Shown: positions 1-64,000 of the stretch, in pieces
Layout of the letters: each line of letters begins with the position of its first letter
Numbering within the stretch: the first letter of the stretch is position 1
DNA from: Saliphagus infecundisoli
GTDB taxonomy: Archaea; Halobacteriota; Halobacteria; Halobacteriales; Natrialbaceae
DNA: 64,000 nt
Direction: 5' to 3'
Assembly (NCBI RefSeq): GCF_020177375.1
Contig: NZ_JAIWHV010000002.1
Span: 186,001 to 250,000 of the forward strand
Position numbers and translations under genes: made by a program
The notes under the pieces: model-generated
Database searches by the model: none
What the model was told of the DNA's origin: nothing
What the model saw: only the letters and a program-made list of their open reading frames with translations

Positions 1-1356
<1,356 letters not shown>

Positions 1357-1469
1357 ACTGATCAGGACCGGGGCGACGCCCCGGCCTACTATTCGGTCCG
1401 TTCGCGATCGCCCGTCGTCCGACCGGGCACCTTTGAACTGTCAAGGCTAACCATCCCCCGCGAGGGGGT

Positions 1470-1541
1470 GGGCCCATAGCTCAGTGGTAGAGTGCCTCCT
1501 TTGCAAGGAGGATGCCCTGGGTTCGAATCCCAGTGGGTCCA
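1470..1541 (+). tRNA. tRNA-Ala (anticodon TGC) in the 16S-23S spacer
   Basis: A complete cloverleaf is readable. The acceptor GGGCCCA (1470-1476) pairs with TGGGTCC (1534-1540, one G-U) and is followed by discriminator A. The anticodon stem CCTCC/GGAGG holds loop TTTGCAA, and the T-arm is CTGGG-TTCGAAT-CCCAG. No CCA is encoded. Its position in the 16S-23S spacer is the usual one in haloarchaea. A short C5/G5 hairpin (1455-1468) sits directly upstream. Confidence 0.98.
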
Positions 1542-1688
1542 TACGTCGGGGTCGAGGTCGAACCGTGTCCCTTAAGTGGGAGACGGCGCTACGATCTGAT
1601 CCCGAAGACCGATGCACCACCCCGCGCAAGCGTGGGTGGGAAGGGTTGATGCATGCCAGCCGTCTACTGGCGTGCGGATGAGACCGTG

Positions 1689-1720
1689 TGTACGTGTAGT
1701 CCAGGCGTCCACTGGACCCG
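1689..1720 (+). other. 5' half of pre-23S bulge-helix-bulge processing stem
   Basis: Bases 1689-1704 (TGTACGTGTAGTCCAG) are perfectly complementary to 4732-4747. Inward there is a 4-bp helix (1705-1708 with 4725-4728, one G-U), then a 3-base bulge CCA (1709-1711), then a second long helix (1712-1720 with 4716-4724). The opposite 3-base bulge is TAA at 4729-4731. This 3-4-3 geometry is the canonical substrate of the archaeal tRNA splicing endonuclease, which excises pre-23S. Confidence 0.93.
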
Positions 1721-1774
1721 TTCCCGGGTCACTAGCGTTGCACTCAGTGCAGCGTTACATCCGATCCGTAGAAC

Positions 1775-4685
<2,911 letters not shown>

Positions 4686-4715
4686 CATACGCATGGATCG
4701 TACGGACCCGTTGAA

Positions 4716-4747
4716 CGGGTCCAGGCGCTAACTGGACTACACGTACA
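4716..4747 (+). other. 3' half of pre-23S bulge-helix-bulge processing stem
   Basis: Partner strand of 1689-1720: helix 4716-4724, 4-bp central helix 4725-4728, bulge TAA 4729-4731, outer helix 4732-4747. See the 5' half for the pairing. Confidence 0.93.
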
Positions 4748-4774
4748 TACGGCAACCACCGACGGTGGACCACG

Positions 4775-4798
4775 TCGTGGTTCGATTCCACGAGTCGG
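4775..4798 (+). other. T-arm-like hairpin in the 23S-5S spacer
   Basis: CGTGG-TTCGATT-CCACG has the exact form of a tRNA T-arm (5-bp stem, 7-base TTCGANT loop). It is followed by GTCGG (4794-4798), which pairs with CCGAC at 4759-4763. No D-arm or anticodon arm lies between, so this is not a functional tRNA. It could be a tRNA relic or a mimic recognised by a tRNA-processing enzyme during 5S maturation. Confidence 0.6.
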
Positions 4799-4800
4799 CG

Positions 4801-4922
4801 TTAGGGCGGCCACAGCGGCGGGGCAACTCCCGTACCCATCCCGAACACGGAAGATAAGCCCGCCTGCGTTTCGGTCAGTACTGGAGTGCGCGAGCCTCTG
4901 GGAAATTCGATTCGCCGCCCCC
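4801..4922 (+). rRNA. rrf: 5S rRNA
   Basis: The haloarchaeal 5S core is intact: 5' TTAGGGCGGCCACAGCGG, the CCCGTACCCATCCCGAACAC block in the middle, AGTACTGGAGTGCGCGAG, and a 3' strand CGCCGCCCCC complementary to the 5' end. The length is about 122 bases. The ends are set by the terminal helix and may be off by one or two bases. Confidence 0.96.
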
Positions 4923-4933
4923 ATTCATTACTT

Positions 4934-4961
4934 GCCCCGGAGTGGCTTCGCCACCCGGGGC
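4934..4961 (+). terminator. Hairpin downstream of 5S rRNA
   Basis: GCCCCGG-a-GTGG with loop CTTCG and CCAC-CCGGGGC forms an 11-bp stem with one bulged A. It could terminate or punctuate the rRNA transcript, or guide 5S 3' processing. There is no T-tract, so its role is inferred only. Confidence 0.45.
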
Positions 4962-5025
4962 GTTCATCATCACGAGGAGCGATAGCTCCCGCCACTACAG
5001 AGATCGACGGACAGAGGGTACCGGG

Positions 5026-5047
5026 CGCTCGAGGCGATCCTCGAGCG
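5026..5047 (+). other. Perfect 9-bp hairpin between 5S and tRNA-Cys
   Basis: CGCTCGAGG-CGAT-CCTCGAGCG is an uninterrupted palindrome 72 bases before tRNA-Cys. It may be a processing or punctuation structure in the rRNA transcript. No function can be assigned from sequence. Confidence 0.5.
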
Positions 5048-5118
5048 TCCGACCGCTCGCCCGCGGTCGTGGTGGACCGATACAGTTAACCACACCAGCC
5101 CACTACCCCGATTTGCGC

Positions 5119-5194
5119 GCCAAGGTGGCAGAGTCCGGCCTAACGCAGCGGCCTGCAGAGCCGCCCATCGCCGGTTCAAATCCGGCCCTTGGCT
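5119..5194 (+). tRNA. tRNA-Cys (anticodon GCA)
   Basis: The acceptor GCCAAGG pairs perfectly with CCTTGGC (5187-5193), followed by discriminator T, which is unusual but typical of tRNA-Cys. The anticodon stem GCGGC/GCCGC encloses CTGCAGA, and the T-arm is GCCGG-TTCAAAT-CCGGC. It is the last gene of the rRNA operon, the usual haloarchaeal arrangement. Confidence 0.97.
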
Positions 5195-5370
5195 CTTCCT
5201 GCGGTGGATACTCATCCCGTAGATCCCTCTCTGACGTGGTTTTTGAAGCGGCTCCGATCGAATCCACGAGCGGGCTTGACCGATCACGTGCCGGCAGTCG
5301 CTGGTCGCTTCGGTGTCGAAGAACACACCCGGACTGCCCTGCCTCATATCTCCACCTTGTCGCGAGAGGA

Positions 5371-5378
5371 ACTTAAAG
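5371..5378 (+). promoter_or_regulatory. TATA box for the LLM oxidoreductase
   Basis: ACTTAAAG in a purine-rich context is a good archaeal box A. Transcription about 26 bases downstream would begin near 5400, short of the start codons at 5425 (GTG) and 5452 (ATG). Confidence 0.5.
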
Positions 5379-5451
5379 GGAACCGGCGTCCGCGGCCGGA
5401 GCGGCCCCGGTTCCCACGAGTCATGTGTCCCGAGTCACAAACCCGAACCGA

Positions 5452-6465
5452 ATGGATCTCTCGATCGTCGACATCGCGCCCGTTCGTCAGGGGGATACGG
5501 CGACGGACGCCTACGAGCAGTCGGTCCGTCTCGCGCGGGCGGCCGAACGCCTGGGCTACTCGCGCTTCTGGGTCGCCGAACACCACGGGCTGGCCGACGC
5601 CATCGCGAGCACCACCCCCGAGGTGCTCATCCCCCACATCGCCGCGCACACGGAGGAGATCCGCGTCGGCTCGGGAACGGTCCTGCTCAACCACTACAGC
5701 CCGTTCAAGGTCGCCGAGACGTTCGCCTCCCTCGACGCGCTCGCCCCCGACCGGATCGACCTCGGACTCGGCCGAGCAACCGGAATGCCCGCCGCAGACC
5801 GGGCGCTCCAGGGCGGGGACCCACGCCCCGGCGACGACCACGCCGAGAAGATCGAGGAGACGACGAGACACCTCGATGGGGCCTTCCCCGACGACCATCC
5901 CTACAGCGGGATCGAGATCCCCCGGTCGGGAGCGGGCACGCCCGAGGTCTGGGTGCTCGGCTCGAGTCCCTCGAGCGCGGAGATCGCGGGCGAACTCGGC
6001 CTTCCCTACGCGTTCGCCGCGTTCATCCGGCCGACGGTCGCCCCGCGGGCCATGGAGGCCTACCGCGAGGCGTTCCGGGCCTCGGAGTTCGATCTCGGAC
6101 TCGACGAGCCCCACAGTATGCTCGCGGTCAACGTCGCCTGCGGGGAGACGGATCACGAGGCCGCACGGCTGCGAGCCTCCTCGGAGGCCGCCTACCGGCG
6201 GATGGCCCAGGGGGCGTTCGGCCCGCCGCCGACCGTCGAGGAGGCGGTCGACGAGCTCGGCGGCGTCCCCGAGCCGACGCCGGCCGATCTCGAGCCGGGC
6301 GAGTGGCCGCGGGCGATCTCCGGGAGCCCCGAAACGATCGGAACGCTTCTCTCTCGAATGACCGACGCGGTGGGCGCGAGCGAGGTGATCGTCCAGAACC
6401 TGATCGAGGATCCCGACGACCGGGTCCGGTCACACGAGCTGATCGCCGAGGGCGTCGGCCTCTGA
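5452..6465 (+). CDS. LLM-class flavin-dependent oxidoreductase
   Basis: A 337-residue protein of the bacterial luciferase-like monooxygenase family. It is expected to use F420H2 or FMNH2 to oxidise or reduce an unknown small substrate in the cytoplasm. Supporting blocks are the N-terminal SIVDIAPVRQG strand, AERLGYSRFWVAEHHG, RVGSGTVLLNHYSPFKVAE and RIDLGLGRATG, which belong to the MsnO8-type subgroup. I chose ATG 5452 because the family starts at M-x-L-S. An in-frame GTG at 5425 would add nine residues. It is a single gene reading away from the rRNA operon. The substrate cannot be predicted. Confidence 0.88.
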   Translation: MDLSIVDIAPVRQGDTATDAYEQSVRLARAAERLGYSRFWVAEHHGLADAIASTTPEVLIPHIAAHTEEIRVGSGTVLLNHYSPFKVAETFASLDALAPDRIDLGLGRATGMPAADRALQGGDPRPGDDHAEKIEETTRHLDGAFPDDHPYSGIEIPRSGAGTPEVWVLGSSPSSAEIAGELGLPYAFAAFIRPTVAPRAMEAYREAFRASEFDLGLDEPHSMLAVNVACGETDHEAARLRASSEAAYRRMAQGAFGPPPTVEEAVDELGGVPEPTPADLEPGEWPRAISGSPETIGTLLSRMTDAVGASEVIVQNLIEDPDDRVRSHELIAEGVGL

Positions 6466-6507
6466 TAGGGTCGGAGACGACCCGGAAGTCCCCGATCGGC
6501 CCGCGGG

Positions 6508-6915
6508 CTACTCGAGGAACTCCGTGGGTGGCGCCGCGTCGACGACCGCGAGTTCGCGCCGGCGTCCCCGCCGGTCGAACGCCCGGACCGACTCCCGGTC
6601 CCAGGGCGGGACCGTGACGAGGACGACCTCCGCGAGGTCGTCGCCCTGGGTGACCGACAGCTCGCCCCGGGGGTGAGAGACGAACCGCCCCCCGACCTGG
6701 CCGGGGGGCGTCGAGAGGTCGACGCCGAAGACGGCGGCCACCGACCGGCCCGCATCGGGGAGGTAGAAGTCGGTGAAAACGGTCGCCTCCGGCGGGAGCG
6801 CGTCGTCGACGTCGGGAGCGGGCGTGGCCGAGAGCGCGATGGTCACTCCGTCGGGATCGGCGTCGCTCGCGAACTCAAGGAGGACCGCCAGCAGTCCGCG
6901 GGTGACGTAGACCAC
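6508..6915 (-). CDS. JAMM/MPN-like domain protein, metal site degenerate
   Basis: 135 residues. The layout resembles haloarchaeal Mov34/MPN/PAD-1-type proteins: an N-terminal VTRGLLAVLLEFASDADPDG helix, a central G-x-FVSHP block, and a C-terminal ESVRAFDRRGRRRELAVVD strand pair. In active JAMM proteases the centre reads HxHP-x(n)-S-x2-D. Here the first histidine is valine (VSHP) and the Ser/Asp spacing is disturbed (LSVTQGDD), so zinc-dependent deubiquitinase-type activity is doubtful. It may be a binding-only MPN module. The family assignment rests on motif resemblance alone. Confidence 0.5.
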   Translation of the reverse strand: MVYVTRGLLAVLLEFASDADPDGVTIALSATPAPDVDDALPPEATVFTDFYLPDAGRSVAAVFGVDLSTPPGQVGGRFVSHPRGELSVTQGDDLAEVVLVTVPPWDRESVRAFDRRGRRRELAVVDAAPPTEFLE

Positions 6916-6945
6916 GACCGGTTGAGGGCACCGAGCGGGTTAGAC

Positions 6946-7632
6946 CTATCGCGCCATCCCCCAGAGGGTCTCGGCACACAGCCGCGGGATCCGGGCGCGG
7001 GCGCCCGACAGCGCGTCCGACAGCGCCCGCGAGGCCCCCGAGGTGACTCCCGCGCCGTGGCCGACGAGAACGGTCTCGACGTTGCCGACGAACCGCCCGA
7101 GCGCCGCCCGCGGCGGGACCGCCCGGCGCATCGGGTGGACCCCGAGACGTTCGTCGCCCGCGAGGAAGTACGGCGCCGTCCCGACCGACTCCGGGACGAT
7201 CAGGACCCCCCGATCGGGTTCGTAGAGGGCGACCTCGTTCCAGAACCGGCTCTCTACGACCGTGTGGCTCTCGAGGCCGCTCTCGCCGAGTTCGTTCCCG
7301 AAGCGGGCGATCGGTGTCCGGTCGGGGAGCTCGCCGCGGCCGTCGAACGCCTCGGGGAGCCAGACGGGAACGTCGTGGCGCGTTGCGATCGAGGCGGCGT
7401 CGCGGGTGTGGCGATCGAGGGTGACGGCGACGCCCTCGACCTCGCCGTGTTCGGCGAGCAGGTCGTCGAGCCCGGGGGCGTCGACGGGGTCGATCAGCCA
7501 GAGGCCGTCGTCGCCGGCGACGGCGTGGCTCGCGCGCTGCATCGTCTCCTCGGGGTGGGCGATCCAGCCGACCCCGCCCGCGACGCGGTCGATCGGCTTC
7601 GGGCCCGCACTCTCGCCGGCAGGTGGCGTCAT
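6946..7632 (-). CDS. Metallo-beta-lactamase-fold-like protein, histidine motif lost
   Basis: 228 residues. The pattern GGVGWIAHPEETMQRASHAV...GLWLIDPVDAPGLDDLLAE...GVAVTLDRHTRDAASIA resembles the N-terminal half of metallo-beta-lactamase-fold hydrolases. The usual HxHxDH metal motif appears only as LDRHTRDA. A later VLIVPESVGTAPYF and VLVGHGAGV would be the second half of the fold. Catalysis cannot be assumed. It converges on nothing obvious and is divergent from trkH, with a 170-base shared upstream region. Confidence 0.5.
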   Translation of the reverse strand: MTPPAGESAGPKPIDRVAGGVGWIAHPEETMQRASHAVAGDDGLWLIDPVDAPGLDDLLAEHGEVEGVAVTLDRHTRDAASIATRHDVPVWLPEAFDGRGELPDRTPIARFGNELGESGLESHTVVESRFWNEVALYEPDRGVLIVPESVGTAPYFLAGDERLGVHPMRRAVPPRAALGRFVGNVETVLVGHGAGVTSGASRALSDALSGARARIPRLCAETLWGMAR

Positions 7633-7802
7633 GGAGCCGTTTGGGGTCGCGAGCCCTTAAATTCGGGTCCGCCGGAAACCGGGGCGGCGGACGGGCCGTC
7701 GGCGGCCGGGTATGGGACCACTTATTCCGTGGGCGTCCGGAGGGCCGGTGTGATACAGCGTCGAGAGGCGAACCGACGGTCGAGGCGGGCCGGCGGTCCG
7801 CG

Positions 7803-9317
7803 ATGAGGGTCCGCGTCGACTGGCGATCCAGCGCCAGCCTCGTCGGGACGGTGCTCCGGTGGCTCGCGGTTCCCCTCGCCGTCCCGCTGGTCATCGCGAT
7901 CGTCGACGGCGAGGACGTCCTCGCGTTCGCCGGCGCGATCGCCGTCACCGTCGTCGTCGGCACCCTCCTCGAACGACTTCGCGACGATCGCGACCTGGGC
8001 CAGCGCGAGGCGTTTCTCGTGGTCGCGGCCGTCTGGTTCGCCGTCGCCGGCGTCGGCGCGATCCCGTTCGTCCTCGCGGATCCCGGAAGCGTGACCGACT
8101 CGCGGGCGCTCGCCCACCCGGTCAACGCCCTCTTCGAGAGCACCAGCGGGATCACGACGACGGGTGCGACCGTCCTCGCCGATTTCGGGGCCCAGTCCCG
8201 AGCGGTGTTGCTCTGGCGCCAGCTCCTCCAGTGGCTCGGCGGGCTGGGGATCCTGGTCGTCGCGATCGGCCTGCTCTCGAACCTGATGGTCGGGGGCGCA
8301 CAGCTGATGGAGACCGAGACCCAGACCAGGAACGTTCACAAGCTCCGGCCCCGGATCGCCGAGACCGCCCGGCTCATCTGGGGGCTGTACGTCGGGCTCA
8401 CCCTCGTCGCCGTCGTCGTCCTCTACGGGCTCTACCTCGTCGGGGCGGCGCCGAACATGGACCTCTTCAACGCCGTCTCGCACGCCCTGACCAGCGTCGC
8501 CACCGCCGGCTTCTCCCCCCATCCCCAGAGCGCCGGCGGCTTCTCGCCGGCGGCCCAGTGGGCGCTGATGCCGTTTATGACCCTCGGGGCGACGAACTTC
8601 ATCCTGCTGTACGCGCTCACCCGCGGGGAGTGGCGTCGGCCCGCAGAAAGCGACGAGTTCCGGTTCTACGTCGGCTTCCTCGCGGTCGCCTCCCTGATCG
8701 TCGTCGCCCTCCTGGCGGGCGACCCCGAGTTCGATGGCGGGCTCGAGCCGACGGTCCGCCACGGGCTGTTCAACGTGATCTCGATCACGACGACGACCGG
8801 CTACGCCTCCGTCGACTACACGTTCTGGACGCCCGCGGCCAAACACCTCCTCTTTCTGTGCATGTTCGTCGGCGGGATGGCCGGGAGCACGACCTGTTCG
8901 ATCAAGACGATCCGGTGGCTCGTGATCCTCAAATCCCTCCGGCGGACGCTGTTTCTGGCCGTCCACCCCCAGGCCGTCCGCCCGCTTCGGCTGGGCGACG
9001 GCGTCGTCGAGGAGGAGACGATCCGGGACGTCTTCTCCTACGTCTTGCTCGCGATCCTGATCTTCTTCGGGCTGACGGTCGTCGTCGTCGTCGACTCGGC
9101 CCGCGTCGGCGGGGCCATCGGCGAGTTCGAGGCCATGGGCGCCGCGGCCTCGATCTTCCTCAACATCGGCCCCGCCTTCGGCGCAGCGGGCCCGTTCGAC
9201 AGCTACCTCGTGTTCCCGACGTCCACCCGCGCGGTGATGGTCGTCATGATGTGGATCGGCCGGATCGAGATCATCCCCGTGCTCGTTCTGTTGACCCCCG
9301 CCTACTGGCGATCGTAG
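7803..9317 (+). CDS. trkH: TrkH-family potassium uptake membrane protein
   Basis: 504 residues, the translocating subunit of a Trk/Ktr K+ transporter and central to salt-in osmoadaptation. It is highly hydrophobic with about ten or more membrane spans. The pore-loop repeats typical of the family are visible (STSGITTTGATVL, SVATAGFSPHPQS, SITTTTGYASVD, NIGPAFGAAGP). ATG 7803 is chosen because MRVRVDWRSS precedes the first membrane helix; the open frame extends further upstream without coding character. No TrkA gene is adjacent; a TrkA-C protein lies 3 kb away at 12420. The regulatory NAD-binding subunit is presumably elsewhere. Confidence 0.93.
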   Translation: MRVRVDWRSSASLVGTVLRWLAVPLAVPLVIAIVDGEDVLAFAGAIAVTVVVGTLLERLRDDRDLGQREAFLVVAAVWFAVAGVGAIPFVLADPGSVTDSRALAHPVNALFESTSGITTTGATVLADFGAQSRAVLLWRQLLQWLGGLGILVVAIGLLSNLMVGGAQLMETETQTRNVHKLRPRIAETARLIWGLYVGLTLVAVVVLYGLYLVGAAPNMDLFNAVSHALTSVATAGFSPHPQSAGGFSPAAQWALMPFMTLGATNFILLYALTRGEWRRPAESDEFRFYVGFLAVASLIVVALLAGDPEFDGGLEPTVRHGLFNVISITTTTGYASVDYTFWTPAAKHLLFLCMFVGGMAGSTTCSIKTIRWLVILKSLRRTLFLAVHPQAVRPLRLGDGVVEEETIRDVFSYVLLAILIFFGLTVVVVVDSARVGGAIGEFEAMGAAASIFLNIGPAFGAAGPFDSYLVFPTSTRAVMVVMMWIGRIEIIPVLVLLTPAYWRS

Positions 9318-9341
9318 CCGGCTCCTCGGGGCAACGAGTAT

Positions 9342-10520
9342 CTAGAACAGTTCCTGGGTGATCTCTAGGGTCTCCTCGCGGTCGTCCCAGCGGACGAACA
9401 GCGCGACGCTGGTCGCGCTCGTGATGATGTCGTGGAGGTTGATGTGGGCCTCGCCCAACGGATCGACGATCTCGCTGACGATCCCTGGCTGATTGGGGAG
9501 TTCGCCGCCGGTGACCCGGATGACGGCCGTCGGGGCGTCGACGGTGACGCTAGAGAGGGCGTCGCTGGCGACGACCTCGCGGTGGAGGATGGTCTCGGCC
9601 TGTTCTGCGTCCTCCTCGTCGACGTAGAAGGTGATGGTGTCGAGGCCGCTGGCGACCGCGTCGATGTTGACCTCGCTGTCGCCGAGAGCGGCCGACAGCG
9701 ACTGGAAGACGCCGGGCTGGTTGCGGATCGCCCGGCCGGCGACGGTGAGACAGGCCAGCGGGCGCTCGCGCATGTCGACTAAGTTGCTGAACTCGCCCTC
9801 GATGCTCGTCCCCCCCGAGAGGAGGTCGCCATGCTGGTAGTGAACGACCCGGACGTCGAGTTTGCCGTCCTTGTAGGAAAGCGCCGAGGGGGCGACGACC
9901 TCCGCACCCCGAAAGGAGAGGTTGCGGAGTTCGTCGACCGAGATCTCGCCGACGTTTCTGGCACCCTCGACGACGTGGGGGTCGCCGGTCATCACGCCCT
10001 CGACGTCGGTGACGATGACGACCTCGTCGGCGTGCATGTACTTGCCCAGCATGACCGCGGTGGTGTCGCTCCCGCCGCGCCCGAGCGTCGTCACGGAGCC
10101 GTCGGTCCCCTCGGCGAGAAAGCCGGTGATCACGGGGACGGCCTCGCCCAGCGAGGCGGCGACCTCGTCGGTCCGCCGGCGGGTCTCTTCGACGTCTACC
10201 TCGCCGATGTCGTCGGTGACGATCGGCCAGTCCTCGCTTCCGGGCTCGAGAAACCGGGCGTCGATCCCGCGGGAGGCCAGTGCCGCCTTCAGCATCCGCA
10301 CCGAGATCCGCTCGCCCATGCTGACGATCTGGGAGCGGTCTTCCTCCTCGGCGTCGAAGGTGATCTCCGAGAGGAGGTCGTCGGTCATCGACCCCATCGC
10401 GCTGGCGACGACGGCGATCTCGTGGCCGTCCTCGACGGCGGCGGCGATCGAGTCGGCGGCCCGGTTGATCCGGTCGCCGCTGCCGAGGCTGGTGCCGCCG
10501 AACTTCGCTACGACCCGCAT
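9342..10520 (-). CDS. lysC: Aspartate kinase with C-terminal ACT domains
   Basis: 392 residues. It phosphorylates L-aspartate, the entry step to Lys, Thr, Met and Ile synthesis. The kinase motif KFGGTS is at residues 6-11, followed by FLAEGTDGSVTTLGRGGSDTTA (substrate/ATP site) and VTDVEGVMTGDP. Two ACT repeats follow (around CLTVAGRAIRNQPGVFQSL and VIRVTGGELPNQPGIVSEI), implying allosteric control by an amino acid. ATG at 10520 gives the family's usual M-x-V-V-A-K-F-G-G start. It converges with trkH, with 24 bases between the stops. Confidence 0.95.
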   Translation of the reverse strand: MRVVAKFGGTSLGSGDRINRAADSIAAAVEDGHEIAVVASAMGSMTDDLLSEITFDAEEEDRSQIVSMGERISVRMLKAALASRGIDARFLEPGSEDWPIVTDDIGEVDVEETRRRTDEVAASLGEAVPVITGFLAEGTDGSVTTLGRGGSDTTAVMLGKYMHADEVVIVTDVEGVMTGDPHVVEGARNVGEISVDELRNLSFRGAEVVAPSALSYKDGKLDVRVVHYQHGDLLSGGTSIEGEFSNLVDMRERPLACLTVAGRAIRNQPGVFQSLSAALGDSEVNIDAVASGLDTITFYVDEEDAEQAETILHREVVASDALSSVTVDAPTAVIRVTGGELPNQPGIVSEIVDPLGEAHINLHDIITSATSVALFVRWDDREETLEITQELF

Positions 10521-10664
10521 CGCGCCCCCCCGTCGAGAACCCTGGAAACGGTGGATATCCCTGCCATCGTGTGCCGATCGGTTACCGGAGCGGGGCAATA
10601 ACGCTGTCCCTTCGGGAGACCCGGCCGGGAGCGGGGGTCATCCTCCGACGGGGCCGGGAGACCG

Positions 10665-11093
10665 TCAGCGCACGATCGTTACCGGCACCGGCGCCCGCTT
10701 CGAGACCGTCTCGGCGACGTTGCCGACGAGAAACCTGTGGGTCACGCGCTCGCGGTCGGCGCCGTGGGCCCCGATGACGACCGCGTCGTACTCGTCGGCA
10801 CGGTCGATGACGTTCCGGGCAGGGTGGCCAATCCCGACGACCGTCTCGATCTCCCGGCCCTGCTCGTCGGCGACCTCGCGGGCGCGTTCGAAGACCGGGG
10901 CCGCGCGCTCGGCGGCCGCCGCGTCCAGGTCGTCCTCGAGGGTGAGTCCCACGGCCTCGCCCATCATCATCGACGGGACGCCGACGACGTGGAGGACGGT
11001 CACCTCCGCGTCGGGGTGGTTGTCCAGGGCGTACGCGAGGGCGCGGCCGGCAGGGTCGGAGTTGTCCATCGGGACGAGGATGCGCGAGAGCAT
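10665..11093 (-). CDS. UspA-type universal stress protein
   Basis: 142 residues, one Usp domain: N-terminal RILVPMDNSDPAGRALAYAL and C-terminal VVIGAHGADR...VGNVAETVSKRAPVPVTIVR. The ATP-binding pattern G-x2-G-x9-G(S/T) is altered. Twelve residues instead of nine separate the second glycine from the GN pair, so nucleotide binding is uncertain. It starts 33 bases after the phosphate transporter and is very likely co-transcribed with it; Usp genes often accompany haloarchaeal transporters as regulators. Confidence 0.9.
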   Translation of the reverse strand: MLSRILVPMDNSDPAGRALAYALDNHPDAEVTVLHVVGVPSMMMGEAVGLTLEDDLDAAAAERAAPVFERAREVADEQGREIETVVGIGHPARNVIDRADEYDAVVIGAHGADRERVTHRFLVGNVAETVSKRAPVPVTIVR

Positions 11094-11126
11094 ACTCGAC
11101 GTAGGCGGCCCGGGACCGTAAACTCC

Positions 11127-12302
11127 CTAGGCGACCCCCGGGAAGGCGACGAAGAAGCCGTAGGCCAGAAGCGTCGACATCGAGGGACCGATGACCCACA
11201 TCGAGACGTACTTCATTACCGCCCGCGGGTTGAACAGATCGCCCGCGCGGAGCACCTCCGCGGGCTCTTCCTCGCCGATGGGGGCCGCCGGCTCGTCGGC
11301 CGTCTCCGCGGCGGTGATCGCGCCCGGGACGATCTCGTGGTCGCCGGCGTTGCGGGTGACCGCCTCGCGGACGGTGACCGGGCGGGTCGCCCGACCCCAG
11401 CCGATGCCGACGATCGTCATCACTGTCGCCATCACGAGGCTGATCGGGATGCCGATGGCCGAGAGGGCGGTCGTGATCGTCGAGGCGGTCACCATCACGA
11501 AAAGAGCCGCGAGCAGCGGGATGTCGCTCAACTCGCCGCCGACCGACTCCATCGTCCGACGGGCGATCGTAAACCCGCCGAGGCCGATCGCGAGCGTGGC
11601 GATCACGACCGCGGTGGTCACCTCCAGTCCCGCCTCGCCGACCAGCGGCGCGGCGGCATTGGGCACGTTGCTTGCGCCGGCGCTGAAGGCCATGTAACAG
11701 CCGATGACGAGGACGACCGCCGTCGTGGCGAGCTCGGCCCGGGTCGTGTTCGGTCCGAGCTCCGGCCGCGGGACCGCCCCCCGCCGGTCGAGGGCCAACA
11801 GCGGCCCCTCGGACTTCTCGATTCGCACCCGCCGGTTGATCTCGGGGTAGAGATACCGGCCGATGACGCCGCCGATCCAGAAGCCGATGATCGGCGTCAC
11901 GACCCACCAGGAGACGATCCAGGCGATCGTCTCGTAGTTCAGGCTGTCGGTCGCGAGCCCCAGCCCCGCGATCGCACCCACCGTCGTCATCGAGGTGGGG
12001 ACGGGCACGCCGAAGACGTTGGCGACGAGGATCCCCAGCCCGATGAAAAAGAGGACGGCGACCCCCGCCGACAGCGTGAGTTCGGTCGTGATGATCTCCC
12101 CGCTCAGCGTATCCATCACGTTCCGCCCGACGGTCATCCCTCCGAGGAAGACGAAGCCCGTCATCACCGCCGCCGCGGTCGTCTTCGTGACGATCTCTGC
12201 TCCCACCGCGGGCCCCCACGTGATCCCCGTCGAGGAGCCGCCGATGTTGAACCCGACGAAGATCGAGGCGACGATACCGACCAGGAGGAGCGTCTCGACC
12301 AT
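11127..12302 (-). CDS. pitA: PiT-family inorganic phosphate transporter
   Basis: 391 residues, a membrane carrier that takes up phosphate with a cation. The two duplicated signature regions are visible: GFNIGGSSTGITWGPAVGA at the N-terminus and FSAGASNVPNAAAPLVGE in the middle, with about ten hydrophobic segments and a hydrophilic central loop. A Glu-rich loop (residues about 320-350) precedes the last span. The gene is followed at 33 bases by a UspA protein. Confidence 0.93.
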   Translation of the reverse strand: MVETLLLVGIVASIFVGFNIGGSSTGITWGPAVGAEIVTKTTAAAVMTGFVFLGGMTVGRNVMDTLSGEIITTELTLSAGVAVLFFIGLGILVANVFGVPVPTSMTTVGAIAGLGLATDSLNYETIAWIVSWWVVTPIIGFWIGGVIGRYLYPEINRRVRIEKSEGPLLALDRRGAVPRPELGPNTTRAELATTAVVLVIGCYMAFSAGASNVPNAAAPLVGEAGLEVTTAVVIATLAIGLGGFTIARRTMESVGGELSDIPLLAALFVMVTASTITTALSAIGIPISLVMATVMTIVGIGWGRATRPVTVREAVTRNAGDHEIVPGAITAAETADEPAAPIGEEEPAEVLRAGDLFNPRAVMKYVSMWVIGPSMSTLLAYGFFVAFPGVA

Positions 12303-12419
12303 CGGCGAACCCTACCCAGTCGGCGATAAAATAAGTGCGTGATCGCGATCTACTCGAACCTACGGGTTTCCCGATCGTGGGCCCGGACCCAAATCGGTCG
12401 GATCGTTACATCGGGGTGC

Positions 12420-13178
12420 TTACTGATCGATGATTATTTCTTGTTCAGCGAGGATGTTTTTGTGTTCGTCACGCGCCTTATTGTGGGCCTCAACGTCCCC
12501 TTCGTTTCGATCTGCGAGTTCCTGTAATCGATCTTCTTTCCCATAGAGGATAACGGTATCTCCCGGTTGAATCTCTGTATCAGGATGGGGGGCACCGATA
12601 TAGTCACCATTTCGTTTAATCCCGAGCAGGATCACCCCTTCCTCAGAGAGGTCCAATCCGCTGGCTGTATCATTTGCCAGCCATTCGTCTTCGTTGATCT
12701 CGATTTCGGCGACGCGATATTCACTCTGAAGACCGAGCACCTTCGTGTAATCTTTAATGGCAAGATCCGTCGTCTGGTCAAGCGCCAATTCGATAACCGG
12801 CGTCAATGCTCGATTCAATAGTTGGCTACGAGCGAGAAGAAGAATCCCGACAACGCCACTGATAACGTAGATGAGGGTAAGAAAGTCCTCGCCCTCGGCG
12901 TTGATAAACGAGAGAAGGAGTGTCGCAAGCGCACTCACAATCCCGATGCTTCCGAGTCGGATAAGCCAAATGACAATAGTTCGTCTGCTTGGCTCCGAGA
13001 CCGTAAACTCTGCTTCTTCGGTCGTGTACCCCGCTCCCGAAAATGCTGATGCTGCCTGAAATGAGGCCACGTCCGGTGAGAGACCAGTCATTCGAAGTGC
13101 AATCGCTCCGATCCGAACCACGAATAGTGCGAGGGCAAAGATGATGAAAACGGACAGGATTTGAGTGGTCGCTACCAT
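12420..13178 (-). CDS. Membrane protein with C-terminal TrkA-C (RCK_C) domain
   Basis: 252 residues. Three or four hydrophobic segments (residues 1-30 and about 60-115) are followed by a soluble TrkA-C domain. The latter runs from EYRVAEIEINEDEWLAND through GVILLGIKRNGDYIGAPHPDTEIQPGDTVILYGKEDRLQEL. Such domains bind a small ligand and gate K+ or other ion transport. The start MVATTQILS (ATG 13178) is chosen because the frame upstream is noncoding repeat. It ends in a charged tail. The coding sequence is clearly richer in A/T than its neighbours, and it sits beside mobile-element debris, suggesting acquisition by transfer. Confidence 0.8.
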   Translation of the reverse strand: MVATTQILSVFIIFALALFVVRIGAIALRMTGLSPDVASFQAASAFSGAGYTTEEAEFTVSEPSRRTIVIWLIRLGSIGIVSALATLLLSFINAEGEDFLTLIYVISGVVGILLLARSQLLNRALTPVIELALDQTTDLAIKDYTKVLGLQSEYRVAEIEINEDEWLANDTASGLDLSEEGVILLGIKRNGDYIGAPHPDTEIQPGDTVILYGKEDRLQELADRNEGDVEAHNKARDEHKNILAEQEIIIDQ

Positions 13179-13230
13179 GAGATAGTGTTCTACAGAGAAC
13201 TGTAAAAATACACAGTCCCCATTCAGCAAA

Positions 13231-13726
13231 CGGTAGCGAGGAGCCTCCTTCCTCAACGAGCGACCGACGGGAGCGAGTAGGGTGGAGAGGAATCGCGTTG
13301 CGAAGCTGGACGAAACCGCAAGGCTTAGGCCGTCTCCGCCCGTTATGTGAGATACTGCCGTCCTCGCACAAGCCGGGGTCGGTAGGAGCCACGAGTAAAC
13401 TGGCTCCCGTGGTGCGACGGCGTGGCCGTCGCACCCTATACTCGGGAACGACGACCGCGAACGGGTTCGATCCCCGTCCCCAGTGTTGGGGTAGAGTGAG
13501 AGAACACCGGGAATTAAATCGGCGGGACAATCCACGGAACGGATCCGGTAGGCGGGTCGCAGCAACAACTCCGACCCGCCGTCCGCCCGTGGACGGTAAG
13601 AGGAAGCCGGGCCGCGCCCTTGCATGGGGTTGCGGGGTACAATGTCGTTGCGGTAAAGCCCCGCCCTCAAGGAGTGACCGACCGCCGCAAGGCGGGAGGG
13701 TGCGAGTAGGGCGGGGTAGTTTACCG
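13231..13726. mobile_element. Structured noncoding cassette with two related palindromic ends, probable IS200/IS605-type remnant
   Basis: About 500 bases without a credible reading frame. The right end (13652-13725) is a long palindrome: GGTAAA and CCCCGCCCT pair with AGGGCGGGG and TTTACC. The left end (13232-13292) repeats its interior in the same orientation: CCTCAACGAGCGACCGAC...GAGCGAGTAGGG against CCTCAAGGAGTGACCGAC...TGCGAGTAGGG. Perfect hairpins fill the middle: 13385-13407 (7 bp), 13411-13435 (10 bp), 13461-13477 (5 bp), 13478-13491 (5 bp) and 13551-13580 (9 bp). Same-orientation subterminal palindromes are typical of IS200/IS605 elements, so this may be a non-autonomous derivative carrying an omega-RNA-like transcript. 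No tnpA or tnpB remains. Confidence 0.5.
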
Positions 13727-13755
13727 GGATCGCTATCTTAGCAGACCGTGTGTAA

Positions 13756-13928
13756 CGATAGCTTCGGAGCGTGTCATACAATGGTTCTCAATAGCTACCG
13801 TTCGAAGAGAATAATTTGAATGAAACTCCCAACTACCGAGATCAACGGAGTCAGGCACGATGTGGAGGCTGTATAATCGCCGAGTAGAGGGTGTGAGACG
13901 AATTCTATGACACGCTATCGAGAAGCTA
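13756..13928. mobile_element. MITE-like element with imperfect terminal inverted repeats
   Basis: The left end 13756-13778 contains TAGCTTC-GG-AGCGTGTCATA. The right end 13906-13928 is its inverse, TAGCTTC-TCGAT-AGCGTGTCATA when read on the minus strand. The 11-bp inner block is perfect and the 7-bp outer block is perfect. The 127 bases between are A/T-rich and noncoding. A miniature inverted-repeat element about 170 bases long, ending 36 bases before the rpiA start, fits best. No target-site duplication was found with certainty. Confidence 0.5.
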
Positions 13929-13963
13929 CAACCCTTTTGTCGCCCCCGAACGTCCGTCGAGGC

Positions 13964-14641
13964 ATGAAGGGCGAGGGTGGCTCCGAGGGGGCAAAGCGCC
14001 GGGCGGGCCAACGGGCGGCCCGGGAGGTCGAGTCGGGGTGGGTCGTCGGCCTCGGCACCGGCTCGACGGCCGCCCACGCGATCCGGGCGCTCGAGGACGC
14101 TGACGTCCGAGGGATCCCCACCTCCTACCAGTCCCGGGGGCTGGCGATCGAGGCGGGAGTCCCCCTGACGAGCCTGGACGAGGTCGAGGGGGTCGACCTC
14201 TCGATCGACGGCGCCGACCAGTTCGCCCGCGGGTCGGGCGCGTTGATCAAGGGCGGTGGGGGCGCACACGCACGCGAAAAGATCATCGACGGGGCCGCCG
14301 ACCGGTTCCTCGTCGTCGCCGATCCGACGAAGGCGACCGACGTCCTCGACCGGCCGGTGCCCGTCGAATGCCTCCCCGACGCCCGCCCGGTCGTCGAAAA
14401 CCGGCTTCGGGAGTGTGGCGGCGAGCCCGACCTTCGGGAGGCCGCGGGGAAAGACGGCCCGGTGATCACCGACAACGGGAACCTCCTGATCGACTGTGCG
14501 TTCGGCGCCATCGAGGACCCCGGCGGGCTGGCGACCCGGCTGTCGGCGATCCCGGGGGTCGTCGAACACGGCCTCTTCGTCGACCTCGCCGACACGGTCT
14601 ACGTCGGAATCGAGGAGGGGGTCGAACGGATCGACTACTAG
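13964..14641 (+). CDS. rpiA: Ribose-5-phosphate isomerase A
   Basis: 225 residues. It interconverts ribose 5-phosphate and ribulose 5-phosphate for nucleotide synthesis. Family motifs in order: GLGTGSTAAHAI (phosphate loop), SYQSRGLAIEAGVPL, LSIDGADQF (catalytic Asp), KGGGGAHAREKI (catalytic Glu region), and VITDNGNLLIDC. ATG 13964 gives the family N-terminus; the frame upstream runs into the MITE-like element. Its stop overlaps the stop region of the convergent Rieske gene by four bases. A T-rich stretch CCTTTTGT at 13933-13940 is a weak box A candidate directly beyond the element. Confidence 0.95.
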   Translation: MKGEGGSEGAKRRAGQRAAREVESGWVVGLGTGSTAAHAIRALEDADVRGIPTSYQSRGLAIEAGVPLTSLDEVEGVDLSIDGADQFARGSGALIKGGGGAHAREKIIDGAADRFLVVADPTKATDVLDRPVPVECLPDARPVVENRLRECGGEPDLREAAGKDGPVITDNGNLLIDCAFGAIEDPGGLATRLSAIPGVVEHGLFVDLADTVYVGIEEGVERIDY

Positions 14642-15078
14642 AAGCCGATGTGGGAGGTCGACCCCGGCATATCGTCGTCCCCGTCGTCGCCGTCACCGCT
14701 TCCGATCCCGCCGGCGTGGCGGAACCGGGCGTCCTCGTCGACGAGGTAGACCGAGCCGAGTTCGACGACCGTCTCGACCGGCCTGAGGGTAGTCCCGGCA
14801 GCCTCGCCGTTGTCACAGTCGCCCGTACAGGGCTCGAACAGCGAGCCGTGGCGGGGACAGACGATCCCCCCCTCGCGGATCGTCGCGCCGAAGCCCGGAT
14901 CGAGACGCTGGGCCTCGTGGGGGCAGACGTTGACCCAGGCCTCGACCTCGGCGCCGTCGTCCTCGCAGGGCACCAGGATGACCTCCTCGCGATCCCCATG
15001 TCGGTCCTCGATGGTAAAGAGCCACGACCCCTCCTCGCGGACGGTCTCGACCGCCGTCAGTCGCGTGCGTTCGGCCAC
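14638..15078 (-). CDS. Rieske [2Fe-2S] ferredoxin-type protein
   Basis: 146 residues, soluble. The cluster ligands are clear: C-P-H (CPHEAQRLD) and C-P-R-H (CPRHGSLFEP). The two boxes are separated by the usual glycine-rich spacer, and the fold matches stand-alone Rieske ferredoxins rather than oxygenase alpha subunits or cytochrome bc1 proteins, since no membrane anchor is present. It likely passes electrons to an oxygenase or reductase encoded elsewhere. The C-terminal 20 residues are a Gly/Asp-rich tail (GGIGSGDGDDGDDDMPG). Confidence 0.9.
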   Translation of the reverse strand: MAERTRLTAVETVREEGSWLFTIEDRHGDREEVILVPCEDDGAEVEAWVNVCPHEAQRLDPGFGATIREGGIVCPRHGSLFEPCTGDCDNGEAAGTTLRPVETVVELGSVYLVDEDARFRHAGGIGSGDGDDGDDDMPGSTSHIGF

Positions 15079-15102
15079 GCCCGGGCAGTGGGTCCCGCCG
15101 AT

Positions 15103-15504
15103 TCAAAACGTTCCGGTCTCCTCGGGAGCGTCGGCTCGTCCCGCGAGCGCGGCGAGCAGGTAGACCGCTCCGAGCAGGCGCGCGAACGGCCGGACCCAGG
15201 GTTTGAGCTCGATCTCCCCGGCGTTCTCGTAGGCGGCCCCGAGGGCGACCGCGAGGGTCCGGTCCGGGGCAAGCGCCAGCGGGAGGCCGACGACCGCGAG
15301 CAGCCGACGGGCCGACGCCGGCACGGCACCCCGAAGGGCGAGGCGGACGAAGAGGAATCCCTCGAGGCGGGCGATCGGGACCGTCCACCGGCGAATGCGG
15401 GCCCGTTCGGGGTTCTCGAAGGCGAGCCGTTCGCCCCACTCCACGAGCCGGTTCGGCGCGACGATTTCGACGAGGCCGACGACGACGAGGAACGGACGGT
15501 ACAT
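15103..15504 (-). CDS. Haloarchaeal membrane protein of unknown function
   Basis: 133 residues starting MYRPFLVVVGLVEIVAPNRLVEWGERLAFENPE. It has an N-terminal hydrophobic segment, a middle segment around RLLAVVGLPLALA and a C-terminal segment LLGAVYLLAALAG. The phrase PNRLVEWGERLAFENPERARIR looks like a conserved re-entrant or amphipathic stretch. I do not recognise a function. Its end lies 24 bases from the upstream start of the Rieske gene in the same direction, so the two may be co-transcribed. Confidence 0.65.
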   Translation of the reverse strand: MYRPFLVVVGLVEIVAPNRLVEWGERLAFENPERARIRRWTVPIARLEGFLFVRLALRGAVPASARRLLAVVGLPLALAPDRTLAVALGAAYENAGEIELKPWVRPFARLLGAVYLLAALAGRADAPEETGTF

Positions 15505-15606
15505 ACCTCTCCTACGGGCGCCGTCGACAAAAGCGGTTCCGCGCGGCCCGCCGTCGACAGCGGCCGCTGGCGGGTTCACGCGCGAAAAAACGGGGACTCG
15601 ACGACC

Positions 15607-15774
15607 TTACAGGTCGCGGGGCTGGACCGTCTTCCGGTCGTTGTCCTCGGCGCGTCGGGCAGCGTCGGAGAGCAGTTCGTCGACTTCCTCGTCGAGGGCG
15701 TCGTAGAAGTCCGAGGCGACGTTCTTGTCATCGAGCGCTTCCTTGACGGCGGCTTTGACGATAAGGTCTGCCAT
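15607..15774 (-). CDS. Small histone-fold protein (DUF1931-like)
   Basis: Only 55 residues: MADLIVKAAVKEALDD, then FYDALDEEVDELLSDAARRAEDNDRKTV and QPRDL. This is the helix-strand-helix core of an archaeal histone or CBF/NF-Y fold, with the RKTVQPRDL ending that in histones forms loop 2 and begins the last helix. It is strongly conserved in haloarchaea as I know them. It may dimerise and bind DNA, or act as a partner in a larger histone-fold complex. ATG 15774 is preceded by GGAGG with a 6-base spacing and by a TTTATAAG box 25-32 bases upstream. Confidence 0.85.
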   Translation of the reverse strand: MADLIVKAAVKEALDDKNVASDFYDALDEEVDELLSDAARRAEDNDRKTVQPRDL

Positions 15775-15798
15775 ACGATACCTCCTTTCCGTTTCCAG

Positions 15799-15806
15799 CT
15801 TATAAA
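15799..15806 (-). promoter_or_regulatory. TATA box of the histone-fold gene
   Basis: TTTATAAG on the minus strand, centred about 29 bases from ATG 15774, predicts a transcript starting almost at the start codon (leaderless). The GGAGG at 15781-15785 would then lie outside the transcript. Confidence 0.7.
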
Positions 15807-15875
15807 CGTTCTGTTTACATGCCGGATAGCGGGCGTCTCGCGGGCTCCCACGGCGATCTACCGGCTCCTGCCACC

Positions 15876-15888
15876 ATAAAGTATATAC
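15876..15888 (+). promoter_or_regulatory. TATA box upstream of larB
   Basis: ATAAAGTATATAC is a strong archaeal box A on the plus strand, back to back with the histone-fold promoter. Transcription would begin near 15908, about 105 bases before the preferred larB start. Confidence 0.6.
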
Positions 15889-16012
15889 GATGATGGTGGC
15901 ACCGGCCGGAACGATCCGTCCGACCGCTCTGACCGGCCGCGATCGCCCGTCCGAGCCGCTCGCGCGCGCCACGGTCCGACGGATTCGAGTAGGCGCGGAC
16001 CCGAGACGCGCT

Positions 16013-16765
16013 ATGCGCGACATCCTCGAAGCCGTCGCGGCGGGCGAGCTCTCGCCGGTCCGCGCGGAGGCGGAGCTAGCGGGGTACGTCACCGGCGAGG
16101 CCGGGCGGTTCGACGCCGCACGGGGGGAACGCCGAGGGATCCCCGAGGCCATCCTCGCGGAGGGAAAGACGCCCGAACAGGTCGCCTCGCTTGCGGCGAC
16201 CGCCGTCGAGACGACCGGACGGGCACTGATTACCCGAATCGACGACGAGGGGGCCGCGGCGGTCGAGGACCGTTTCGCCGGCGGGGACGCCACCCGAGAG
16301 CGGCGGGGATCGACGCTCGTGGTCCGCGGAGCCGACCGCGAGCCCGCCGAACTCGCGGCGACGGTGGGGCTCGTGACCGCGGGGACGGTCGACGGCCCCG
16401 TCGCCGACGAGGCCGAGGTGGTCTGTGCGGACGCCGGCGCGTCGGTCGACCGGATCGACGACGTCGGGGTTGCCGCCCTCGATCGGACCCTGGACCAGGT
16501 CGACCGGCTGTCGCGGGCTGACGTCCTGATCGTCTGTGCGGGCCGGGAGGGCGCTCTGCCGACAGTGATCGCGGGGCTGGTCGACACCCCGGTCATCGGC
16601 GTTCCCGTCTCCAGTGGGTACGGGTTCGGCGGCGACGGGCGGGCGGCGCTTTCGGGGATGCTCCAGTCGTGTACCGTCCTCTCGGTGGTCAACGTCGATG
16701 CGGGGTTCGTCGCGGGCTGTCAGGCGGTCCTGATCGCCCGGGCGATCGATGGCGCCGGCGAGTGA
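16013..16765 (+). CDS. larB: LarB, nickel-pincer cofactor synthase
   Basis: 250 residues. LarB carboxylates and hydrolyses nicotinic acid adenine dinucleotide to pyridinium-3,5-biscarboxylic acid mononucleotide, the first step toward the nickel-pincer nucleotide of lactate racemase-type enzymes. Recognised blocks: [42 protein letters not shown], then the PurE-like core [33 protein letters not shown] (seen here as LIVCAGREG). ATG 16013 fits the family start. No larC or larE lies in the window. Upstream in-frame starts at 15890 and 15893 exist but lack conserved sequence. Confidence 0.88.
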   Translation: [250 protein letters not shown]

Positions 16766-16820
16766 GGGTATCGAGAAAAAATCCTCCCGGAAGGAAAAAA
16801 CCGGGTCGAATTTGGGAAAG

Positions 16821-16830
16821 AGTATTTAAT
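16821..16830 (+). promoter_or_regulatory. TATA box of the 49-residue zinc-finger gene
   Basis: AGTATTTAAT preceded by a GGGAAAG BRE-like block. It predicts a transcript start near 16852, at the first base of the leader hairpin 16851-16870. Confidence 0.65.
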
Positions 16831-16850
16831 CCTACGCCGAGTAGTTCGAC

Positions 16851-16870
16851 GTGCCGGTGACGCCCGGCAC
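16851..16870 (+). promoter_or_regulatory. Leader hairpin just before the zinc-finger start codon
   Basis: GTGCCGG-TGACGC-CCGGCAC forms a perfect 7-bp stem. Only GACC separates it from ATG 16875, and the predicted transcript begins at its first base, so the mRNA would carry a capped-looking 5' hairpin and no Shine-Dalgarno. Confidence 0.55.
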
Positions 16871-16874
16871 GACC

Positions 16875-17024
16875 ATGCCCGAGTGCAACCACTGTGGTGC
16901 GCACGTCTCCGAACGGTTCGTGCGGGTCTTCTCCGACGAGACGGGGGAGGTCCACGCGTGTACGGCCTGCTCGGCGAACGCGGGAATCGCCGAAGTGGCC
17001 CGGGAACGTGCCCGGAGCACCTGA
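16875..17024 (+). CDS. 49-residue zinc-finger microprotein
   Basis: Reads [19 protein letters not shown], then [19 protein letters not shown] and [11 protein letters not shown]. Two CxxC knuckles (C4/C7 and C29/C32) should bind one zinc, and the basic helix [10 protein letters not shown] follows. Similar proteins are common in haloarchaea, and I recognise the family pattern without a known function. The promoter and leader hairpin described just upstream support it as a real gene. It lies between larB and the GIY-YIG gene, all on the plus strand. Confidence 0.8.
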
Positions 17025-17104
17025 CCCTCCAGGACGCACCGCCGTCGATTACCACGCGCCCCCACGCCGCGACGCTTTTTGGCCCGCCGGATCCACACAC
17101 CGAC

Positions 17105-17356
17105 ATGAGCGCTTCCCACGTCGTCTACGTCCTCTCGTGTGCCGACGACAGCCTCTACACCGGTTACACGACCGATCTTGAACGTCGGGTCGCCGAACAC
17201 AACGCGGGCGAGGGCGCGAAGTACACCCGCGGCCGGACGCCGGTCGCGGTCGTCCACAGCGAGTCCCACGAGTCGCGGTCGGCGGCGCTCTCGAGGGAGT
17301 ACGAGATCAAGCAGCTGAGCCGGGCCCGGAAGCTGGAACTGGTCGGCGGCGAGTAG
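17105..17356 (+). CDS. GIY-YIG domain protein (UPF0213/YhbQ type)
   Basis: 83 residues comprising a single GIY-YIG nuclease-like domain. [31 protein letters not shown] holds the Y...YTG pair and the catalytic-type arginine, and [12 protein letters not shown]...[18 protein letters not shown] provides the Glu/Lys end. These stand-alone proteins may nick DNA or act in repair, but roles are poorly defined. ATG 17105 sits directly before the domain. Its stop is one base from the stop region of the convergent flavoprotein gene. Confidence 0.9.
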
Positions 17357-17357
17357 A

Positions 17358-17948
17358 TCAGTCGTCGGCCGCGGCCCGCGAGGTCGTCACGTCGGGTTCG
17401 ATGAAGGCGTACTCCGCGAGCATCCGGCCGAGCTTCTCGACGCGCTCCTGGAGATCGGGGTCGACGAACCGACGGCCGTCGATCGCGTCCGGATCGGCCT
17501 CGAACTCGCCGGAGGCCCCGCGGATGCCGACCTGGTGGGGGAGCACCCAACCATGCACTCCTCGAACCGTGATCCGGAGGTGGTCGAGCGTCGACCCGTA
17601 GGAACCCCCGCCCGCCGAAGCCAGCAGCCCGACGGTGGTGTCCTCGAACTCGTCGAAGCCACAGTAGTCGTGGAAGTTCTTCAGTGCACCCGAGTACGAG
17701 CTGTGGTAGACGGGGGTGCCGAGCGCGACGGCGTCGGCCTCCCGGACGATCCGCATCGCCTCCTCGCCGTCGCCCTGGCCGTCGACGTCGGGGTCGTAGA
17801 CCGGAAGGTCGTACTTCCGGAGGTCCAACAGCTCGGTCTCCGCGCCGGCCTCCGCGGCGGCCCGGAGGGCGTACTGGAGGGCGGTTCGGGTGGTGCTCTC
17901 GTCGCGGAGGCTTCCGCTTACCGCGACGACGCGTGGGGCCGAACTCAT
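17358..17948 (-). CDS. NADPH-dependent FMN reductase family protein
   Basis: 196 residues, flavodoxin-like fold. The phosphate-binding loop SGSLRDESTTRTAL is at the N-terminus, LLDLRKYDLPVYDPD follows, and ADAVALGTPVYHSSYSGALKNFHDY is the flavin-ring region of this family. It probably reduces FMN, quinones, chromate or azo compounds using NAD(P)H. ATG 17948 places the loop at residues 10-23. The true substrate is unknown. Confidence 0.9.
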   Translation of the reverse strand: MSSAPRVVAVSGSLRDESTTRTALQYALRAAAEAGAETELLDLRKYDLPVYDPDVDGQGDGEEAMRIVREADAVALGTPVYHSSYSGALKNFHDYCGFDEFEDTTVGLLASAGGGSYGSTLDHLRITVRGVHGWVLPHQVGIRGASGEFEADPDAIDGRRFVDPDLQERVEKLGRMLAEYAFIEPDVTTSRAAADD

Positions 17949-18072
17949 ACCTCGAACTACCGGTCCGGACCGGAAAACGCCGTCGGATCCCGGGGACAGT
18001 TCGAGGACGGGCGCTCGACAGTGCCCGATCATTTTCCGACAGGGCTATCCTGGGCGACGGGCCAGAGCGGAC

Positions 18073-18648
18073 ATGGAACCCGTCTCCGGACCCACGAGGC
18101 GTCAGGTCGCCCTCGGCGTCGCCACCCTCGCGGCCGGCCTCGCCGGCTGTCTCGGCAGTCTCACCGACGACGGCGGCCACGAGCACGAACACGACGATCC
18201 CCCCTGGGAGTGGGGCGGGTCGTACGAACTCGAGTCAGGGGTCTACACCTACACGTATCACGAGGGACCCGACCCGGAGATGGACCTCGCGTTCGTCCCC
18301 GCCGAGGAATCCGACGACCACGGCCTCTTTCATGCGGGGGAGACGGCGACGGAACTGTTCGAGGCCGACGACGCGGACACGGTCGTTTCCGACGGCGACG
18401 CGATACGACCCTCCTCTGAGACGCTGTATCGCATCGAGTTCGAGTCCGCCGGCGAAACGACGATCGAGTTGCGCGTCGGTTCGGACGGGCCCTATTCGAT
18501 GTTCACCGCCCACGTCCCCGACGAGTTCGACGCGAAACTCCGCGCTCCGGCCGGCGACGAGATGGCGCCGGAGGCGACCGAACTGCGTTCGGGCCACGAC
18601 CACGGGAACGACGATCACGACCACGAAAACGACAGCCACGATCACTGA
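18073..18648 (+). CDS. Tat-type lipoprotein with histidine-rich ends
   Basis: 191 residues. The signal TRRQVALGVATLAAGLAGC carries a twin arginine and a lipobox ending at Cys, so it is probably exported folded and lipid-anchored. The mature N-terminus has HEHEHDD, and the C-terminus is GHDHGNDDHDHENDSHDH, both suited to binding Zn, Cu or Ni. The middle (residues about 45-165) is a beta-rich domain of unknown family with ETLYRIEFESAGETTIELRV. It could be a periplasm-side metal carrier, but no metal transporter is adjacent. Confidence 0.75.
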   Translation: MEPVSGPTRRQVALGVATLAAGLAGCLGSLTDDGGHEHEHDDPPWEWGGSYELESGVYTYTYHEGPDPEMDLAFVPAEESDDHGLFHAGETATELFEADDADTVVSDGDAIRPSSETLYRIEFESAGETTIELRVGSDGPYSMFTAHVPDEFDAKLRAPAGDEMAPEATELRSGHDHGNDDHDHENDSHDH

Positions 18649-18744
18649 CGACCGACCGGTCGGTCCGGCAGCAACTCCGACCGGCCGGGCCGGGACGAGC
18701 ACGCGTGCGTCGCCTTTTTCGCACCGCGTTGCGAGTGAGAAGAC

Positions 18745-20127
18745 ATGGAACCAGAGGCGATCACGTTCGGTACCGACGGCTGGCGGGCGACCCTAGACGA
18801 GTTCACGACCCCCCGGGTTCGGATCTTCGCCCAGGGCGTCGCATCGTATCTCCGTGAGGAGGGTCCGGAAGGCCCCGTCGCGGTCGGCTACGACGCCCGC
18901 GAGAGCTCGCCCGCGTTCGCCGAGGAGATCACGCGCGTGCTCTGTGCGAACGGGTTCGACGTCCTCCTTCCCGAACGGGATCGCCCCACCCCACTCTTCG
19001 CCTACGGCATCGTCGACCGGGACCTCGCGGGCGCGGTCGTCGTCACCGCCTCCCACAACCCGCCGGAGTACAACGGCGTGAAGTTCATTCCCGGAGACGG
19101 CGCGCCAGCACTCCCGCCCGTGATGGACGGGATCGAGGACCGACTCGCCGAACCCGAGACCCTGCCCGAGGACGAACACGGCTCGGCCCGCGAGGTCGAC
19201 TTCGTCTCGCCCCACGCCGACCAAGTCCGCGAGCTCGTCGACACCGACGGTATCTCCGGACTCTCGGTCGCCTACGACGCCATGCACGGAAGCGGGCGGG
19301 GGACGACCGATACCCTCCTCGAACGAGCGGGGGCGGACGTCTCCCGCCTGCGCTGCGAACGGCGGGCGGACTTCGGCGGCTCGCCGCCCGAACCCGCCCC
19401 CGAAAATTTGGAGGAACTCGTCGAGCGGGTCGAGGGAGGCGACGCGGAGGTGGGGATCGCAAACGACGGCGACGCGGATCGGATCGCGGTCGTCACCCCC
19501 GAGCGGGGCTACCTGGACGAGAACCTCTTTTTCGCCGCGCTGTACGACTACCTGCTCGAGGACGACGCGGGCCCGGTCGTCCGGACGGTCTCGACGACGT
19601 ACCTGATCGACCGGGTCGCCGAAGCTCATGGCGAGTCCGTCCGGGAGGTCCCCGTCGGCTTCAAGTGGATCGCTCAGGCCATCGAGGAGGAGGACGCGCT
19701 GGTCGGCGGCGAGGAGTCGGGCGGTTTCACGATCCGCGGCCACGTCCGCGAGAAGGACGGCGTCCTGATGGCGGCCGTCGCCGCGGCGATGCATGCCGTC
19801 GAACCGATCGACAACCGGGTCGACCGGCTGCTCTCGGCCCACGGCACCGTCGTCCAGGACAAGACGAGCGTCGACTGTCCCGACGACGAGAAGGAGCGAG
19901 CGATCGCCGAGCTCGAGGACCACATTCCCGAGGAGGTGCGGGGGGTCGCAGTCGAGGACGTCGTCACCGCCGACGGCTTCAAGCTCCTGCTCGCGGACGG
20001 GTCGTGGCTGCTCGTCCGCCCGAGCGGCACCGAGCCCGTCCTCCGGGTGTACGCCGAGGCCGAGGACGGCGAGCGCGTCTCGGAGCTGCTCGCAGCGGGC
20101 GAAGAGCTGCTCGGGACGGTCGTGTAA
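18745..20127 (+). CDS. Phosphohexomutase (phosphoglucomutase/phosphomannomutase/GlmM family)
   Basis: 460 residues. Four-domain alpha-D-phosphohexomutase that moves phosphate between C1 and C6 of a hexose. The catalytic phosphoserine is S103 in TASHNP, the Mg-binding loop is DGDADR (in NDGDADRIAVV), the sugar-specificity loop is GEESGG, and the C-terminal phosphate loop is RPSGTEPVLRVYAEA. The sugar (glucose, mannose or glucosamine) cannot be fixed from sequence. It reads alone between the His-rich lipoprotein and a small zinc-ribbon gene. Confidence 0.93.
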   Translation: MEPEAITFGTDGWRATLDEFTTPRVRIFAQGVASYLREEGPEGPVAVGYDARESSPAFAEEITRVLCANGFDVLLPERDRPTPLFAYGIVDRDLAGAVVVTASHNPPEYNGVKFIPGDGAPALPPVMDGIEDRLAEPETLPEDEHGSAREVDFVSPHADQVRELVDTDGISGLSVAYDAMHGSGRGTTDTLLERAGADVSRLRCERRADFGGSPPEPAPENLEELVERVEGGDAEVGIANDGDADRIAVVTPERGYLDENLFFAALYDYLLEDDAGPVVRTVSTTYLIDRVAEAHGESVREVPVGFKWIAQAIEEEDALVGGEESGGFTIRGHVREKDGVLMAAVAAAMHAVEPIDNRVDRLLSAHGTVVQDKTSVDCPDDEKERAIAELEDHIPEEVRGVAVEDVVTADGFKLLLADGSWLLVRPSGTEPVLRVYAEAEDGERVSELLAAGEELLGTVV

Positions 20128-20128
20128 C

Positions 20129-20407
20129 TCACTCGCGGCCGAACGGCCGGGATCGGGCCGCCGCCGAGACGGAATCGGCGTCCGGCAGCTCTCCCGCGCA
20201 GTTCCCGCAGTAGCGGTAGTCGGGGTCGTTTCTCCTCCCACAGCGGACACACCGGCCGGGGATCGACGAGGGGCCGGTCGCGTAGTTCGTCGGATCGTAC
20301 TGGGCGGGGAGGACCGCCTGCCGGGGCGGGCTGGCCAGGCGGTCGAGAGCCGCGTAGACGAGGACGAGGGCCACCCCGAGAAGCGCCGCCCAGATCAGCC
20401 ATTCCAT
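20129..20407 (-). CDS. Single-span membrane protein with zinc ribbon
   Basis: 92 residues. One N-terminal membrane helix (EWLIWAALLGVALVLVYAAL) is followed by a linker and a CVRCG...YCGNC ribbon at about residues 53-70. It resembles haloarchaeal zinc-ribbon membrane proteins of unknown function. ATG 20407 is preferred to the upstream in-frame ATG (nine residues more) because the helix then begins at residue 2. It is convergent with the phosphohexomutase, one base between stops. Confidence 0.7.
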   Translation of the reverse strand: MEWLIWAALLGVALVLVYAALDRLASPPRQAVLPAQYDPTNYATGPSSIPGRCVRCGRRNDPDYRYCGNCAGELPDADSVSAAARSRPFGRE

Positions 20408-20537
20408 CCCCTGTCCGTAGACGGCCCGTGGCAATAAGTGTCACCGGGAGCGGGCCGCGGCCGCGAACCGCCCCAACCGGTGAGCAGGTTGCGCTCTCCG
20501 GGTCGAACGGTATCCGGGTCGAGGCCGAAGGGGTGGT

Positions 20538-20885
20538 ATGAGCGACACGGACGACCACGCCATGATGGAACTGGACGCCGACGCCTGGCACCAGGACGAC
20601 GAGGGCAACCACTACATCGACTGCCCGGAGTGTGGGTCGGCGGCGACGCTCTCGAACGTCGTCAACCACGGTCGGTGTAACGCGTTCATGGACCAGGCGG
20701 AGTCGGATACCGAACTCGACGAGACGGAATTTTCGTGCACCGCATCGCTCTCGCTCGAGCTCCGGTACACCTCCGAGCCGCCGGGCGAGTCCGACCGCGA
20801 AACCGCCGAGGACCCCCAGGAGCAAGCCGACGACGTCGACATCGACGACCAGGCGTCGGGAACCGAGGGCGCGCCCTCGAACTAA
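20538..20885 (+). CDS. Small zinc-finger-like acidic protein
   Basis: 115 residues. N-terminal DADAWHQDDEGNHYIDCPECGSAATLSNVVNHGRCNAF contains CPEC plus His/Cys (HGRC) as likely metal ligands. A second Cys follows in EFSCTASLSLEL, and then an acidic disordered tail of about 45 residues. It appears to be a haloarchaeal-specific gene with no function I recognise. Its stop overlaps that of the convergent acetyltransferase by four bases. Confidence 0.7.
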   Translation: MSDTDDHAMMELDADAWHQDDEGNHYIDCPECGSAATLSNVVNHGRCNAFMDQAESDTELDETEFSCTASLSLELRYTSEPPGESDRETAEDPQEQADDVDIDDQASGTEGAPSN

Positions 20886-21286
20886 TCGAACTCGCCCCGG
20901 TACCGATCCTCGTCGTCGACCGGCTGGATCGCAAACCCCAGCGACTCGTAGAACGGCTCCACGGAGGCGTCGAACTCGGCGACGAGCCGGCCCTCCCGCT
21001 CGCCCGCCGCCTCGACGAGCGCGCGGCCGATCCCCCGGTCGCGCCGGGAGCGCCGGACCGCGACGGCGACGACCTCCCACCCCCCTGCGATCGGCTCGCA
21101 GACGAGCGTTCCCAGCGGCCGTCCCGTCCCGCCATCGCCGCCGTCGCTCCGGACTGCCAGGAGGACGTCGCCGGCCTTGATCCGCGCGTCGAGGTCGGGG
21201 ACCGAGAGCACGGCACCGTCGACGAGTCGGCGGACGGCGAGGCGGTCCCCGGGCGTCGCCGTCCGGACCGCGACCTCCTCGCTCAT
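20882..21286 (-). CDS. GNAT-family N-acetyltransferase
   Basis: 134 residues. The acetyl-CoA loop is VAVRRSRRDRGIGRALVEAA (R/Q-x-x-G-x-G/A as RDRGIGRA), preceded by the strand WEVVAVAV and followed by FDASVEPFYESLGF. The substrate is unknown. Its start codon overlaps the stop of the SAMP2 gene (ATGA), so the two are translationally coupled. A link between protein modification by SAMP and acetylation is possible but unproven. Confidence 0.9.
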   Translation of the reverse strand: MSEEVAVRTATPGDRLAVRRLVDGAVLSVPDLDARIKAGDVLLAVRSDGGDGGTGRPLGTLVCEPIAGGWEVVAVAVRRSRRDRGIGRALVEAAGEREGRLVAEFDASVEPFYESLGFAIQPVDDEDRYRGEFD

Positions 21287-21510
21287 CCCCCCTTTATCAG
21301 CCGGAGGACGGTCACGCGCTCGGCCTCGACCGGCCGGTCCTCGGGAACCGGCCTGCCCTCGACGAGGACGGTCGCCTCGTGGGGGCTGAGTTCGACCGCC
21401 GAGAGGAGGTCGGCGTACGTCGGCGTCTCCGGGGGCGCCCCGCCGGCGATCTCCTCGAGCTCGACCTCGCGGTCGTCCTCGCCGGCGACGGAGACGGTGA
21501 CGGTGGTCAT
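21283..21510 (-). CDS. samp2: SAMP2-type ubiquitin-like small archaeal modifier
   Basis: 75 residues, beta-grasp fold ending in a di-glycine (VLRLIKGG), the conjugation and thiolation site. TYADLLSAVELSPHEATVLVEGRPVPEDRPVEAERVTVLRLIKGG is nearly the sequence I know for haloarchaeal SAMP2, which is both conjugated to lysines and used as sulfur donor for tRNA thiolation. The start MTTVTVSVAG at 21510 gives the compact domain. The eight-residue insert IAGGAPPE before TYADL is longer than in the Haloferax protein as I remember it. Confidence 0.92.
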   Translation of the reverse strand: MTTVTVSVAGEDDREVELEEIAGGAPPETPTYADLLSAVELSPHEATVLVEGRPVPEDRPVEAERVTVLRLIKGG

Positions 21511-21642
21511 GGCCCGAGTTTCGTCCGGTGGAACTTGAGAACGTCGGCTTTCACGGGGACGTGCATGGAGACGTGGGCTCTGGAAACGGCGGTTCCACCG
21601 ATGGTTCGGCACCGACCCGGTGTGGCCTATTCAGGCGGGTTC

Positions 21643-22725
21643 TCAGAGGCCGGGCGAGGGCTCGCGCCGGCTACCGCGCGCGTGGACGTACAGCCCCACT
21701 GCGAGCGCGCCGAAGCCGAGCAGGAAGATCAGGAAATTGATCAGCCCGCCGAGGTAGGGCACCAGACCGAGGACGGCACCGGCGATCAGGCCGACGACGA
21801 GCGCGAGCCAGCGGTTCCCGATCCCCGCATACGAGAGCAGCCAGGCCGCGACGGCGAAGCGTCCGTAGACGATCCCGATCCAGACGGAGAGCGCGAAGAC
21901 GAGCGAGCCGACGAGCGTGATCGGGATGCCGATCACCGTGATCGCGACCGCGATCAGCACGACCGGAACCGCGACGAGGACGCCGATGCCCGCGAGCCCG
22001 GTCCGAACGGGGTCGTCGGCGACCCGCTCGGCGACCCCCGTCGAGAACCGTGGGAACAGCGCGAGCAAGGCGGCACCCAGAAGCAGGTGCAAGAGGAGCG
22101 CGTAGGCGTCGAACAGCCAGGAGGCGACGGGGCCGATCGTCGGTCCGACCTCGACGCCGACCGTCGAGTCCCGCGTCAGGTCGCCCGCGACCGCAGCCTC
22201 GTTGCCCTCCAGATCGCCGTCGTAGCGCATGTCGCCGGCGATCGACGCTCCATCGCCGAGCACGATCGTCTCGGCGCCGACGCTCACATCGCCCTCCACC
22301 GTCCCCGCCAGACGAACGTTGCCCGCGCCGGCCTCGACGTCGCCGGAGACGGTCGCACCCTCCGCGACGAGGAGGTTGCCGGCCGCCGCCGAGACGTCGC
22401 CGGAGACGGTCCCCGAGATCTCGACGTTGCCGGCGGCGACGGAGACGTCTCCTTCCACGGTGCCGTCGATGTAGACGTTGCCCGCGAGCCCGCTCACCGA
22501 TCCCTCGACCGTCCCGCCCTCCTCAACGATGATCGTTCCCGCGACCGCGGCTATTTCGTCGACGGTCTCGCCGTCGGCGACCGTGACTGTGCCGCCGACG
22601 TTCGACTGGGCCGGCTGGGCGGTCGTCCCGTCGGCAGCGCCGGGGACACCGGCGACCGGAGCCGAACCGACGAGGACACAGACGAAGCACACGGCGGCGA
22701 GCCGGACGGAGGGAGCTTCGAGCAT
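21643..22725 (-). CDS. Bactofilin/polymer-forming beta-helix domain with C-terminal membrane spans
   Basis: 360 residues. A Sec signal (residues 1-28) is followed by a right-handed beta-helix of short repeats (GTVEGSVSG, GNVYIDGTVEGDVSV, GNVEISGTVSGDVSA, GNLLVAEGATVSGDVEA, GNVRLAGTVEGDVSV). Four or five hydrophobic segments then fill residues about 215-350. The repeat phase of about 17-18 residues and the GTVEGDV signature match the polymer-forming cytoskeletal family. The helix is predicted outside the cell because of the signal. It may be a cell-surface scaffold. Confidence 0.78.
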   Translation of the reverse strand: MLEAPSVRLAAVCFVCVLVGSAPVAGVPGAADGTTAQPAQSNVGGTVTVADGETVDEIAAVAGTIIVEEGGTVEGSVSGLAGNVYIDGTVEGDVSVAAGNVEISGTVSGDVSAAAGNLLVAEGATVSGDVEAGAGNVRLAGTVEGDVSVGAETIVLGDGASIAGDMRYDGDLEGNEAAVAGDLTRDSTVGVEVGPTIGPVASWLFDAYALLLHLLLGAALLALFPRFSTGVAERVADDPVRTGLAGIGVLVAVPVVLIAVAITVIGIPITLVGSLVFALSVWIGIVYGRFAVAAWLLSYAGIGNRWLALVVGLIAGAVLGLVPYLGGLINFLIFLLGFGALAVGLYVHARGSRREPSPGL

Positions 22726-22749
22726 GGACTCCCCCACCACGCAGGAGGA

Positions 22750-22757
22750 CTTAAAGG
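22750..22757 (-). promoter_or_regulatory. TATA box of the bactofilin-like gene
   Basis: CCTTTAAG on the minus strand is centred 28 bases before ATG 22725, which predicts a leaderless transcript. Confidence 0.6.
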
Positions 22758-22790
22758 TTGAACGGGTGACACGGGGCGGCCCCTTCGGGG

Positions 22791-22798
22791 TACTTATG
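22791..22798 (+). promoter_or_regulatory. TATA box of the RFC small-subunit gene
   Basis: TACTTATG centred about 27 bases before ATG 22822. It is divergent from the bactofilin-like promoter 40 bases away and again predicts a leaderless mRNA. Confidence 0.55.
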
Positions 22799-22821
22799 GG
22801 CGGGCCACCCCTCCGACCGGT

Positions 22822-25800
22822 ATGAGCGAGGCCGACGCCGCCGACAGGGAGGGCACCCCCGGCCGGACCGACGTCTGGATCGAGAAGTACCGCCCCGAAC
22901 GGCTCTCGGAGATCAAGGGCCACGAGGACGTCGTCCCCCGTCTCGAGCGCTACGTCGCCACCGACGACCTCCCCCACCTCATGTTCGCAGGGCCGGCAGG
23001 GACGGGGAAATGTGTTACCGGCGAGACCCCGGTGCTGACGAGCAACGGCGTTTCCCCCATCTCGGAGGTCGTCGGCGACGTCGAGGGGTTCGATCAGCCC
23101 GAGGACGACCTCGAGATTCTCACCTACGGATCCGACGGCGACTTCGAGTACACCACACCATCCCAGGTCTTTTCCAAGGAGGCCTCCGACCTCATCTCGG
23201 TCGAAACCCGGGACGGAAACGAGATCACGGTCACGCCCGAACACAAGCTCTTGGTAGCCGACGAGGAGGGGCTCTCCTGGCGGGAGGCAGGATCACTCTC
23301 GGGCGGGGAGCGCATCGCTAGACCCCTTTCGATGCCCGTCGCGGACGACGATCCGGCGCTCGACTGGCTCTCCACGATGGACGGCGACCGGACGTTCGTC
23401 ACCGTCTCGGAGTCGTTCGCCAAGGAGTACGCGATTCCGGCCGAGGAGAACTACGTTGGCCAGAAGAAGACGGTGATCGGTGGTCTCCGACGGGGCGACT
23501 CCCTCGAGGAGATCACCGAGGAACACGACGTCTCCCGAAAAACTGCAGGGAACTACGCCCGATCGCTTTCGATCGACCTTGAAAGACCGTCCACGACGTG
23601 TTCGCTCTCGTTCCTTCGTGGGCTCGACGCCGACCGATCGGAACTCGAAGGCCACGTCGAATCAGTCCGATACGTCACCGACTACAACCAGCGATCCGAT
23701 CCGATTACACCGCCCTGGGAGCTAACGCCGGAGCTGGCACGCTTCGTCGGGCTCGCGATCAGCGAGGCTCGAATCGAGAACGGACGCATCAAGTTCTACA
23801 ACACCGACGACGCGCTCCTCGATGCGTTCGAGCGCCTCGCAGAGGTCCTGTTCGGCGTCGAGACGACTCGAGGAACCCAGAAGGACGTCCTGTATGTCGA
23901 ACTCCGGACCAAATCCCTTCATCACTTCCTCGCGTCGTGTTTCGGCGTCTTCGGCGACTCAATCGAGATCGGATCGACGCTCGTCCATGCCCCGGCGGAG
24001 GTTCGGGCGGCGTTCCTGCAGGCGATCTTCGATTCGGAGTCGTACGTCGCCGACCAGGGAACGATCGAACTCACGCAGAAAGACGAGTCGCTAATCACCC
24101 TCTGTTCGTACCTGCTCGCTTCCTTCGGGATCCCGACACGCCGAAAGCGAGTCGAGAAGGCGGCGACGAACGGCTCGGGTCCGAAGCGGGAGTACCACTC
24201 GCTGTACGTCTCGGGAACGTCCCACATCTCGCGGTTCGCGGACGAGATCGGCTTCACGATCGACCACAAGCGCGATCGACTCGCCGACGCGACGGCTGGA
24301 ACCGGGAACCCGAATCACGATACGATTCCGGCTCAGGAGGCCATCGACGACCTCTGTGAGATGCTCGCCCTCGATAAGGGACCGTTGGTGACCGGGAGCC
24401 TGAACCCCGACAGGCCCGGCCGCGAGTCACACATGGAGGACATCGACCGCGTCCTCGACGCAGCATCCGAGCGAATCGAGACGGCCCAACGAGTCCGACA
24501 AGAGGTCGAGTCCCTCCGCGGCGAAATCCGTTCTTTGAGCGCCGTTCTCTCGACGTGGACCGGTGATCGCGCCATGCTCGAACCCCTCGAGACGCGAACG
24601 GATATTGCGGAGACGACCGGAGTTCGAACGGACCGATTGCTTGAGTATGCCGACGGCCGACGATCCCCGACCGCGAGCCGCGCGGGCGAGTTGCTCGTGA
24701 CCCTCGGCTCCCGGCCCGACACGCCGGATACCGACAGCGTCCAGACGGTGCTCGGGTCGTCGATCGAAGCGCTCGGCGTTTCGGACAACCGCGTTGCGGA
24801 GAGAACGGAGTTGCTCGGTCGGGACGTCAGAAACCTGATCGAGAGCGACGGTCACGACCTCGCCACCCTCGCGCGGTTCGATACGGTCGCCGAGCGTATC
24901 CACGACGTCGCCTCGGAGATGTGCTCGATGGCGGTGATCGAACGACTCTCCGCACTCGATCGCCTCTCGCGGGACACGCTCTACTTCGATCGCGTGACCG
25001 AGGTCGAACCCGTCGAGGGGAGCAGGCGCGTCTACGATCTCACGGTTCCGGGAACGCGAAACTACGTCGCCGGACGGGTTCCGACGGTGATGCACAACAC
25101 GACCGCGGCACAGGCCATCGCCCGCGAGATCTACGGCGAGGACTGGCGCGAGAACTTTCTCGAGCTCAACGCGAGCGACGAGCGCGGGATCGACGTCGTC
25201 CGCGACCGGATCAAGAACTTCGCGCGGACGAGCTTCGGGGGGTACGACTACCGGGTCATCTTCCTCGACGAGGCCGATGCCCTCACCAGCGACGCCCAGT
25301 CGGCGCTGCGCCGGACGATGGAGCAGTTCTCGAACACGACCCGCTTCATCCTCTCGTGTAACTACTCGAGCCGGATCATCGACCCGATCCAGTCGCGGTG
25401 TGCGGTCTTTCGGTTCACCCAACTGAGCGACGAGGCGATCGAGGCCCAGATCGAGGAAATCGCGAGCGAGGAGGGCATCGAGGTGACCGACGACGGCGTC
25501 GAGGCCCTGGTGTACGCCGCCGCGGGGGACATGCGCAAGGCGATCAACGGGCTCCAGGCCGCCGCCGTGATGGGCGAGCTCGTCGACGAGGAGACGGTGT
25601 TCGCGATCACTTCGACCGCCCGCCCCGAGGAGGTCGAAGCGATGGTCGATCGCGCGATCGCGGGCGACTTCACCGCCGCCCGCGCCGCGCTCGACGACCT
25701 CCTCACGGATCGGGGGCTCGCCGGCGGCGACGTCATCGACCAGCTCCACCGCTCGGCCTGGGAGTTCGATCTGGCGGAACGGGAGACGGTCCGCCTGCTC

Positions 25801-25899
25801 GAGCGGCTTGGCGAGGCCGACTACCGGATCACCGAGGGCGCGGGCGAACGCCTCCAGCTCGAGGCGCTGTTGGCCTCGCTGGCCCTCGAAGACGGGTAG
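22822..25899 (+). CDS. rfcS: Replication factor C small subunit, interrupted by an intein
   Basis: 1025 codons encode a 329-residue clamp-loader ATPase split by a 696-residue intein. RFC loads PCNA onto primed DNA. The extein has Walker [10 protein letters not shown] (interrupted exactly after Lys63), Walker B FLDEADAL, sensor 1 SCNYSS, the SRC arginine-finger motif (QSRCAVF) and the C-terminal oligomerisation domain. The Walker A P-loop exists only after splicing, so ATPase activity depends on the intein working. ATG 22822 gives a start with the usual [10 protein letters not shown] at residue 19. Divergent from the bactofilin-like gene. Confidence 0.95.
23011..25098 (+). mobile_element. Intein within rfcS, with degenerate LAGLIDADG endonuclease
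   Basis: 696 residues, from Cys (codon 23011) to Asn (codon 25096), inserted between K and T of the P-loop. Splicing blocks: [25 protein letters not shown] (T-x-x-H), [16 protein letters not shown] (the family's usual His is Arg), G VPTVMHN with the penultimate His, +1 residue Thr. The middle has two LAGLIDADG-like helices, [10 protein letters not shown] and [10 protein letters not shown], which retain acidic residues but deviate from consensus. The last 250 residues are helical with heptad-like segments, so the intein is unusually long. Endonuclease activity is uncertain. Confidence 0.92.
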
Positions 25900-25968
25900 G
25901 TGTCGCGGGAGCCGCGGAACGGCCGGTGCGCAACTGTTTTACCGTCTCCACGGCCAACCACACCTATC

Positions 25969-28743
25969 ATGAGCGCTCTCGAGGAGGAGTACCGTCTCGA
26001 CTACTTCGAGGAGGAGGGGTTCGAGCGCAAGGAGTGTCCCTCCTGTGGCGCACACTTCTGGACGCGCGATCACGACCGGGAGACCTGCGGGGAGCCCCCG
26101 TGTGCGGAGTACGAGTTCGTCGGCGATCCGGGCTTCGACGAGCCCCACAGTTTGGAGGAGATGCGCGAGGCCTACCTCTCCTTTTTCGAGGACCACGGCC
26201 ACGAGCGGATCGACCCCTACCCGGTCGCCGCCGAGCGCTGGCGCGAGGACATGATGTTGACCATCGCCTCGATCGCCGACTTCCAGCCCCTCGTGACGTC
26301 GGGGGAGACGCCGCCGCCGGCGAACCCCCTCACCATCTCCCAGCCCTGCATCCGGATGCAGGACATCGACAACGTGGGGAAGACGGGCCGGCACACGATG
26401 GCCTTCGAGATGATGGCCCACCACGCGTTCAACGCCCGCGAGGACGTCGAGGGCGAGTACGCCTACGAGGGCGAGGTCTACTGGAAGGATCGAACGGTCG
26501 AGCTCTGTGACGAACTGCTGGAGTCGATGGGCGCCGACATCACCGAGGTCACCTACATCGAGGACCCCTGGGTCGGCGGCGGCAACGCCGGCCCCGCCAT
26601 CGAGGTCATCTACAAAGGCCTCGAGCTGGCGACGCTCGTCTTCATGTGCATGGAACGGGACCCCGAGGGCGAGTACGAGCTGAAGGACGGGAACCGTTAC
26701 TCGTTCATGGACACCTACGTCGTCGACACGGGTTACGGCCTCGAACGCTGGACCTGGATGTCCCAAGGAACGCCGACGGTCTACGAGGCGGTCTACCCCG
26801 AGATGATCGCCTTCCTCCGGGAGAACGCCGGGATCGACCATACGGAGGAGGAGGTCGACCTTGTCAACCGCGCCGCGCGGCTCTCGGGGAACCTCGACAT
26901 CGACGACGTCGACGACGTCGAGGCCGCCAGAGGCGAGATCGCCGCCGAACTCGGCATCGACGTCGCCGAACTCCGCGAGCTCGTCGAGCCCCTCGAGGCG
27001 ATCTACGCGATCGCCGACCACTGTCGCACCCTCGCGTACATGTTCGGCGACGGGATCGTCCCCTCGAACGTCGAGACGGGCTATCTCGCCCGGATGGTGC
27101 TCAGACGGACCAAACGCCTCTGTGACACCGTCGGCGTCGACGCGCCGCTGGACGAACTCGTCGACATGCAGGCCGAACGCCTGGGCTACGAGAACCGCGA
27201 TACGATCCGGGACGTGGTCCGTTCGGAGGTCGAGAAGTACCGCGAGACCCTCGAACGCGGGGGACGTCGGGTCGAGGCGATCGCCGAGGAGTACGCCGAG
27301 CGAGGCGAGCCGATCCCGACCGAGGAGCTCCTCGAGCTCTACGACTCTCACGGCATCCAGCCCGACATGGTCGCCGAGATCGCCGGCGAGGTCGGCGCCG
27401 AGGTCGACCGGCCCGACGACTTCTACAGCCTCGTCGCGGCCCGCCACGACACTCCCGAGGAGGCCGAGGCCGTCGAGGGGAGCGGGGACGACCGGTTCGA
27501 CGACCTCCCCGAGACCGAGACGCTGTACTACGACGACCAGCAACGCACCCAGTTCGAGGCGGTCGTCCTCGACGTCTTCGAGCGCGAGGAGGGGTACGAC
27601 GTCGTGCTCGACCAGACGATGTTCTACCCCGAGGGCGGGGGCCAGCCCGCCGACCACGGCACGCTCTCGACCGACGACGCGACCGTCGAAGTCCGGGACG
27701 TCCAGCGCGAGGATGGCGTCGTCCTCCACCGGACCGACGGCGACCTCGGGAAAGGCGAGTTCGTGAAGGGTCAGATCGACGTGACCCGCCGCCGGCGGCT
27801 GATGCGCCACCACACCGCGACCCACATCGTCATCCACGCTGCCCGGGAGGTCCTGGGCGAGCATATCCGCCAGGCCGGCGCCCAGAAGGGCATCGACTCC
27901 TCGCGGATCGACGTCCGCCACTACGATCGGATCTCGCGGGCGGAGGTAAAGGAAATCGAGGGCGTCGCCAACGAGATCGTGATGGACAACACCTCGGTGA
28001 GCCAGGAATGGCCCCACAGAAACGAGGCCGAGGCCGAACACGGGTTCGACCTCTATCAGGGCGGCATCCCGCCGGGGACGAACATTCGACTGATCCACGT
28101 CGCCGAGGACGTCCAGGCCTGTGGCGGGACCCACGTCGCCCGCACGGGCGACGTCGGCGCGATCAAGATCCGCTCGACCGAGCGCGTCCAGGACGGCGTC
28201 GAGCGGCTCACGTTCGCGGCGGGCGACGCCGCGATCTCGGCGACCCAGGAGGTCGAGGACGCCCTCTACGAGGCGGCGGAGATCCTGGACGTCTCCCCCC
28301 AGGAGGTTCCCGAAACCGCCGACCGCTTCTTCGAGGAATGGAAGGCCCGGGGCAAGGAGATCGACGATCTGCGAGAACAGCTCGCTGCGGCCCGCGCGGG
28401 CGGCGGGGGCGGCGGCGAGGAGGTCGCGGTCGGCGAGGCGACCGCGGTGATCCAGCGCATCGACGCCGACATGGACGAGCTCCAGGCGACGGCGAACGCG
28501 GTCGCCGAGGACGGCACGATCGCGGTGATCGGCAGCGCCCGAGACGGCGCCCAGTTCGTCGTCGCCGCCCCCGAAGGAACCGGCGTCGACGCTGGCGAGG
28601 TCGTCTCCGAACTCGCCGCCCGGGTCGGCGGCGGCGGCGGCGGTCCGCCCGACTTCGCCCAGGGCGGCGGGCCCGACGGCGAGGCCCTCGAAGAGGCCTT
28701 GGCGGACGCACCCGACGTGCTCCGGCGGGTTCTGAACGCCTGA
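25969..28743 (+). CDS. alaS: Alanyl-tRNA synthetase (archaeal type)
   Basis: 924 residues. It charges tRNA-Ala. The N-terminal archaeal zinc module [23 protein letters not shown] is at residues about 23-45, then class II catalytic motifs ([45 protein letters not shown]). The editing domain carries [15 protein letters not shown] and [11 protein letters not shown], its metal-binding His/Cys set. The C-terminal Ala domain ends in a Gly-rich loop ([15 protein letters not shown]) and [11 protein letters not shown] 25969 follows a leaderless-style gap of 69 bases after rfcS. Confidence 0.96.
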
Positions 28744-28892
28744 TTCTACGGGCTCGTCGGGAGCGACGGCACACGACCGTCGGGATGCCCGGCGGACCGA
28801 ACGGACCGCTCATAGGGTCGGTTCCAAGTCAGTGCCCCGTCGATCGCAACACGGTGGCGCGATCGAACGGTACACCGTTGTAACCGACCCTC

Positions 28893-30725
28893 TCAGAGCT
28901 CGATCGTGATCGGCTCGTCGCGGTCGCCGGCGACCCGGACCTGTTCCTGGGGGACCCGGTTGTAGCCGTCGGCGCGTGCGGATATCGTCCACTCGCCACA
29001 CCAGGTCGTGATCTCGACGGTGCCGTCGGCGCCCGTCTCGCCCGTCGGGTTCTCCATGAGGCCGTGGTCGGGCCGCGCGACGTCGACGGAGACGGTCGCG
29101 TTCTCGACGGGGTCGCCCGTCCCCCCGTCGACGACCTCGACCGGGGCGGTACAGTCCTCGGGCTCGACGACCGCCCGAACCTGGACCGTCCGTGGGTCCT
29201 CGCCGACCGTGACGACCGTCGCCATCGGGTTCGTCCGGTAGAGTTCACGCTCGTAGGCGACGATCCGGTACTCCGCCGGCTCGACGTCGAAGGAGGCGAG
29301 GCCAGTCGGTCCCGTCTCGGCCTCGAGTTCGCGGCCGGTCCCGTCCTCGCGTGCGACCGAGACGGTCACGCCGGAAACCGGCTCCCCCGAAACGGGGTGG
29401 ACCGCACGGACGGTGAGCGCCGCCTCGCTTTGGGCCTGGAGTTCGACCTCGATATCGGTGTCCATCCGGTGGTCGTGTTCGAGGGTCGTCCCTGCGTAAT
29501 CGGGGTGGTCGATCTCGATCGTGTACGTGTTCTTGTAGATCACGTCGCCGTAGACCCCGTTTCCGTTCGTCTCGCCGGAGAACTCGAGGGGAACGTCGCC
29601 CGGGGTCGGTTCGCCGGTCCCGAGGACGGAGGCGCCCTCGATCGGGTCGCCGTTCCCGTCGACGACCCGGAGGGTCAGTCCCGCGGTTCCGGGCTCGCCT
29701 TCGGCCTCGAGGGCGACGACGACGTCGCTTTCGCCCTCGTGGCTGTGTTCGACCGTCTTCGTGACGTAGTCGGGATGTGAGACCTCGATCGTGTACTGGT
29801 TTTCGTAGATGACGTCGTCGTAGAGCCCTTCGCCGTCGGTCTCGCCGGAGAACTCGAGGGGGATGTCCGCGGGGTGGGAGTCGCCGACGCCCGCGACCTC
29901 GGCGCCCTCGATCGGGTCGCCGACCGCGTTCGTCACCCACAGCCGCAGCAGGGAGGTGTCGGGCTCGCCTTCGGCGGACTCGAGTTCGACGGTGAGTTCG
30001 CTCTCGCCGTCGTGGACGTGATCGACCGTCGCCGACTCGAAGTTGGGGTGGCTGACCTCGATGGTGTACTCGTTCTCGTAGACCTCGTCGGTGTAGACGC
30101 CCTGGGCGTCGGTCTCGGCGACGAACTCCGTCGAGACGTCGGCCTCGAGGGACTCGCCGGTGCCGTGGACCGTCGCGCCCTCGACCCGTTCGCCCGCCGG
30201 GCCGAAGACCGTCACGGTGATCGGGTGTTGGGGTGGTGCCTCGACGTCCCCGCTGCCGGCCGGGTCGTCGTCGGTGTCGTTGCCGTCCGTTTCGTCGTCC
30301 GTCCCGTTGTCATCGGTGTCGTTGCCCTCGGACTCGTTGCCGTCGGTGCCGTTCGTCTCGCCGTCGGCATCGTCCGTGCCGTTGTCGGTGTCGGTATCGT
30401 TGTCGTCGTCCGTCCCGTTGCCGTCGGTCTCGTCGTCGCCGAACCCGTCGCTCGTCCCGTTGTCGCTGTCGTCGGTGTCGTTGTCGTCCGTCTCGTCGGT
30501 TCCGTTCTCGTCGAGACCGCCGTCGTCGGTATCGTTCCCGAGGTCCTCCCCGTCGGACTCATTGCCGTCGGTGTCGTTGCCGTCGCTGTCGTTGCCCTCG
30601 GTATCGCTATCGTCGGTTTCGTTCTCCTCTTCGTCCCCGTCGAGGGGCTCGGCCGCACAGCCGGCGAGCCCGATGGCGAGGGCGGTCGTCCCCGAGAACA
30701 AAAGCTCCCGTCGATCCAGTTGCAT
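28893..30725 (-). CDS. Large lipoprotein: Asp/Asn/Thr-rich linker plus tandem CnaB/carboxypeptidase-regulatory-like repeats
   Basis: 610 residues. Twin-arginine signal LDRRELLFSG and lipobox LAGC at residues 20-23. Residues about 25-165 are almost only Asp, Asn, Thr, Gly, Ser and Glu, with dozens of N-x-T/S sequons, so a heavily N-glycosylated surface stalk is likely. Three similar repeats of about 85 residues follow, each with GDPIEGA.V.GTGE, LEFSGETDG.GLYDD and YEN.YTIEVSHPDY. Two more beta-sandwich-like units close the protein. A transthyretin/CnaB-like fold that extends the surface is the best guess. Function unknown. Confidence 0.8.
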   Translation of the reverse strand: MQLDRRELLFSGTTALAIGLAGCAAEPLDGDEEENETDDSDTEGNDSDGNDTDGNESDGEDLGNDTDDGGLDENGTDETDDNDTDDSDNGTSDGFGDDETDGNGTDDDNDTDTDNGTDDADGETNGTDGNESEGNDTDDNGTDDETDGNDTDDDPAGSGDVEAPPQHPITVTVFGPAGERVEGATVHGTGESLEADVSTEFVAETDAQGVYTDEVYENEYTIEVSHPNFESATVDHVHDGESELTVELESAEGEPDTSLLRLWVTNAVGDPIEGAEVAGVGDSHPADIPLEFSGETDGEGLYDDVIYENQYTIEVSHPDYVTKTVEHSHEGESDVVVALEAEGEPGTAGLTLRVVDGNGDPIEGASVLGTGEPTPGDVPLEFSGETNGNGVYGDVIYKNTYTIEIDHPDYAGTTLEHDHRMDTDIEVELQAQSEAALTVRAVHPVSGEPVSGVTVSVAREDGTGRELEAETGPTGLASFDVEPAEYRIVAYERELYRTNPMATVVTVGEDPRTVQVRAVVEPEDCTAPVEVVDGGTGDPVENATVSVDVARPDHGLMENPTGETGADGTVEITTWCGEWTISARADGYNRVPQEQVRVAGDRDEPITIEL

Positions 30726-30858
30726 ACGTGATACTCGTTAGCACTGATAGAAAACGTTTCCGATGCGATCGGTTACCGGTGCCCGTCGGGAGCATCCCGG
30801 CAGCATCGCGCATCCCGACCCCGTTCGCAGGAACGCCCGGTTCGTCCACAGAAAAATA

Positions 30859-30870
30859 ATATTTATGATA
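30859..30870 (+). promoter_or_regulatory. Possible TATA box in the gap before the MATE gene
   Basis: ATATTTATGATA is a good A/T box in a GC-rich setting, 95 bases before the MATE start at 30965. It could serve the plus strand with a short leader. On the minus strand no suitable gene starts downstream at the right distance. Confidence 0.4.
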
Positions 30871-30964
30871 GTTCCCGGCGGGACGGAGCCGGCCTAGCGC
30901 CGGTCCCAGTAAGGCCCTCCCCTTCCGCCAGCCTGTTTATCGGGGTCGGCATCCGGGCGAGTGG

Positions 30965-32368
30965 ATGGCGCTGCTCGGTCGGGGACGCGACGACGTGCTC
31001 GCGGTCTGGCGGCGAGCCGTCGGGCTGGGGTGGCCGATCGCGGTCCAGCAGACGCTGAACACGCTGATGCGGACCGTCGACGTCGTCGTCACCGGCCTCT
31101 TCTCCCCGGCGGCGGTCGCCGCCGTCGGCCTCGCCGACCTCTACGCCCAGCTCCCGCTGCGGATCGGCCTGGGCCTCGGGACGGGCGCCATCGCGCTCTC
31201 GAGCCAGGACACCGGCCGGGGCGCCGACCTGGACCGGGACCGGGCGGTCAGCCAGGCGCTGCTGATCGGGTTTCTCTGTGGGCTTCCCCTCGTCGCGGTC
31301 GGCCTGCTCGCGGCCCCCTCCCTGATCGCGGTGCTCGGTGCCGAGACCGAGGTCGTCACGCTCGGCGGGGCCTATCTGACGCTGGTCTTCGTGGCCGCGC
31401 CGGTCCGGATCGTCGGCCTCGTCGGCGCCCGCGCGCTCCAGGGAACGGGCGACACCCGCACCCCGATGTACGTCAACGGGACGGCGAACGTCTGTAACAT
31501 CCTCCTGACGGTGAGCCTCGGCCTCGGGATCTCCGTCGCGCCCGACCTCGGTATCGTCGGCGTCGGGCTCGCGACGGCCGTCAGCCGCACGCTGGAGGCG
31601 GTCGCGGTGGTCGGAGCGATCGCCAGCGAGCGGACCCCGCCCGGGCTCACCCGGCCTCGAGACCCCACGATCACCCGCCAGCTGATCGCGGTCAGCGTCC
31701 CGAACTTCGCCGAGGGGATGAGCACCTCGCTGGCGAACTTCCCGTTCAACGCCCTCCTCCTGCTCTTTGGCACCGAGGTCAACGCCGCCTACCACATCGG
31801 CCGGCGAATCTACCAGCAGCTCACCGGGCCGATCTACCGCTCGCTCTCGACGGTGGCGAGCATCGTCGTCGGCCAGACCGTCGGCGAGGACGACCCCGCG
31901 GGCGCCCGGTTCGCTGCCCGGGCAATCCTCGTCCTCGGGACCGTCACGATGGGCGTCTCGGGGGTCGTCCTCGTCGTCGCCGCCGCCCCGCTCGCGGGCG
32001 TGTTCACGAGCGACGCGGCGACGAGGGCCTACGCGGTCGAGTTCACCCGGGTCTTCGGCGTCTCGATGCTCTTCTTCGGGGTCTTCTTCCCGCTTTCGGG
32101 CGCGCTGCGGGGCGCCGGCGACACCCGGACGCCGTTCTACGCCCGGTTTCTCGGCACGGTCGTCTTCATGCTCGCCGGCTCGTACCTGCTCGCGATCACC
32201 CTCGGCTACGGCCTCCCCGGGGTCTACGTCGGGATCGTCCTCTCCTACGTCTGCTGGGCGGCCGTCGTCGCCGCGGGCTTCCGGTGGGGAAACTGGCTCG
32301 AGACGGCCGCCTCGATGATCGACGAGCGCGCGGAGGCGGAGGGCGAAACCGGTCCCGGACGGTCGTAG
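30965..32368 (+). CDS. MATE-family multidrug efflux transporter
   Basis: 467 residues, about 12 membrane segments in two similar halves (NorM/DinF type). It probably exports drugs or metabolites by Na+ or H+ antiport. Diagnostic stretches: GWPIAVQQTLNTLMRTVDVVVTG in the first helix, ALQGTGDTRTPMYVNGTANVCNI in half one and the matching ALRGAGDTRTPFYARFLGTV in half two. It is followed at 49 bases by a CPA1 antiporter and the pair may form an operon. Confidence 0.92.
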   Translation: MALLGRGRDDVLAVWRRAVGLGWPIAVQQTLNTLMRTVDVVVTGLFSPAAVAAVGLADLYAQLPLRIGLGLGTGAIALSSQDTGRGADLDRDRAVSQALLIGFLCGLPLVAVGLLAAPSLIAVLGAETEVVTLGGAYLTLVFVAAPVRIVGLVGARALQGTGDTRTPMYVNGTANVCNILLTVSLGLGISVAPDLGIVGVGLATAVSRTLEAVAVVGAIASERTPPGLTRPRDPTITRQLIAVSVPNFAEGMSTSLANFPFNALLLLFGTEVNAAYHIGRRIYQQLTGPIYRSLSTVASIVVGQTVGEDDPAGARFAARAILVLGTVTMGVSGVVLVVAAAPLAGVFTSDAATRAYAVEFTRVFGVSMLFFGVFFPLSGALRGAGDTRTPFYARFLGTVVFMLAGSYLLAITLGYGLPGVYVGIVLSYVCWAAVVAAGFRWGNWLETAASMIDERAEAEGETGPGRS

Positions 32369-32417
32369 CCCGCGGCAAGCCGCCCGTTTACCGTCCCCGG
32401 TGCCGTAGGGTCGGGGA

Positions 32418-33737
32418 GTGAGTCCGTATGACGTCTTCCTCGTGATCGTCGCCCTCGGGCTGTTCGGGGCGATCGTCCTCCCCCGGCGGCTCGCCGGGAA
32501 GCCCCTCTCGCTCCCGATCGTTTACGTCGCCCTCGGCGCGGTCCTCTTTACGGTCGTGCCGGGCGCGCCCGCGGTCGATCCGGTCGCCACCCCGGCGGCG
32601 ACCGAGCGCCTCGCCGAGCTCGTCGTGATCGTCGCCCTGATGGGCGCGGGGCTGAAGATCGACCGGCCGTTCGGCCTCGCGGGCTGGGCTTCGACCTGGC
32701 GGCTGCTCGCCGTCGCGATGCCCGTCACGATCACGCTGACCGCACTCCTGGGCTGGGGCGTACTCGGACTCCTGCCCGCGACGGCCGTCTTGCTGGGTGC
32801 GGTTCTCGCGCCAACCGATCCCGTCCTGGCATCCGACGTCGAAGCCGGTGCGCCCCTGACCGAGGTCGAAGAGGAGCGCGCGCCCGAGAACCGCTGGGGG
32901 TCGGTACGGTTCTCGCTGACGTCCGAGGCGGGGCTCAACGACGGGCTCGCCTTTCCGTTTACCTACCTCGCGATCGCGCTCGCAGCGGCGACCGGGCCCG
33001 CCGCCACGGGCGGCTGGCGGTGGCTCGCGGAGTGGGCGCTCGTCGACGTCGGCTACCGGATCGCCGTCGGCGTCCTCGCCGGCTATGCGATTGGAGTCCT
33101 GATGGCTCGGCTCGTCTTCGGCTCGCCGGCGCCCTCCCGCCGGGCCGAGGTGATGGCCGGCGCCGAGGCGCTCGCGACGACGCTGCTCGCCTACGGCCTG
33201 ACCGAACTGGTCGGCGGCTACGGCTTTCTGGCGGTGTTCGTCGCGGCACTCGCGCTCAGACGCTACGAGTGGACCCACGAGTACCACCGCGAGCTCCACG
33301 ACTTCGCGGCGATCGTCGAACGCCTGCTGATGGCGGCCGTCCTCGTTCTCTTCGGCGGCGCGGTCGCCGGCGGCCTGCTCGCCCCGCTGACGCCGGCCGG
33401 CGTCGCGGTCGCGCTCGCGATCCTCCTCGTCGTCCGGCCGCTCTCGGGCCTGCTCGCGTTCGCGGGTTCGGACGCCCCCCTGGCCGACCGGGCGGCGGTC
33501 TCCTGGTTCGGGATCCGCGGCGTCGGTTCGTTTTACTACCTCTCCTTTGCGCTCGCTCACGCCTCGTTTACGGAAATCGAACTCCTCGTCGCGGCCGAGC
33601 GCCTCTGGGCGGTCGTCGGCTTGGTCGTCCTCGCCTCGATCGTCCTCCACGGGATCACCGCGAGCCCGGCGATGGCCGCCATCGACCGCCGCCGGCACGG
33701 CGACCCCGATCCCGGCCCCGACCCCGACGACCGCTGA
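32418..33737 (+). CDS. Cation/proton antiporter, NhaP-like CPA1/CPA2 family
   Basis: 439 residues with about 12 spans. It should exchange Na+ or K+ for protons. The ion-binding signature APTDPVLASDV and the second motif SEAGLNDGLAFPFTY are clear. It starts at GTG 32418 (MSPYDVFLVIVAL); the upstream gap holds no better start. The C-terminus is a short Asp/Pro-rich tail (DPDPGPDPDDR) rather than the large regulatory domain of many relatives. Confidence 0.9.
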   Translation: MSPYDVFLVIVALGLFGAIVLPRRLAGKPLSLPIVYVALGAVLFTVVPGAPAVDPVATPAATERLAELVVIVALMGAGLKIDRPFGLAGWASTWRLLAVAMPVTITLTALLGWGVLGLLPATAVLLGAVLAPTDPVLASDVEAGAPLTEVEEERAPENRWGSVRFSLTSEAGLNDGLAFPFTYLAIALAAATGPAATGGWRWLAEWALVDVGYRIAVGVLAGYAIGVLMARLVFGSPAPSRRAEVMAGAEALATTLLAYGLTELVGGYGFLAVFVAALALRRYEWTHEYHRELHDFAAIVERLLMAAVLVLFGGAVAGGLLAPLTPAGVAVALAILLVVRPLSGLLAFAGSDAPLADRAAVSWFGIRGVGSFYYLSFALAHASFTEIELLVAAERLWAVVGLVVLASIVLHGITASPAMAAIDRRRHGDPDPGPDPDDR

Positions 33738-33764
33738 TCGAGCGATCTGCGGACCGCGAGCGGG

Positions 33765-34121
33765 TCAGAATCCCGGAACGCCCACCGCCTCGAACGTGAC
33801 GATCTCGAGGACGGCGAGGACGTACATCACGACGAAGACGGTGAGCCAGGCCCCGAGGGTGATCAACAGGGCATCGATCCACCCGCCGGGATACCGCGAG
33901 TTGATGATCGCGAGGTAGGCGATGAACACCAGGATCGGCCCCAGCAGCGGAACCCACCCGAAGAAGAAGCCGACGACCGCCCAGACGATCGCTCCCAGCA
34001 GGGCGGTCACGATCGCGTAGGTGTAGTCCTCGACCCCCGTGACGACCCGGGCACCGACGTAGATGCCCAGCGCGCCGATCAGGAGGCTGACGACGAACAC
34101 GATGATGGATGCGACGACCAT
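33765..34121 (-). CDS. Small four-span membrane protein
   Basis: 118 residues starting MVVASIIVFVVSLLIGALGIYVGARVV. Four hydrophobic segments are separated by short loops. The Gly-rich GWVPLLGPILVF and the NSRYPGGWIDAL loop look conserved. No family function can be named. An in-frame ATG at 34166 would add a less plausible 15-residue N-terminus. Convergent with the antiporter, 28 bases between stops. Confidence 0.7.
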   Translation of the reverse strand: MVVASIIVFVVSLLIGALGIYVGARVVTGVEDYTYAIVTALLGAIVWAVVGFFFGWVPLLGPILVFIAYLAIINSRYPGGWIDALLITLGAWLTVFVVMYVLAVLEIVTFEAVGVPGF

Positions 34122-34303
34122 GCCCAGGATCGTCCACGAGGAGTGTAAACAAGGTAGTGCTTGCAACGGCCGATATCGACCCCTTCAACGGTTCTCGCGA
34201 GGAGATGTCCACGAGCAATGACCAGTCTCGGACGGGACGAACCGGGCGGAGACGAATCGGGCAGGCAACAGCGCGACTCCGGTCGATCACGGTACGAGAA
34301 GTA

Positions 34304-34321
34304 GGCCGGCGCGAATTCGAA
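34304..34321. repeat. att-like duplicate of the tRNA-Pro 3' end
   Basis: The 18-base GGCCGGCGCGAATTCGAA is identical to 34431-34448 inside tRNA-Pro, and the flanking AGT is shared apart from one base. The two copies are in the same orientation, 127 bases apart. This is what an integrase leaves at one end of an element inserted in a tRNA 3' end. The 110 bases between contain no integrase gene. Confidence 0.65.
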
Positions 34322-34428
34322 CTCCTGGGGACTCGCTTCGCTCGTCCGCCGTGCTCGAATCCGCTTGGGTCCATTTACCCGCATCTCGGACTCGTCGCTG
34401 CGCTCCTCGTATCGCGGTGCGGGAAAAG

Positions 34429-34501
34429 TGGGCCGGCGCGAATTCGAATCGCGGTTACGGCCACCCGAAGGCCGAAGGATACCAAGCTACCCCACCGGCC
34501 C
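34429..34501 (-). tRNA. tRNA-Pro (anticodon CGG)
   Basis: On the minus strand the acceptor GGGCCGG pairs with CCGGCCC, followed by discriminator A at 34429. The D-arm is GGGT/ATCC with an AGCTTGGT loop. The anticodon stem CGGCC/GGCCG encloses TTCGGGT (CGG at 34-36, G37). The T-arm is CGCGA-TTCGAAT-TCGCG. No intron and no encoded CCA. This is the only isolated tRNA gene in the window. Confidence 0.96.
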
Positions 34502-34577
34502 GCAGGCGGACTAACGCCCGTTGATCGTTTAACGTTTCCGGAACTGCGACCCTCGAGGACCGGGCCGCAGGCGAGGG

Positions 34578-34979
34578 CTATGTCTCGAGATACCGGTCGT
34601 GATGGCGACGGCAGCCGGGGTTGAACGCGGCCCCGCAGTCGGGACAGGCCTCGTCGCAGGCGAGATAGGCCTCGACGGAGAGGGTCGCGCCGCAGGCACC
34701 ACAGAGCACGCCGGGCTCGCCGAACGCCGACCGGGGGATCCGCTCTCCGTCGTGGTCGGCGAGTTCCTCGTGGCAGGAAAAACAGGGGTAGTAGGTGCCA
34801 CAGCAGGGAAACCGGAAGGCGATCACGTCCACCGGGTCGTCGTAGTGGGCACACCGCGTCTCGCGATCGACGGCGACGCCCCGCAGCGGGACCGAAAAGC
34901 GGTCGTCGGTCTCCGGCGGCGGGGTCGTCCGCCGGTCGCCGTCGTCGCCCTGCCCGCCGTCCCCCGCTTCCCGGTCCAT
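34578..34979 (-). CDS. CHY-type zinc finger protein
   Basis: 133 residues. The CHY domain is visible as CAHYDDPVDVIAFRFPCCGTYYPCFSCHEELADHD, then VLCGACGATLSVEAYLACDEACPDCGAAFNPGCRRHHDRY, with at least ten Cys/His ligands for about three zinc ions. In eukaryotes the domain occurs in ubiquitin ligases. In archaea the role is unknown. Its start overlaps the trmY stop by one base (TGATG), so the two are coupled. Confidence 0.88.
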   Translation of the reverse strand: MDREAGDGGQGDDGDRRTTPPPETDDRFSVPLRGVAVDRETRCAHYDDPVDVIAFRFPCCGTYYPCFSCHEELADHDGERIPRSAFGEPGVLCGACGATLSVEAYLACDEACPDCGAAFNPGCRRHHDRYLET

Positions 34980-35572
34980 CAGTACGCCGTGTAGCCGTCG
35001 GTATCCAGCCAGTTGTGCGCGACGGTGATCGCCTGGTCGGCGTGGACTCTCGTGGGGCCGATCCGGAGCCGTCGGTCGGCCCGCTCGGCGAGCAGCTCGC
35101 CCTCGCGCTCGGTGAAGTCACGGTGGTCCGAGAGGACGAAAACGGGATCCGCGGGCGGCTCGGTCTCCGCGAGCGGGTCGCCGTCCTCGTGGAGCGTGAG
35201 GAGCGGCCCCTCGCCGGCGACCGCATCGAGGGTGGCCTCGATCCCCCGCCTGTAGAGGGAGATCCCGGGGCTCGGTTCGGCGGGCATCGCGCCGATGGCC
35301 TCCTCGCGGGCGTCGAGGGCGGTCCGAACCAGGGCTGCAGTGCTTCGCTCGTCGGGGTTCAGCCGCCGCAGCTCGCTCCCGTCGAAGGTGATCGCGAGTT
35401 CGTCCCGGCAGACGACGTGGACCCGGACGTCCTCGCGGATGTCGTGGGAGACGAGCAGGGCGGCGGTGATCGACCGGCAGAGCGCGTCGAGGCGACCGGC
35501 GCCGGGGAGGTCGTCGAGCGAGAAGTCGGCGTCGGTCGGGAGTTCGTGGCCGAGGCAGACGAACTGGCGCAT
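34979..35572 (-). CDS. trmY: tRNA pseudouridine(54) N1-methyltransferase TrmY
   Basis: 197 residues, SPOUT methyltransferase that converts pseudouridine-54 in the tRNA T-loop to N1-methylpseudouridine using S-adenosylmethionine. [28 protein letters not shown] is the N-terminus of the family. The knot region is [29 protein letters not shown]. It works downstream of Pus10, whose gene lies 1.7 kb away at 37239, so both steps of position-54 modification are encoded in this neighbourhood. Confidence 0.93.
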
Positions 35573-35671
35573 ACCGGCATGAGGGCGGCCGGCGGGATAG
35601 GACCCTCGTTTCGCGTGCGGGTTGCATACGCATGGGGAGGCGTTTCCCCTCGCGCGGGCGGAGCCCGGCCC

Positions 35672-35830
35672 ATGGCACGAGCCGAGCGCGGCGGGGCCCG
35701 CGAACTGTTCGCCAGGCTCGAGGGGCGAGCGTGTACGTACTGCGATGGCGACCTCGTTCGCGAGCGCTACAAGGGCGATCGGGCGGTCGTCTGTGTGGAG
35801 TGTGGGACGCCGGCAGCGCGAGCGCCGTGA
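35672..35830 (+). CDS. 52-residue zinc-ribbon microprotein
   Basis: Reads [21 protein letters not shown], then [20 protein letters not shown] and [15 protein letters not shown] and CVEC give a four-cysteine ribbon. Such two-CxxC haloarchaeal microproteins often influence fitness traits, but no specific role is predicted here. The start at 35672 is the first ATG, and the gene is divergent from trmY. Confidence 0.78.
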
Positions 35831-35857
35831 GGTCGCGAGAACGGCGCGCCCCCGTCG

Positions 35858-37156
35858 TCAGGGCGACTGGGACGCGGATCCCGTCCCCATCTCCTCGGCG
35901 ATCTCCGCGCGGGCGCCGAGGGTGACCTCGACGGTGGTTTCCTCGCCGTCGCGGTAGACCCGGACGGGCACCGTCTCGCCGGGACTCGTCTGGAGGGCGA
36001 GGACCCGCGCGAGGGCGTGGCCGTCGGGGGTCGACTCGCCGGCGAGCTCGAGAACGACGTCGCCACCGACCGGGACAGCGCTCCCGCCGCGCTGGACCTG
36101 GTTGGGCGACGGTTCGAGGACGCCGTCAGCGGGGCCGCCATCGACGACGTCGTAGACGATGACGCCGTCGGCCTCCGGGAGGTCGTTCTCCTCGGCGATC
36201 GTCGGATCGACGGGCACGTGGCTGATCCCCAGAACCGGGTGGCGGTACTCGCCCTCCTCGATCAGGGCGGGAACGACCCGGTCGGTCAGCGCCGCCGAGA
36301 TCGCGAAGCCGACGTTGTCGCCGCCGGCGGCGTTGATGACGCCGACGACCTCTCCCTCTAAATCGACGAGCGGGCCGCCGCTGTTGCCGGGGTTGATCCC
36401 GGCGTCGGTCTGGACGACGTTCGGGTAGGCAAACCCCTGGCCGGGCATCTCGAGGGTGCGATCGACGCCGCTGACGATCCCCTGGCTCATCGAGCCCTCG
36501 AGCCCGAACGGGTTCCCGATCGCGAGCACCTCCTGGCCGACCCGGGGGGAATCGGTCGCGAGGCCGAGGGGCTCTGCGTCCTCGGGGACGTGATCGACCT
36601 CGAGGACGGCGAGGTCGCTGTAGCGATCCGAGCCCAGGATCTCGGTCGTCGCCCAGTCGCCGTTGGTGTAGCGGACGTCGACCTCGTCGCCGTTGACGAC
36701 GACGTGTTGGTTCGTGACGACGTGGCGGTCGTCGTACAGAAAGCCCGAGCCCTGTCCCTGGCCCTGATTGCCGGTCCGTGGGTCCTCGACGCCGCCGACC
36801 TGAAGGAACGTGACCGAACCGACGACCGCTTCGTAGACCTCGTGGTAGACGTCCGCGTCCGCCGCCGGATCGGTGGCGTTCTCGCCCGCCTCCGTCGCCG
36901 TCCCGTTGGATTCCGTTCCGTTCGTCGCGGTCCCGTTCGCGTCCGTCTCGTTCGTCCCGGTGGCGGCGTCGGTCCCGTTGGTCGCGCTCCCGTTCGTTCC
37001 GTCCGTGTCGTTCGTCTCGTTTGCATCGTCCGTGTCGTTCGTCCCCGCCTGGTTCAGCGGGTTCGAACAGCCGGCGAGCGCGCTCGCAGACGCGACGCCG
37101 ACGGCCGCGAGAAGCCGTCGCCGGCCGAGGTCGGGGCCCGCTCGGGGATCACTCAT
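35858..37156 (-). CDS. HtrA/DegP-like serine protease, Tat lipoprotein
   Basis: 432 residues. Signal with GRRRLL twin arginine and lipobox LAGC (Cys30), then a 65-residue Asn/Thr/Gly linker rich in N-glycosylation sequons. The trypsin-like domain has the complete triad H151 (TNQHVV), D181 (YSDLAVL) and S259 (GNSGGPL). A PDZ domain fills residues about 325-420. It should degrade or chaperone misfolded proteins at the cell surface. It is divergent from pus10. Confidence 0.94.
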   Translation of the reverse strand: MSDPRAGPDLGRRRLLAAVGVASASALAGCSNPLNQAGTNDTDDANETNDTDGTNGSATNGTDAATGTNETDANGTATNGTESNGTATEAGENATDPAADADVYHEVYEAVVGSVTFLQVGGVEDPRTGNQGQGQGSGFLYDDRHVVTNQHVVVNGDEVDVRYTNGDWATTEILGSDRYSDLAVLEVDHVPEDAEPLGLATDSPRVGQEVLAIGNPFGLEGSMSQGIVSGVDRTLEMPGQGFAYPNVVQTDAGINPGNSGGPLVDLEGEVVGVINAAGGDNVGFAISAALTDRVVPALIEEGEYRHPVLGISHVPVDPTIAEENDLPEADGVIVYDVVDGGPADGVLEPSPNQVQRGGSAVPVGGDVVLELAGESTPDGHALARVLALQTSPGETVPVRVYRDGEETTVEVTLGARAEIAEEMGTGSASQSP

Positions 37157-37238
37157 GGCCTCGTCGAGGGACGGGACGGACTTGAATCCTCGGCGTCGAA
37201 GGGAAAACGTGTTACCCCGCCCGTCCCGAGGACAGGCG

Positions 37239-38591
37239 ATGACGATACTCGAGCAGGCCCGCGCGGTCGCCGGGACGGGGCCGGTCTGTGCGACCTGTCT
37301 CGGACGCCCCTTCGCCGAACGGAGCTTCGGGCTGACGAACGCCGAGCGCGGGCGGGCACTGCGGACGACGATCGCCCTGGAGGACGACGAGCCCCACGAG
37401 CCGGTCTCCCCCGTCGACTGCTGGGTCTGTGAGGGCTACTGCGCCCCGGAGGTCGCCGACGCGCTCGCCGAGGCCGTCGTCGCCGCCCTCGAGGGGTTCT
37501 CGGTCGGGAGCTACCAGGTCGGTACCCGAACGCCGCCGCTGGTCGAGGAGAACGACCGCCTCCTCCGGGAGGACGCGGGCCTCCCCGCCGACGCCGGCGA
37601 CGCACTCAATCGCGACCGCAACCGCGAGGTCGGCCGCCGGGTCGGCACCCGCCTGGAGGGGGCCGACGTCGACTTCGACCGACCCGACGCCCTCGCCGTG
37701 ATCGATCTCGAGGCGTTCGACCCCCGGGAGGTCATAGAGACCGGCACCGTGACGGGCCACGCCGTCGACGTCCAGGTCAACCCCGCGTTCGTCTACGGGC
37801 GCTACCGCAAGCGCGAACGCGAAATCCCCCAGACCGAGTGGCCCTGCCGGGAGTGTGGCGGCAGCGGCGTCCAGCTCGGCGACGACGGCGAGGAGCCCTG
37901 CGACCACTGCGGGGGCTCGGGCTACATGTACGACACGAGCGTCGAGCAGGTCGTCCGCCCCCACGTCGTCGAGGCGATGGACGGCGAAGCGGGCACCTTC
38001 CACGGCGCGGGCCGCGAGGACGTCGACGCCCGGATGCTCGGGGAGGGACGGCCCTTCGTCCTCGAAGTGGAACGCCCCCGTAACCGCTCGCCGGAGCTCG
38101 CGCCGGTCGAGACGGCGATCAACGAATCGGAGGTGGGCGTCGAGGTCTCCGGCCTCCGGCTCGCGAGCTACGAGACCGTCGAGCGCGTGAAAGAACACGC
38201 GGCGAGCAAGCGGTATCGGGCCGAGGTCGCCTTCGGCGAGCCGGTCGAGGAGGGCGAACTGGAGGGCGCCCTCGCCGAACTCCGGGGAACGACCGTCGCC
38301 CAGGAGACGCCCCAGCGGGTCGATCACCGCCGGGCGAGCATGGTCCGCGAGCGGACCGTCTACGACGCCGGCGGCGACCTCGAGGAGCCGACCCGGGCCG
38401 ACGTCGAGATCCACGGCGAGGGGGGCCTCTACGTGAAGGAGCTGATAAGCGGCGACGACGACCGGACCGAGCCGAGCCTCGCGGGCCTGCTCGGCACCGA
38501 CGCGGAGGTGACGGCCCTCGACGTCCTCGCGGTGGAAGGCGAGGACGAGCCGTTCGAACGCGAGGAGTTCTTCCTCGACGACGGCGAGTGA
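37239..38591 (+). CDS. pus10: tRNA pseudouridine synthase Pus10
   Basis: 450 residues. It forms pseudouridine at tRNA positions 54 and 55. The N-terminal cysteines CATCLGRPF...CWVCEGYC form the THUMP-side zinc site. The catalytic aspartate lies in AGREDVDARMLGEGRPFVLEV. A CxxCxGxG pair (CRECGGSG...CDHCGGSG), reminiscent of a DnaJ zinc knuckle, is inserted before the catalytic domain, and similar knuckles occur in archaeal Pus10. ATG 37239 gives MTILEQARAVAGTGPVC. Followed at 71 bases by the YbaK-type gene. Confidence 0.94.
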   Translation: MTILEQARAVAGTGPVCATCLGRPFAERSFGLTNAERGRALRTTIALEDDEPHEPVSPVDCWVCEGYCAPEVADALAEAVVAALEGFSVGSYQVGTRTPPLVEENDRLLREDAGLPADAGDALNRDRNREVGRRVGTRLEGADVDFDRPDALAVIDLEAFDPREVIETGTVTGHAVDVQVNPAFVYGRYRKREREIPQTEWPCRECGGSGVQLGDDGEEPCDHCGGSGYMYDTSVEQVVRPHVVEAMDGEAGTFHGAGREDVDARMLGEGRPFVLEVERPRNRSPELAPVETAINESEVGVEVSGLRLASYETVERVKEHAASKRYRAEVAFGEPVEEGELEGALAELRGTTVAQETPQRVDHRRASMVRERTVYDAGGDLEEPTRADVEIHGEGGLYVKELISGDDDRTEPSLAGLLGTDAEVTALDVLAVEGEDEPFEREEFFLDDGE

Positions 38592-38662
38592 GTTCGGCGC
38601 CGAACACACACGGTTCGGCCGGATCGTGGAGATCATGTTCCCCCACCCCGTCCGACCTCGGT

Positions 38663-39133
38663 ATGCACCGGCGAGCCCGGGAGTTTCGGGACCGCGTGAC
38701 CGATCAGTTCGGCATCGACCTCGCGATCCACGAGTTCCCCGAGGGGACGAAGACCGCCGAGGACGCCGCGGCCGCCGTCGGCTGCGAGGTGAGGGCGATC
38801 GCCAGCGCGCTCGTCTTCGTCGCCGACGGCGATCCGATCGTGGTCGTCACCAGCGGCGCCAACCGGGCCAGCGAGGCAAAGGTGGCCGAGGAACTCGAGA
38901 CCGGAGACGTGAGGATGGCCGATCCCGACACCGTCCGGGAGGCCACCGGCTACGCCATCGGGGGCGTCCCGCCGTTCGGTCACGACGGTGACGTCCCGAC
39001 GCTCGTCGACGAGACGCTCCTCGCGGAAGAGGAAGTGTGGGCCGCCGCCGGCACCCCCGAGGCCGTCTTCCCGATCGACCCCGAGCGGCTGGTCGAGTTC
39101 GCGGGGGCCAGGCCCGCCGACGTGGTCGAGTAG
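38663..39133 (+). CDS. YbaK/ProX-type aminoacyl-tRNA deacylase
   Basis: 156 residues. Editing domain that hydrolyses mischarged tRNA, for example Cys-tRNA-Pro or Ala-tRNA-Pro. EFPEGTKTAEDAAAAVGCEVRAIASALVFV, the lysine in EAKVAEEL and the loop TGYAIGGVPPFGH are characteristic. ATG 38663 is the first start inside the family boundary. Possibly co-transcribed with pus10. The exact tRNA substrate cannot be told from sequence. Confidence 0.9.
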   Translation: MHRRAREFRDRVTDQFGIDLAIHEFPEGTKTAEDAAAAVGCEVRAIASALVFVADGDPIVVVTSGANRASEAKVAEELETGDVRMADPDTVREATGYAIGGVPPFGHDGDVPTLVDETLLAEEEVWAAAGTPEAVFPIDPERLVEFAGARPADVVE

Positions 39134-39261
39134 TCCCAGGAACTCGTGGACGGTTCACCGAATCGGTTTCGCGAGGACGTCCGAGGGCGATCCTGTTCAG
39201 TGGAGGTGCCGACTGAGCGATCGGTAACGAGTAAGACTTCCGAGACTAGTCAACCCCAAAA

Positions 39262-39270
39262 CATTAATTC
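39262..39270 (+). promoter_or_regulatory. TATA box of the AT-rich membrane-protein gene
   Basis: CATTAATTC is centred 28 bases before ATG 39294, giving a leaderless transcript. A second A/T block (ATATATG, 39273-39279) lies closer. Confidence 0.5.
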
Positions 39271-39293
39271 GAATATATGTCTATAGCTGAGAT

Positions 39294-39632
39294 ATGGCTT
39301 CGATATCGGCCGGATACGCCAGTTACGGAATTTTTGCCTTCGGATTGCTGATGCTCGTTGCGACCATTGTGTTCTCCTCACAGACGGCACTTGCCTGTCA
39401 GTTTGACAGTGCGATTTATGATATGATCGGCATCCACCCGACGCGGAGTTCGATCGAAGGGGTCGTTCCACCCGGAACGGGTGGTCCTCTCCGAGGAGGT
39501 GGACTCATCTGGAACGATGGATGTAATGAACGCGGGAGCCCGCTTCTGCTTCCCGTATTAGGTGTAATCGGAACAATCACGGGGCTGCGTTTTATCATAT
39601 GGGACGTTCACACGCAGTATTTATCTAACTGA
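39294..39632 (+). CDS. Orphan AT-rich small membrane protein
   Basis: 112 residues. One N-terminal span (YGIFAFGLLMLVATIVFSS), a Cys/Gly-containing external-looking loop with CQFDSAIYD and a GTGGPLRGGG stretch, a second Cys in WNDGCNERG, and a C-terminal span (LLLPVLGVIGTITGLRFII). Codons end in A/T far more often than in the neighbours. I recognise no family. It could be a recently acquired orphan. Two cysteines on the same side could form a disulfide outside the cell. Confidence 0.65.
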   Translation: MASISAGYASYGIFAFGLLMLVATIVFSSQTALACQFDSAIYDMIGIHPTRSSIEGVVPPGTGGPLRGGGLIWNDGCNERGSPLLLPVLGVIGTITGLRFIIWDVHTQYLSN

Positions 39633-39761
39633 CCTCCGTGTTCTGTCGTTGATCTCTACTGGGCAGTGCGGGCAAGAGGGTGGCCATGAGAACCAGGCTC
39701 GTCCCACCCACGGCCACCGGGAGCCACAACGGTTTTGTCCCGGCCGTCCGACCGCCGAGTC

Positions 39762-40418
39762 ATGCCGTTCGGAGCCGACGAGGCCGGCAAGGGGCCGGCG
39801 CTGGGGTCGATGTTCGCCGCGGCCCTCTACGTCGCGGACCCGAGTGCGCTCCCCGAGGGAGTCGCGGACTCGAAACGCCTGTCCCCGGAGCGCCGCGAGG
39901 AGCTCGCCGCCGCCCTTCGAGGGGACGACCGGGTCCGGATCGGCGTCGCCGAGATCACGACCGAACGGATCGACGACCCCGAGACCGACATGAACGGGCT
40001 CGCGGTCTCCGCCCACGCCGAGGCGATCGACGGGGCGCTGTCGGGGCTCGGCGGCGACGAGCCGGTCCCGGGGCTGTGTGACGCCTGCGACACCGACGCC
40101 GCCCGCTTTGCGGATCGGGTCGAGGCGGCCTGCGAGGCCGCCGTGGCGGTCGAGGCCGAACACGCCGCCGACGACGCGGACCCGGTCGTCGCCGCGGCGA
40201 GCATCGTCGCGAAGGTCTCCCGGGACGCCCACGTCGCGACTCTCGCCGAGGAGTACGGCACGGTCGGCAGCGGCTACCCGAGCGACCCGACGACCCGCGC
40301 GTACATCGAGGGCTACGTCGCCGACCACGGCGAACTGCCGCCCGCTGCCCGGGAGTCGTGGGCGACCTGCGCCGACGCGCTCGCGGCGGCCGAACAACGC
40401 GGGCTGGGGGAGTTTTGA
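39762..40418 (+). CDS. rnhB: Ribonuclease HII
   Basis: 218 residues. It removes RNA from RNA-DNA hybrids, including single ribonucleotides and primers. Catalytic D6/E7 are in GADEAGKGP (the common arginine of the bacterial motif is lysine). A second acidic motif is LCDACDTDAARFADRVEAA, and AASIVAKVSRDAHV is the family helix. ATG 39762 puts the motif at the N-terminus. It is followed at 73 bases by the DUF502 gene, same strand. Confidence 0.92.
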   Translation: MPFGADEAGKGPALGSMFAAALYVADPSALPEGVADSKRLSPERREELAAALRGDDRVRIGVAEITTERIDDPETDMNGLAVSAHAEAIDGALSGLGGDEPVPGLCDACDTDAARFADRVEAACEAAVAVEAEHAADDADPVVAAASIVAKVSRDAHVATLAEEYGTVGSGYPSDPTTRAYIEGYVADHGELPPAARESWATCADALAAAEQRGLGEF

Positions 40419-40491
40419 ACATGGCGGGTCATGCAAGCCTCATCTCCTTGCCGATACCGTGGTTATCCCGTCGCGTGACAGGGAGGCGACG

Positions 40492-41391
40492 ATGAACGGC
40501 GACGACTGGGGACCGTTTCGGGCGGGCAAGTCGATCTACACGGAGATCAGCGAGGTCGTCCTCGCGGGGATCGCGATCATCGTCCCGATCGTCGTCACCG
40601 TCTACGTGCTCCAGGTGGCACTCGGGTTCGTCGCCGGCGCGCTCGGACCGATCATCGCCTTTCTGGACTTCGTCGGCATGTTCGATCTGATCGAGGCGAC
40701 CGGCTTTCTTCCCCTGCTCGCCGACATCGGGCTCTACCGCTGGACGATCGACTTCCTCACCGAGATCATCGCGTTGCTCGCGCTGTTCGCGCTCATCGTC
40801 GTCATCGGTCTGATCGCCTACCACCCGTGGGGCCGGCGACTGGTCGACTTCTTCGACGTCGCCATCGAGTCGATCCCCGGGGTCGGCACCGTCTATCGGA
40901 GCTTCCGGCGGATGGGCGACATCATGCTGGACGACGACGTCGACAACTTCCAGGAGGTCAACCTGGTCGAACTCCACGGCGAGGGAACGTACGTCATCGG
41001 CTTCCGGGTGGGCGAGGCCCCTTCGGTCGTCGAGGACGCGACCGGCGACGGGTCGGTGACGATGTTCATCCCGTTCGCGCCGAACCCGGTCACTGGTGGG
41101 TTTCTCACCTACGTCTCGCCCGACCAGCTCCACGACGTCGAGATGACAGTCGAGGAGGGCGTCCGGAACATCATCACCAGCGGCGTCTCCGGCCACGAGT
41201 CCGACCAGGCCGACATCGACCTCGCGCTCGACACTCCCGTCGTCCAGGAGGTCATCGAGAACGGGCCGGATCTGACCGACTCCGGCGACGAAGCCGACGA
41301 GACGACCGACGGCCGGCGGTTCCGGACCGGGAGCGACGCGGCCAGAGACGAGCACGCCGGCGGCGACCGGGAGAACGACCGCGGGAACTGA
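40492..41391 (+). CDS. DUF502 membrane protein
   Basis: 299 residues with an N-terminal membrane pair (VVLAGIAIIVPIVVTVYVLQVAL and IIALLALFALIVVIGLIAY). The family hallmark ESIPGVGTVYRSFRRMGDIML is present, and then a soluble region with VTMFIPFAPNPVTGGFLTYV. The last 60 residues are acidic and disordered. DUF502 proteins have no established function. It sits between rnhB and a cation exchanger. Confidence 0.9.
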   Translation: MNGDDWGPFRAGKSIYTEISEVVLAGIAIIVPIVVTVYVLQVALGFVAGALGPIIAFLDFVGMFDLIEATGFLPLLADIGLYRWTIDFLTEIIALLALFALIVVIGLIAYHPWGRRLVDFFDVAIESIPGVGTVYRSFRRMGDIMLDDDVDNFQEVNLVELHGEGTYVIGFRVGEAPSVVEDATGDGSVTMFIPFAPNPVTGGFLTYVSPDQLHDVEMTVEEGVRNIITSGVSGHESDQADIDLALDTPVVQEVIENGPDLTDSGDEADETTDGRRFRTGSDAARDEHAGGDRENDRGN

Positions 41392-41428
41392 TCGCGTCCT
41401 TTATTCCGCCCCCGAGTGATCGACCGCT

Positions 41429-42439
41429 GTGCTCTCCGTCCTCGCTCTCCTCGCCGTCGCCGCGGTCGCGACCGCGGTCGTCTGGGTCGGCAGCAGCCGT
41501 CTCGAGGACGCCGCCGCCGACCTCGCGGTCGCCTACGGCGCGCCCGCGGTCGTCCAGGGCGCGATCATCGCCGCCGTCGGCTCGAGCATGCCCGAGCTCG
41601 CGAGCGTCCTCGTGGCGGCGGGACTCCACGGCGAGTTCGAACTCGGGATCGGCGCCATCGTCGGCTCGGCCGTGTTCAACCTGCTCGTGATCCCCGCGAT
41701 CTCGGTGCTCGTCGGCGGACGCGCGGAGACGAGCCGCGACCTCGTCTTCAAGGAGTCGCTGTTCTACATGCTCGCGGTCGCGACCCTCCTGCTCACGTTC
41801 TCGCTTTCGGTGATCTACTACCCCACCGACGGTGCCCTCTCGGGGAACGTGACCCGCCCGCTCGCGCTCGTCCCCCTCGCGCTCTACGGGCTCTACCTCT
41901 ACACCCAGTATCTCGAGATCTCGGAGGGGGGCATGACCCGGGACGCCTCGATCGCGCTGGGACGGACCTGGCTCCGCTTCGGAGGCGGCCTCGTGTTGAT
42001 CGTCATCGGGGTCGAGGGGCTCGTCCGGGCGGCCATCGGGCTCGGCGACGCGTTCGGAACCCCCGCCTTTCTCTGGGGGATGACCGTCGTCGCCGCGGGC
42101 TCGAGCGTCCCCGACGCGTTCGTCAGCATCGTCGCGGCCCGGGAGGGCCGGCCGACGGTGAGCCTGGCGAACGTGCTCGGGAGCAACGTCTTCGACCTGC
42201 TGGTGGCGATCCCCGTCGGGGTGCTCGTCGCCGGCTCGTTCCCGATCGCCTTCCCCAACGTCGTCCCGATGATGGCCTTCCTGGTCGGGGCGACCATCGC
42301 CTTCTTCGTCATCGCGCGCACCGAGATGGCGCTCTCCCGGCGGGAGGCCTGGCTGTTGCTCGTCCTCTACGCTTGCTTCGTCGTCTGGCTCGTCGTCGAG
42401 AGCGTCGGCCTCACGGGCGTGCTCCCCGAGACCGGGTAG
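41429..42439 (+). CDS. Sodium/calcium exchanger family (CaCA) antiporter
   Basis: 336 residues, about ten spans. The two inverted alpha-repeats are visible: GSSMPELASVL...GAIVGSAVFNLL and AGSSVPDAFVSIVA...GSNVFDLLVAIPV, which supply the ion-binding Glu/Asp and Asn/Ser residues. The second repeat has Asp where the first has Glu. GTG 41429 is the start giving MLSVLALLAV. It likely extrudes Ca2+ or exchanges Na+. Confidence 0.92.
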   Translation: MLSVLALLAVAAVATAVVWVGSSRLEDAAADLAVAYGAPAVVQGAIIAAVGSSMPELASVLVAAGLHGEFELGIGAIVGSAVFNLLVIPAISVLVGGRAETSRDLVFKESLFYMLAVATLLLTFSLSVIYYPTDGALSGNVTRPLALVPLALYGLYLYTQYLEISEGGMTRDASIALGRTWLRFGGGLVLIVIGVEGLVRAAIGLGDAFGTPAFLWGMTVVAAGSSVPDAFVSIVAAREGRPTVSLANVLGSNVFDLLVAIPVGVLVAGSFPIAFPNVVPMMAFLVGATIAFFVIARTEMALSRREAWLLLVLYACFVVWLVVESVGLTGVLPETG

Positions 42440-42458
42440 GGTGGAGCCAGCACGCCCG

Positions 42459-43175
42459 TCACTCCTCGTCCTCGTCCTTCCACTCGCCCGGGTTCACGTC
42501 GTGGTACTCGCCTTTTGCCTGCCGGGGGGTCGGCCAGACCGTCACTCCCAGGAGCGCGAGGTAGTAGCCGAGGACGACCGCGACGACGACAGTTCCCGGG
42601 ATCCCCGGGACCGAGGCCGTCTCGAGCCAGTCTTCCCCCGAGACGAAGACCGTGATCCGGAAGATCCACGCGACCAGCAGGACGCTCTGGAGGGGGAAGT
42701 ACACCCGCCGCAGGCGCCGGGTCATCGCCTCCCGCCTCGAGACCTTCAGCGTCGGCTTCCGGAGGTCGTCGGCGATCGCCCGGCGCCACTCCTGGTGGAC
42801 CGCCCCGTCGGGATCGAAGGCGTTGGCGAAGACGTTCTCCTCGATCAGACGGACCCGCGCCCGCGTCGCGTCGTACGACCGGTATCGCCGGAGGTCGAAG
42901 GCCAGAAGGATCGACAGCGCGAGCATCCCGATCAGCAGGAAGTACGGCGGGCTGTCGGGGGTCGCAAACGACAGCGCGAGGACGGCGGCGAGCAGGCCGA
43001 TCGCCCAGTCGACGGTGAGGTCGAGCCGGCTGACCCCCGTCGACATCTGGCCGACCTCGCCGCGGTAGTAGTGGGGGAGCAAGGAGAGGAAGTCCGAGGA
43101 CTCCCGCCCGGCCTCGGCGGCCACCTCGCGTCCCTCCTCGCGTTCGGGGTCGAACGAGTCGTCGTCGGGTCCCAT
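42459..43175 (-). CDS. DUF2270 membrane protein
   Basis: 238 residues. Acidic N-terminus, then FLSLLPHYYRGEVGQMSTGVSRLDLTVDWAIG, two spans (LLAAVLALSFATPDSPPYFLLIGMLALSILLAF), the RRYRSYDATRARVRLIEENVFANAF block typical of DUF2270, and two more C-terminal spans. The function is unknown. The 3' end is convergent with the exchanger, 19 bases apart. Confidence 0.85.
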   Translation of the reverse strand: MGPDDDSFDPEREEGREVAAEAGRESSDFLSLLPHYYRGEVGQMSTGVSRLDLTVDWAIGLLAAVLALSFATPDSPPYFLLIGMLALSILLAFDLRRYRSYDATRARVRLIEENVFANAFDPDGAVHQEWRRAIADDLRKPTLKVSRREAMTRRLRRVYFPLQSVLLVAWIFRITVFVSGEDWLETASVPGIPGTVVVAVVLGYYLALLGVTVWPTPRQAKGEYHDVNPGEWKDEDEE

Positions 43176-43283
43176 GCCACGAGTAGGGTTCCAGCGGATA
43201 AAACACGCCTCGTCGCCGGGCGTGACGTCCCGGTTTCGGCGACGGTCGGGGGCGAGAGCCAGTGGCGCCGCGACGCCGGCGGG

Positions 43284-44870
43284 CTACTCCCCGGTCAGCA
43301 GGTATCGCAGGATGTCGCCGTAGGCCGGACGGGTGACGAAGACGCCGATCAACACCCCGAGGATGGTGATGATCGCGAACCCGCGCAGATCGCCGAGGCT
43401 GAGGACGGCGAGGGGCGCCATCGCGATGATCGTCGTCGCGGCGGCGGCCCCGATCACCCAGAACGCCTTCCTGAAGCGGGAGGCGAACACCCGCCGGGAG
43501 TTGACGTCGCCTTCCTCCATCACCTCGTCGGCGATGATGATGAGGTCGTCGACGCCGGTGCCGACGACCGCGATGAAGCCGGCGACGTGGGAGAGATCCA
43601 GGGGCATCCGGATCGCCGCCGCGAAGCCGAGCAGGATCACCACCTCCGCGAGCGCGGTCACGACCATCGGCCCCGCGACCCGCCGGTCGGCGTAGCGGAG
43701 GTAGACGACGCCGCTCACCGTCAGTACCGAGAGGACGCCCGTGACCAGCGAGAACAGCTTGAACTGCTCTGCGAGGGCGGGCTCGACCGAGAACGTCCGG
43801 TCGTTCTCGAAGTCGAGGGGTGCCCGCAGGCTCCCCGCCCGGAGGTTGACCGACAGCGCCTGGGCCTCGGTCTGGGAGGGTGCGAGCATGACGAACTGGG
43901 GGTCCTCGACCCACTCGCCGCTTCGCATCGGCCCCGCGAGATCGGGACCCATGCTGTGGGCGTCGACGACCTCGCCGTCGACGATGGTCAGCAGACAGTA
44001 GTTTTGCCCGTCGGTTCCGGGCTCGCCGAAGCCACACTGGCCGACCCCCGGACCCGTGAAGCCGTACTCGTTCATCGCGGCCTGGAACTCCGGAGCCGCC
44101 TCCTCGGAGACGCTCACCGGGACGTGGTGGCCGTTCTGCTCGTTGTACGCCGCCGGATCGACGCCCGCGAAGTCGCCCTGCTCGAGGACGGTCTCGTTGG
44201 TCTGGCCGCCCTCGCCGTCGGGGTAGTGAGCCCGGACCTCGACGATCCCGCGCTCGGAGAGCAGGGTTCGAAGCTCCGCGGGCGTGCGGTCGGGGACCTC
44301 GGTGACGATGTAGTACTGGCCGTTGGGGGCCGACGACTGGGAGACCCGCCCGCCCGAGAGGCCGGCCTCGTTGATCTTCGTCTCTATCGTCCGGATGATC
44401 GAGTCCCGGGTCGACTGGGTGACGCCGTCGCGGACGTCGCCTTCCGTCGCGTCGACGCCGGCCGCCCGGAGGGCCGCGGCGAACTCCTCGTGGGAGACGT
44501 CGTCGACGAACAGCTCGGCGGTGTGAAAGCCGCTGTCCTGGTGGAACTGGACGCTGACGTTCGCGGAGTCGACCCCGAGTTCATCCTCGAGGGTCGCCTC
44601 GACCTCGCCCGCCCGGTCGGGTTCGATCTCCAACTCCTCGGCGGTGGTGCCGACGACCGGGGCGCTGATACGGGTGCCGCCGTCGAGCCCGAGCCCGTAG
44701 GCGAGGTTCGTCGGGCTCGCCCCGGCGTCGGCGCTCTCGTTCCCGCCGCCGGCGAACTCGTCCTGGGGGAGGAGCCCGCCGGGGACGAACAGCGCTACGA
44801 GGGCGACGCCCACGAGGATCACGAGGAGGATGACCCGCCAGTGGGCCCCGACGACCGATCGAAGGCCCAT
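43284..44870 (-). CDS. secD: Protein-export membrane protein SecD
   Basis: 528 residues, RND-like accessory of the Sec translocon that uses ion motive force to aid export. One N-terminal span, a large extracellular domain (residues about 35-340) with GLDGGTRI, then five spans including VAGFIAVVGTGVDDLIIIADEV (the essential Asp pair region). MGLRSVVGAHWRV at 44870 is taken as start because it overlaps the secF stop by one base (TGATG), indicating coupling. Confidence 0.94.
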   Translation of the reverse strand: MGLRSVVGAHWRVILLVILVGVALVALFVPGGLLPQDEFAGGGNESADAGASPTNLAYGLGLDGGTRISAPVVGTTAEELEIEPDRAGEVEATLEDELGVDSANVSVQFHQDSGFHTAELFVDDVSHEEFAAALRAAGVDATEGDVRDGVTQSTRDSIIRTIETKINEAGLSGGRVSQSSAPNGQYYIVTEVPDRTPAELRTLLSERGIVEVRAHYPDGEGGQTNETVLEQGDFAGVDPAAYNEQNGHHVPVSVSEEAAPEFQAAMNEYGFTGPGVGQCGFGEPGTDGQNYCLLTIVDGEVVDAHSMGPDLAGPMRSGEWVEDPQFVMLAPSQTEAQALSVNLRAGSLRAPLDFENDRTFSVEPALAEQFKLFSLVTGVLSVLTVSGVVYLRYADRRVAGPMVVTALAEVVILLGFAAAIRMPLDLSHVAGFIAVVGTGVDDLIIIADEVMEEGDVNSRRVFASRFRKAFWVIGAAAATTIIAMAPLAVLSLGDLRGFAIITILGVLIGVFVTRPAYGDILRYLLTGE

Positions 44871-45748
44871 CAGCGGGCCACCCCCTCGTGGACGTACCAC
44901 CGCAGGAGGCTCAGGTTCAGCAGGTAGGTGTTCAGCAGGTCGGCCGCCAGCCCGACGAAGAGGATCAGTCCAATCGAGGAAAGCAGGTCGATGCCGAAGG
45001 CGGTCGCGGCGACGGCCATCACCGCCATCGCGGCCATCGAGGTCACGGTCATCGTCACCCCGGTTCGCATCGCCCGGTGGACGCTCTCGGTGAAGTCGCC
45101 GCCCCGCCGGAGCACCGAGTTGTTGAGCAGGATGTCGGAGTCGACGGAGTAGCCGATCAGCATCAGGAGTGCGGCGACGGTGCCGAGCGAGAGCGGGATT
45201 CCGACGAGGTTCATCACCGCAAGCGGGATCACGATGTCCGAAAACGCCGAGACTACGATGGCGACGCTCGGGACGAACGTCCGAAAGAGCGCGAACGCGA
45301 GGACGCTCATGCCGACGAAGGCGGCACCCACCCCCAAAAGTGCGGTCCGCTGGGCCTGAGCACCGAAGGCAGCCGACGTCGACGTTACCGACTGGACGAC
45401 CTCCCCGTCGCCCGCCGGCTCCAGGTTGGCCGCGGCCTGCTCGCTCAGGGCGGACTCGTCGGTCGAGGCGAACTGGACGATGTAGCGGTCGTCCTCGGCC
45501 TGGACGGCCTGGACCGACTCGGGTTCGGCGTCGAACGCCGCGGGGATCTCGGCGCGGTCGCTGGCGGTGTCGACGGTCAGCTCGGTTCCGCCGGCGAACT
45601 CGATGCCCATCGCGACGGGCGCGCCGGTCAGCAGGTACCAGCCCAGCAGTATCGCGAGCGCGAGGGCCAACACCGCGAGCGGAACCGCCGCGAGCTGGCG
45701 GTCGGAGTAGGGCGTGTAATCGATCTCCGGGACGTCGAAGCCCCCCAT
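44870..45748 (-). CDS. secF: Protein-export membrane protein SecF
   Basis: 292 residues. Six spans with a periplasm-side loop. GIEFAGGTEL is the N-terminal motif. Close to the end are LMLIGYSVDSDILLNNSVLRRGGD (the SecF transmembrane-4 Asp/Asn set) and LFVGLAADLLNTYLLNLSLLRW. It is upstream of secD in the same transcript, the usual haloarchaeal order. MGGFDVPEIDYTPYSD at 45748 is favoured over 45823 because that extension is not membrane-protein-like. Confidence 0.93.
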   Translation of the reverse strand: MGGFDVPEIDYTPYSDRQLAAVPLAVLALALAILLGWYLLTGAPVAMGIEFAGGTELTVDTASDRAEIPAAFDAEPESVQAVQAEDDRYIVQFASTDESALSEQAAANLEPAGDGEVVQSVTSTSAAFGAQAQRTALLGVGAAFVGMSVLAFALFRTFVPSVAIVVSAFSDIVIPLAVMNLVGIPLSLGTVAALLMLIGYSVDSDILLNNSVLRRGGDFTESVHRAMRTGVTMTVTSMAAMAVMAVAATAFGIDLLSSIGLILFVGLAADLLNTYLLNLSLLRWYVHEGVAR

Positions 45749-45866
45749 CGTCCGCACGTCGAACGGGCCCCAGGTAAGCCTTCTCACTTCCGCCAGCGGG
45801 CGCCGACCACGACGCGGCTCCACGGGTGGGCGGGAGAGCTTTCCCCCTTGAGGTCGTTCATCGAGT

Positions 45867-46223
45867 ATGGCTCGAGGGACCGACCGACACGGCGGAGCGA
45901 GCGAGGAACCGACCGCGGAGGCCGACCGGATCGTCGTCTCCTACCCGGCGGACCTCTCGGAGTGGGGCCGCTCCCGGCTCGAGGAACCCTCGTTTCTGGC
46001 GTGGCTCGGAAAGACCCACGACGCGGCCGCGGCGGGCGACGTCTGGGAGGAGTTCGTCGACGTCGGTTGCTGTGGCTCGACGCTCGACGTCCCCCTCCGC
46101 GTCGAGGGGATCGAGGGCGGCTCGCGGATCGGCGAGGACACCGAGATCGAGTACGCCGTCCGGGAGGCCTGCGGGATCGAGGGGAGCTGGCAGGTCCAGA
46201 GCGAGGGCGCTCCCGAGAGCTAA
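45867..46223 (+). CDS. Conserved haloarchaeal protein of unknown function
   Basis: 118 residues, soluble. ADRIVVSYPADLSEWGRSRLEEPSFLAWL, VWEEFVDVGCCGSTLDVPLRVEGI, and an end with EYAVREACGIEGSWQVQ. Two adjacent cysteines plus a third near the end could bind a metal or form a disulfide. No family name is recognised. It is divergent from secF and convergent with the next gene (14 bases apart). Confidence 0.65.
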   Translation: MARGTDRHGGASEEPTAEADRIVVSYPADLSEWGRSRLEEPSFLAWLGKTHDAAAAGDVWEEFVDVGCCGSTLDVPLRVEGIEGGSRIGEDTEIEYAVREACGIEGSWQVQSEGAPES

Positions 46224-46237
46224 CGACGGTCGGCCGA

Positions 46238-46624
46238 CTACTCGTCGGCTCCATCGGCGCCGTCGGCACTCGGCGACCGCGTATGGGAGTCGGGTTCGAA
46301 GCCGTCGCCACGGTCGACGCCTCCCGTCTCCACGTGCTCCCGTCGTTCGCTCGTCGGTGGGCCGTAGCGTGCCGGCGGCCGCTCCCACCGGAGCCGCGGA
46401 CGCCCCTCGGACGCCGGCTCCACCCGCCGAACCGGCGTCTCCACGTAGAGCTCGACGAGGAACTCCGCCTCGAGGGACTCGAGGCTGACCGGCCCCTCGC
46501 GGGCGCGTTCCGTCCGCTCGAGAAACGCCCGTAGCTCCGCCGAGATCGGGTCCTCGGACTCGATCTCCAGGTCGTCGTGGATGACGGCCGCGGTCCCGTC
46601 GCCGTCGATGACGTGTAGCTTCAT
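46238..46624 (-). CDS. Conserved haloarchaeal protein of unknown function
   Basis: 128 residues starting MKLHVIDGDGTAAVIHDDLEIE. The first 85 residues form an alpha/beta-looking domain (DPISAELRAFLERTERAREGPVSLESLEAEFLVELYVETP). The rest is a charged low-complexity tail ending ADGADGADE. No motif known to me. A longer in-frame extension to 46873 crosses the 9-base tandem repeats and is not credible as coding. Confidence 0.55.
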   Translation of the reverse strand: MKLHVIDGDGTAAVIHDDLEIESEDPISAELRAFLERTERAREGPVSLESLEAEFLVELYVETPVRRVEPASEGRPRLRWERPPARYGPPTSERREHVETGGVDRGDGFEPDSHTRSPSADGADGADE

Positions 46625-46813
46625 CGATTCCTCTCGGTGCTCCTCGGGACGGATGCCCACGTGTCCTCCGGCACCTATCGTGGAAGACGCCGCCGGGACC
46701 CGTCTCGCTACCGGGATACAGCGAGCGTCTCGACAAAAGCGTGTCCCAATTTCTCGCCCCGAATCCGTAGAAAGAAGGGGCGGCATCCAAACGTTCACTC
46801 CGTCTCGCTCCGG

Positions 46814-46858
46814 GTCGATCGCGTCGATCGCGTCGAACGCGTCGAACGCGTCGAGAGT
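46814..46858. repeat. Tandem 9-base repeats, four copies plus a partial
   Basis: GTCGATCGC twice, then GTCGAACGC twice, then GTCGAG. They lie in the 318-base gap between the starts of two divergent small genes. They may be a slippage-prone microsatellite or a tandem binding site. Confidence 0.75.
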
Positions 46859-46942
46859 CCTCGAGGGGGGCACCCCACTGACGCGGCCGCCGGCCGTCGC
46901 GACCGGGGCGGAGTATTAGTCCCCGCGGGCCGTCCGTGGTCC

Positions 46943-47215
46943 ATGGCCGAACGGGTCGAACTCTCCGACTGGGTGGAACTGACCGCACAACTGCGCCGGT
47001 TCGCCGACGGCGCGGAGACGACCGTCGACGACGACCGGATCCGGATCGAGTTCGGATCGGCCCACGTCGAGATCGGGCGGGAGGGGCGCGTCGAGACGGG
47101 GATGCCCCTCCACGGGTTCGAGCGGGAGGGCGACGCCGAGTTCGTCGTCGACCACGAGGCGGGCACGCTCACCGTCGAGGGCGAGACCACGAGCTACACG
47201 TTCAGACGGCCCTAG
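46943..47215 (+). CDS. Small conserved protein of unknown function
   Basis: 90 residues, acidic, mostly beta by eye: ERVELSDWVELTAQLRRFADG, RIRIEFGSAHVEIGREGRVETGMPLHGFER and FVVDHEAGTLTVEGETTSYTFRRP. It probably forms a small beta-barrel or ligand-binding fold. ATG 46943 is the first start. The final four bases overlap the stop of the convergent Nudix gene. Confidence 0.65.
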   Translation: MAERVELSDWVELTAQLRRFADGAETTVDDDRIRIEFGSAHVEIGREGRVETGMPLHGFEREGDAEFVVDHEAGTLTVEGETTSYTFRRP

Positions 47216-47700
47216 AGGTACTCCCGGAGGTACTCGTCGTCGTGGAGGGCCTCAGGAAGCGACTCGAACCACCGGGCCGCCTCGATCTCGTCCTCGGCGA
47301 CGCCCAGTTCCGAGGGATCGGGGATCTCGCCGCTCGCGCGGGCCGAATAGACGACGAACCGTGCCGAGAACCGCTCCCGGCCGTCGTCCGCCGAGACGTA
47401 GCGCTGGTCGAGGACGACGAGCGGCGAGCCGACGGTCCCCTCGAGTCCGGTCTCCTCGCGTAGCTCCCGGCGGGCCGCGGCCGCCGGCGGTTCGCCGGGC
47501 TCGACGCTCCCGCCGGGGAGAAACCAGCCGTCGGTCCAGGCGTTCCTGACGAGCGCGATCCGCCCGTCGGGGTCGAGGACTCGCGTCGCGGCCGCGAGCG
47601 CGGTTCCCTCGAGGGCCCACTCCCGGAGGTCGTGGAGTTTGGACTCGGGGAGCCTGAGAGTCTGTGGCTCGCGCGGGACCTCCGGTGGAAACCGATCCAT
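47212..47700 (-). CDS. Nudix hydrolase
   Basis: 162 residues. The Nudix box is intact: GGSVEPGEPPAAAARRELRE then ETGLEG (G-x5-E-x7-REUxEExGU), binding Mg2+ to cleave nucleoside diphosphates linked to another moiety. N-terminal leader of 38 residues precedes the first strand. Substrate unknown. It follows the DUF5812 gene by 12 bases, so it is probably in an operon of three minus-strand genes. Confidence 0.93.
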   Translation of the reverse strand: MDRFPPEVPREPQTLRLPESKLHDLREWALEGTALAAATRVLDPDGRIALVRNAWTDGWFLPGGSVEPGEPPAAAARRELREETGLEGTVGSPLVVLDQRYVSADDGRERFSARFVVYSARASGEIPDPSELGVAEDEIEAARWFESLPEALHDDEYLREYL

Positions 47701-47712
47701 CAGTCGGGTGAA

Positions 47713-48192
47713 TCAGTCCGGCAGGTAGCGCACGCTGACGACGCCCTCCCCCTCCTCGGCCGACCGCCGCACCTCGACCCGGACGGCCTCGAGACGGGCC
47801 GCCCGCGCGACCGTCTCCGTGTCCTCGAGGACGTCCTCGGCGGCGGCCTCGACCTCGCCGGGCGGGACCGGGAGAACGTGGATCTCGCCGGTTCCCGCCC
47901 GCTCGATCCGGGCGACGTCGCCGACGTCGGTCCCGGCGGCGACCTCCTGCTCCTGGGTGGTGGGTGCCAGATCGCTGTCGACGACCTCGACGGTCCGGCG
48001 ATCCTCGATCTCGGCCACCTCCCAGGTGACCTCCATCGGCGGTTCGGGCGCGAGGGTCGCCTCGAGGACGTCGCCCGTCTCGAGGTCGGGGTTCGCAGAG
48101 AGGGTGTGGAGCTGTGCGGTTTCTACATCCCGGACGATGGCGCTGTCGGGGTCGGCCTCGGTGACGATGAAGGTCCCGCTCCGTTCGCTCAT
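47713..48192 (-). CDS. DUF5812-like haloarchaeal protein
   Basis: 159 residues. SGTFIVTEADPDSAIVRDVETAQLHTL and DLETGDVLEATLAPEPPMEVTWEVAEIEDRRTVEVV look like an S1/OB-like beta-barrel start, followed by an acidic helical region and VSVRYLPD. I recognise the haloarchaeal DUF5812 pattern. The function is unknown, though an RNA-related role would fit an OB-like fold. Twelve bases upstream of the Nudix gene and 37 after the membrane protein gene. Confidence 0.7.
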   Translation of the reverse strand: MSERSGTFIVTEADPDSAIVRDVETAQLHTLSANPDLETGDVLEATLAPEPPMEVTWEVAEIEDRRTVEVVDSDLAPTTQEQEVAAGTDVGDVARIERAGTGEIHVLPVPPGEVEAAAEDVLEDTETVARAARLEAVRVEVRRSAEEGEGVVSVRYLPD

Positions 48193-48229
48193 GGGCGGGA
48201 GGAGGCGAGCCGCGGGCTTCGGGCTTTCG

Positions 48230-48769
48230 TTAGCGCGAGCGCAGGTGGACGGCGTAGATCGCGAGTGCCGCGACGACCGGCAACAGGAGGCCGACGGGGG
48301 CGGGGAGGGCGTACAGCGCCTCCAACAGGGCGCCGCCCGTCCCGTCGGTCCCGACCTGCTGGGCGGGTGGCGTCGAGACGATCAGGGCGACGTACACCGA
48401 CGCGGCGAACGCGAAGCCCGAAACCGCGAGCCGGCGGTCGTAGGTCGCGTCCGCCCCCCTATCGCGGTCGCCGCTGCCCCGACGATGCCGGCGAGCGACG
48501 AACAGCACCGGGGCGACGAGGGGGCCGACGACGAGCAGGGCGACGACGACGAAGAACGCGCGCATGAGCGAGATCGTCCCGCCGGAGGCGGCGGCCGTGT
48601 CCGCGATGAGGACGACCAGTGCGAGCGCGAAGATCACCGCAACGCCGGCGGCCAGCAGCCCGCCCACTGCCGCGTAGAGCTTGAACAGGAGGGAGCCGCT
48701 CCGGCGGAAGGCGTAGGGGAAGGCGCCGAGCAACCCGCTGTAGGACCGGTCGTCGGCCGCGTTTGCCAT
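48230..48769 (-). CDS. Haloarchaeal multi-span membrane protein
   Basis: 179 residues with four or five hydrophobic stretches (LLFKLYAAVGGLLAAGVAVIFALALVVLIAD, SLMRAFFVVVALLVVGPLVAPVLFVARR and LPAPVGLLLPVVAALAIYAVHLRSR among them). The N-terminus DRSYSGLLGAFPYAFRRSGSLLFK is probably cytoplasmic. The function is not recognised. It is the first gene of the apparent DUF5812-Nudix operon. Confidence 0.65.
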   Translation of the reverse strand: MANAADDRSYSGLLGAFPYAFRRSGSLLFKLYAAVGGLLAAGVAVIFALALVVLIADTAAASGGTISLMRAFFVVVALLVVGPLVAPVLFVARRHRRGSGDRDRGADATYDRRLAVSGFAFAASVYVALIVSTPPAQQVGTDGTGGALLEALYALPAPVGLLLPVVAALAIYAVHLRSR

Positions 48770-48900
48770 TGCCGAGGGTACGGCGGCCGGCGGAATAAGC
48801 GGTGCGGTCGGCGGATGGCGGAGCACGACGGGCCCGACGGACGACGTACGGCGACGGCTCACGACGGAACGCCTTTGGCCCCGGCGGTCGGGGCAGGCGT

Positions 48901-50223
48901 ATGGAGATAGACGTCGGCAACGCGCTCGCGTCGGTCGCCTCGCCGGGGGTCTCGCGGGACTCGCTGGAACGCCTCGACGAGCGCGTCGCGCGGGCCCACG
49001 AACGCATCGAGGCCGGGCGCGCCGAGGGCGAACACGGCTACGCCGCCCTCGAGCTCCCCGTCGAGACCGACCCCGAGCCGATCCACGGCGCCGTCGACTC
49101 GTTGGAGATCGATCCCGAGGCGCTCGTCACGGTCGGCATCGGCGGCAGCGCCCTCGGCGCGAAGACGCTCGTCGACGCCCTCGGCTCCGGCGAGGTCGAG
49201 ACGGTCTTTCTGGACAACGTCGATCCCGACTGGGTCTCCCGGCGGCTCGCCAACCTCCCCCTCGAGCGTACCGCCGTCAACGTCGTCTCCCGGTCGGGAA
49301 CGACCGCCGAGACGCTCGCGAACTTCCTCGTCGTCAGGGAGGCCATGGAGGAGACGGGCGTGGACTGGACCGACCGGACCGTGGTGACGACCGGCGAGTC
49401 GGGCCCGCTGGCCGAACTCGCCGACGGCCACGACCTCCCGAAACTCGCGGTCCCCGACGGAGTTCCGGGCCGGTTCTCGGCGCTCTCTCCGGTCGGGCTG
49501 TTCGCGCCCGCAGTCTGTGGCCACGACATCGAGGCGATCCTCGACGGTGCTCGCGCAGAACGCGAGACGCTCTCGGGATCGCTCTTTTCCTGTCCGGCCT
49601 ACGCCTACGGCGCGACGACCTACGCCCTCGAGACGCGCGGGGCGTCGGTCAACGCGATGATGCCCTATGCTGAGTCCTTAGAGACCTTCGCCGAGTGGTT
49701 CGCCCAGCTGTGGGCCGAGAGCCTCGGCAAGGACGGGCTGGGCCAGGCGCCCGTCCGGGCGCTTGGCGCGACCGACCAGCACTCCCAGCTCCAGCGCTAT
49801 CGCGCGGGTCCCCGCGACACCCTCGTCACGTTCGTCACCCCCCGGGAACGCGGGGAACGAGAGATCCCCGACGCGGGGATCGAGGACCTGGACTACCTCT
49901 CGGGTGCGGGTCTCGAGGAGCTGATCGACGCCGAGTTCGAGGCGACCGAGGCGAGCCTCGCGGCCGCGGGCCGGCCGACCGTCCGCCTCGAGATCGACTC
50001 GGTAGACGCCCGCTCGGTCGGCGGCCTGCTCTACGGGATGGAGGCGGCCTGCGTGCTCGCGGGCGAACTCGCGGGCATCTCCGCGTTCGACCAGCCCGCC
50101 GTCGAGTGGGCCAAACGCGCGACCCGCGGCCTGCTCGGCGGCGGCGAGTTCGCCGAGAGCGAGGCGGTCGCCGAGAAGACCGAACTGCGGATCGGCGGCC
50201 CGTCGGGCGCGTCGATGCGGTGA
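48901..50223 (+). CDS. pgi: Glucose-6-phosphate isomerase
   Basis: 440 residues. It interconverts glucose 6-phosphate and fructose 6-phosphate. VTVGIGGSALGAKTL and VVSRSGTTAETLANFL are the phosphate- and sugar-binding loops; GATDQHSQLQRYRAGP includes the catalytic Gln/His region. ATG 48901 is directly at the family start. It is followed at 30 bases by a CPBP protease gene. Confidence 0.95.
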   Translation: MEIDVGNALASVASPGVSRDSLERLDERVARAHERIEAGRAEGEHGYAALELPVETDPEPIHGAVDSLEIDPEALVTVGIGGSALGAKTLVDALGSGEVETVFLDNVDPDWVSRRLANLPLERTAVNVVSRSGTTAETLANFLVVREAMEETGVDWTDRTVVTTGESGPLAELADGHDLPKLAVPDGVPGRFSALSPVGLFAPAVCGHDIEAILDGARAERETLSGSLFSCPAYAYGATTYALETRGASVNAMMPYAESLETFAEWFAQLWAESLGKDGLGQAPVRALGATDQHSQLQRYRAGPRDTLVTFVTPRERGEREIPDAGIEDLDYLSGAGLEELIDAEFEATEASLAAAGRPTVRLEIDSVDARSVGGLLYGMEAACVLAGELAGISAFDQPAVEWAKRATRGLLGGGEFAESEAVAEKTELRIGGPSGASMR

Positions 50224-50253
50224 CGCTTTGGGGGCGGAGCCGAAGGGAGAGGT

Positions 50254-51369
50254 ATGACCGAACGGGTGGAGAGTGCGGGTGGCGTCGGCAGCGACCGGGT
50301 CGTCCCGGCCGTCGGGACGGTGCTGGCGGGGCTCGCGCTCGTGGGCCTGCTCTCGCCGGTGACCCGGAGCGGGGTCGACGCGCTCGCGGTGTTTGCGGCG
50401 GCCGGCCTCGCCGCCGCGGCCGTCGGCGCGTTCGTGCTCCGTCGCCACGGCGCCATCGGGAAGCGGCCGGCCGGGATCGTCGCCGCGGCCGCGAGCCTCG
50501 GCGCACTCTTGCTCGCGGGCTACGCGCTGAACCGGGGGCTGGTCGGGCCGGTCGGGTTCGGGCCGGTGTCGGTGCCGACGGTCGTCGTCGCCGTCCTCGC
50601 CGCCGGCGGCGCGCTGGCGCTCGGGGTCGCCGAGGCCGTCGGCCTCGGGGATCGCGAGGTCCTCACGCGGACGCGCCTCGCCATGGGTTTGGGGGTCGTC
50701 GGCGCGGTCGGCCTCCTCGCGGCGTACGCGGCGACCTTCGTCGTCGCCGTCCCGGCGATAGTCGTCCTCGGGACGTTCTCACAGACCGAGGAGATCGTCC
50801 TCTCGCAGCTCGGAATGGCCGTCGGCACCGGCGCGGTCGCCGTCGCCTACCTCCGGCTCACCGACCGGCCGTTGTCGTTTCTCGACGTTCGGGTCCCCTC
50901 CCTGCGGGACGTCGGCTGGACGGTCGGCGGGCTTGTCGCCCTCGTCGCCGTGTTGCTCGCGATCAGCGCGCTGATGAGCGTCGTCGGCGCCGAGCAATCG
51001 ACGCACTCGACGGCCGAGGCAGCGGCCGAGAACCCCGAGATCCTCCTCGTGCTCATCCCCGCCGCCGTCCTCGTCATCGGCCCCTTCGAGGAGCTGCTCT
51101 ACCGAAACGTCATCCAGAAGTCGCTGTACGGCGAGTTCTCGCGGGCCGGCAGCGTCGTCGTCGGCAGCGTCCTCTTCGCGGTCGTCCACGTCATTAGCTA
51201 CAACACTGCCACGGTCGGCGCCGTGATCGCGAGCCTCGCGGTCGTCTTCGGGCTCTCGATCGTGCTCGGGGCCCTCTACGAGCGAACCGAGAACCTCGTC
51301 GTGCCCGCGCTGGTCCACGGGCTCTACAACGCGATCGTCTTCGCGAACCTCTACGTCACGTACGCGTGA
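50254..51369 (+). CDS. CPBP-family intramembrane metalloprotease
   Basis: 371 residues, about eight spans. The CAAX-protease/bacteriocin-processing motifs are EELLYRNVIQ (EExxxR), FAVVHV and LVHGLYNAI (H...N), which place catalytic Glu and His in the membrane. Archaeal members are of unknown function and may process prenylated proteins or immunity peptides. It probably shares a transcript with pgi. Confidence 0.88.
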   Translation: MTERVESAGGVGSDRVVPAVGTVLAGLALVGLLSPVTRSGVDALAVFAAAGLAAAAVGAFVLRRHGAIGKRPAGIVAAAASLGALLLAGYALNRGLVGPVGFGPVSVPTVVVAVLAAGGALALGVAEAVGLGDREVLTRTRLAMGLGVVGAVGLLAAYAATFVVAVPAIVVLGTFSQTEEIVLSQLGMAVGTGAVAVAYLRLTDRPLSFLDVRVPSLRDVGWTVGGLVALVAVLLAISALMSVVGAEQSTHSTAEAAAENPEILLVLIPAAVLVIGPFEELLYRNVIQKSLYGEFSRAGSVVVGSVLFAVVHVISYNTATVGAVIASLAVVFGLSIVLGALYERTENLVVPALVHGLYNAIVFANLYVTYA

Positions 51370-51409
51370 GCGGGGCTCGGGGGCCACGACGGGTCGATAG
51401 AACGGATCG

Positions 51410-51868
51410 TCAGGACGGGTTCTTCCGGGCGAGCTCCGAGCCACAGATCGGACACCGCTCTTTCTCCTCGTCGAACTCCCGGCCACAGCCCTGACACTGG
51501 AAGCGCCAGTCGCGCTGTTCCTCGATCCCCTCGCGGGCGATCACCTCGACGTCCACGTTCAGCTTCTCGGCGACGTTCTGCATCGCGTAGTCGTCGGTGA
51601 CGAGGACGGCGTCGAGTTCGAAGGCGGCGGCGACGAGTCTGACGTCGGTCTCCGAAAGCTCCGCTAAGTCGCCCGATTCCTTTGCGGCCCGCCGGACGGT
51701 CTCGAAGGTGTCGTCGTCGGGAATGTGGACGTACATCCCCGACCCCTCCATGGCGTCGTAACGGTAGGCGCTCTCGTCGGTCAGCTCCTCGCGGACCATC
51801 GGGATCGTCGCCGTCCGCTCGGTGGTGTGAAAGTCGTGGATGAACGCCGAGGAGTCGAGGACGTGCAT
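51410..51868 (-). CDS. nob1: NOB1 family ribosome-maturation endonuclease
   Basis: 152 residues. PIN domain (VLDSSAFIHDF, then SETDVRLVAAAFELDAVLVTDDYAMQNVA with the acidic active-site set) followed by a zinc ribbon CQGCG...CPICG. NOB1 cleaves the 3' end of pre-16S rRNA. The frame extends upstream, but MHVLDSSAF at 51868 is the family start. It follows the PRC-barrel gene by four bases, so the two form an operon. Confidence 0.92.
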   Translation of the reverse strand: MHVLDSSAFIHDFHTTERTATIPMVREELTDESAYRYDAMEGSGMYVHIPDDDTFETVRRAAKESGDLAELSETDVRLVAAAFELDAVLVTDDYAMQNVAEKLNVDVEVIAREGIEEQRDWRFQCQGCGREFDEEKERCPICGSELARKNPS

Positions 51869-51872
51869 GACC

Positions 51873-52118
51873 TCAGCGCTGGACGACGATGTAGTCTTTG
51901 ACCGCACGGACCCGATCGATCGGGACGTAGAAGCGACCGGTGTCGTCCTGCTCGAAGTCGACGGATCGAGTGGCCACGTCGTCGTCGGGTTCGACGACGA
52001 GGTCGTGGAGCTTCCCCGAGTGCGTATCGACCGTGATGTTGTACAGCATCCCCAGTTCGGTGCCGTCCGAGCCCATGACGAGACGCCCGAACAGGTTCTC
52101 CGCGAGTACGTCGCTCAT
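51873..52118 (-). CDS. PRC-barrel domain protein
   Basis: 81 residues. VLAENLFGRLVMGSDGTELGMLYNITVDTHSGKLHDLVVEP is the conserved beta-barrel start, ending DRVRAVKDYIVV. PRC-barrel proteins bind RNA or ribosomal proteins (RimM-like) or small partners. Being upstream of nob1, a role in ribosome assembly is plausible. It is divergent from infB, sharing a 111-base promoter region. Confidence 0.9.
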   Translation of the reverse strand: MSDVLAENLFGRLVMGSDGTELGMLYNITVDTHSGKLHDLVVEPDDDVATRSVDFEQDDTGRFYVPIDRVRAVKDYIVVQR

Positions 52119-52140
52119 ACCTCCCCTTCTGACTTATGAC

Positions 52141-52148
52141 TATTAAAC
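52141..52148 (-). promoter_or_regulatory. TATA box of the PRC-barrel/nob1 operon
   Basis: GTTTAATA on the minus strand is centred 26 bases before ATG 52118, which predicts a leaderless transcript. The adjacent GGGGAGGT would be too close to the start codon to act as a Shine-Dalgarno. Confidence 0.6.
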
Positions 52149-52175
52149 GCCACGGGGCCGCCGGGCCAGACGATG

Positions 52176-52184
52176 GGTTTAACT
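52176..52184 (+). promoter_or_regulatory. TATA box of infB
   Basis: GGTTTAACT predicts a transcript start near 52206, with a short leader of about 24 bases before ATG 52230. It lies 35 bases from the divergent box. Confidence 0.55.
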
Positions 52185-52229
52185 GTCGCCCCGGGGACCA
52201 CACTACCAGTCCCTTCTCGGGTGGTCACC

Positions 52230-54038
52230 ATGTCGGATACCGATACAGAGACGGACGCTCATACACCCTCCCTCAGAACGCCGATCGTCGCCGTGCTCGG
52301 CCACGTCGACCACGGCAAGACGAGCCTGCTGGACAAGGTCCGGGGTTCGGCGGTCATCGAGGGCGAAGCCGGCGCGATCACCCAACACATCGGCGCGACC
52401 GCGGTGCCCCTCGAGGTCATCTCCGAGATCGCGGGCGACCTCGTCGAGCCCGACGACTTCGACCTCCCCGGACTCCTGTTCATCGACACGCCGGGCCACC
52501 ACTCGTTTACTACCCTGCGATCGCGGGGCGGCGCGCTCGCGGACATCGCGATCCTGGTGGTCGACGTCAACGACGGCTTCCAGCCCCAGACCCGCGAGGC
52601 CCTCGAGATCCTCCAGCGCTCGGAGACCCCCTTCATCGTCGCGGCGAACAAGGTCGACACCGTCCCGGGCTGGAACGCCAACGAGGACACCCCGATCCAG
52701 AGCACCTACGACCAGCAATCCGAGCGCGTCCAGGGCGCCGTCGACACCGCCCTCTACGAGATCATCGGCCAGCTTTCGGAGGCGGGGTTCTCCGCGGACC
52801 TCTACTGGCGGGTCCAGAACTTCCAACGCAACGTCGGCGTCGTCCCCGTGTCGGCGATGACCGGCGAGGGGGTGCCGGACCTGCTGGCGGTGATGATGGG
52901 GCTCTCCCAGCGCTACATGAAAGCGGAGATGGAGATCGATGTCGCCGGTCCCGGCGTCGGCACCGTGTTGGAAGTAAAGGAGGAGAAAGGGTTCGGGACG
53001 ACGATCGACACCGTCCTCTACGACGGAACGATCCGGGCCGACGACCGCCTCGTCGTCGGCGGAACCAACGACCCGATCGTCACCGACGTCCGGGCCTTGC
53101 TCCAGCCCCGCCCGCTCGCCGAGATCCGTACCGAGAGCCGCTTCGAGCGCGTCGATGAGGTCTCTGCGGCCTCGGGGATCAAGATCGCCGCGCCCGACCT
53201 CGGCGATGCGATGGCCGGCGCGCCCGTCCGAGTGGTCAGAGACCGTCCCGTCGAGGACGTGATCGCCGAAGTCAGGGCCGAACTCGCCGACATCGCCGTC
53301 GACACCGCCGATGAGGGCGTCGTCGTCAAGGCCGACACCCTCGGCAGTCTCGAGGCGATGGCCGACGCCCTGGCCGACGCCGAGGTCCCCATCGTCCGCG
53401 CGGAGGTCGGCGACGTCGCCCCCCGGGACGTCTCGGTCGCCTCGACGGCCGACGACGCGAACGAACGCGTCATCCTCGGCTTCAACGTCGACGTGCTGGA
53501 CGACGCCGAGCGCCGCGCCGAGATCGACGACGTTCGCCTGTTTACCGACGACGTCATCTACCAGCTGATCGAGGGCTACGAGCGGTTCGTCGAGGAGCGC
53601 GAACGCGCCCAGCAGGACACGGTCCTCGAGTCGATCACTCGACCCGCCCGCTTCCGGATCCTCCCCGATCACGTCTTCCGCCAGAACGACCCCGCGGTCG
53701 TCGGCGTCGAGGTCGGCTCGGGCACGATCCGGACCAACGCCGTTGTCGCCGCCTTCGAGGGCAACGAGACCGATCGCGTCGGCCAGATCAAGGGCATCCA
53801 GGAACAGGGCGAGGACGTCGAGGAGGCCCGCGCGGGCGAGCGGGTGAGCGTCGCCATCGACGGCCCCACCGTCGGCCGCGACATCGAGGAGGACGACGAG
53901 CTCTGGATCGAACTCCCCGAGAAACACGCGAAGATCTTAGAACAGGAACTCGCCGACGAGATACCCGCCGACGAACTCGAGGCGCTCAACATGTACTTGG
54001 AGCGCCGCCGGAAACGCGACCCCTTCTGGGGGAAGTAG
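52230..54038 (+). CDS. infB: Translation initiation factor IF-2 (aIF5B)
   Basis: 602 residues. A GTPase that joins ribosomal subunits and positions initiator tRNA. G1 GHVDHGKT at residues 24-31, G3 DTPGHHSF and G4 NKVD are complete. The C-terminal two-thirds contain the domain II barrel and the long helix ending in KRDPFWGK. It lacks the long N-terminal extension of bacterial IF-2. Not intein-split, unlike several archaeal relatives. Confidence 0.95.
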
Positions 54039-54060
54039 CTCCTCGCTCGGAGAACACCCG

Positions 54061-54897
54061 CTACTCGGTCACGGTGAACTCGCTGCCGATTCCGAGATCG
54101 GTGTCCTCCCTGCCCTCCGGCGAACTGACGCTCCAGTAGACGAACCGGTACGTGCCCGGTTCGAGGAGCTCACAGACCGCGTACGGCGTTTCGCCGAGCG
54201 TCGGCTTCGCCATCCCCTCCCGGGTCAGCGTCAGCGACCACTCGAACCACGCGGTCGGCGGGGACGACTCCGGCTTTATCGAGCCCATATCCATCCAAGT
54301 CTCGAGGGCCGAATTCACCCGATAGATGGATTCCCAGCCGTCGTCGGTCTCCCGTTCGACGGTGAACTTCTCGCCGGTTCCGAACCGGGAGTTGTCGTCT
54401 CCCTCCAGCCATCGAAGCGTCGCCGTGATCTCCTCGCCGAGCGCGACGGGGTCGGGAGAGGCCTCGAGTTCGAACGTCTCGCCGGTGTCGTACTCGAGCC
54501 GTCCGTACTCGACCTCCTCGAACTTCCCCGAGAGGGGAACGAGACTCTCGCCACACGACGGCGGCTCCCGGAGCTCCATTCCGCTGTCCTCCGGGGAGTT
54601 TATCCTGGGACTCCCGTGCCAGCCGATCGTCTCGTTCGAGTCGCCGGAGTCCGTGGAATCGGTGGAATCGGTAGACCCGTTCGAGTCGTTCGATTCGGTA
54701 GAGCTGTTCGAGTCGGTGGATTCCGTGGATCCATCGGATTCGGTAGAACCGTTCGATTCCGTGGATTCGTCGGAGTCAGTCGAGTCGCCGTCTCTCTCGT
54801 CGCTCCCGCCGGGATCGGAGTCGCCATCGCTCAGACAGCCCGCGAGGACGAGTCCCGTACCCGCTCCGACCGTCGAAACGAACGCGCGCCGGTCCAT
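54061..54897 (-). CDS. Surface lipoprotein with Ser/Asp-rich linker
   Basis: 278 residues. DRRAFVSTVGAGTGLVLAGC is a Tat lipoprotein signal. Residues about 22-90 are a low-complexity Ser/Thr/Asp/Asn repeat (STES, SDST, GSTDST units) with N-x-S sequons. The C-terminal half is a beta-rich domain with GETFELEASPDPVALGEEITATLRWLE and CELLEPGTYRFVYW, like a beta-sandwich. The function is unknown. It is convergent with infB. Confidence 0.75.
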   Translation of the reverse strand: MDRRAFVSTVGAGTGLVLAGCLSDGDSDPGGSDERDGDSTDSDESTESNGSTESDGSTESTDSNSSTESNDSNGSTDSTDSTDSGDSNETIGWHGSPRINSPEDSGMELREPPSCGESLVPLSGKFEEVEYGRLEYDTGETFELEASPDPVALGEEITATLRWLEGDDNSRFGTGEKFTVERETDDGWESIYRVNSALETWMDMGSIKPESSPPTAWFEWSLTLTREGMAKPTLGETPYAVCELLEPGTYRFVYWSVSSPEGREDTDLGIGSEFTVTE

Positions 54898-54992
54898 ACC
54901 CGTCCTTGACCGTCACCCAAAGAAAAACGTGGGTAACGTGAAACGTTCTTTTCACCCAAACCCGAGTGGCGTAGCCGATAGGGATCGACCGT

Positions 54993-55388
54993 CTACCGCG
55001 CGGTCGGCTCGACGCCGTCGCCGATGGCCTGTTTGACCTGGAGGGCTGCGCTCGCGGCCAGCCCGCGGGCGACCTCCGAGCGTTCGTCGGCCGCGATCAT
55101 CTCGTCGTCGATGGCCGCCTCCACGTCGGGCGTAAAGCCCGCGCTGACGGGGTGGCCGACCGGCGGGCGGACGGCGACGCGGACCTGTGGGCCGGTCGCG
55201 CCGTCGGCAACGTCGCCCTGGACGACGTACTCGTCGGGGAGGAACTCCCGGGTTAGGGCGGCGATCCGGGAGACGTCCCGGTTGAGGGCGCGTTTCTGCT
55301 CGCCGGACAGCTCGGCGACGTCCTCGGCCGCCCGTTCCCCGGCGTTCGTGACACCCGGCAGCCCACCGTACGGCGTGTTTCCGTTCAT
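54993..55388 (-). CDS. DUF5811-like haloarchaeal protein
   Basis: 131 residues. The N-terminal MNGNTPYGGLPGVTNAGERA is distinctive and recurs in haloarchaea. Then comes a helical region (AELSGEQKRALNRDVSRIAALTREFLPDEY) and a segment with VRVAVRPPVGHPVSAGFTP and a C-terminal helix. The function is not known. It lies between the lipoprotein and arginine decarboxylase, all on the minus strand. Confidence 0.75.
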   Translation of the reverse strand: MNGNTPYGGLPGVTNAGERAAEDVAELSGEQKRALNRDVSRIAALTREFLPDEYVVQGDVADGATGPQVRVAVRPPVGHPVSAGFTPDVEAAIDDEMIAADERSEVARGLAASAALQVKQAIGDGVEPTAR

Positions 55389-55508
55389 GAGAACTCGCTA
55401 TCCACACAAGGGGCCGCCCGAGCAAAAAGCGTTCGGCTCCCGCCGTGACCGGTTCGCATACCCGAGCGGCCGGCTCCCGAGATCGGAACCGACGGCGGCG
55501 GCCCGCTC

Positions 55509-55988
55509 CTACAGGATCGGCTCGCTCTCGCCGTAAATCGCGAGGACGACCGCGGAGGTGTACGTCCCCGACTCCGCACTCGCGGTCTCGACGCGATCAT
55601 CGGGCTCGCCCAGATCCCACTCCCGAAGGTCGCCGCCGGCCTCGAGACCCTCCCGGACCCGGCGGCGGACGTCGTCGGCGTCGGCCTCGCCCGCGGCCTC
55701 GTAGAACAGCCCCGGGCCCGTCTCGCCCTCCCGGACCCAGCCGAGTGCGGCGCTCGCTCGGCCCGGCCCGGCGACGGTCGCCCGCGCCTCGACGACGGTC
55801 AGTTTCTCGCCCACCGGTCCGAGATCCGGGGCGGTTCCGACCGCCCGAACCTCGGCGTCCTCGGGGATCACCGAGGAGACGGGGACCAGGTTGTAGTTGC
55901 AGATCCCCGCCGCCGCGAGCGCCGCGTCGTAGGCGGCCATCTCCGTCGGCGCTGACGCCGACCCCCGGACGATCCGAATCGTTCCCAT
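55509..55988 (-). CDS. pdaD: Pyruvoyl-dependent arginine decarboxylase
   Basis: 159 residues. It converts arginine to agmatine, feeding agmatidine on tRNA-Ile2 and polyamines. The self-cleavage site is the Ser-Ser of PVSSVIPEDA at residues 38-39, which generates the pyruvoyl group and the small beta-subunit. VGEKLTVVEARATV and the AALGWVREG strand fit the family. ATG 55988 gives MGTIRIVRGS. Confidence 0.93.
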   Translation of the reverse strand: MGTIRIVRGSASAPTEMAAYDAALAAAGICNYNLVPVSSVIPEDAEVRAVGTAPDLGPVGEKLTVVEARATVAGPGRASAALGWVREGETGPGLFYEAAGEADADDVRRRVREGLEAGGDLREWDLGEPDDRVETASAESGTYTSAVVLAIYGESEPIL

Positions 55989-56071
55989 TGGCGGGGGTCG
56001 GGGATCGGCGGCGTAAGGGCTTGCGATCCGTGGACGACCTGCGCGATCAGGGTGGCGGTCGGTGGCCGTGA

Positions 56072-56333
56072 GCGGAGCCTGAAGAACTGAAGGCTCCGCG
56101 ATCCAACGAAAGAGCAAGCTCTTTCGAGCATCGCGAAACCGAAGGTTTCGCTCAACGGGAAAGGGCAGGCGTCCTATCGATACTCACCGCGAGCGACTGC
56201 AAGGAGCGAGCGGGCCGACGACCGATGTGGCGCGAACGAAGTGAGCGAAACGGAGAGAGGAGTGCTTTTCATCAACGCTAAGCGGAATCGGAGATTCCGC
56301 GAGGTCCGAAAGAACGCGAATCGCGCTCTTTCG
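56072..56333. repeat. Array of five near-perfect hairpins
   Basis: H1 56072-56099 GCGGAGCC/GGCTCCGC. H2 56107-56126 CGAAAGAG/CTCTTTCG with a 4-base loop. H3 56133-56151 GCGAAACC-GAA-GGTTTCGC. H4 56282-56300 GCGGAATC-GGA-GATTCCGC. H5 56307-56333 with outer arms CGAAAGA/TCTTTCG and inner CGCG/CGCG, one mismatch. H1 and H4 share GCGGA arms, and H2 and H5 share CGAAAGA arms, so the array looks like a duplicated pair. No gene reads through it convincingly. Confidence 0.7.
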
Positions 56334-56434
56334 AGATTTTGCCGAGTGCGGTCGCCTGAGTGATTAGCGCAATGGATGAATACGCATCACAGGCTCCAGC
56401 TCAAAGCGCTTCTCACCACGAGTGGATTTCCCGA

Positions 56435-56540
56435 TTAAACAAGCCTCCGAGCGTCGCTGAGAACTAGATCGCCACGTTCCTTCTGGATATTCAGGTGTTG
56501 CAGTGACCACTCTGCGACCGCACGCAGCGCAAAAGGTTGG
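56435..56540 (-). pseudogene. Possible gene remnant next to the PAN stop
   Basis: A minus-strand frame entering from the PAN 3' end reads FALRAVAEWSLQHLNIQKER, then GDLVLSDARRLV and stop (TAA at 56437). It looks like protein-coding sequence by composition but is cut off by the PAN gene. Further along another frame carries AGACDAYSSIALITQATALG. This is probably a decayed gene or transposase fragment. No family is named. Confidence 0.3.
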
Positions 56541-56544
56541 TCGT

Positions 56545-57777
56545 CTATTGGTAGAAGTAGCCCGCCGCGGGCACGACGTCGCTCCCGTCGTCGTCCTCGA
56601 TCTTCTCGATGGCGGCCTCGAAGTCGCCGGTCTCGACGGTGGTCCGGTCGTCCCGGATCGCGAACATCCCGGCCTCGGTCGTCAGACTCTCGATCTCGGC
56701 GCCGCTGTAGCCGTCGGTTTCGGCGGCGAGGGCAGCGAAGTCGACGTCCTCGGCGACTTCCATCCCGCGGGTGTGGATCTCGAAGATCCGCTCGCGGCCC
56801 GCCTCGTCGGGTTCGGGGACCTCGATGAGGCGGTCGAAGCGGCCCGGTCGGAGGATCGCGCGATCGAGCATATCGAAGCGGTTGGTCGCGGCGATGATCC
56901 GGACCTCGCCGCGGGCCTCGAAGCCGTCCATCTCGGAGAGCAGTTGCATCATCGTCCGCTGGACCTCGGCGTCTCCGGAGGTTTTGGACTCGGTTCGGGT
57001 CGCGGCGATGGCGTCGATCTCGTCGATGAAGATGATGGCGGGCTCTCGTTCGCGGGCCATCTCGAAGAGGTCCCGGACGAGCCGGGAGCCCTCGCCGATG
57101 AACTTCCGGACGAGTTCCGAGCCGGCCATCTTGATGAAGGTGGCGTCGGTCTTGTTCGCGACCGCTTTGGCGAGCATCGTCTTCCCGGTACCCGGCGGGC
57201 CGTAGAGGAGCACTCCCGAGGGCGGGTCGATTCCGACCTCCTCGAAGACCTCGGGCTGGGAGAGGGGCTGTTCGACGGCCTCGCGGACGTCTCGGACCTG
57301 CTCGTCGATGCCGCCGATCTCCTCGTAGCCGACCTCGGGGCTCTCGGTGATCTCCATCGCCTGGGCCCGCGCGTCGGTCTCGGCGTTGAGCACCGTCTGG
57401 ATGCCAAAGGAGTCGTCGACGGCGACCCGGTCGCCGGCGTCCAAGCGCTCGTAGGTCCGCGGGGCGGCCTCGGTCAGCACCTCCTGATTGTTGCCGTGTT
57501 GTTTGACGACGACCTCGCCGTCGTCGAACGTGTCCTCGACGGTCGCGACGTACAGCGAGGAGCTCTTCAGGGCCTTGTTCTCGCGTTCGACGCGGTCTGC
57601 CTCCTCCTGGAGTTGCTCGCGGCGCTCGGTCGCGGCCTCGAGCTGGTCGTCGAGTTCGGCGTTGACCTCGGCGATCTCGTAGAAGTGAGAGCGAAGCGCC
57701 TCGAGTCGTTTGTCGTCGGGTAGCTCCGGATCGATCTCGCGCGTCGGTCGATCGGGAAGCGACGGGCTTCGGGACAT
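56545..57777 (-). CDS. pan: Proteasome-activating nucleotidase PAN
   Basis: 410 residues. A hexameric AAA ATPase that unfolds substrates for the 20S proteasome. Coiled coil at residues about 30-75, OB domain 75-135, Walker A GPPGTGKT at 193-200, Walker B IIFIDEIDAIA, the SRH ATNRFDMLDRAILRPGRFDR, and the C-terminal HbYX motif in GYFYQ, which docks into the 20S alpha ring. Paired with SAMP2 elsewhere in the window, it belongs to the archaeal protein-turnover system. Confidence 0.96.
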   Translation of the reverse strand: MSRSPSLPDRPTREIDPELPDDKRLEALRSHFYEIAEVNAELDDQLEAATERREQLQEEADRVERENKALKSSSLYVATVEDTFDDGEVVVKQHGNNQEVLTEAAPRTYERLDAGDRVAVDDSFGIQTVLNAETDARAQAMEITESPEVGYEEIGGIDEQVRDVREAVEQPLSQPEVFEEVGIDPPSGVLLYGPPGTGKTMLAKAVANKTDATFIKMAGSELVRKFIGEGSRLVRDLFEMAREREPAIIFIDEIDAIAATRTESKTSGDAEVQRTMMQLLSEMDGFEARGEVRIIAATNRFDMLDRAILRPGRFDRLIEVPEPDEAGRERIFEIHTRGMEVAEDVDFAALAAETDGYSGAEIESLTTEAGMFAIRDDRTTVETGDFEAAIEKIEDDDGSDVVPAAGYFYQ

Positions 57778-57890
57778 CCTGTTGTACACCGGTAAGTCGT
57801 GGACCGTAAATGTGCCTTTGGGTCCCGACCGTTTTCTCGGGCTTCGACCGAATCGCGGGTCTGACGGCCGAACGCGCGAGTAATCCTCGC

Positions 57891-59687
57891 TTACGCGTCC
57901 AGCAACGACTCGAGGTCGGCGATCCGGTCCTCGTAGCTCCCGATCGCGCGCTCGATCGGCTCGGCGGAGTCCATGTCGACGCCCGCGATCCGGAGGAGCT
58001 CGAGGGGGTACTCCCTGGACCCGCTTCGGAGGAACTCGCGGTAGTCGGCCGCCCGCGCCTCGCCGTCCTCCTCGATACCGTCGGCGATGGCGAGCGCCGC
58101 GACGATCCCGGTCGAGTACTGGTAGACGTAAAAGGCCCGGTAGAAGTGGGGGATCCGCATCCACTCGCGGGCGATCCGGTCGTCTACCGCCGCGGGTTCG
58201 TAGTAGCGGCCCTTGAGGTCGCCGTAGAGCTCGTCCAGACGGTCGGCAGTCAGCGCCTCCCCTTCCTCCTCTAACCGGTGGGTCTCGTGTTCGAACTCGG
58301 CGAACAGCGTCTGGCGGAACAGCGTCGAGCGCACCCGTTCGAGGAACTCGTTGACGACGTGGCGCCGGAACGCCTCGTCCTCGACGGTCGAAAGCAGGTG
58401 GTTGGTGAGCAGCGCCTCGTTGACCGTGCTCGCGACCTCGGCGACGAAGATCTCGTAGCCCGAGTAGACGTAGGGCTGGCTCTCGGAGGCGAGTTCGGAG
58501 TGCATCGAGTGGCCCAGTTCGTGGGCCAGGGTGTACATCGAGGAGACGTCGTCCTGGTAGTTCATCAGGATGAACGGCTGGGTGTCGTACGTCCCACCCG
58601 AGTACGCGCCCGATCGTTTGCCCTCGTTCTCGTAGACGTCGACCCACCGGGAGTCGAGACCCTCGGCGACCCGGGACTGGTACTCCTCGCCCAGCGGCGC
58701 GACCGCCTCGACGACGTGGTCGGTCGCCTCCTCGTAGGAGAGGTCGGGACCCTCGTCGCCCGTCAGGGGCATGTAGAGGTCCCACATCCGGAGCTCGTCG
58801 AGTTCCAGGGCGTCCCGCTTGAGTTCGGCGTGGCGGTGGAGCGCCCCGAGGTTGTCGTTGACCGTCTCGACCAGGGTGTCGTACACCGAGACGGGGACGT
58901 TCGGGCCGTCGAGGGCGGCCGCGCGGGCCGTGTCGTAGTTGCGGGCGCGGGCGAGTTTCACGTCGGATTTGACGCTGTTCTTGTAGGCGGAGGCGACCGT
59001 GTTGCGTACGTCGCCCCACTCGTCGAAGTACGTCTCGTGGACCCGCCGACGGAACTCCCGGTCGGGGCGTTTGAGCAGCGTCGTGAAGTTGCTCTGGGTC
59101 AGTTCGACGGCCTCGCCATCGCTGTCCTCGACGTCGGGAAACGTCATGTCGGCGTCCGACAACATGCTGTAGACGTCGCCGGTCGCCCCCGTCACCTCGC
59201 CCAAGTCGGCGAGGAGGGCCTCGACCTCCGCCGACCGCGTGTGGGGTTTCATCCGGAGGACGTCGTCGACGTAGTGATCGTAGGTCTCCAGATTGGGTTC
59301 GACCTCGCACATCGCCTCGAACTCCTCGCGGGTGAGCGACTGGATCTCGGGTTCGAGATACGAGCCTGTCGACTGGGCCTCGGCGGCAAGCGACTGGGCG
59401 CGGGCCGAAAGCGCCTGGTAGCGCTGGTCGGTCGTGTCCTCGTCGCTTCGCATCCGGGCGTAGGAGGCGACCATCGCGACCTCGCGCATGACCTCCTCGT
59501 GGCAGGCGAGGGCGTCGAGGAGGGTCTCGGCGTCCTCCACGGCGCGTCCCTCGTAGGATTCGAGGTCCTCGATGCGATCCTCGACGGCCTCGTAGGCCGC
59601 CTCCCAGTCGTCGTCGCTCGCGTAGATGCTCTCCAGATCCCACTTGTCTGCGGGGTCCACCTCGGACCGTTCGGGAACCGAACTCAT
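57891..59687 (-). CDS. pepF: Oligoendopeptidase F (M3 family)
   Basis: 598 residues. A cytoplasmic zinc peptidase cutting short peptides, probably those released by the proteasome. The zinc site HELGH is at residues 389-393, with YEIFVAEVASTVNE containing the third ligand Glu. The N-terminal helical cap domain is normal. ATG 59687 gives MSSVPERSEVDPADKWDLESIYAS. Divergent from the lactonase-fold gene. Confidence 0.95.
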   Translation of the reverse strand: MSSVPERSEVDPADKWDLESIYASDDDWEAAYEAVEDRIEDLESYEGRAVEDAETLLDALACHEEVMREVAMVASYARMRSDEDTTDQRYQALSARAQSLAAEAQSTGSYLEPEIQSLTREEFEAMCEVEPNLETYDHYVDDVLRMKPHTRSAEVEALLADLGEVTGATGDVYSMLSDADMTFPDVEDSDGEAVELTQSNFTTLLKRPDREFRRRVHETYFDEWGDVRNTVASAYKNSVKSDVKLARARNYDTARAAALDGPNVPVSVYDTLVETVNDNLGALHRHAELKRDALELDELRMWDLYMPLTGDEGPDLSYEEATDHVVEAVAPLGEEYQSRVAEGLDSRWVDVYENEGKRSGAYSGGTYDTQPFILMNYQDDVSSMYTLAHELGHSMHSELASESQPYVYSGYEIFVAEVASTVNEALLTNHLLSTVEDEAFRRHVVNEFLERVRSTLFRQTLFAEFEHETHRLEEEGEALTADRLDELYGDLKGRYYEPAAVDDRIAREWMRIPHFYRAFYVYQYSTGIVAALAIADGIEEDGEARAADYREFLRSGSREYPLELLRIAGVDMDSAEPIERAIGSYEDRIADLESLLDA

Positions 59688-59801
59688 GGCACGGGTTTCG
59701 AATCGCAACGGGTAAAGCGTGACGAACGCCGCGAGGGAGAGAGAATCGCGGCCGTCGCCGCTTCCGACAGGGTGATTCGGCTCGCCCCGGAACGGTCGTC
59801 G

Positions 59802-60857
59802 ATGGCGATCGATCCTACGCTCGCGTTCGTCGCGGCCTCGACCGACGCCGGCGAGGACGGCGTCCTCGGCTTCCGCCTCGAGGACGGGCGACTCGAGACG
59901 ACGGGTGCGGCCGACGGCGGCTCGCGCCCGGCGTTTCTCGCCGCGAGTCCCGACGGAACCCGCCTGTACGTCGCCAACCGGGAGGGCGAGGACGGACGGA
60001 TCGTCGCCTATACGATCGAGGAGCGTGGAACCCTCTCGCGGCTGAACGCGGTCCCGACGGGCGGCGGGGGGACGCCGTGTTACTGCAGCGTCGATCCGAC
60101 CGGCCGATGCGTGCTGACCGCCCAGTACGGCGGCGGAACGGTGTCGGTGCTCCCGATCGACGGGGACGGCCGGCTCGGCGGGCCGACGGCAGTCGTCGAC
60201 CACGAGGGGTCGGGCCCGGACGCCGACCGCCAGTCCGAACCGCACCCCCACGCCTTCCTCGCGGGCCCGGACGGCGAGTACGCCTACGCGCCCGACCTCG
60301 GCGCCGACCGCGTCTTCGTCTACGCCCTCGATCCCGTAGCCGGCCGCGTCGAACCCGCCGACTGCGGCCACGTCGACGTCCACCCCGGCGCCGGACCGCG
60401 CCACCTCGCTTTCGATCCGACCGGCCGCTATGCCTACGTGATCGGTGAACTCGATTCGACCGTGACGGCGTTCGAACGCGACCTCGACACCGGCGGGCTC
60501 AAGCCGGTCGCGGTCGCGAGCACGCTCCCCGAGGGGTTCGACGGCGAGAACGCCGCGGCCGATATCCACGTTCATCCCACCGGGGAGTTTCTCTACGGCT
60601 CGAACCGCGGCCACGACTCGATCGCCGTCTACGAACTCGGGGGTGACGGCCGCCCAACCCTCCTCGGGACCGAGCCGACCCGGGGCGAGTGGCCCCGTAA
60701 CTTCGCGCTCGATCCCGCCGGCGAGGTCCTGTTCGCCGAGAACGCCGACAGCGACACGATCGTCGCCTTCGCCGTCGGGAGCGACGGCGCCCTCGAGGCC
60801 ACGGGCGAGGTGACTGACTGTCCGTCTCCGGTCTGTCTGGCGTTCGTGACCGGGTAG
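59802..60857 (+). CDS. Lactonase-fold beta-propeller protein (6-phosphogluconolactonase-like)
   Basis: 351 residues, seven-bladed propeller of the YbhE/Pgl type. Repeats such as AASPDGTRLYVANREG, CYCSVDPTGRCVLTAQYGGGTVSVL, DPTGRYAYVIGELDSTVTAF and IHVHPTGEFLYGSNRGHDSIAVY are typical. The family includes 6-phosphogluconolactonase and 3-carboxymuconate cyclase. The lactone substrate is unknown here. Confidence 0.88.
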   Translation: MAIDPTLAFVAASTDAGEDGVLGFRLEDGRLETTGAADGGSRPAFLAASPDGTRLYVANREGEDGRIVAYTIEERGTLSRLNAVPTGGGGTPCYCSVDPTGRCVLTAQYGGGTVSVLPIDGDGRLGGPTAVVDHEGSGPDADRQSEPHPHAFLAGPDGEYAYAPDLGADRVFVYALDPVAGRVEPADCGHVDVHPGAGPRHLAFDPTGRYAYVIGELDSTVTAFERDLDTGGLKPVAVASTLPEGFDGENAAADIHVHPTGEFLYGSNRGHDSIAVYELGGDGRPTLLGTEPTRGEWPRNFALDPAGEVLFAENADSDTIVAFAVGSDGALEATGEVTDCPSPVCLAFVTG

Positions 60858-60914
60858 TCCCCACCCGATTTGGGGCATACCGCCCACGATCGAGCGTGCG
60901 TCCGTAACGGCCCG

Positions 60915-61010
60915 CTACGGAAGGTAGGTCGCGAGACAGTTCACGATTCGATCGAGTCGCTCGTTGACTCCGTCCTCCGGTTCTTCCTCCTCATCGGATT
61001 CGGAGGCCAT
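60915..61010 (-). CDS. Possible 31-residue acidic microprotein
   Basis: Reads MASESDEEEEPEDGVNERLD then RIVNCLATYLP. An acidic N-terminus and a short amphipathic end. A T-rich block on the minus strand (TCTTTTTACC, 61037-61046) lies about the right distance upstream for a leaderless start. The frame could extend to 61127, but that part has no coding character. Support is weak. Confidence 0.35.
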   Translation of the reverse strand: MASESDEEEEPEDGVNERLDRIVNCLATYLP

Positions 61011-61338
61011 ACTCCGTTCACGGAGCGTTTCGGTAAAAAGATCCCTTCTCGAGGAGGTCGCTTCCTCATGCCCCGGACGCAACGCGACGGCCGATACGAA
61101 CTGAGGTACCGGCTGTCCGTCCGTCACGGTTCCCGAGGGGATCGAGTGCGGAGAATCACAGGTACAGACCGCAGTATGAGACGGGGAGTTCGACGGGACC
61201 TCCGGATTGCACCCCCGGCTGGCTCCGTCTCGGATCGTTCGGCGTCGAACTCGGAGCGCGGTTCGATCCCAACGCGTGGTGTCACGACCGGCGTAACGGG
61301 GACGATCGCGGCCGTCAGGGGCGGCTCCGTTCGGCGGG
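61011..61338. other. Intergenic stretch with no recognisable feature
   Basis: About 330 bases between the possible microprotein and the SGNH hydrolase stop. No plausible gene, tRNA or strong hairpin was seen on either strand. Confidence 0.5.
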
Positions 61339-62352
61339 CTACTCGACTATCCTCTCGAGCCGGTCGGCCAGCGCGGTCCCGATCATCGCCATCCCGTCGT
61401 CGCCCGGGTGGAGGAGGTCTGCGGTCAGTCCGGAGACCTCCATCAGATCGGGGCCCGAGACGAGGTGGAGGTCGTCGTGGTCGGAGTCGGCGACGATCGA
61501 GCGCAAGGCGTCGCGAAAGCCCTCGCTTCGCTCGCGGTCGCCGCTGGCGGTGAGGTCCGCGAAGTACGGGAGGAGGGTGACGCAGGCGATCGGTTTCTCG
61601 GGATGGGCCGCCGCGATCGTCTCGACGAAGGTCTCGGCGCGAGAGTGGAACTCGTCGATCGAGAAGTCGGCGTTGGCCATGTTCACCGACAGCGAGAGCG
61701 TCGCGACGTCGAAGTCCTCGCGGCCCGCGATGTGGTCGGCCATCGTCCGATCGCAGTACGCCGAGCCCGAACAGCCGAGGTTCAGGGCGTCGTACCCCAG
61801 TTCGCGGGCGACCCGGGTGACGTAGTTCGTGTGGGGCGTCGAGGCCGCGGCGCCCTCGGTGATCGAGGTTCCGTAGGCGAGGTATCGGGTGTCCGGAAGC
61901 TCGTCGGCCGTCGGCGGGCGACACTCCCCCGCGACGTCGTGGACGGCGACCGCGGGCGTGCGCTCGGTAAGGAGCCGACAGACCCGCGGGTCGAATCGAC
62001 CCGTCTCGGTGCCCTCGGAGAGGTCGGCCAGCCGGTCGGGAACTCTGAGGGATAGGGTCTCGGGTTCGGGGCCGATCTCGGTCGGCTTCCAGGGCTGGAA
62101 CACGCCCCAGAACGGGTGGATTCTCGTCGGTTCGGGAGCAGAGAGCGTCACCTCGATCTCGGCGTCCCCCTCGGGAACGAACCGGATCTCGCATCCCGTG
62201 GGTTCGCCCACCCGCTCGCGGGCGCTGTCGTTCAGCCCCTCGCCGACGGAGGCGGGCACGCGACGAAGCCGGTCGCCCTCGGGGTTCCACTCGGCGGGAA
62301 CCGTCTCGGCGACGTTGTGCAACGAGATCGACGGGTACTCGGCGATCGACAT
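61339..62352 (-). CDS. SGNH/GDSL-family hydrolase
   Basis: 337 residues. The N-terminal third is a beta-sandwich-like accessory domain (residues about 1-140). The catalytic domain has block I as RYLAYGTSITEGA (nucleophile Ser), the Gly/Asn blocks NLGCSGSAYCD and LSVNMANADF, and block V DLLHPGDDGM with catalytic Asp/His. It should be an esterase or carbohydrate deacetylase. No signal peptide is seen, so it is probably cytoplasmic. Confidence 0.88.
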   Translation of the reverse strand: MSIAEYPSISLHNVAETVPAEWNPEGDRLRRVPASVGEGLNDSARERVGEPTGCEIRFVPEGDAEIEVTLSAPEPTRIHPFWGVFQPWKPTEIGPEPETLSLRVPDRLADLSEGTETGRFDPRVCRLLTERTPAVAVHDVAGECRPPTADELPDTRYLAYGTSITEGAAASTPHTNYVTRVARELGYDALNLGCSGSAYCDRTMADHIAGREDFDVATLSLSVNMANADFSIDEFHSRAETFVETIAAAHPEKPIACVTLLPYFADLTASGDRERSEGFRDALRSIVADSDHDDLHLVSGPDLMEVSGLTADLLHPGDDGMAMIGTALADRLERIVE

Positions 62353-62486
62353 TGGATCTGACTCGGCGATCGGATCGGGGTTACATTGCTCTGTTGGAAC
62401 GCCCTGGCTCTCGTCCGTCGGTTTCCTTCCTTCCCCGCTTCGGAACAGCGTACAGTCCGGACTACCAAGCCGGCCGATAGCAAGGG

Positions 62487-63332
62487 TTACTGCGAGATCC
62501 CGTAGACGTCGCCGGTCCACTCGCGGGCGGGCGTGTCGTACACCGGCTGGTCGCGCTCGCGCTCGTCCAGCCGTTCTCTGTCCTCCTCGTCGAGTTCCCA
62601 CTCGAGCACGTCGAGGTTCTCCCGGACGTGGTCGGGACTCGAGGATTTCGGGAGCGGAACGACGTCGCGCTCTATCGCCCACCGGAGGACGATCTGGGCG
62701 GGGGACTTGTCGTAGGAGTCGGCGAGTTCGTTGACGACCTCGTCCTCGAAGATCTCGGTGCGAGCGAGGGGCGCTGCGGCCTCGATGGTGGTGTCGGTCT
62801 CGCGGCAGTAGTCGACGAGGTCGGGGCGCTGGAACCAGGGGTGGAACTCGATCTGGTTGACCGCGATGTCGACCGGCGAGACGTGGTGGGCACAGCTGAG
62901 CTGGTAGGCCGAGAAGTTCGAGACGCCGACGTTTCGCACCAGCCCCTCCTCCTCCAAGGTGGCCATCGCCTGGAGGCTCTCGCGGAGCGAGATCGCGGGG
63001 TTGGGCCAGTGGATCAGGTAGAGGTCCAGGTAGTCCGTGCCCAGTTTCTCGAGGGAGTCCTCGCAGGCCCCGATCAGCGACTCGTAGCCGAGGTTCTTCG
63101 GGAGCACCTTCGAGGTCACGAAGAGGTCCTCCCGGTCGATGTCGTGGTCGGCGATCGCCTCGCCGACCGCTTCCTCGTTCATGTATCCCTCCGCGGTGTC
63201 GATATGGGTGTAGCCCGCGTCGAGAGCAGCCCGGACCGACTCCTGGACCGTCTCGCCCGCGATGTCCCAGGTGCCACAGCCGACCACGGGCAGTTCGTCG
63301 CCGCTCGGGAGCGTCGTCGTCGGGGTCGTCAT
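62487..63332 (-). CDS. Aldo/keto reductase
   Basis: 281 residues, (beta/alpha)8 NADPH-dependent oxidoreductase. The catalytic tetrad residues appear in HIDTAEGYMNEE (Asp and Tyr), FVTSKVLPKN (Lys) and DLYLIHWP (His). LPKSSSPDHVRENLDV is the cofactor phosphate loop. ATG 63332 gives MTTPTTTLPSGDELPVVGCGTW. The substrate is unknown. It follows nothing in an obvious operon. Confidence 0.93.
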   Translation of the reverse strand: MTTPTTTLPSGDELPVVGCGTWDIAGETVQESVRAALDAGYTHIDTAEGYMNEEAVGEAIADHDIDREDLFVTSKVLPKNLGYESLIGACEDSLEKLGTDYLDLYLIHWPNPAISLRESLQAMATLEEEGLVRNVGVSNFSAYQLSCAHHVSPVDIAVNQIEFHPWFQRPDLVDYCRETDTTIEAAAPLARTEIFEDEVVNELADSYDKSPAQIVLRWAIERDVVPLPKSSSPDHVRENLDVLEWELDEEDRERLDERERDQPVYDTPAREWTGDVYGISQ

Positions 63333-63572
63333 GGGCGAGCGTAGCCGGGTTGGCGCCTTTATCGTGGCGCTTGCGGCAGGAGTGATCGTAGTTGGTGACG
63401 TGACGAGGTCCCGTAGCGAGGAGTCCATCGGACAGCGGTGAAGACGATGTCGGAAGCCGCCGGCCCCTTCCAGTCCCATCCCGAAGCGGTTGCTCTGCTG
63501 GCACTCGCCTCTCCAAACACGACTTGTACCAGGGCCGGGAGCTTCATGGCTCGCGGGGCGAATCGGGACCCC

Positions 63573-64000
63573 ATGAGCGAGGAAATCGATATCGATGCCG
63601 ATGACAGTCTCGAGCGCGCGCTCGGCCGGGCGTGGTCCTCGGATCGGCCCTGGAACCTGCTGACCCGGCTGACCGAACTCCCGAACCGGATGGGCGGCTC
63701 GCCGGGCGAGCGCCGCGCGGCCGAACTCGTCCGCGAGGAGTTCGAGTCAATCGGCCTCGCGGACGTCCGAACGGCGGAGTTCCCGATGGCCCGCTGGGAG
63801 CGGGGGGAAACGGAGCTTGCGGTCACCGATCCCGTCGAGCGCTCCTTTCGGGCGATCGCCCTGCCGTACTCGCCGGCCGGCGACGTCGAGGGGCCGATCG
63901 TTGACGTCGGCTACGGCACCCCCGAGGAGATCGAGGACGCGGGCGAGGCTCTCGACGGAGCCATCGCCCTCTCGAGCACGACGACGCCGCCGGGCCGGCG
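63573..64000 (+). CDS. M28-family peptidase, truncated by window end
   Basis: The first 142 codons only. ERALGRAWSSDRPWNLLTRLTELPNRMGGSPGERRAAELVREEFESIGLADVRTAEFPMARWERGE is the N-terminal part of M28 zinc aminopeptidases before the metal ligands, followed by the start of a PA-like insert. ATG 63573 is preferred, and an in-frame ATG at 63546 would add nine residues. The zinc ligands lie beyond the window. Confidence 0.8.
   Translation, partial: MSEEIDIDADDSLERALGRAWSSDRPWNLLTRLTELPNRMGGSPGERRAAELVREEFESIGLADVRTAEFPMARWERGETELAVTDPVERSFRAIALPYSPAGDVEGPIVDVGYGTPEEIEDAGEALDGAIALSSTTTPPGR

Follow-up and report, generated by a model that had tools for sequence, protein, structure and literature searches.

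REP/BIME sequences are present at over 100 copies per genome in the excerpt available from PMC2817692, and the ends of their hairpins bear a GTAG or CGTC tag (PMC3733652, in part). Haloarchaeal PATEs are defined in Table 4 of PMC3119063 by near-terminal palindromes, by the lack of inverted terminal repeats and by a length too short for a transposase. Regarding transcript ends, intergenic termination in Haloferax volcanii occurs at stretches of T, and a hairpin that was tested there terminated too, according to the part of PMC7237163 available. The locus considered here belongs to a 64,000-nucleotide stretch of Saliphagus infecundisoli DNA (the window), in which an original prediction had placed an array of five hairpins at 56072-56333. 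These five hairpins are arms of one modular base-paired element and not a stand-alone array. In most of the copies that we parsed, this element begins a few nucleotides past a stop codon, in a fixed orientation and at recurring conserved genes.

In the window, pan (56545-57777), an open reading frame for the proteasome-activating nucleotidase, an AAA ATPase (Pfam AAA, AAA_lid_3 and Prot_ATP_ID_OB_C), ends at a stop codon that adjoins the element. The next gene in the same direction is pdaD (55509-55988; pyruvoyl-dependent arginine decarboxylase, Pfam PvlArgDC); both genes lie on the minus strand, and the array sits within the 556 bp between them. Elsewhere in the window, the minus strand of 54061-54897 is predicted to encode a lipobox protein with a Ser/Asp/Glu/Thr-rich low-complexity stretch and without a Pfam match. 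All five predicted hairpins were recovered, and each can be read from either strand: H1 (56072-56099), then H2 (56107-56126) and H3 (56133-56151) of the left module, then the optional modules H4 (56282-56300) and H5 (56307-56333). Indeed, 56050-56350 folds better than 100 of 100 dinucleotide shuffles on each strand (z of -2.70 on plus and -4.80 on minus). Loops of 3-4 bases had been announced for all hairpins, which does not hold for H1, made of 9-bp arms and a 10-nt loop. The limits given to the array also had to be abandoned, as they cut through a larger unit, which extends on the plus strand from about 56064 (left edge approximate) to 56540, insert included, and has homologues in relatives.

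Between H3 and H4, this larger unit has two more stems with tandem G·A pairs (56187-56265); further on comes a sixth palindrome, whose halves (56337-56355 and 56514-56534) are separated by a 155-bp insert. The core (56187-56269, plus strand), overlooked in the original prediction, consists of the S1 hairpin (56187-56213, best folded on the plus strand), which has two tandem G·A steps, of the S2 stem (56214-56265, plus strand), in which Watson-Crick pairs alternate with tandem G·A and which includes one C·A in the window copy, and of the TTTT that S2 abuts (56266-56269), a proposed terminator of plus-strand transcripts. Downstream, the 5' arm of the terminal stem (56273-56276) has its partner at 56536-56539, also on the plus strand. 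The sixth palindrome is a stop-codon-proximal hairpin of the form TTTT[N]C/G[N]AAAA, with all four Watson-Crick pairs; on the plus strand its 5' half begins with TTTTGC and its 3' half ends with GCAAAA, which reads as TTTTGC on the gene strand, just past the pan stop. The hairpins had moreover been described as a two-hairpin unit repeated with variation, of which the repetition is plausible and the register unsure. H2-H3 scored 36 against the reverse complement of H4-H5 and 28 against H4-H5 directly (2000 mononucleotide shuffles: mean 15.3, maximum 30), and the register first proposed, H1-H2 against H4-H5, scored 33 direct and 20 inverted, scores that do not decide on register because hairpins resemble their own reverse complement. 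We favour H4-H5 as a probable inverted copy of H2-H3.

The general architecture was drawn from the window and 350 loci, which yielded 180 elements with distinct core sequences; the right end could be recognised in 163 of them, and the 17 others were omitted. Read on the plus strand, the left part presents optional hairpins H1-H3, a purine-rich linker, S1, S2 ending in GTGC, and TTTT. The right part has a long terminal stem, sometimes with H4-H5 inside, and, in most cases, a palindrome, then GCAAAA, then an arm of four bases, beyond which comes the stop codon of the opposite-strand gene. The alternation of Watson-Crick and tandem G·A pairs in S1 and S2 is our reading of the alignment, and this putative register is supported by covariation. 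One S2 pair is C-G in 84 elements, T-A in 86, T·G in 9 and T·C in 1 (n = 180), with C·A never seen there, in counts that come from related sequences and in which events are not independent. The pairing of the Y column with a neighbouring G, as given by RNAalifold, was dropped in favour of the shifted register, in which covariation is seen. In the terminal stem of four bases, 95.2% of pairs are Watson-Crick, whereas 1000 partner shuffles gave 74.5% on average and 78.7% at most; all four pairs form in 141 of 163 elements. Beside it, a variable pair takes all four types (G-C 101, A-T 37, T-A 12, C-G 5, others 3; n = 158 parsed). The strict S1 hairpin pattern was found in only 98 of the 180 elements; in these canonical S1 the inner pairs are AC/GT (40), CC/GG (33), GT/AC (10), GC/GC (6) and others, and 78 of the loops are GNA.

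Folding of the core depended on the strand. The plus-strand core was more stable than the minus-strand one in 60 of 60 sampled cores (mean of -29.8 versus -20.1 kcal/mol), and the mean z after mononucleotide shuffling was -1.33 on plus, a modest value alone, versus 0.36 on minus. The hairpins between the core and the gene end look alike from both strands because their loops are GNA or TNC (58 and 73 of 176, respectively). The TTTT after S2 is retained in 159 of 163 elements, with a search anchor that contained TTTT and allowed 2 mismatches, and the AAAA before the gene end in 157 of 163, with an anchor that favoured A4 and allowed up to 2 mismatches.

In 133 of 163 elements, 5-11 nt (most often 5 or 8) separate the right end from the stop codon of an opposite-strand gene, and none of the 163 overlaps a called gene. 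The other 30 face a more distant gene end (12), a gene start (15) or nothing on the right (3), in gene calls made by a simple codon-usage script, so that some of these exceptions are caller errors; about six have a stop codon visible by eye, and two (L015 and L339) are SRP RNA genes. The 133 stop-adjacent elements belong to 26 gene families, 19 of them represented more than once; this is a lower bound from a non-random sample, because copies were collected as best hits to the window, to the model or to a 24-base pattern. The largest host families encode a TbsP-like regulator (15), PAN (12), an EngB-like GTPase (12) and a small AbrB-like protein (12), followed by a geranylgeranyl-reductase-like protein (11), an HD protein (10), Lrp/AsnC (10), TFS (9) and ribosomal L10e (6), with smaller families including both DNA polymerase D subunits, the thermosome and PurF. 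Pfam backs the names TbsP, GTPase, HD, AsnC, TFIIS and L16/L10e; no Pfam family was found for the AbrB-like and reductase-like proteins, and the remaining names were read from the sequences. On the left, the neighbour of the 133 elements is a gene end (67), a gene start (51), or far or absent (15). Stable RNA genes are also followed by the element, namely SRP RNA at three loci (L015, L339 and L358) and tRNA-Leu at one (L083), and convergent genes may each carry their own opposed copy (L204, L233, G115). At five loci (L106, L111, L267, L301 and L333), elements stand 43-50 nt upstream of a plus-strand gene start, apparently that of one gene across several genomes.

At the pan-pdaD position itself, pdaD was present in 57 of 71 genomes; 30 pdaD loci were taken and, within the stretch retrieved around each, pan was adjacent in 21. 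Inspection by eye found the element in 10 of these 21 syntenic genomes (own included) and its absence in 11. All 10 copies share the same orientation at the pan stop, the one at L138 with an altered right end, and a TTTT begins at most 14 nt from the pan stop in 8 of the 10 loci with the element versus 1 of the 11 without. This position directly after the pan stop, in line with the 133 copies that abut a stop codon, lends indirect support to the proposal that the hairpins may form the 3'-end structure of the pan transcript.

The joint absence of other copies in the genome and of a transcript end nearby had been named as the outcome that would speak against the original prediction; copies were counted, and others exist. 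The hairpins and their intervening sequence recur elsewhere in this genome, where 6 copies are strong (E below 1e-12) and are followed by a series of weak matches. With 56060-56360 of the window as the query, 83 of 149 genomes matched, and with a second copy as the query, 73 of 149 (own included in both; best 5 candidates per genome, so that copies are at least those found). A covariance model of the core, built from 39 aligned cores, matched 76 of 100 genomes (own included) at E 0.001 or better, with, among the best 39 candidates scored per genome, up to 28 copies in same-family genomes and at least 37-38 in two genomes outside the family. Six outside genomes, rescored with 150 candidates at E 1e-5, gave 37, 43, 20, 25, 19 and 2 matches, counts that are less sure because many of these outside hits are weak matches of just some 57 nt. 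Across a collection of 84,980 species genomes, a 24-base pattern from the core had 97 matching stretches, every one in Natrialbaceae genera or MAGs, and diverged forms are present in other families of the order. In one genome from such a family, copies adjoin TFS (L364, by eye) and SRP RNA (L358); 30 loci outside the family yielded 18 parsed elements, of which 9 are adjacent to a coding stop (one element appears twice in these counts). Phage or plasmid cargo was rejected, with 0 exact matches to the core pattern in viral contigs and just 3 plasmid records matching the window stretch.

Copies are about equally alike whether they share a gene, a genome or neither. Among the 93 elements with a genome handle, median core identity was 0.798 for the same gene (280 pairs), 0.797 for the same genome and a different gene (108 pairs) and 0.789 for neither (3890 pairs), and recent amplification was rejected on this basis. 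The core thus carries no gene-specific signal, which suggests a role that is shared rather than gene-specific. Within one gene family, the core and the right end are not a constant distance apart: 49 to 128 at pan, and 265 in the window copy with its insert. These data fit a consensus that selection for a shared function would maintain, while hairpin modules are probably gained and lost. A variant pair, 94% identical, was also observed in this genome (L022 and L023, both 1380-1645); it has a different S2 region, longer conserved flanks and a right end without an apparent stop codon, and related copies occur among L062-L069.

The 155-bp insert (56358-56512, plus strand) lies in the loop of the terminal hairpin and has a history of its own. 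Eleven further full-length copies, 97-100% identical, exist in this genome, two of them (L004 and L005) at apparently one duplicated site, together with diverged or partial ones; no copy was found in 79 other genomes. An inverted-repeat score of 7 or more was reached by the flanks of 11 of 13 insert copies (exceptions L009 and L011), versus 28 of 156 mismatched flank pairs, in a comparison that omits L005, as a duplicate of the L004 site, and the partial L014. With 11 of 13 copies thus flanked by an inverted repeat, the insert seems to jump into hairpin loops, mostly those of palindromes that differ in sequence. By eye, its ends are inverted and target duplication is absent, which, with its insertion into palindromes, corresponds to SMR-A. 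A PATE identity was considered for the insert and rejected, as the available part of PMC3119063 places it nearer SMR-A. In L016 (1600-1740), a degenerate relative of the insert was seen by eye, apparently in the equivalent hairpin of another element copy, which suggests that the terminal palindrome has been targeted repeatedly by this insert family.

From a mechanistic point of view, the position after stop codons and stable RNAs, the T tracts on both strands and the strand-specific stem before TTTT suggest that the element may be a bidirectional transcription terminator, or insulator, at gene 3' ends, a reading to which we give a probability of roughly 0.55. The gene's own RNA polymerase would meet a T4 tract 5-11 nt past the stop codon and then a strong hairpin. 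An opposing polymerase would first make the G·A-stabilised S1 and S2 and then U4, and would halt before entering the gene in antisense. H4-H5 and H1-H3 would be optional extra hairpins, lost and gained, probably via recombination, and the 155-bp insert a separate mobile element landed in a hairpin loop. In line with this, a T tract at the gene 3' end is what most copies display, the gene-strand TTTT being retained in 157 of 163 under the A4-favouring pattern and standing 5-11 nt from the stop in 133. Several observations stand against termination, however. T4 is shorter than the T5C assayed in Hfx. volcanii (PMC7237163, in part), the order on the gene strand is T4-hairpin-A4 and not hairpin-T4, and the model predicts 3' UTRs of approximately 10-15 nt versus a median of 97 nt given for Hfx. 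volcanii in the same source. Moreover, it is on the antisense strand that the conserved core folds, and the tandem contexts (gene starts as left neighbours in 51 of 133) show no obvious promoter there; the element is dispensable, since 11 of the 21 syntenic pan loci lack it and this genome has only 6 strong copies; the plus-strand z of the core is modest; to the right, 15 of 163 elements face a gene start and 3 face no feature; 17 of 180 elements had no right end that could be recognised; and outside the family, 9 of 18 parsed elements stand at a coding stop. A more specific version, in which a dedicated archaeal factor, e.g., FttA/aCPSF1 or an L7Ae-like protein, recognises the conserved tandem-G·A-helix RNA antisense to gene ends and so insulates housekeeping genes and stable RNAs both ways, is speculative, and we regard it as doubtful.

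A miniature mobile element of the PATE or REPIN kind would account for part of this, the hairpins being recognition sites of a transposase and the copies having spread as single-stranded DNA to settle harmlessly after genes. Copies are indeed interspersed, core folding is strand-specific, spacing and modules vary among copies at one gene, the variant pair of L022 and L023 is found at two places in this genome, and haloarchaea do have IS605-related PATEs (PMC3119063, in part). This explanation is nevertheless unlikely given the placement beside stop codons, the recurrent use of 19 of the 26 gene families, the lack of exact core-pattern matches in viral contigs and the few plasmid records reported above, and the relation to transposases: the number of elements is uncorrelated with that of Y1 transposases (rho 0.13, p 0.30, 61 genomes; within the family, rho 0.08, p 0.63, 37 genomes), and 8 genomes with 0 Y1_Tnp matches hold 10 or more elements.

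Covariation, tandem G·A helix steps and GNA triloops are features typical of RNA. Their presence here, together with the greater stability of the plus-strand core, would also agree with a structured RNA, antisense or derived from a 3' UTR, that would act as a protein ligand or as a trans regulator of the host gene; yet Rfam recognised only the neighbouring SRP RNA in 20 element loci and no family in 55400-57000 of the window, and the core is as similar between genes of one genome as between copies at one gene, which makes such an RNA rather improbable. The hairpins that separate the core from the gene end, palindromic and with loops that occur in both senses, and the entry of a palindrome-seeking insert into one of them are what a DNA-level element (a cruciform, or a nucleoid or topoisomerase site) devoid of any role in transcripts would show. 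The strand asymmetry of the core, the proximity of stop codons and the location downstream of stable RNA 3' ends argue against it, and we consider it very improbable.

No earlier description of the element was found in the open-access literature, by topic or by sequence words. The original prediction had likened the hairpins to REP/BIME-type repeats, which the element resembles as a set of modular intergenic hairpins near gene ends. This identity was rejected on copy number (6 strong copies here, at least 28 in the top same-family genome among its best 39 candidates, and up to 43 outside), on the lack of the RAYT/Y1 transposase correlation, in a genome that itself has 5 Y1_Tnp matches, and on recurrence at 26 gene families. 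By eye, 56072-56333 contains no GTAG and a single CGTC, away from the hairpin ends. Unlike REP/BIME, the element is thus low-copy, free of a GTAG tag and of a Y1-transposase link, longer, strand-specific and recurrent at the same genes. The accompanying remark that such repeats are rarely described in archaea is itself doubtful, as PMC12306157, in the part available, reports REP-like sequences in archaea generally; its main text gave no haloarchaeal name under the terms tried.

Like the PATEs of Haloquadratum (PMC3119063, in part), the element is haloarchaeal, non-coding, built of palindromes and a target of an SMR-A-like insert. It has palindromes and no transposase, with termini that are not delimited by filled and empty sites. 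By contrast with PATEs, which that source relates to IS605 and describes as mobile, it is found at the stop codons of conserved genes, the relation to IS605 being judged here from Y1_Tnp counts. As for the insert, it shares with SMR-A of Haloquadratum its inverted ends, its palindromic targets and the lack of a visible target duplication or of a transposase, and differs in its 155 bp versus about 110 bp and in targets of varied sequence, including the hairpin after pan in the window, where the available part of PMC3119063 places SMR-A in palindromes of PATE and IS605 elements. The range of palindromes that SMR-type mobile repeats target may thus extend beyond the ends of PATE and IS605.

Lastly, the element resembles the archaeal T-tract terminators of Hfx. 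volcanii (PMC7237163, in part) in having a T run just past the gene, sometimes with hairpins near, and departs from them in that it embeds the T tracts of both strands in one large covarying structure. If the terminator model is true, some archaea would add a structural layer to a termination process for which a U tract is otherwise considered nearly sufficient. This large, covarying and strand-specific structure of Natrialbaceae, diverged in other families of the order, provides a concrete set of genes for testing termination.
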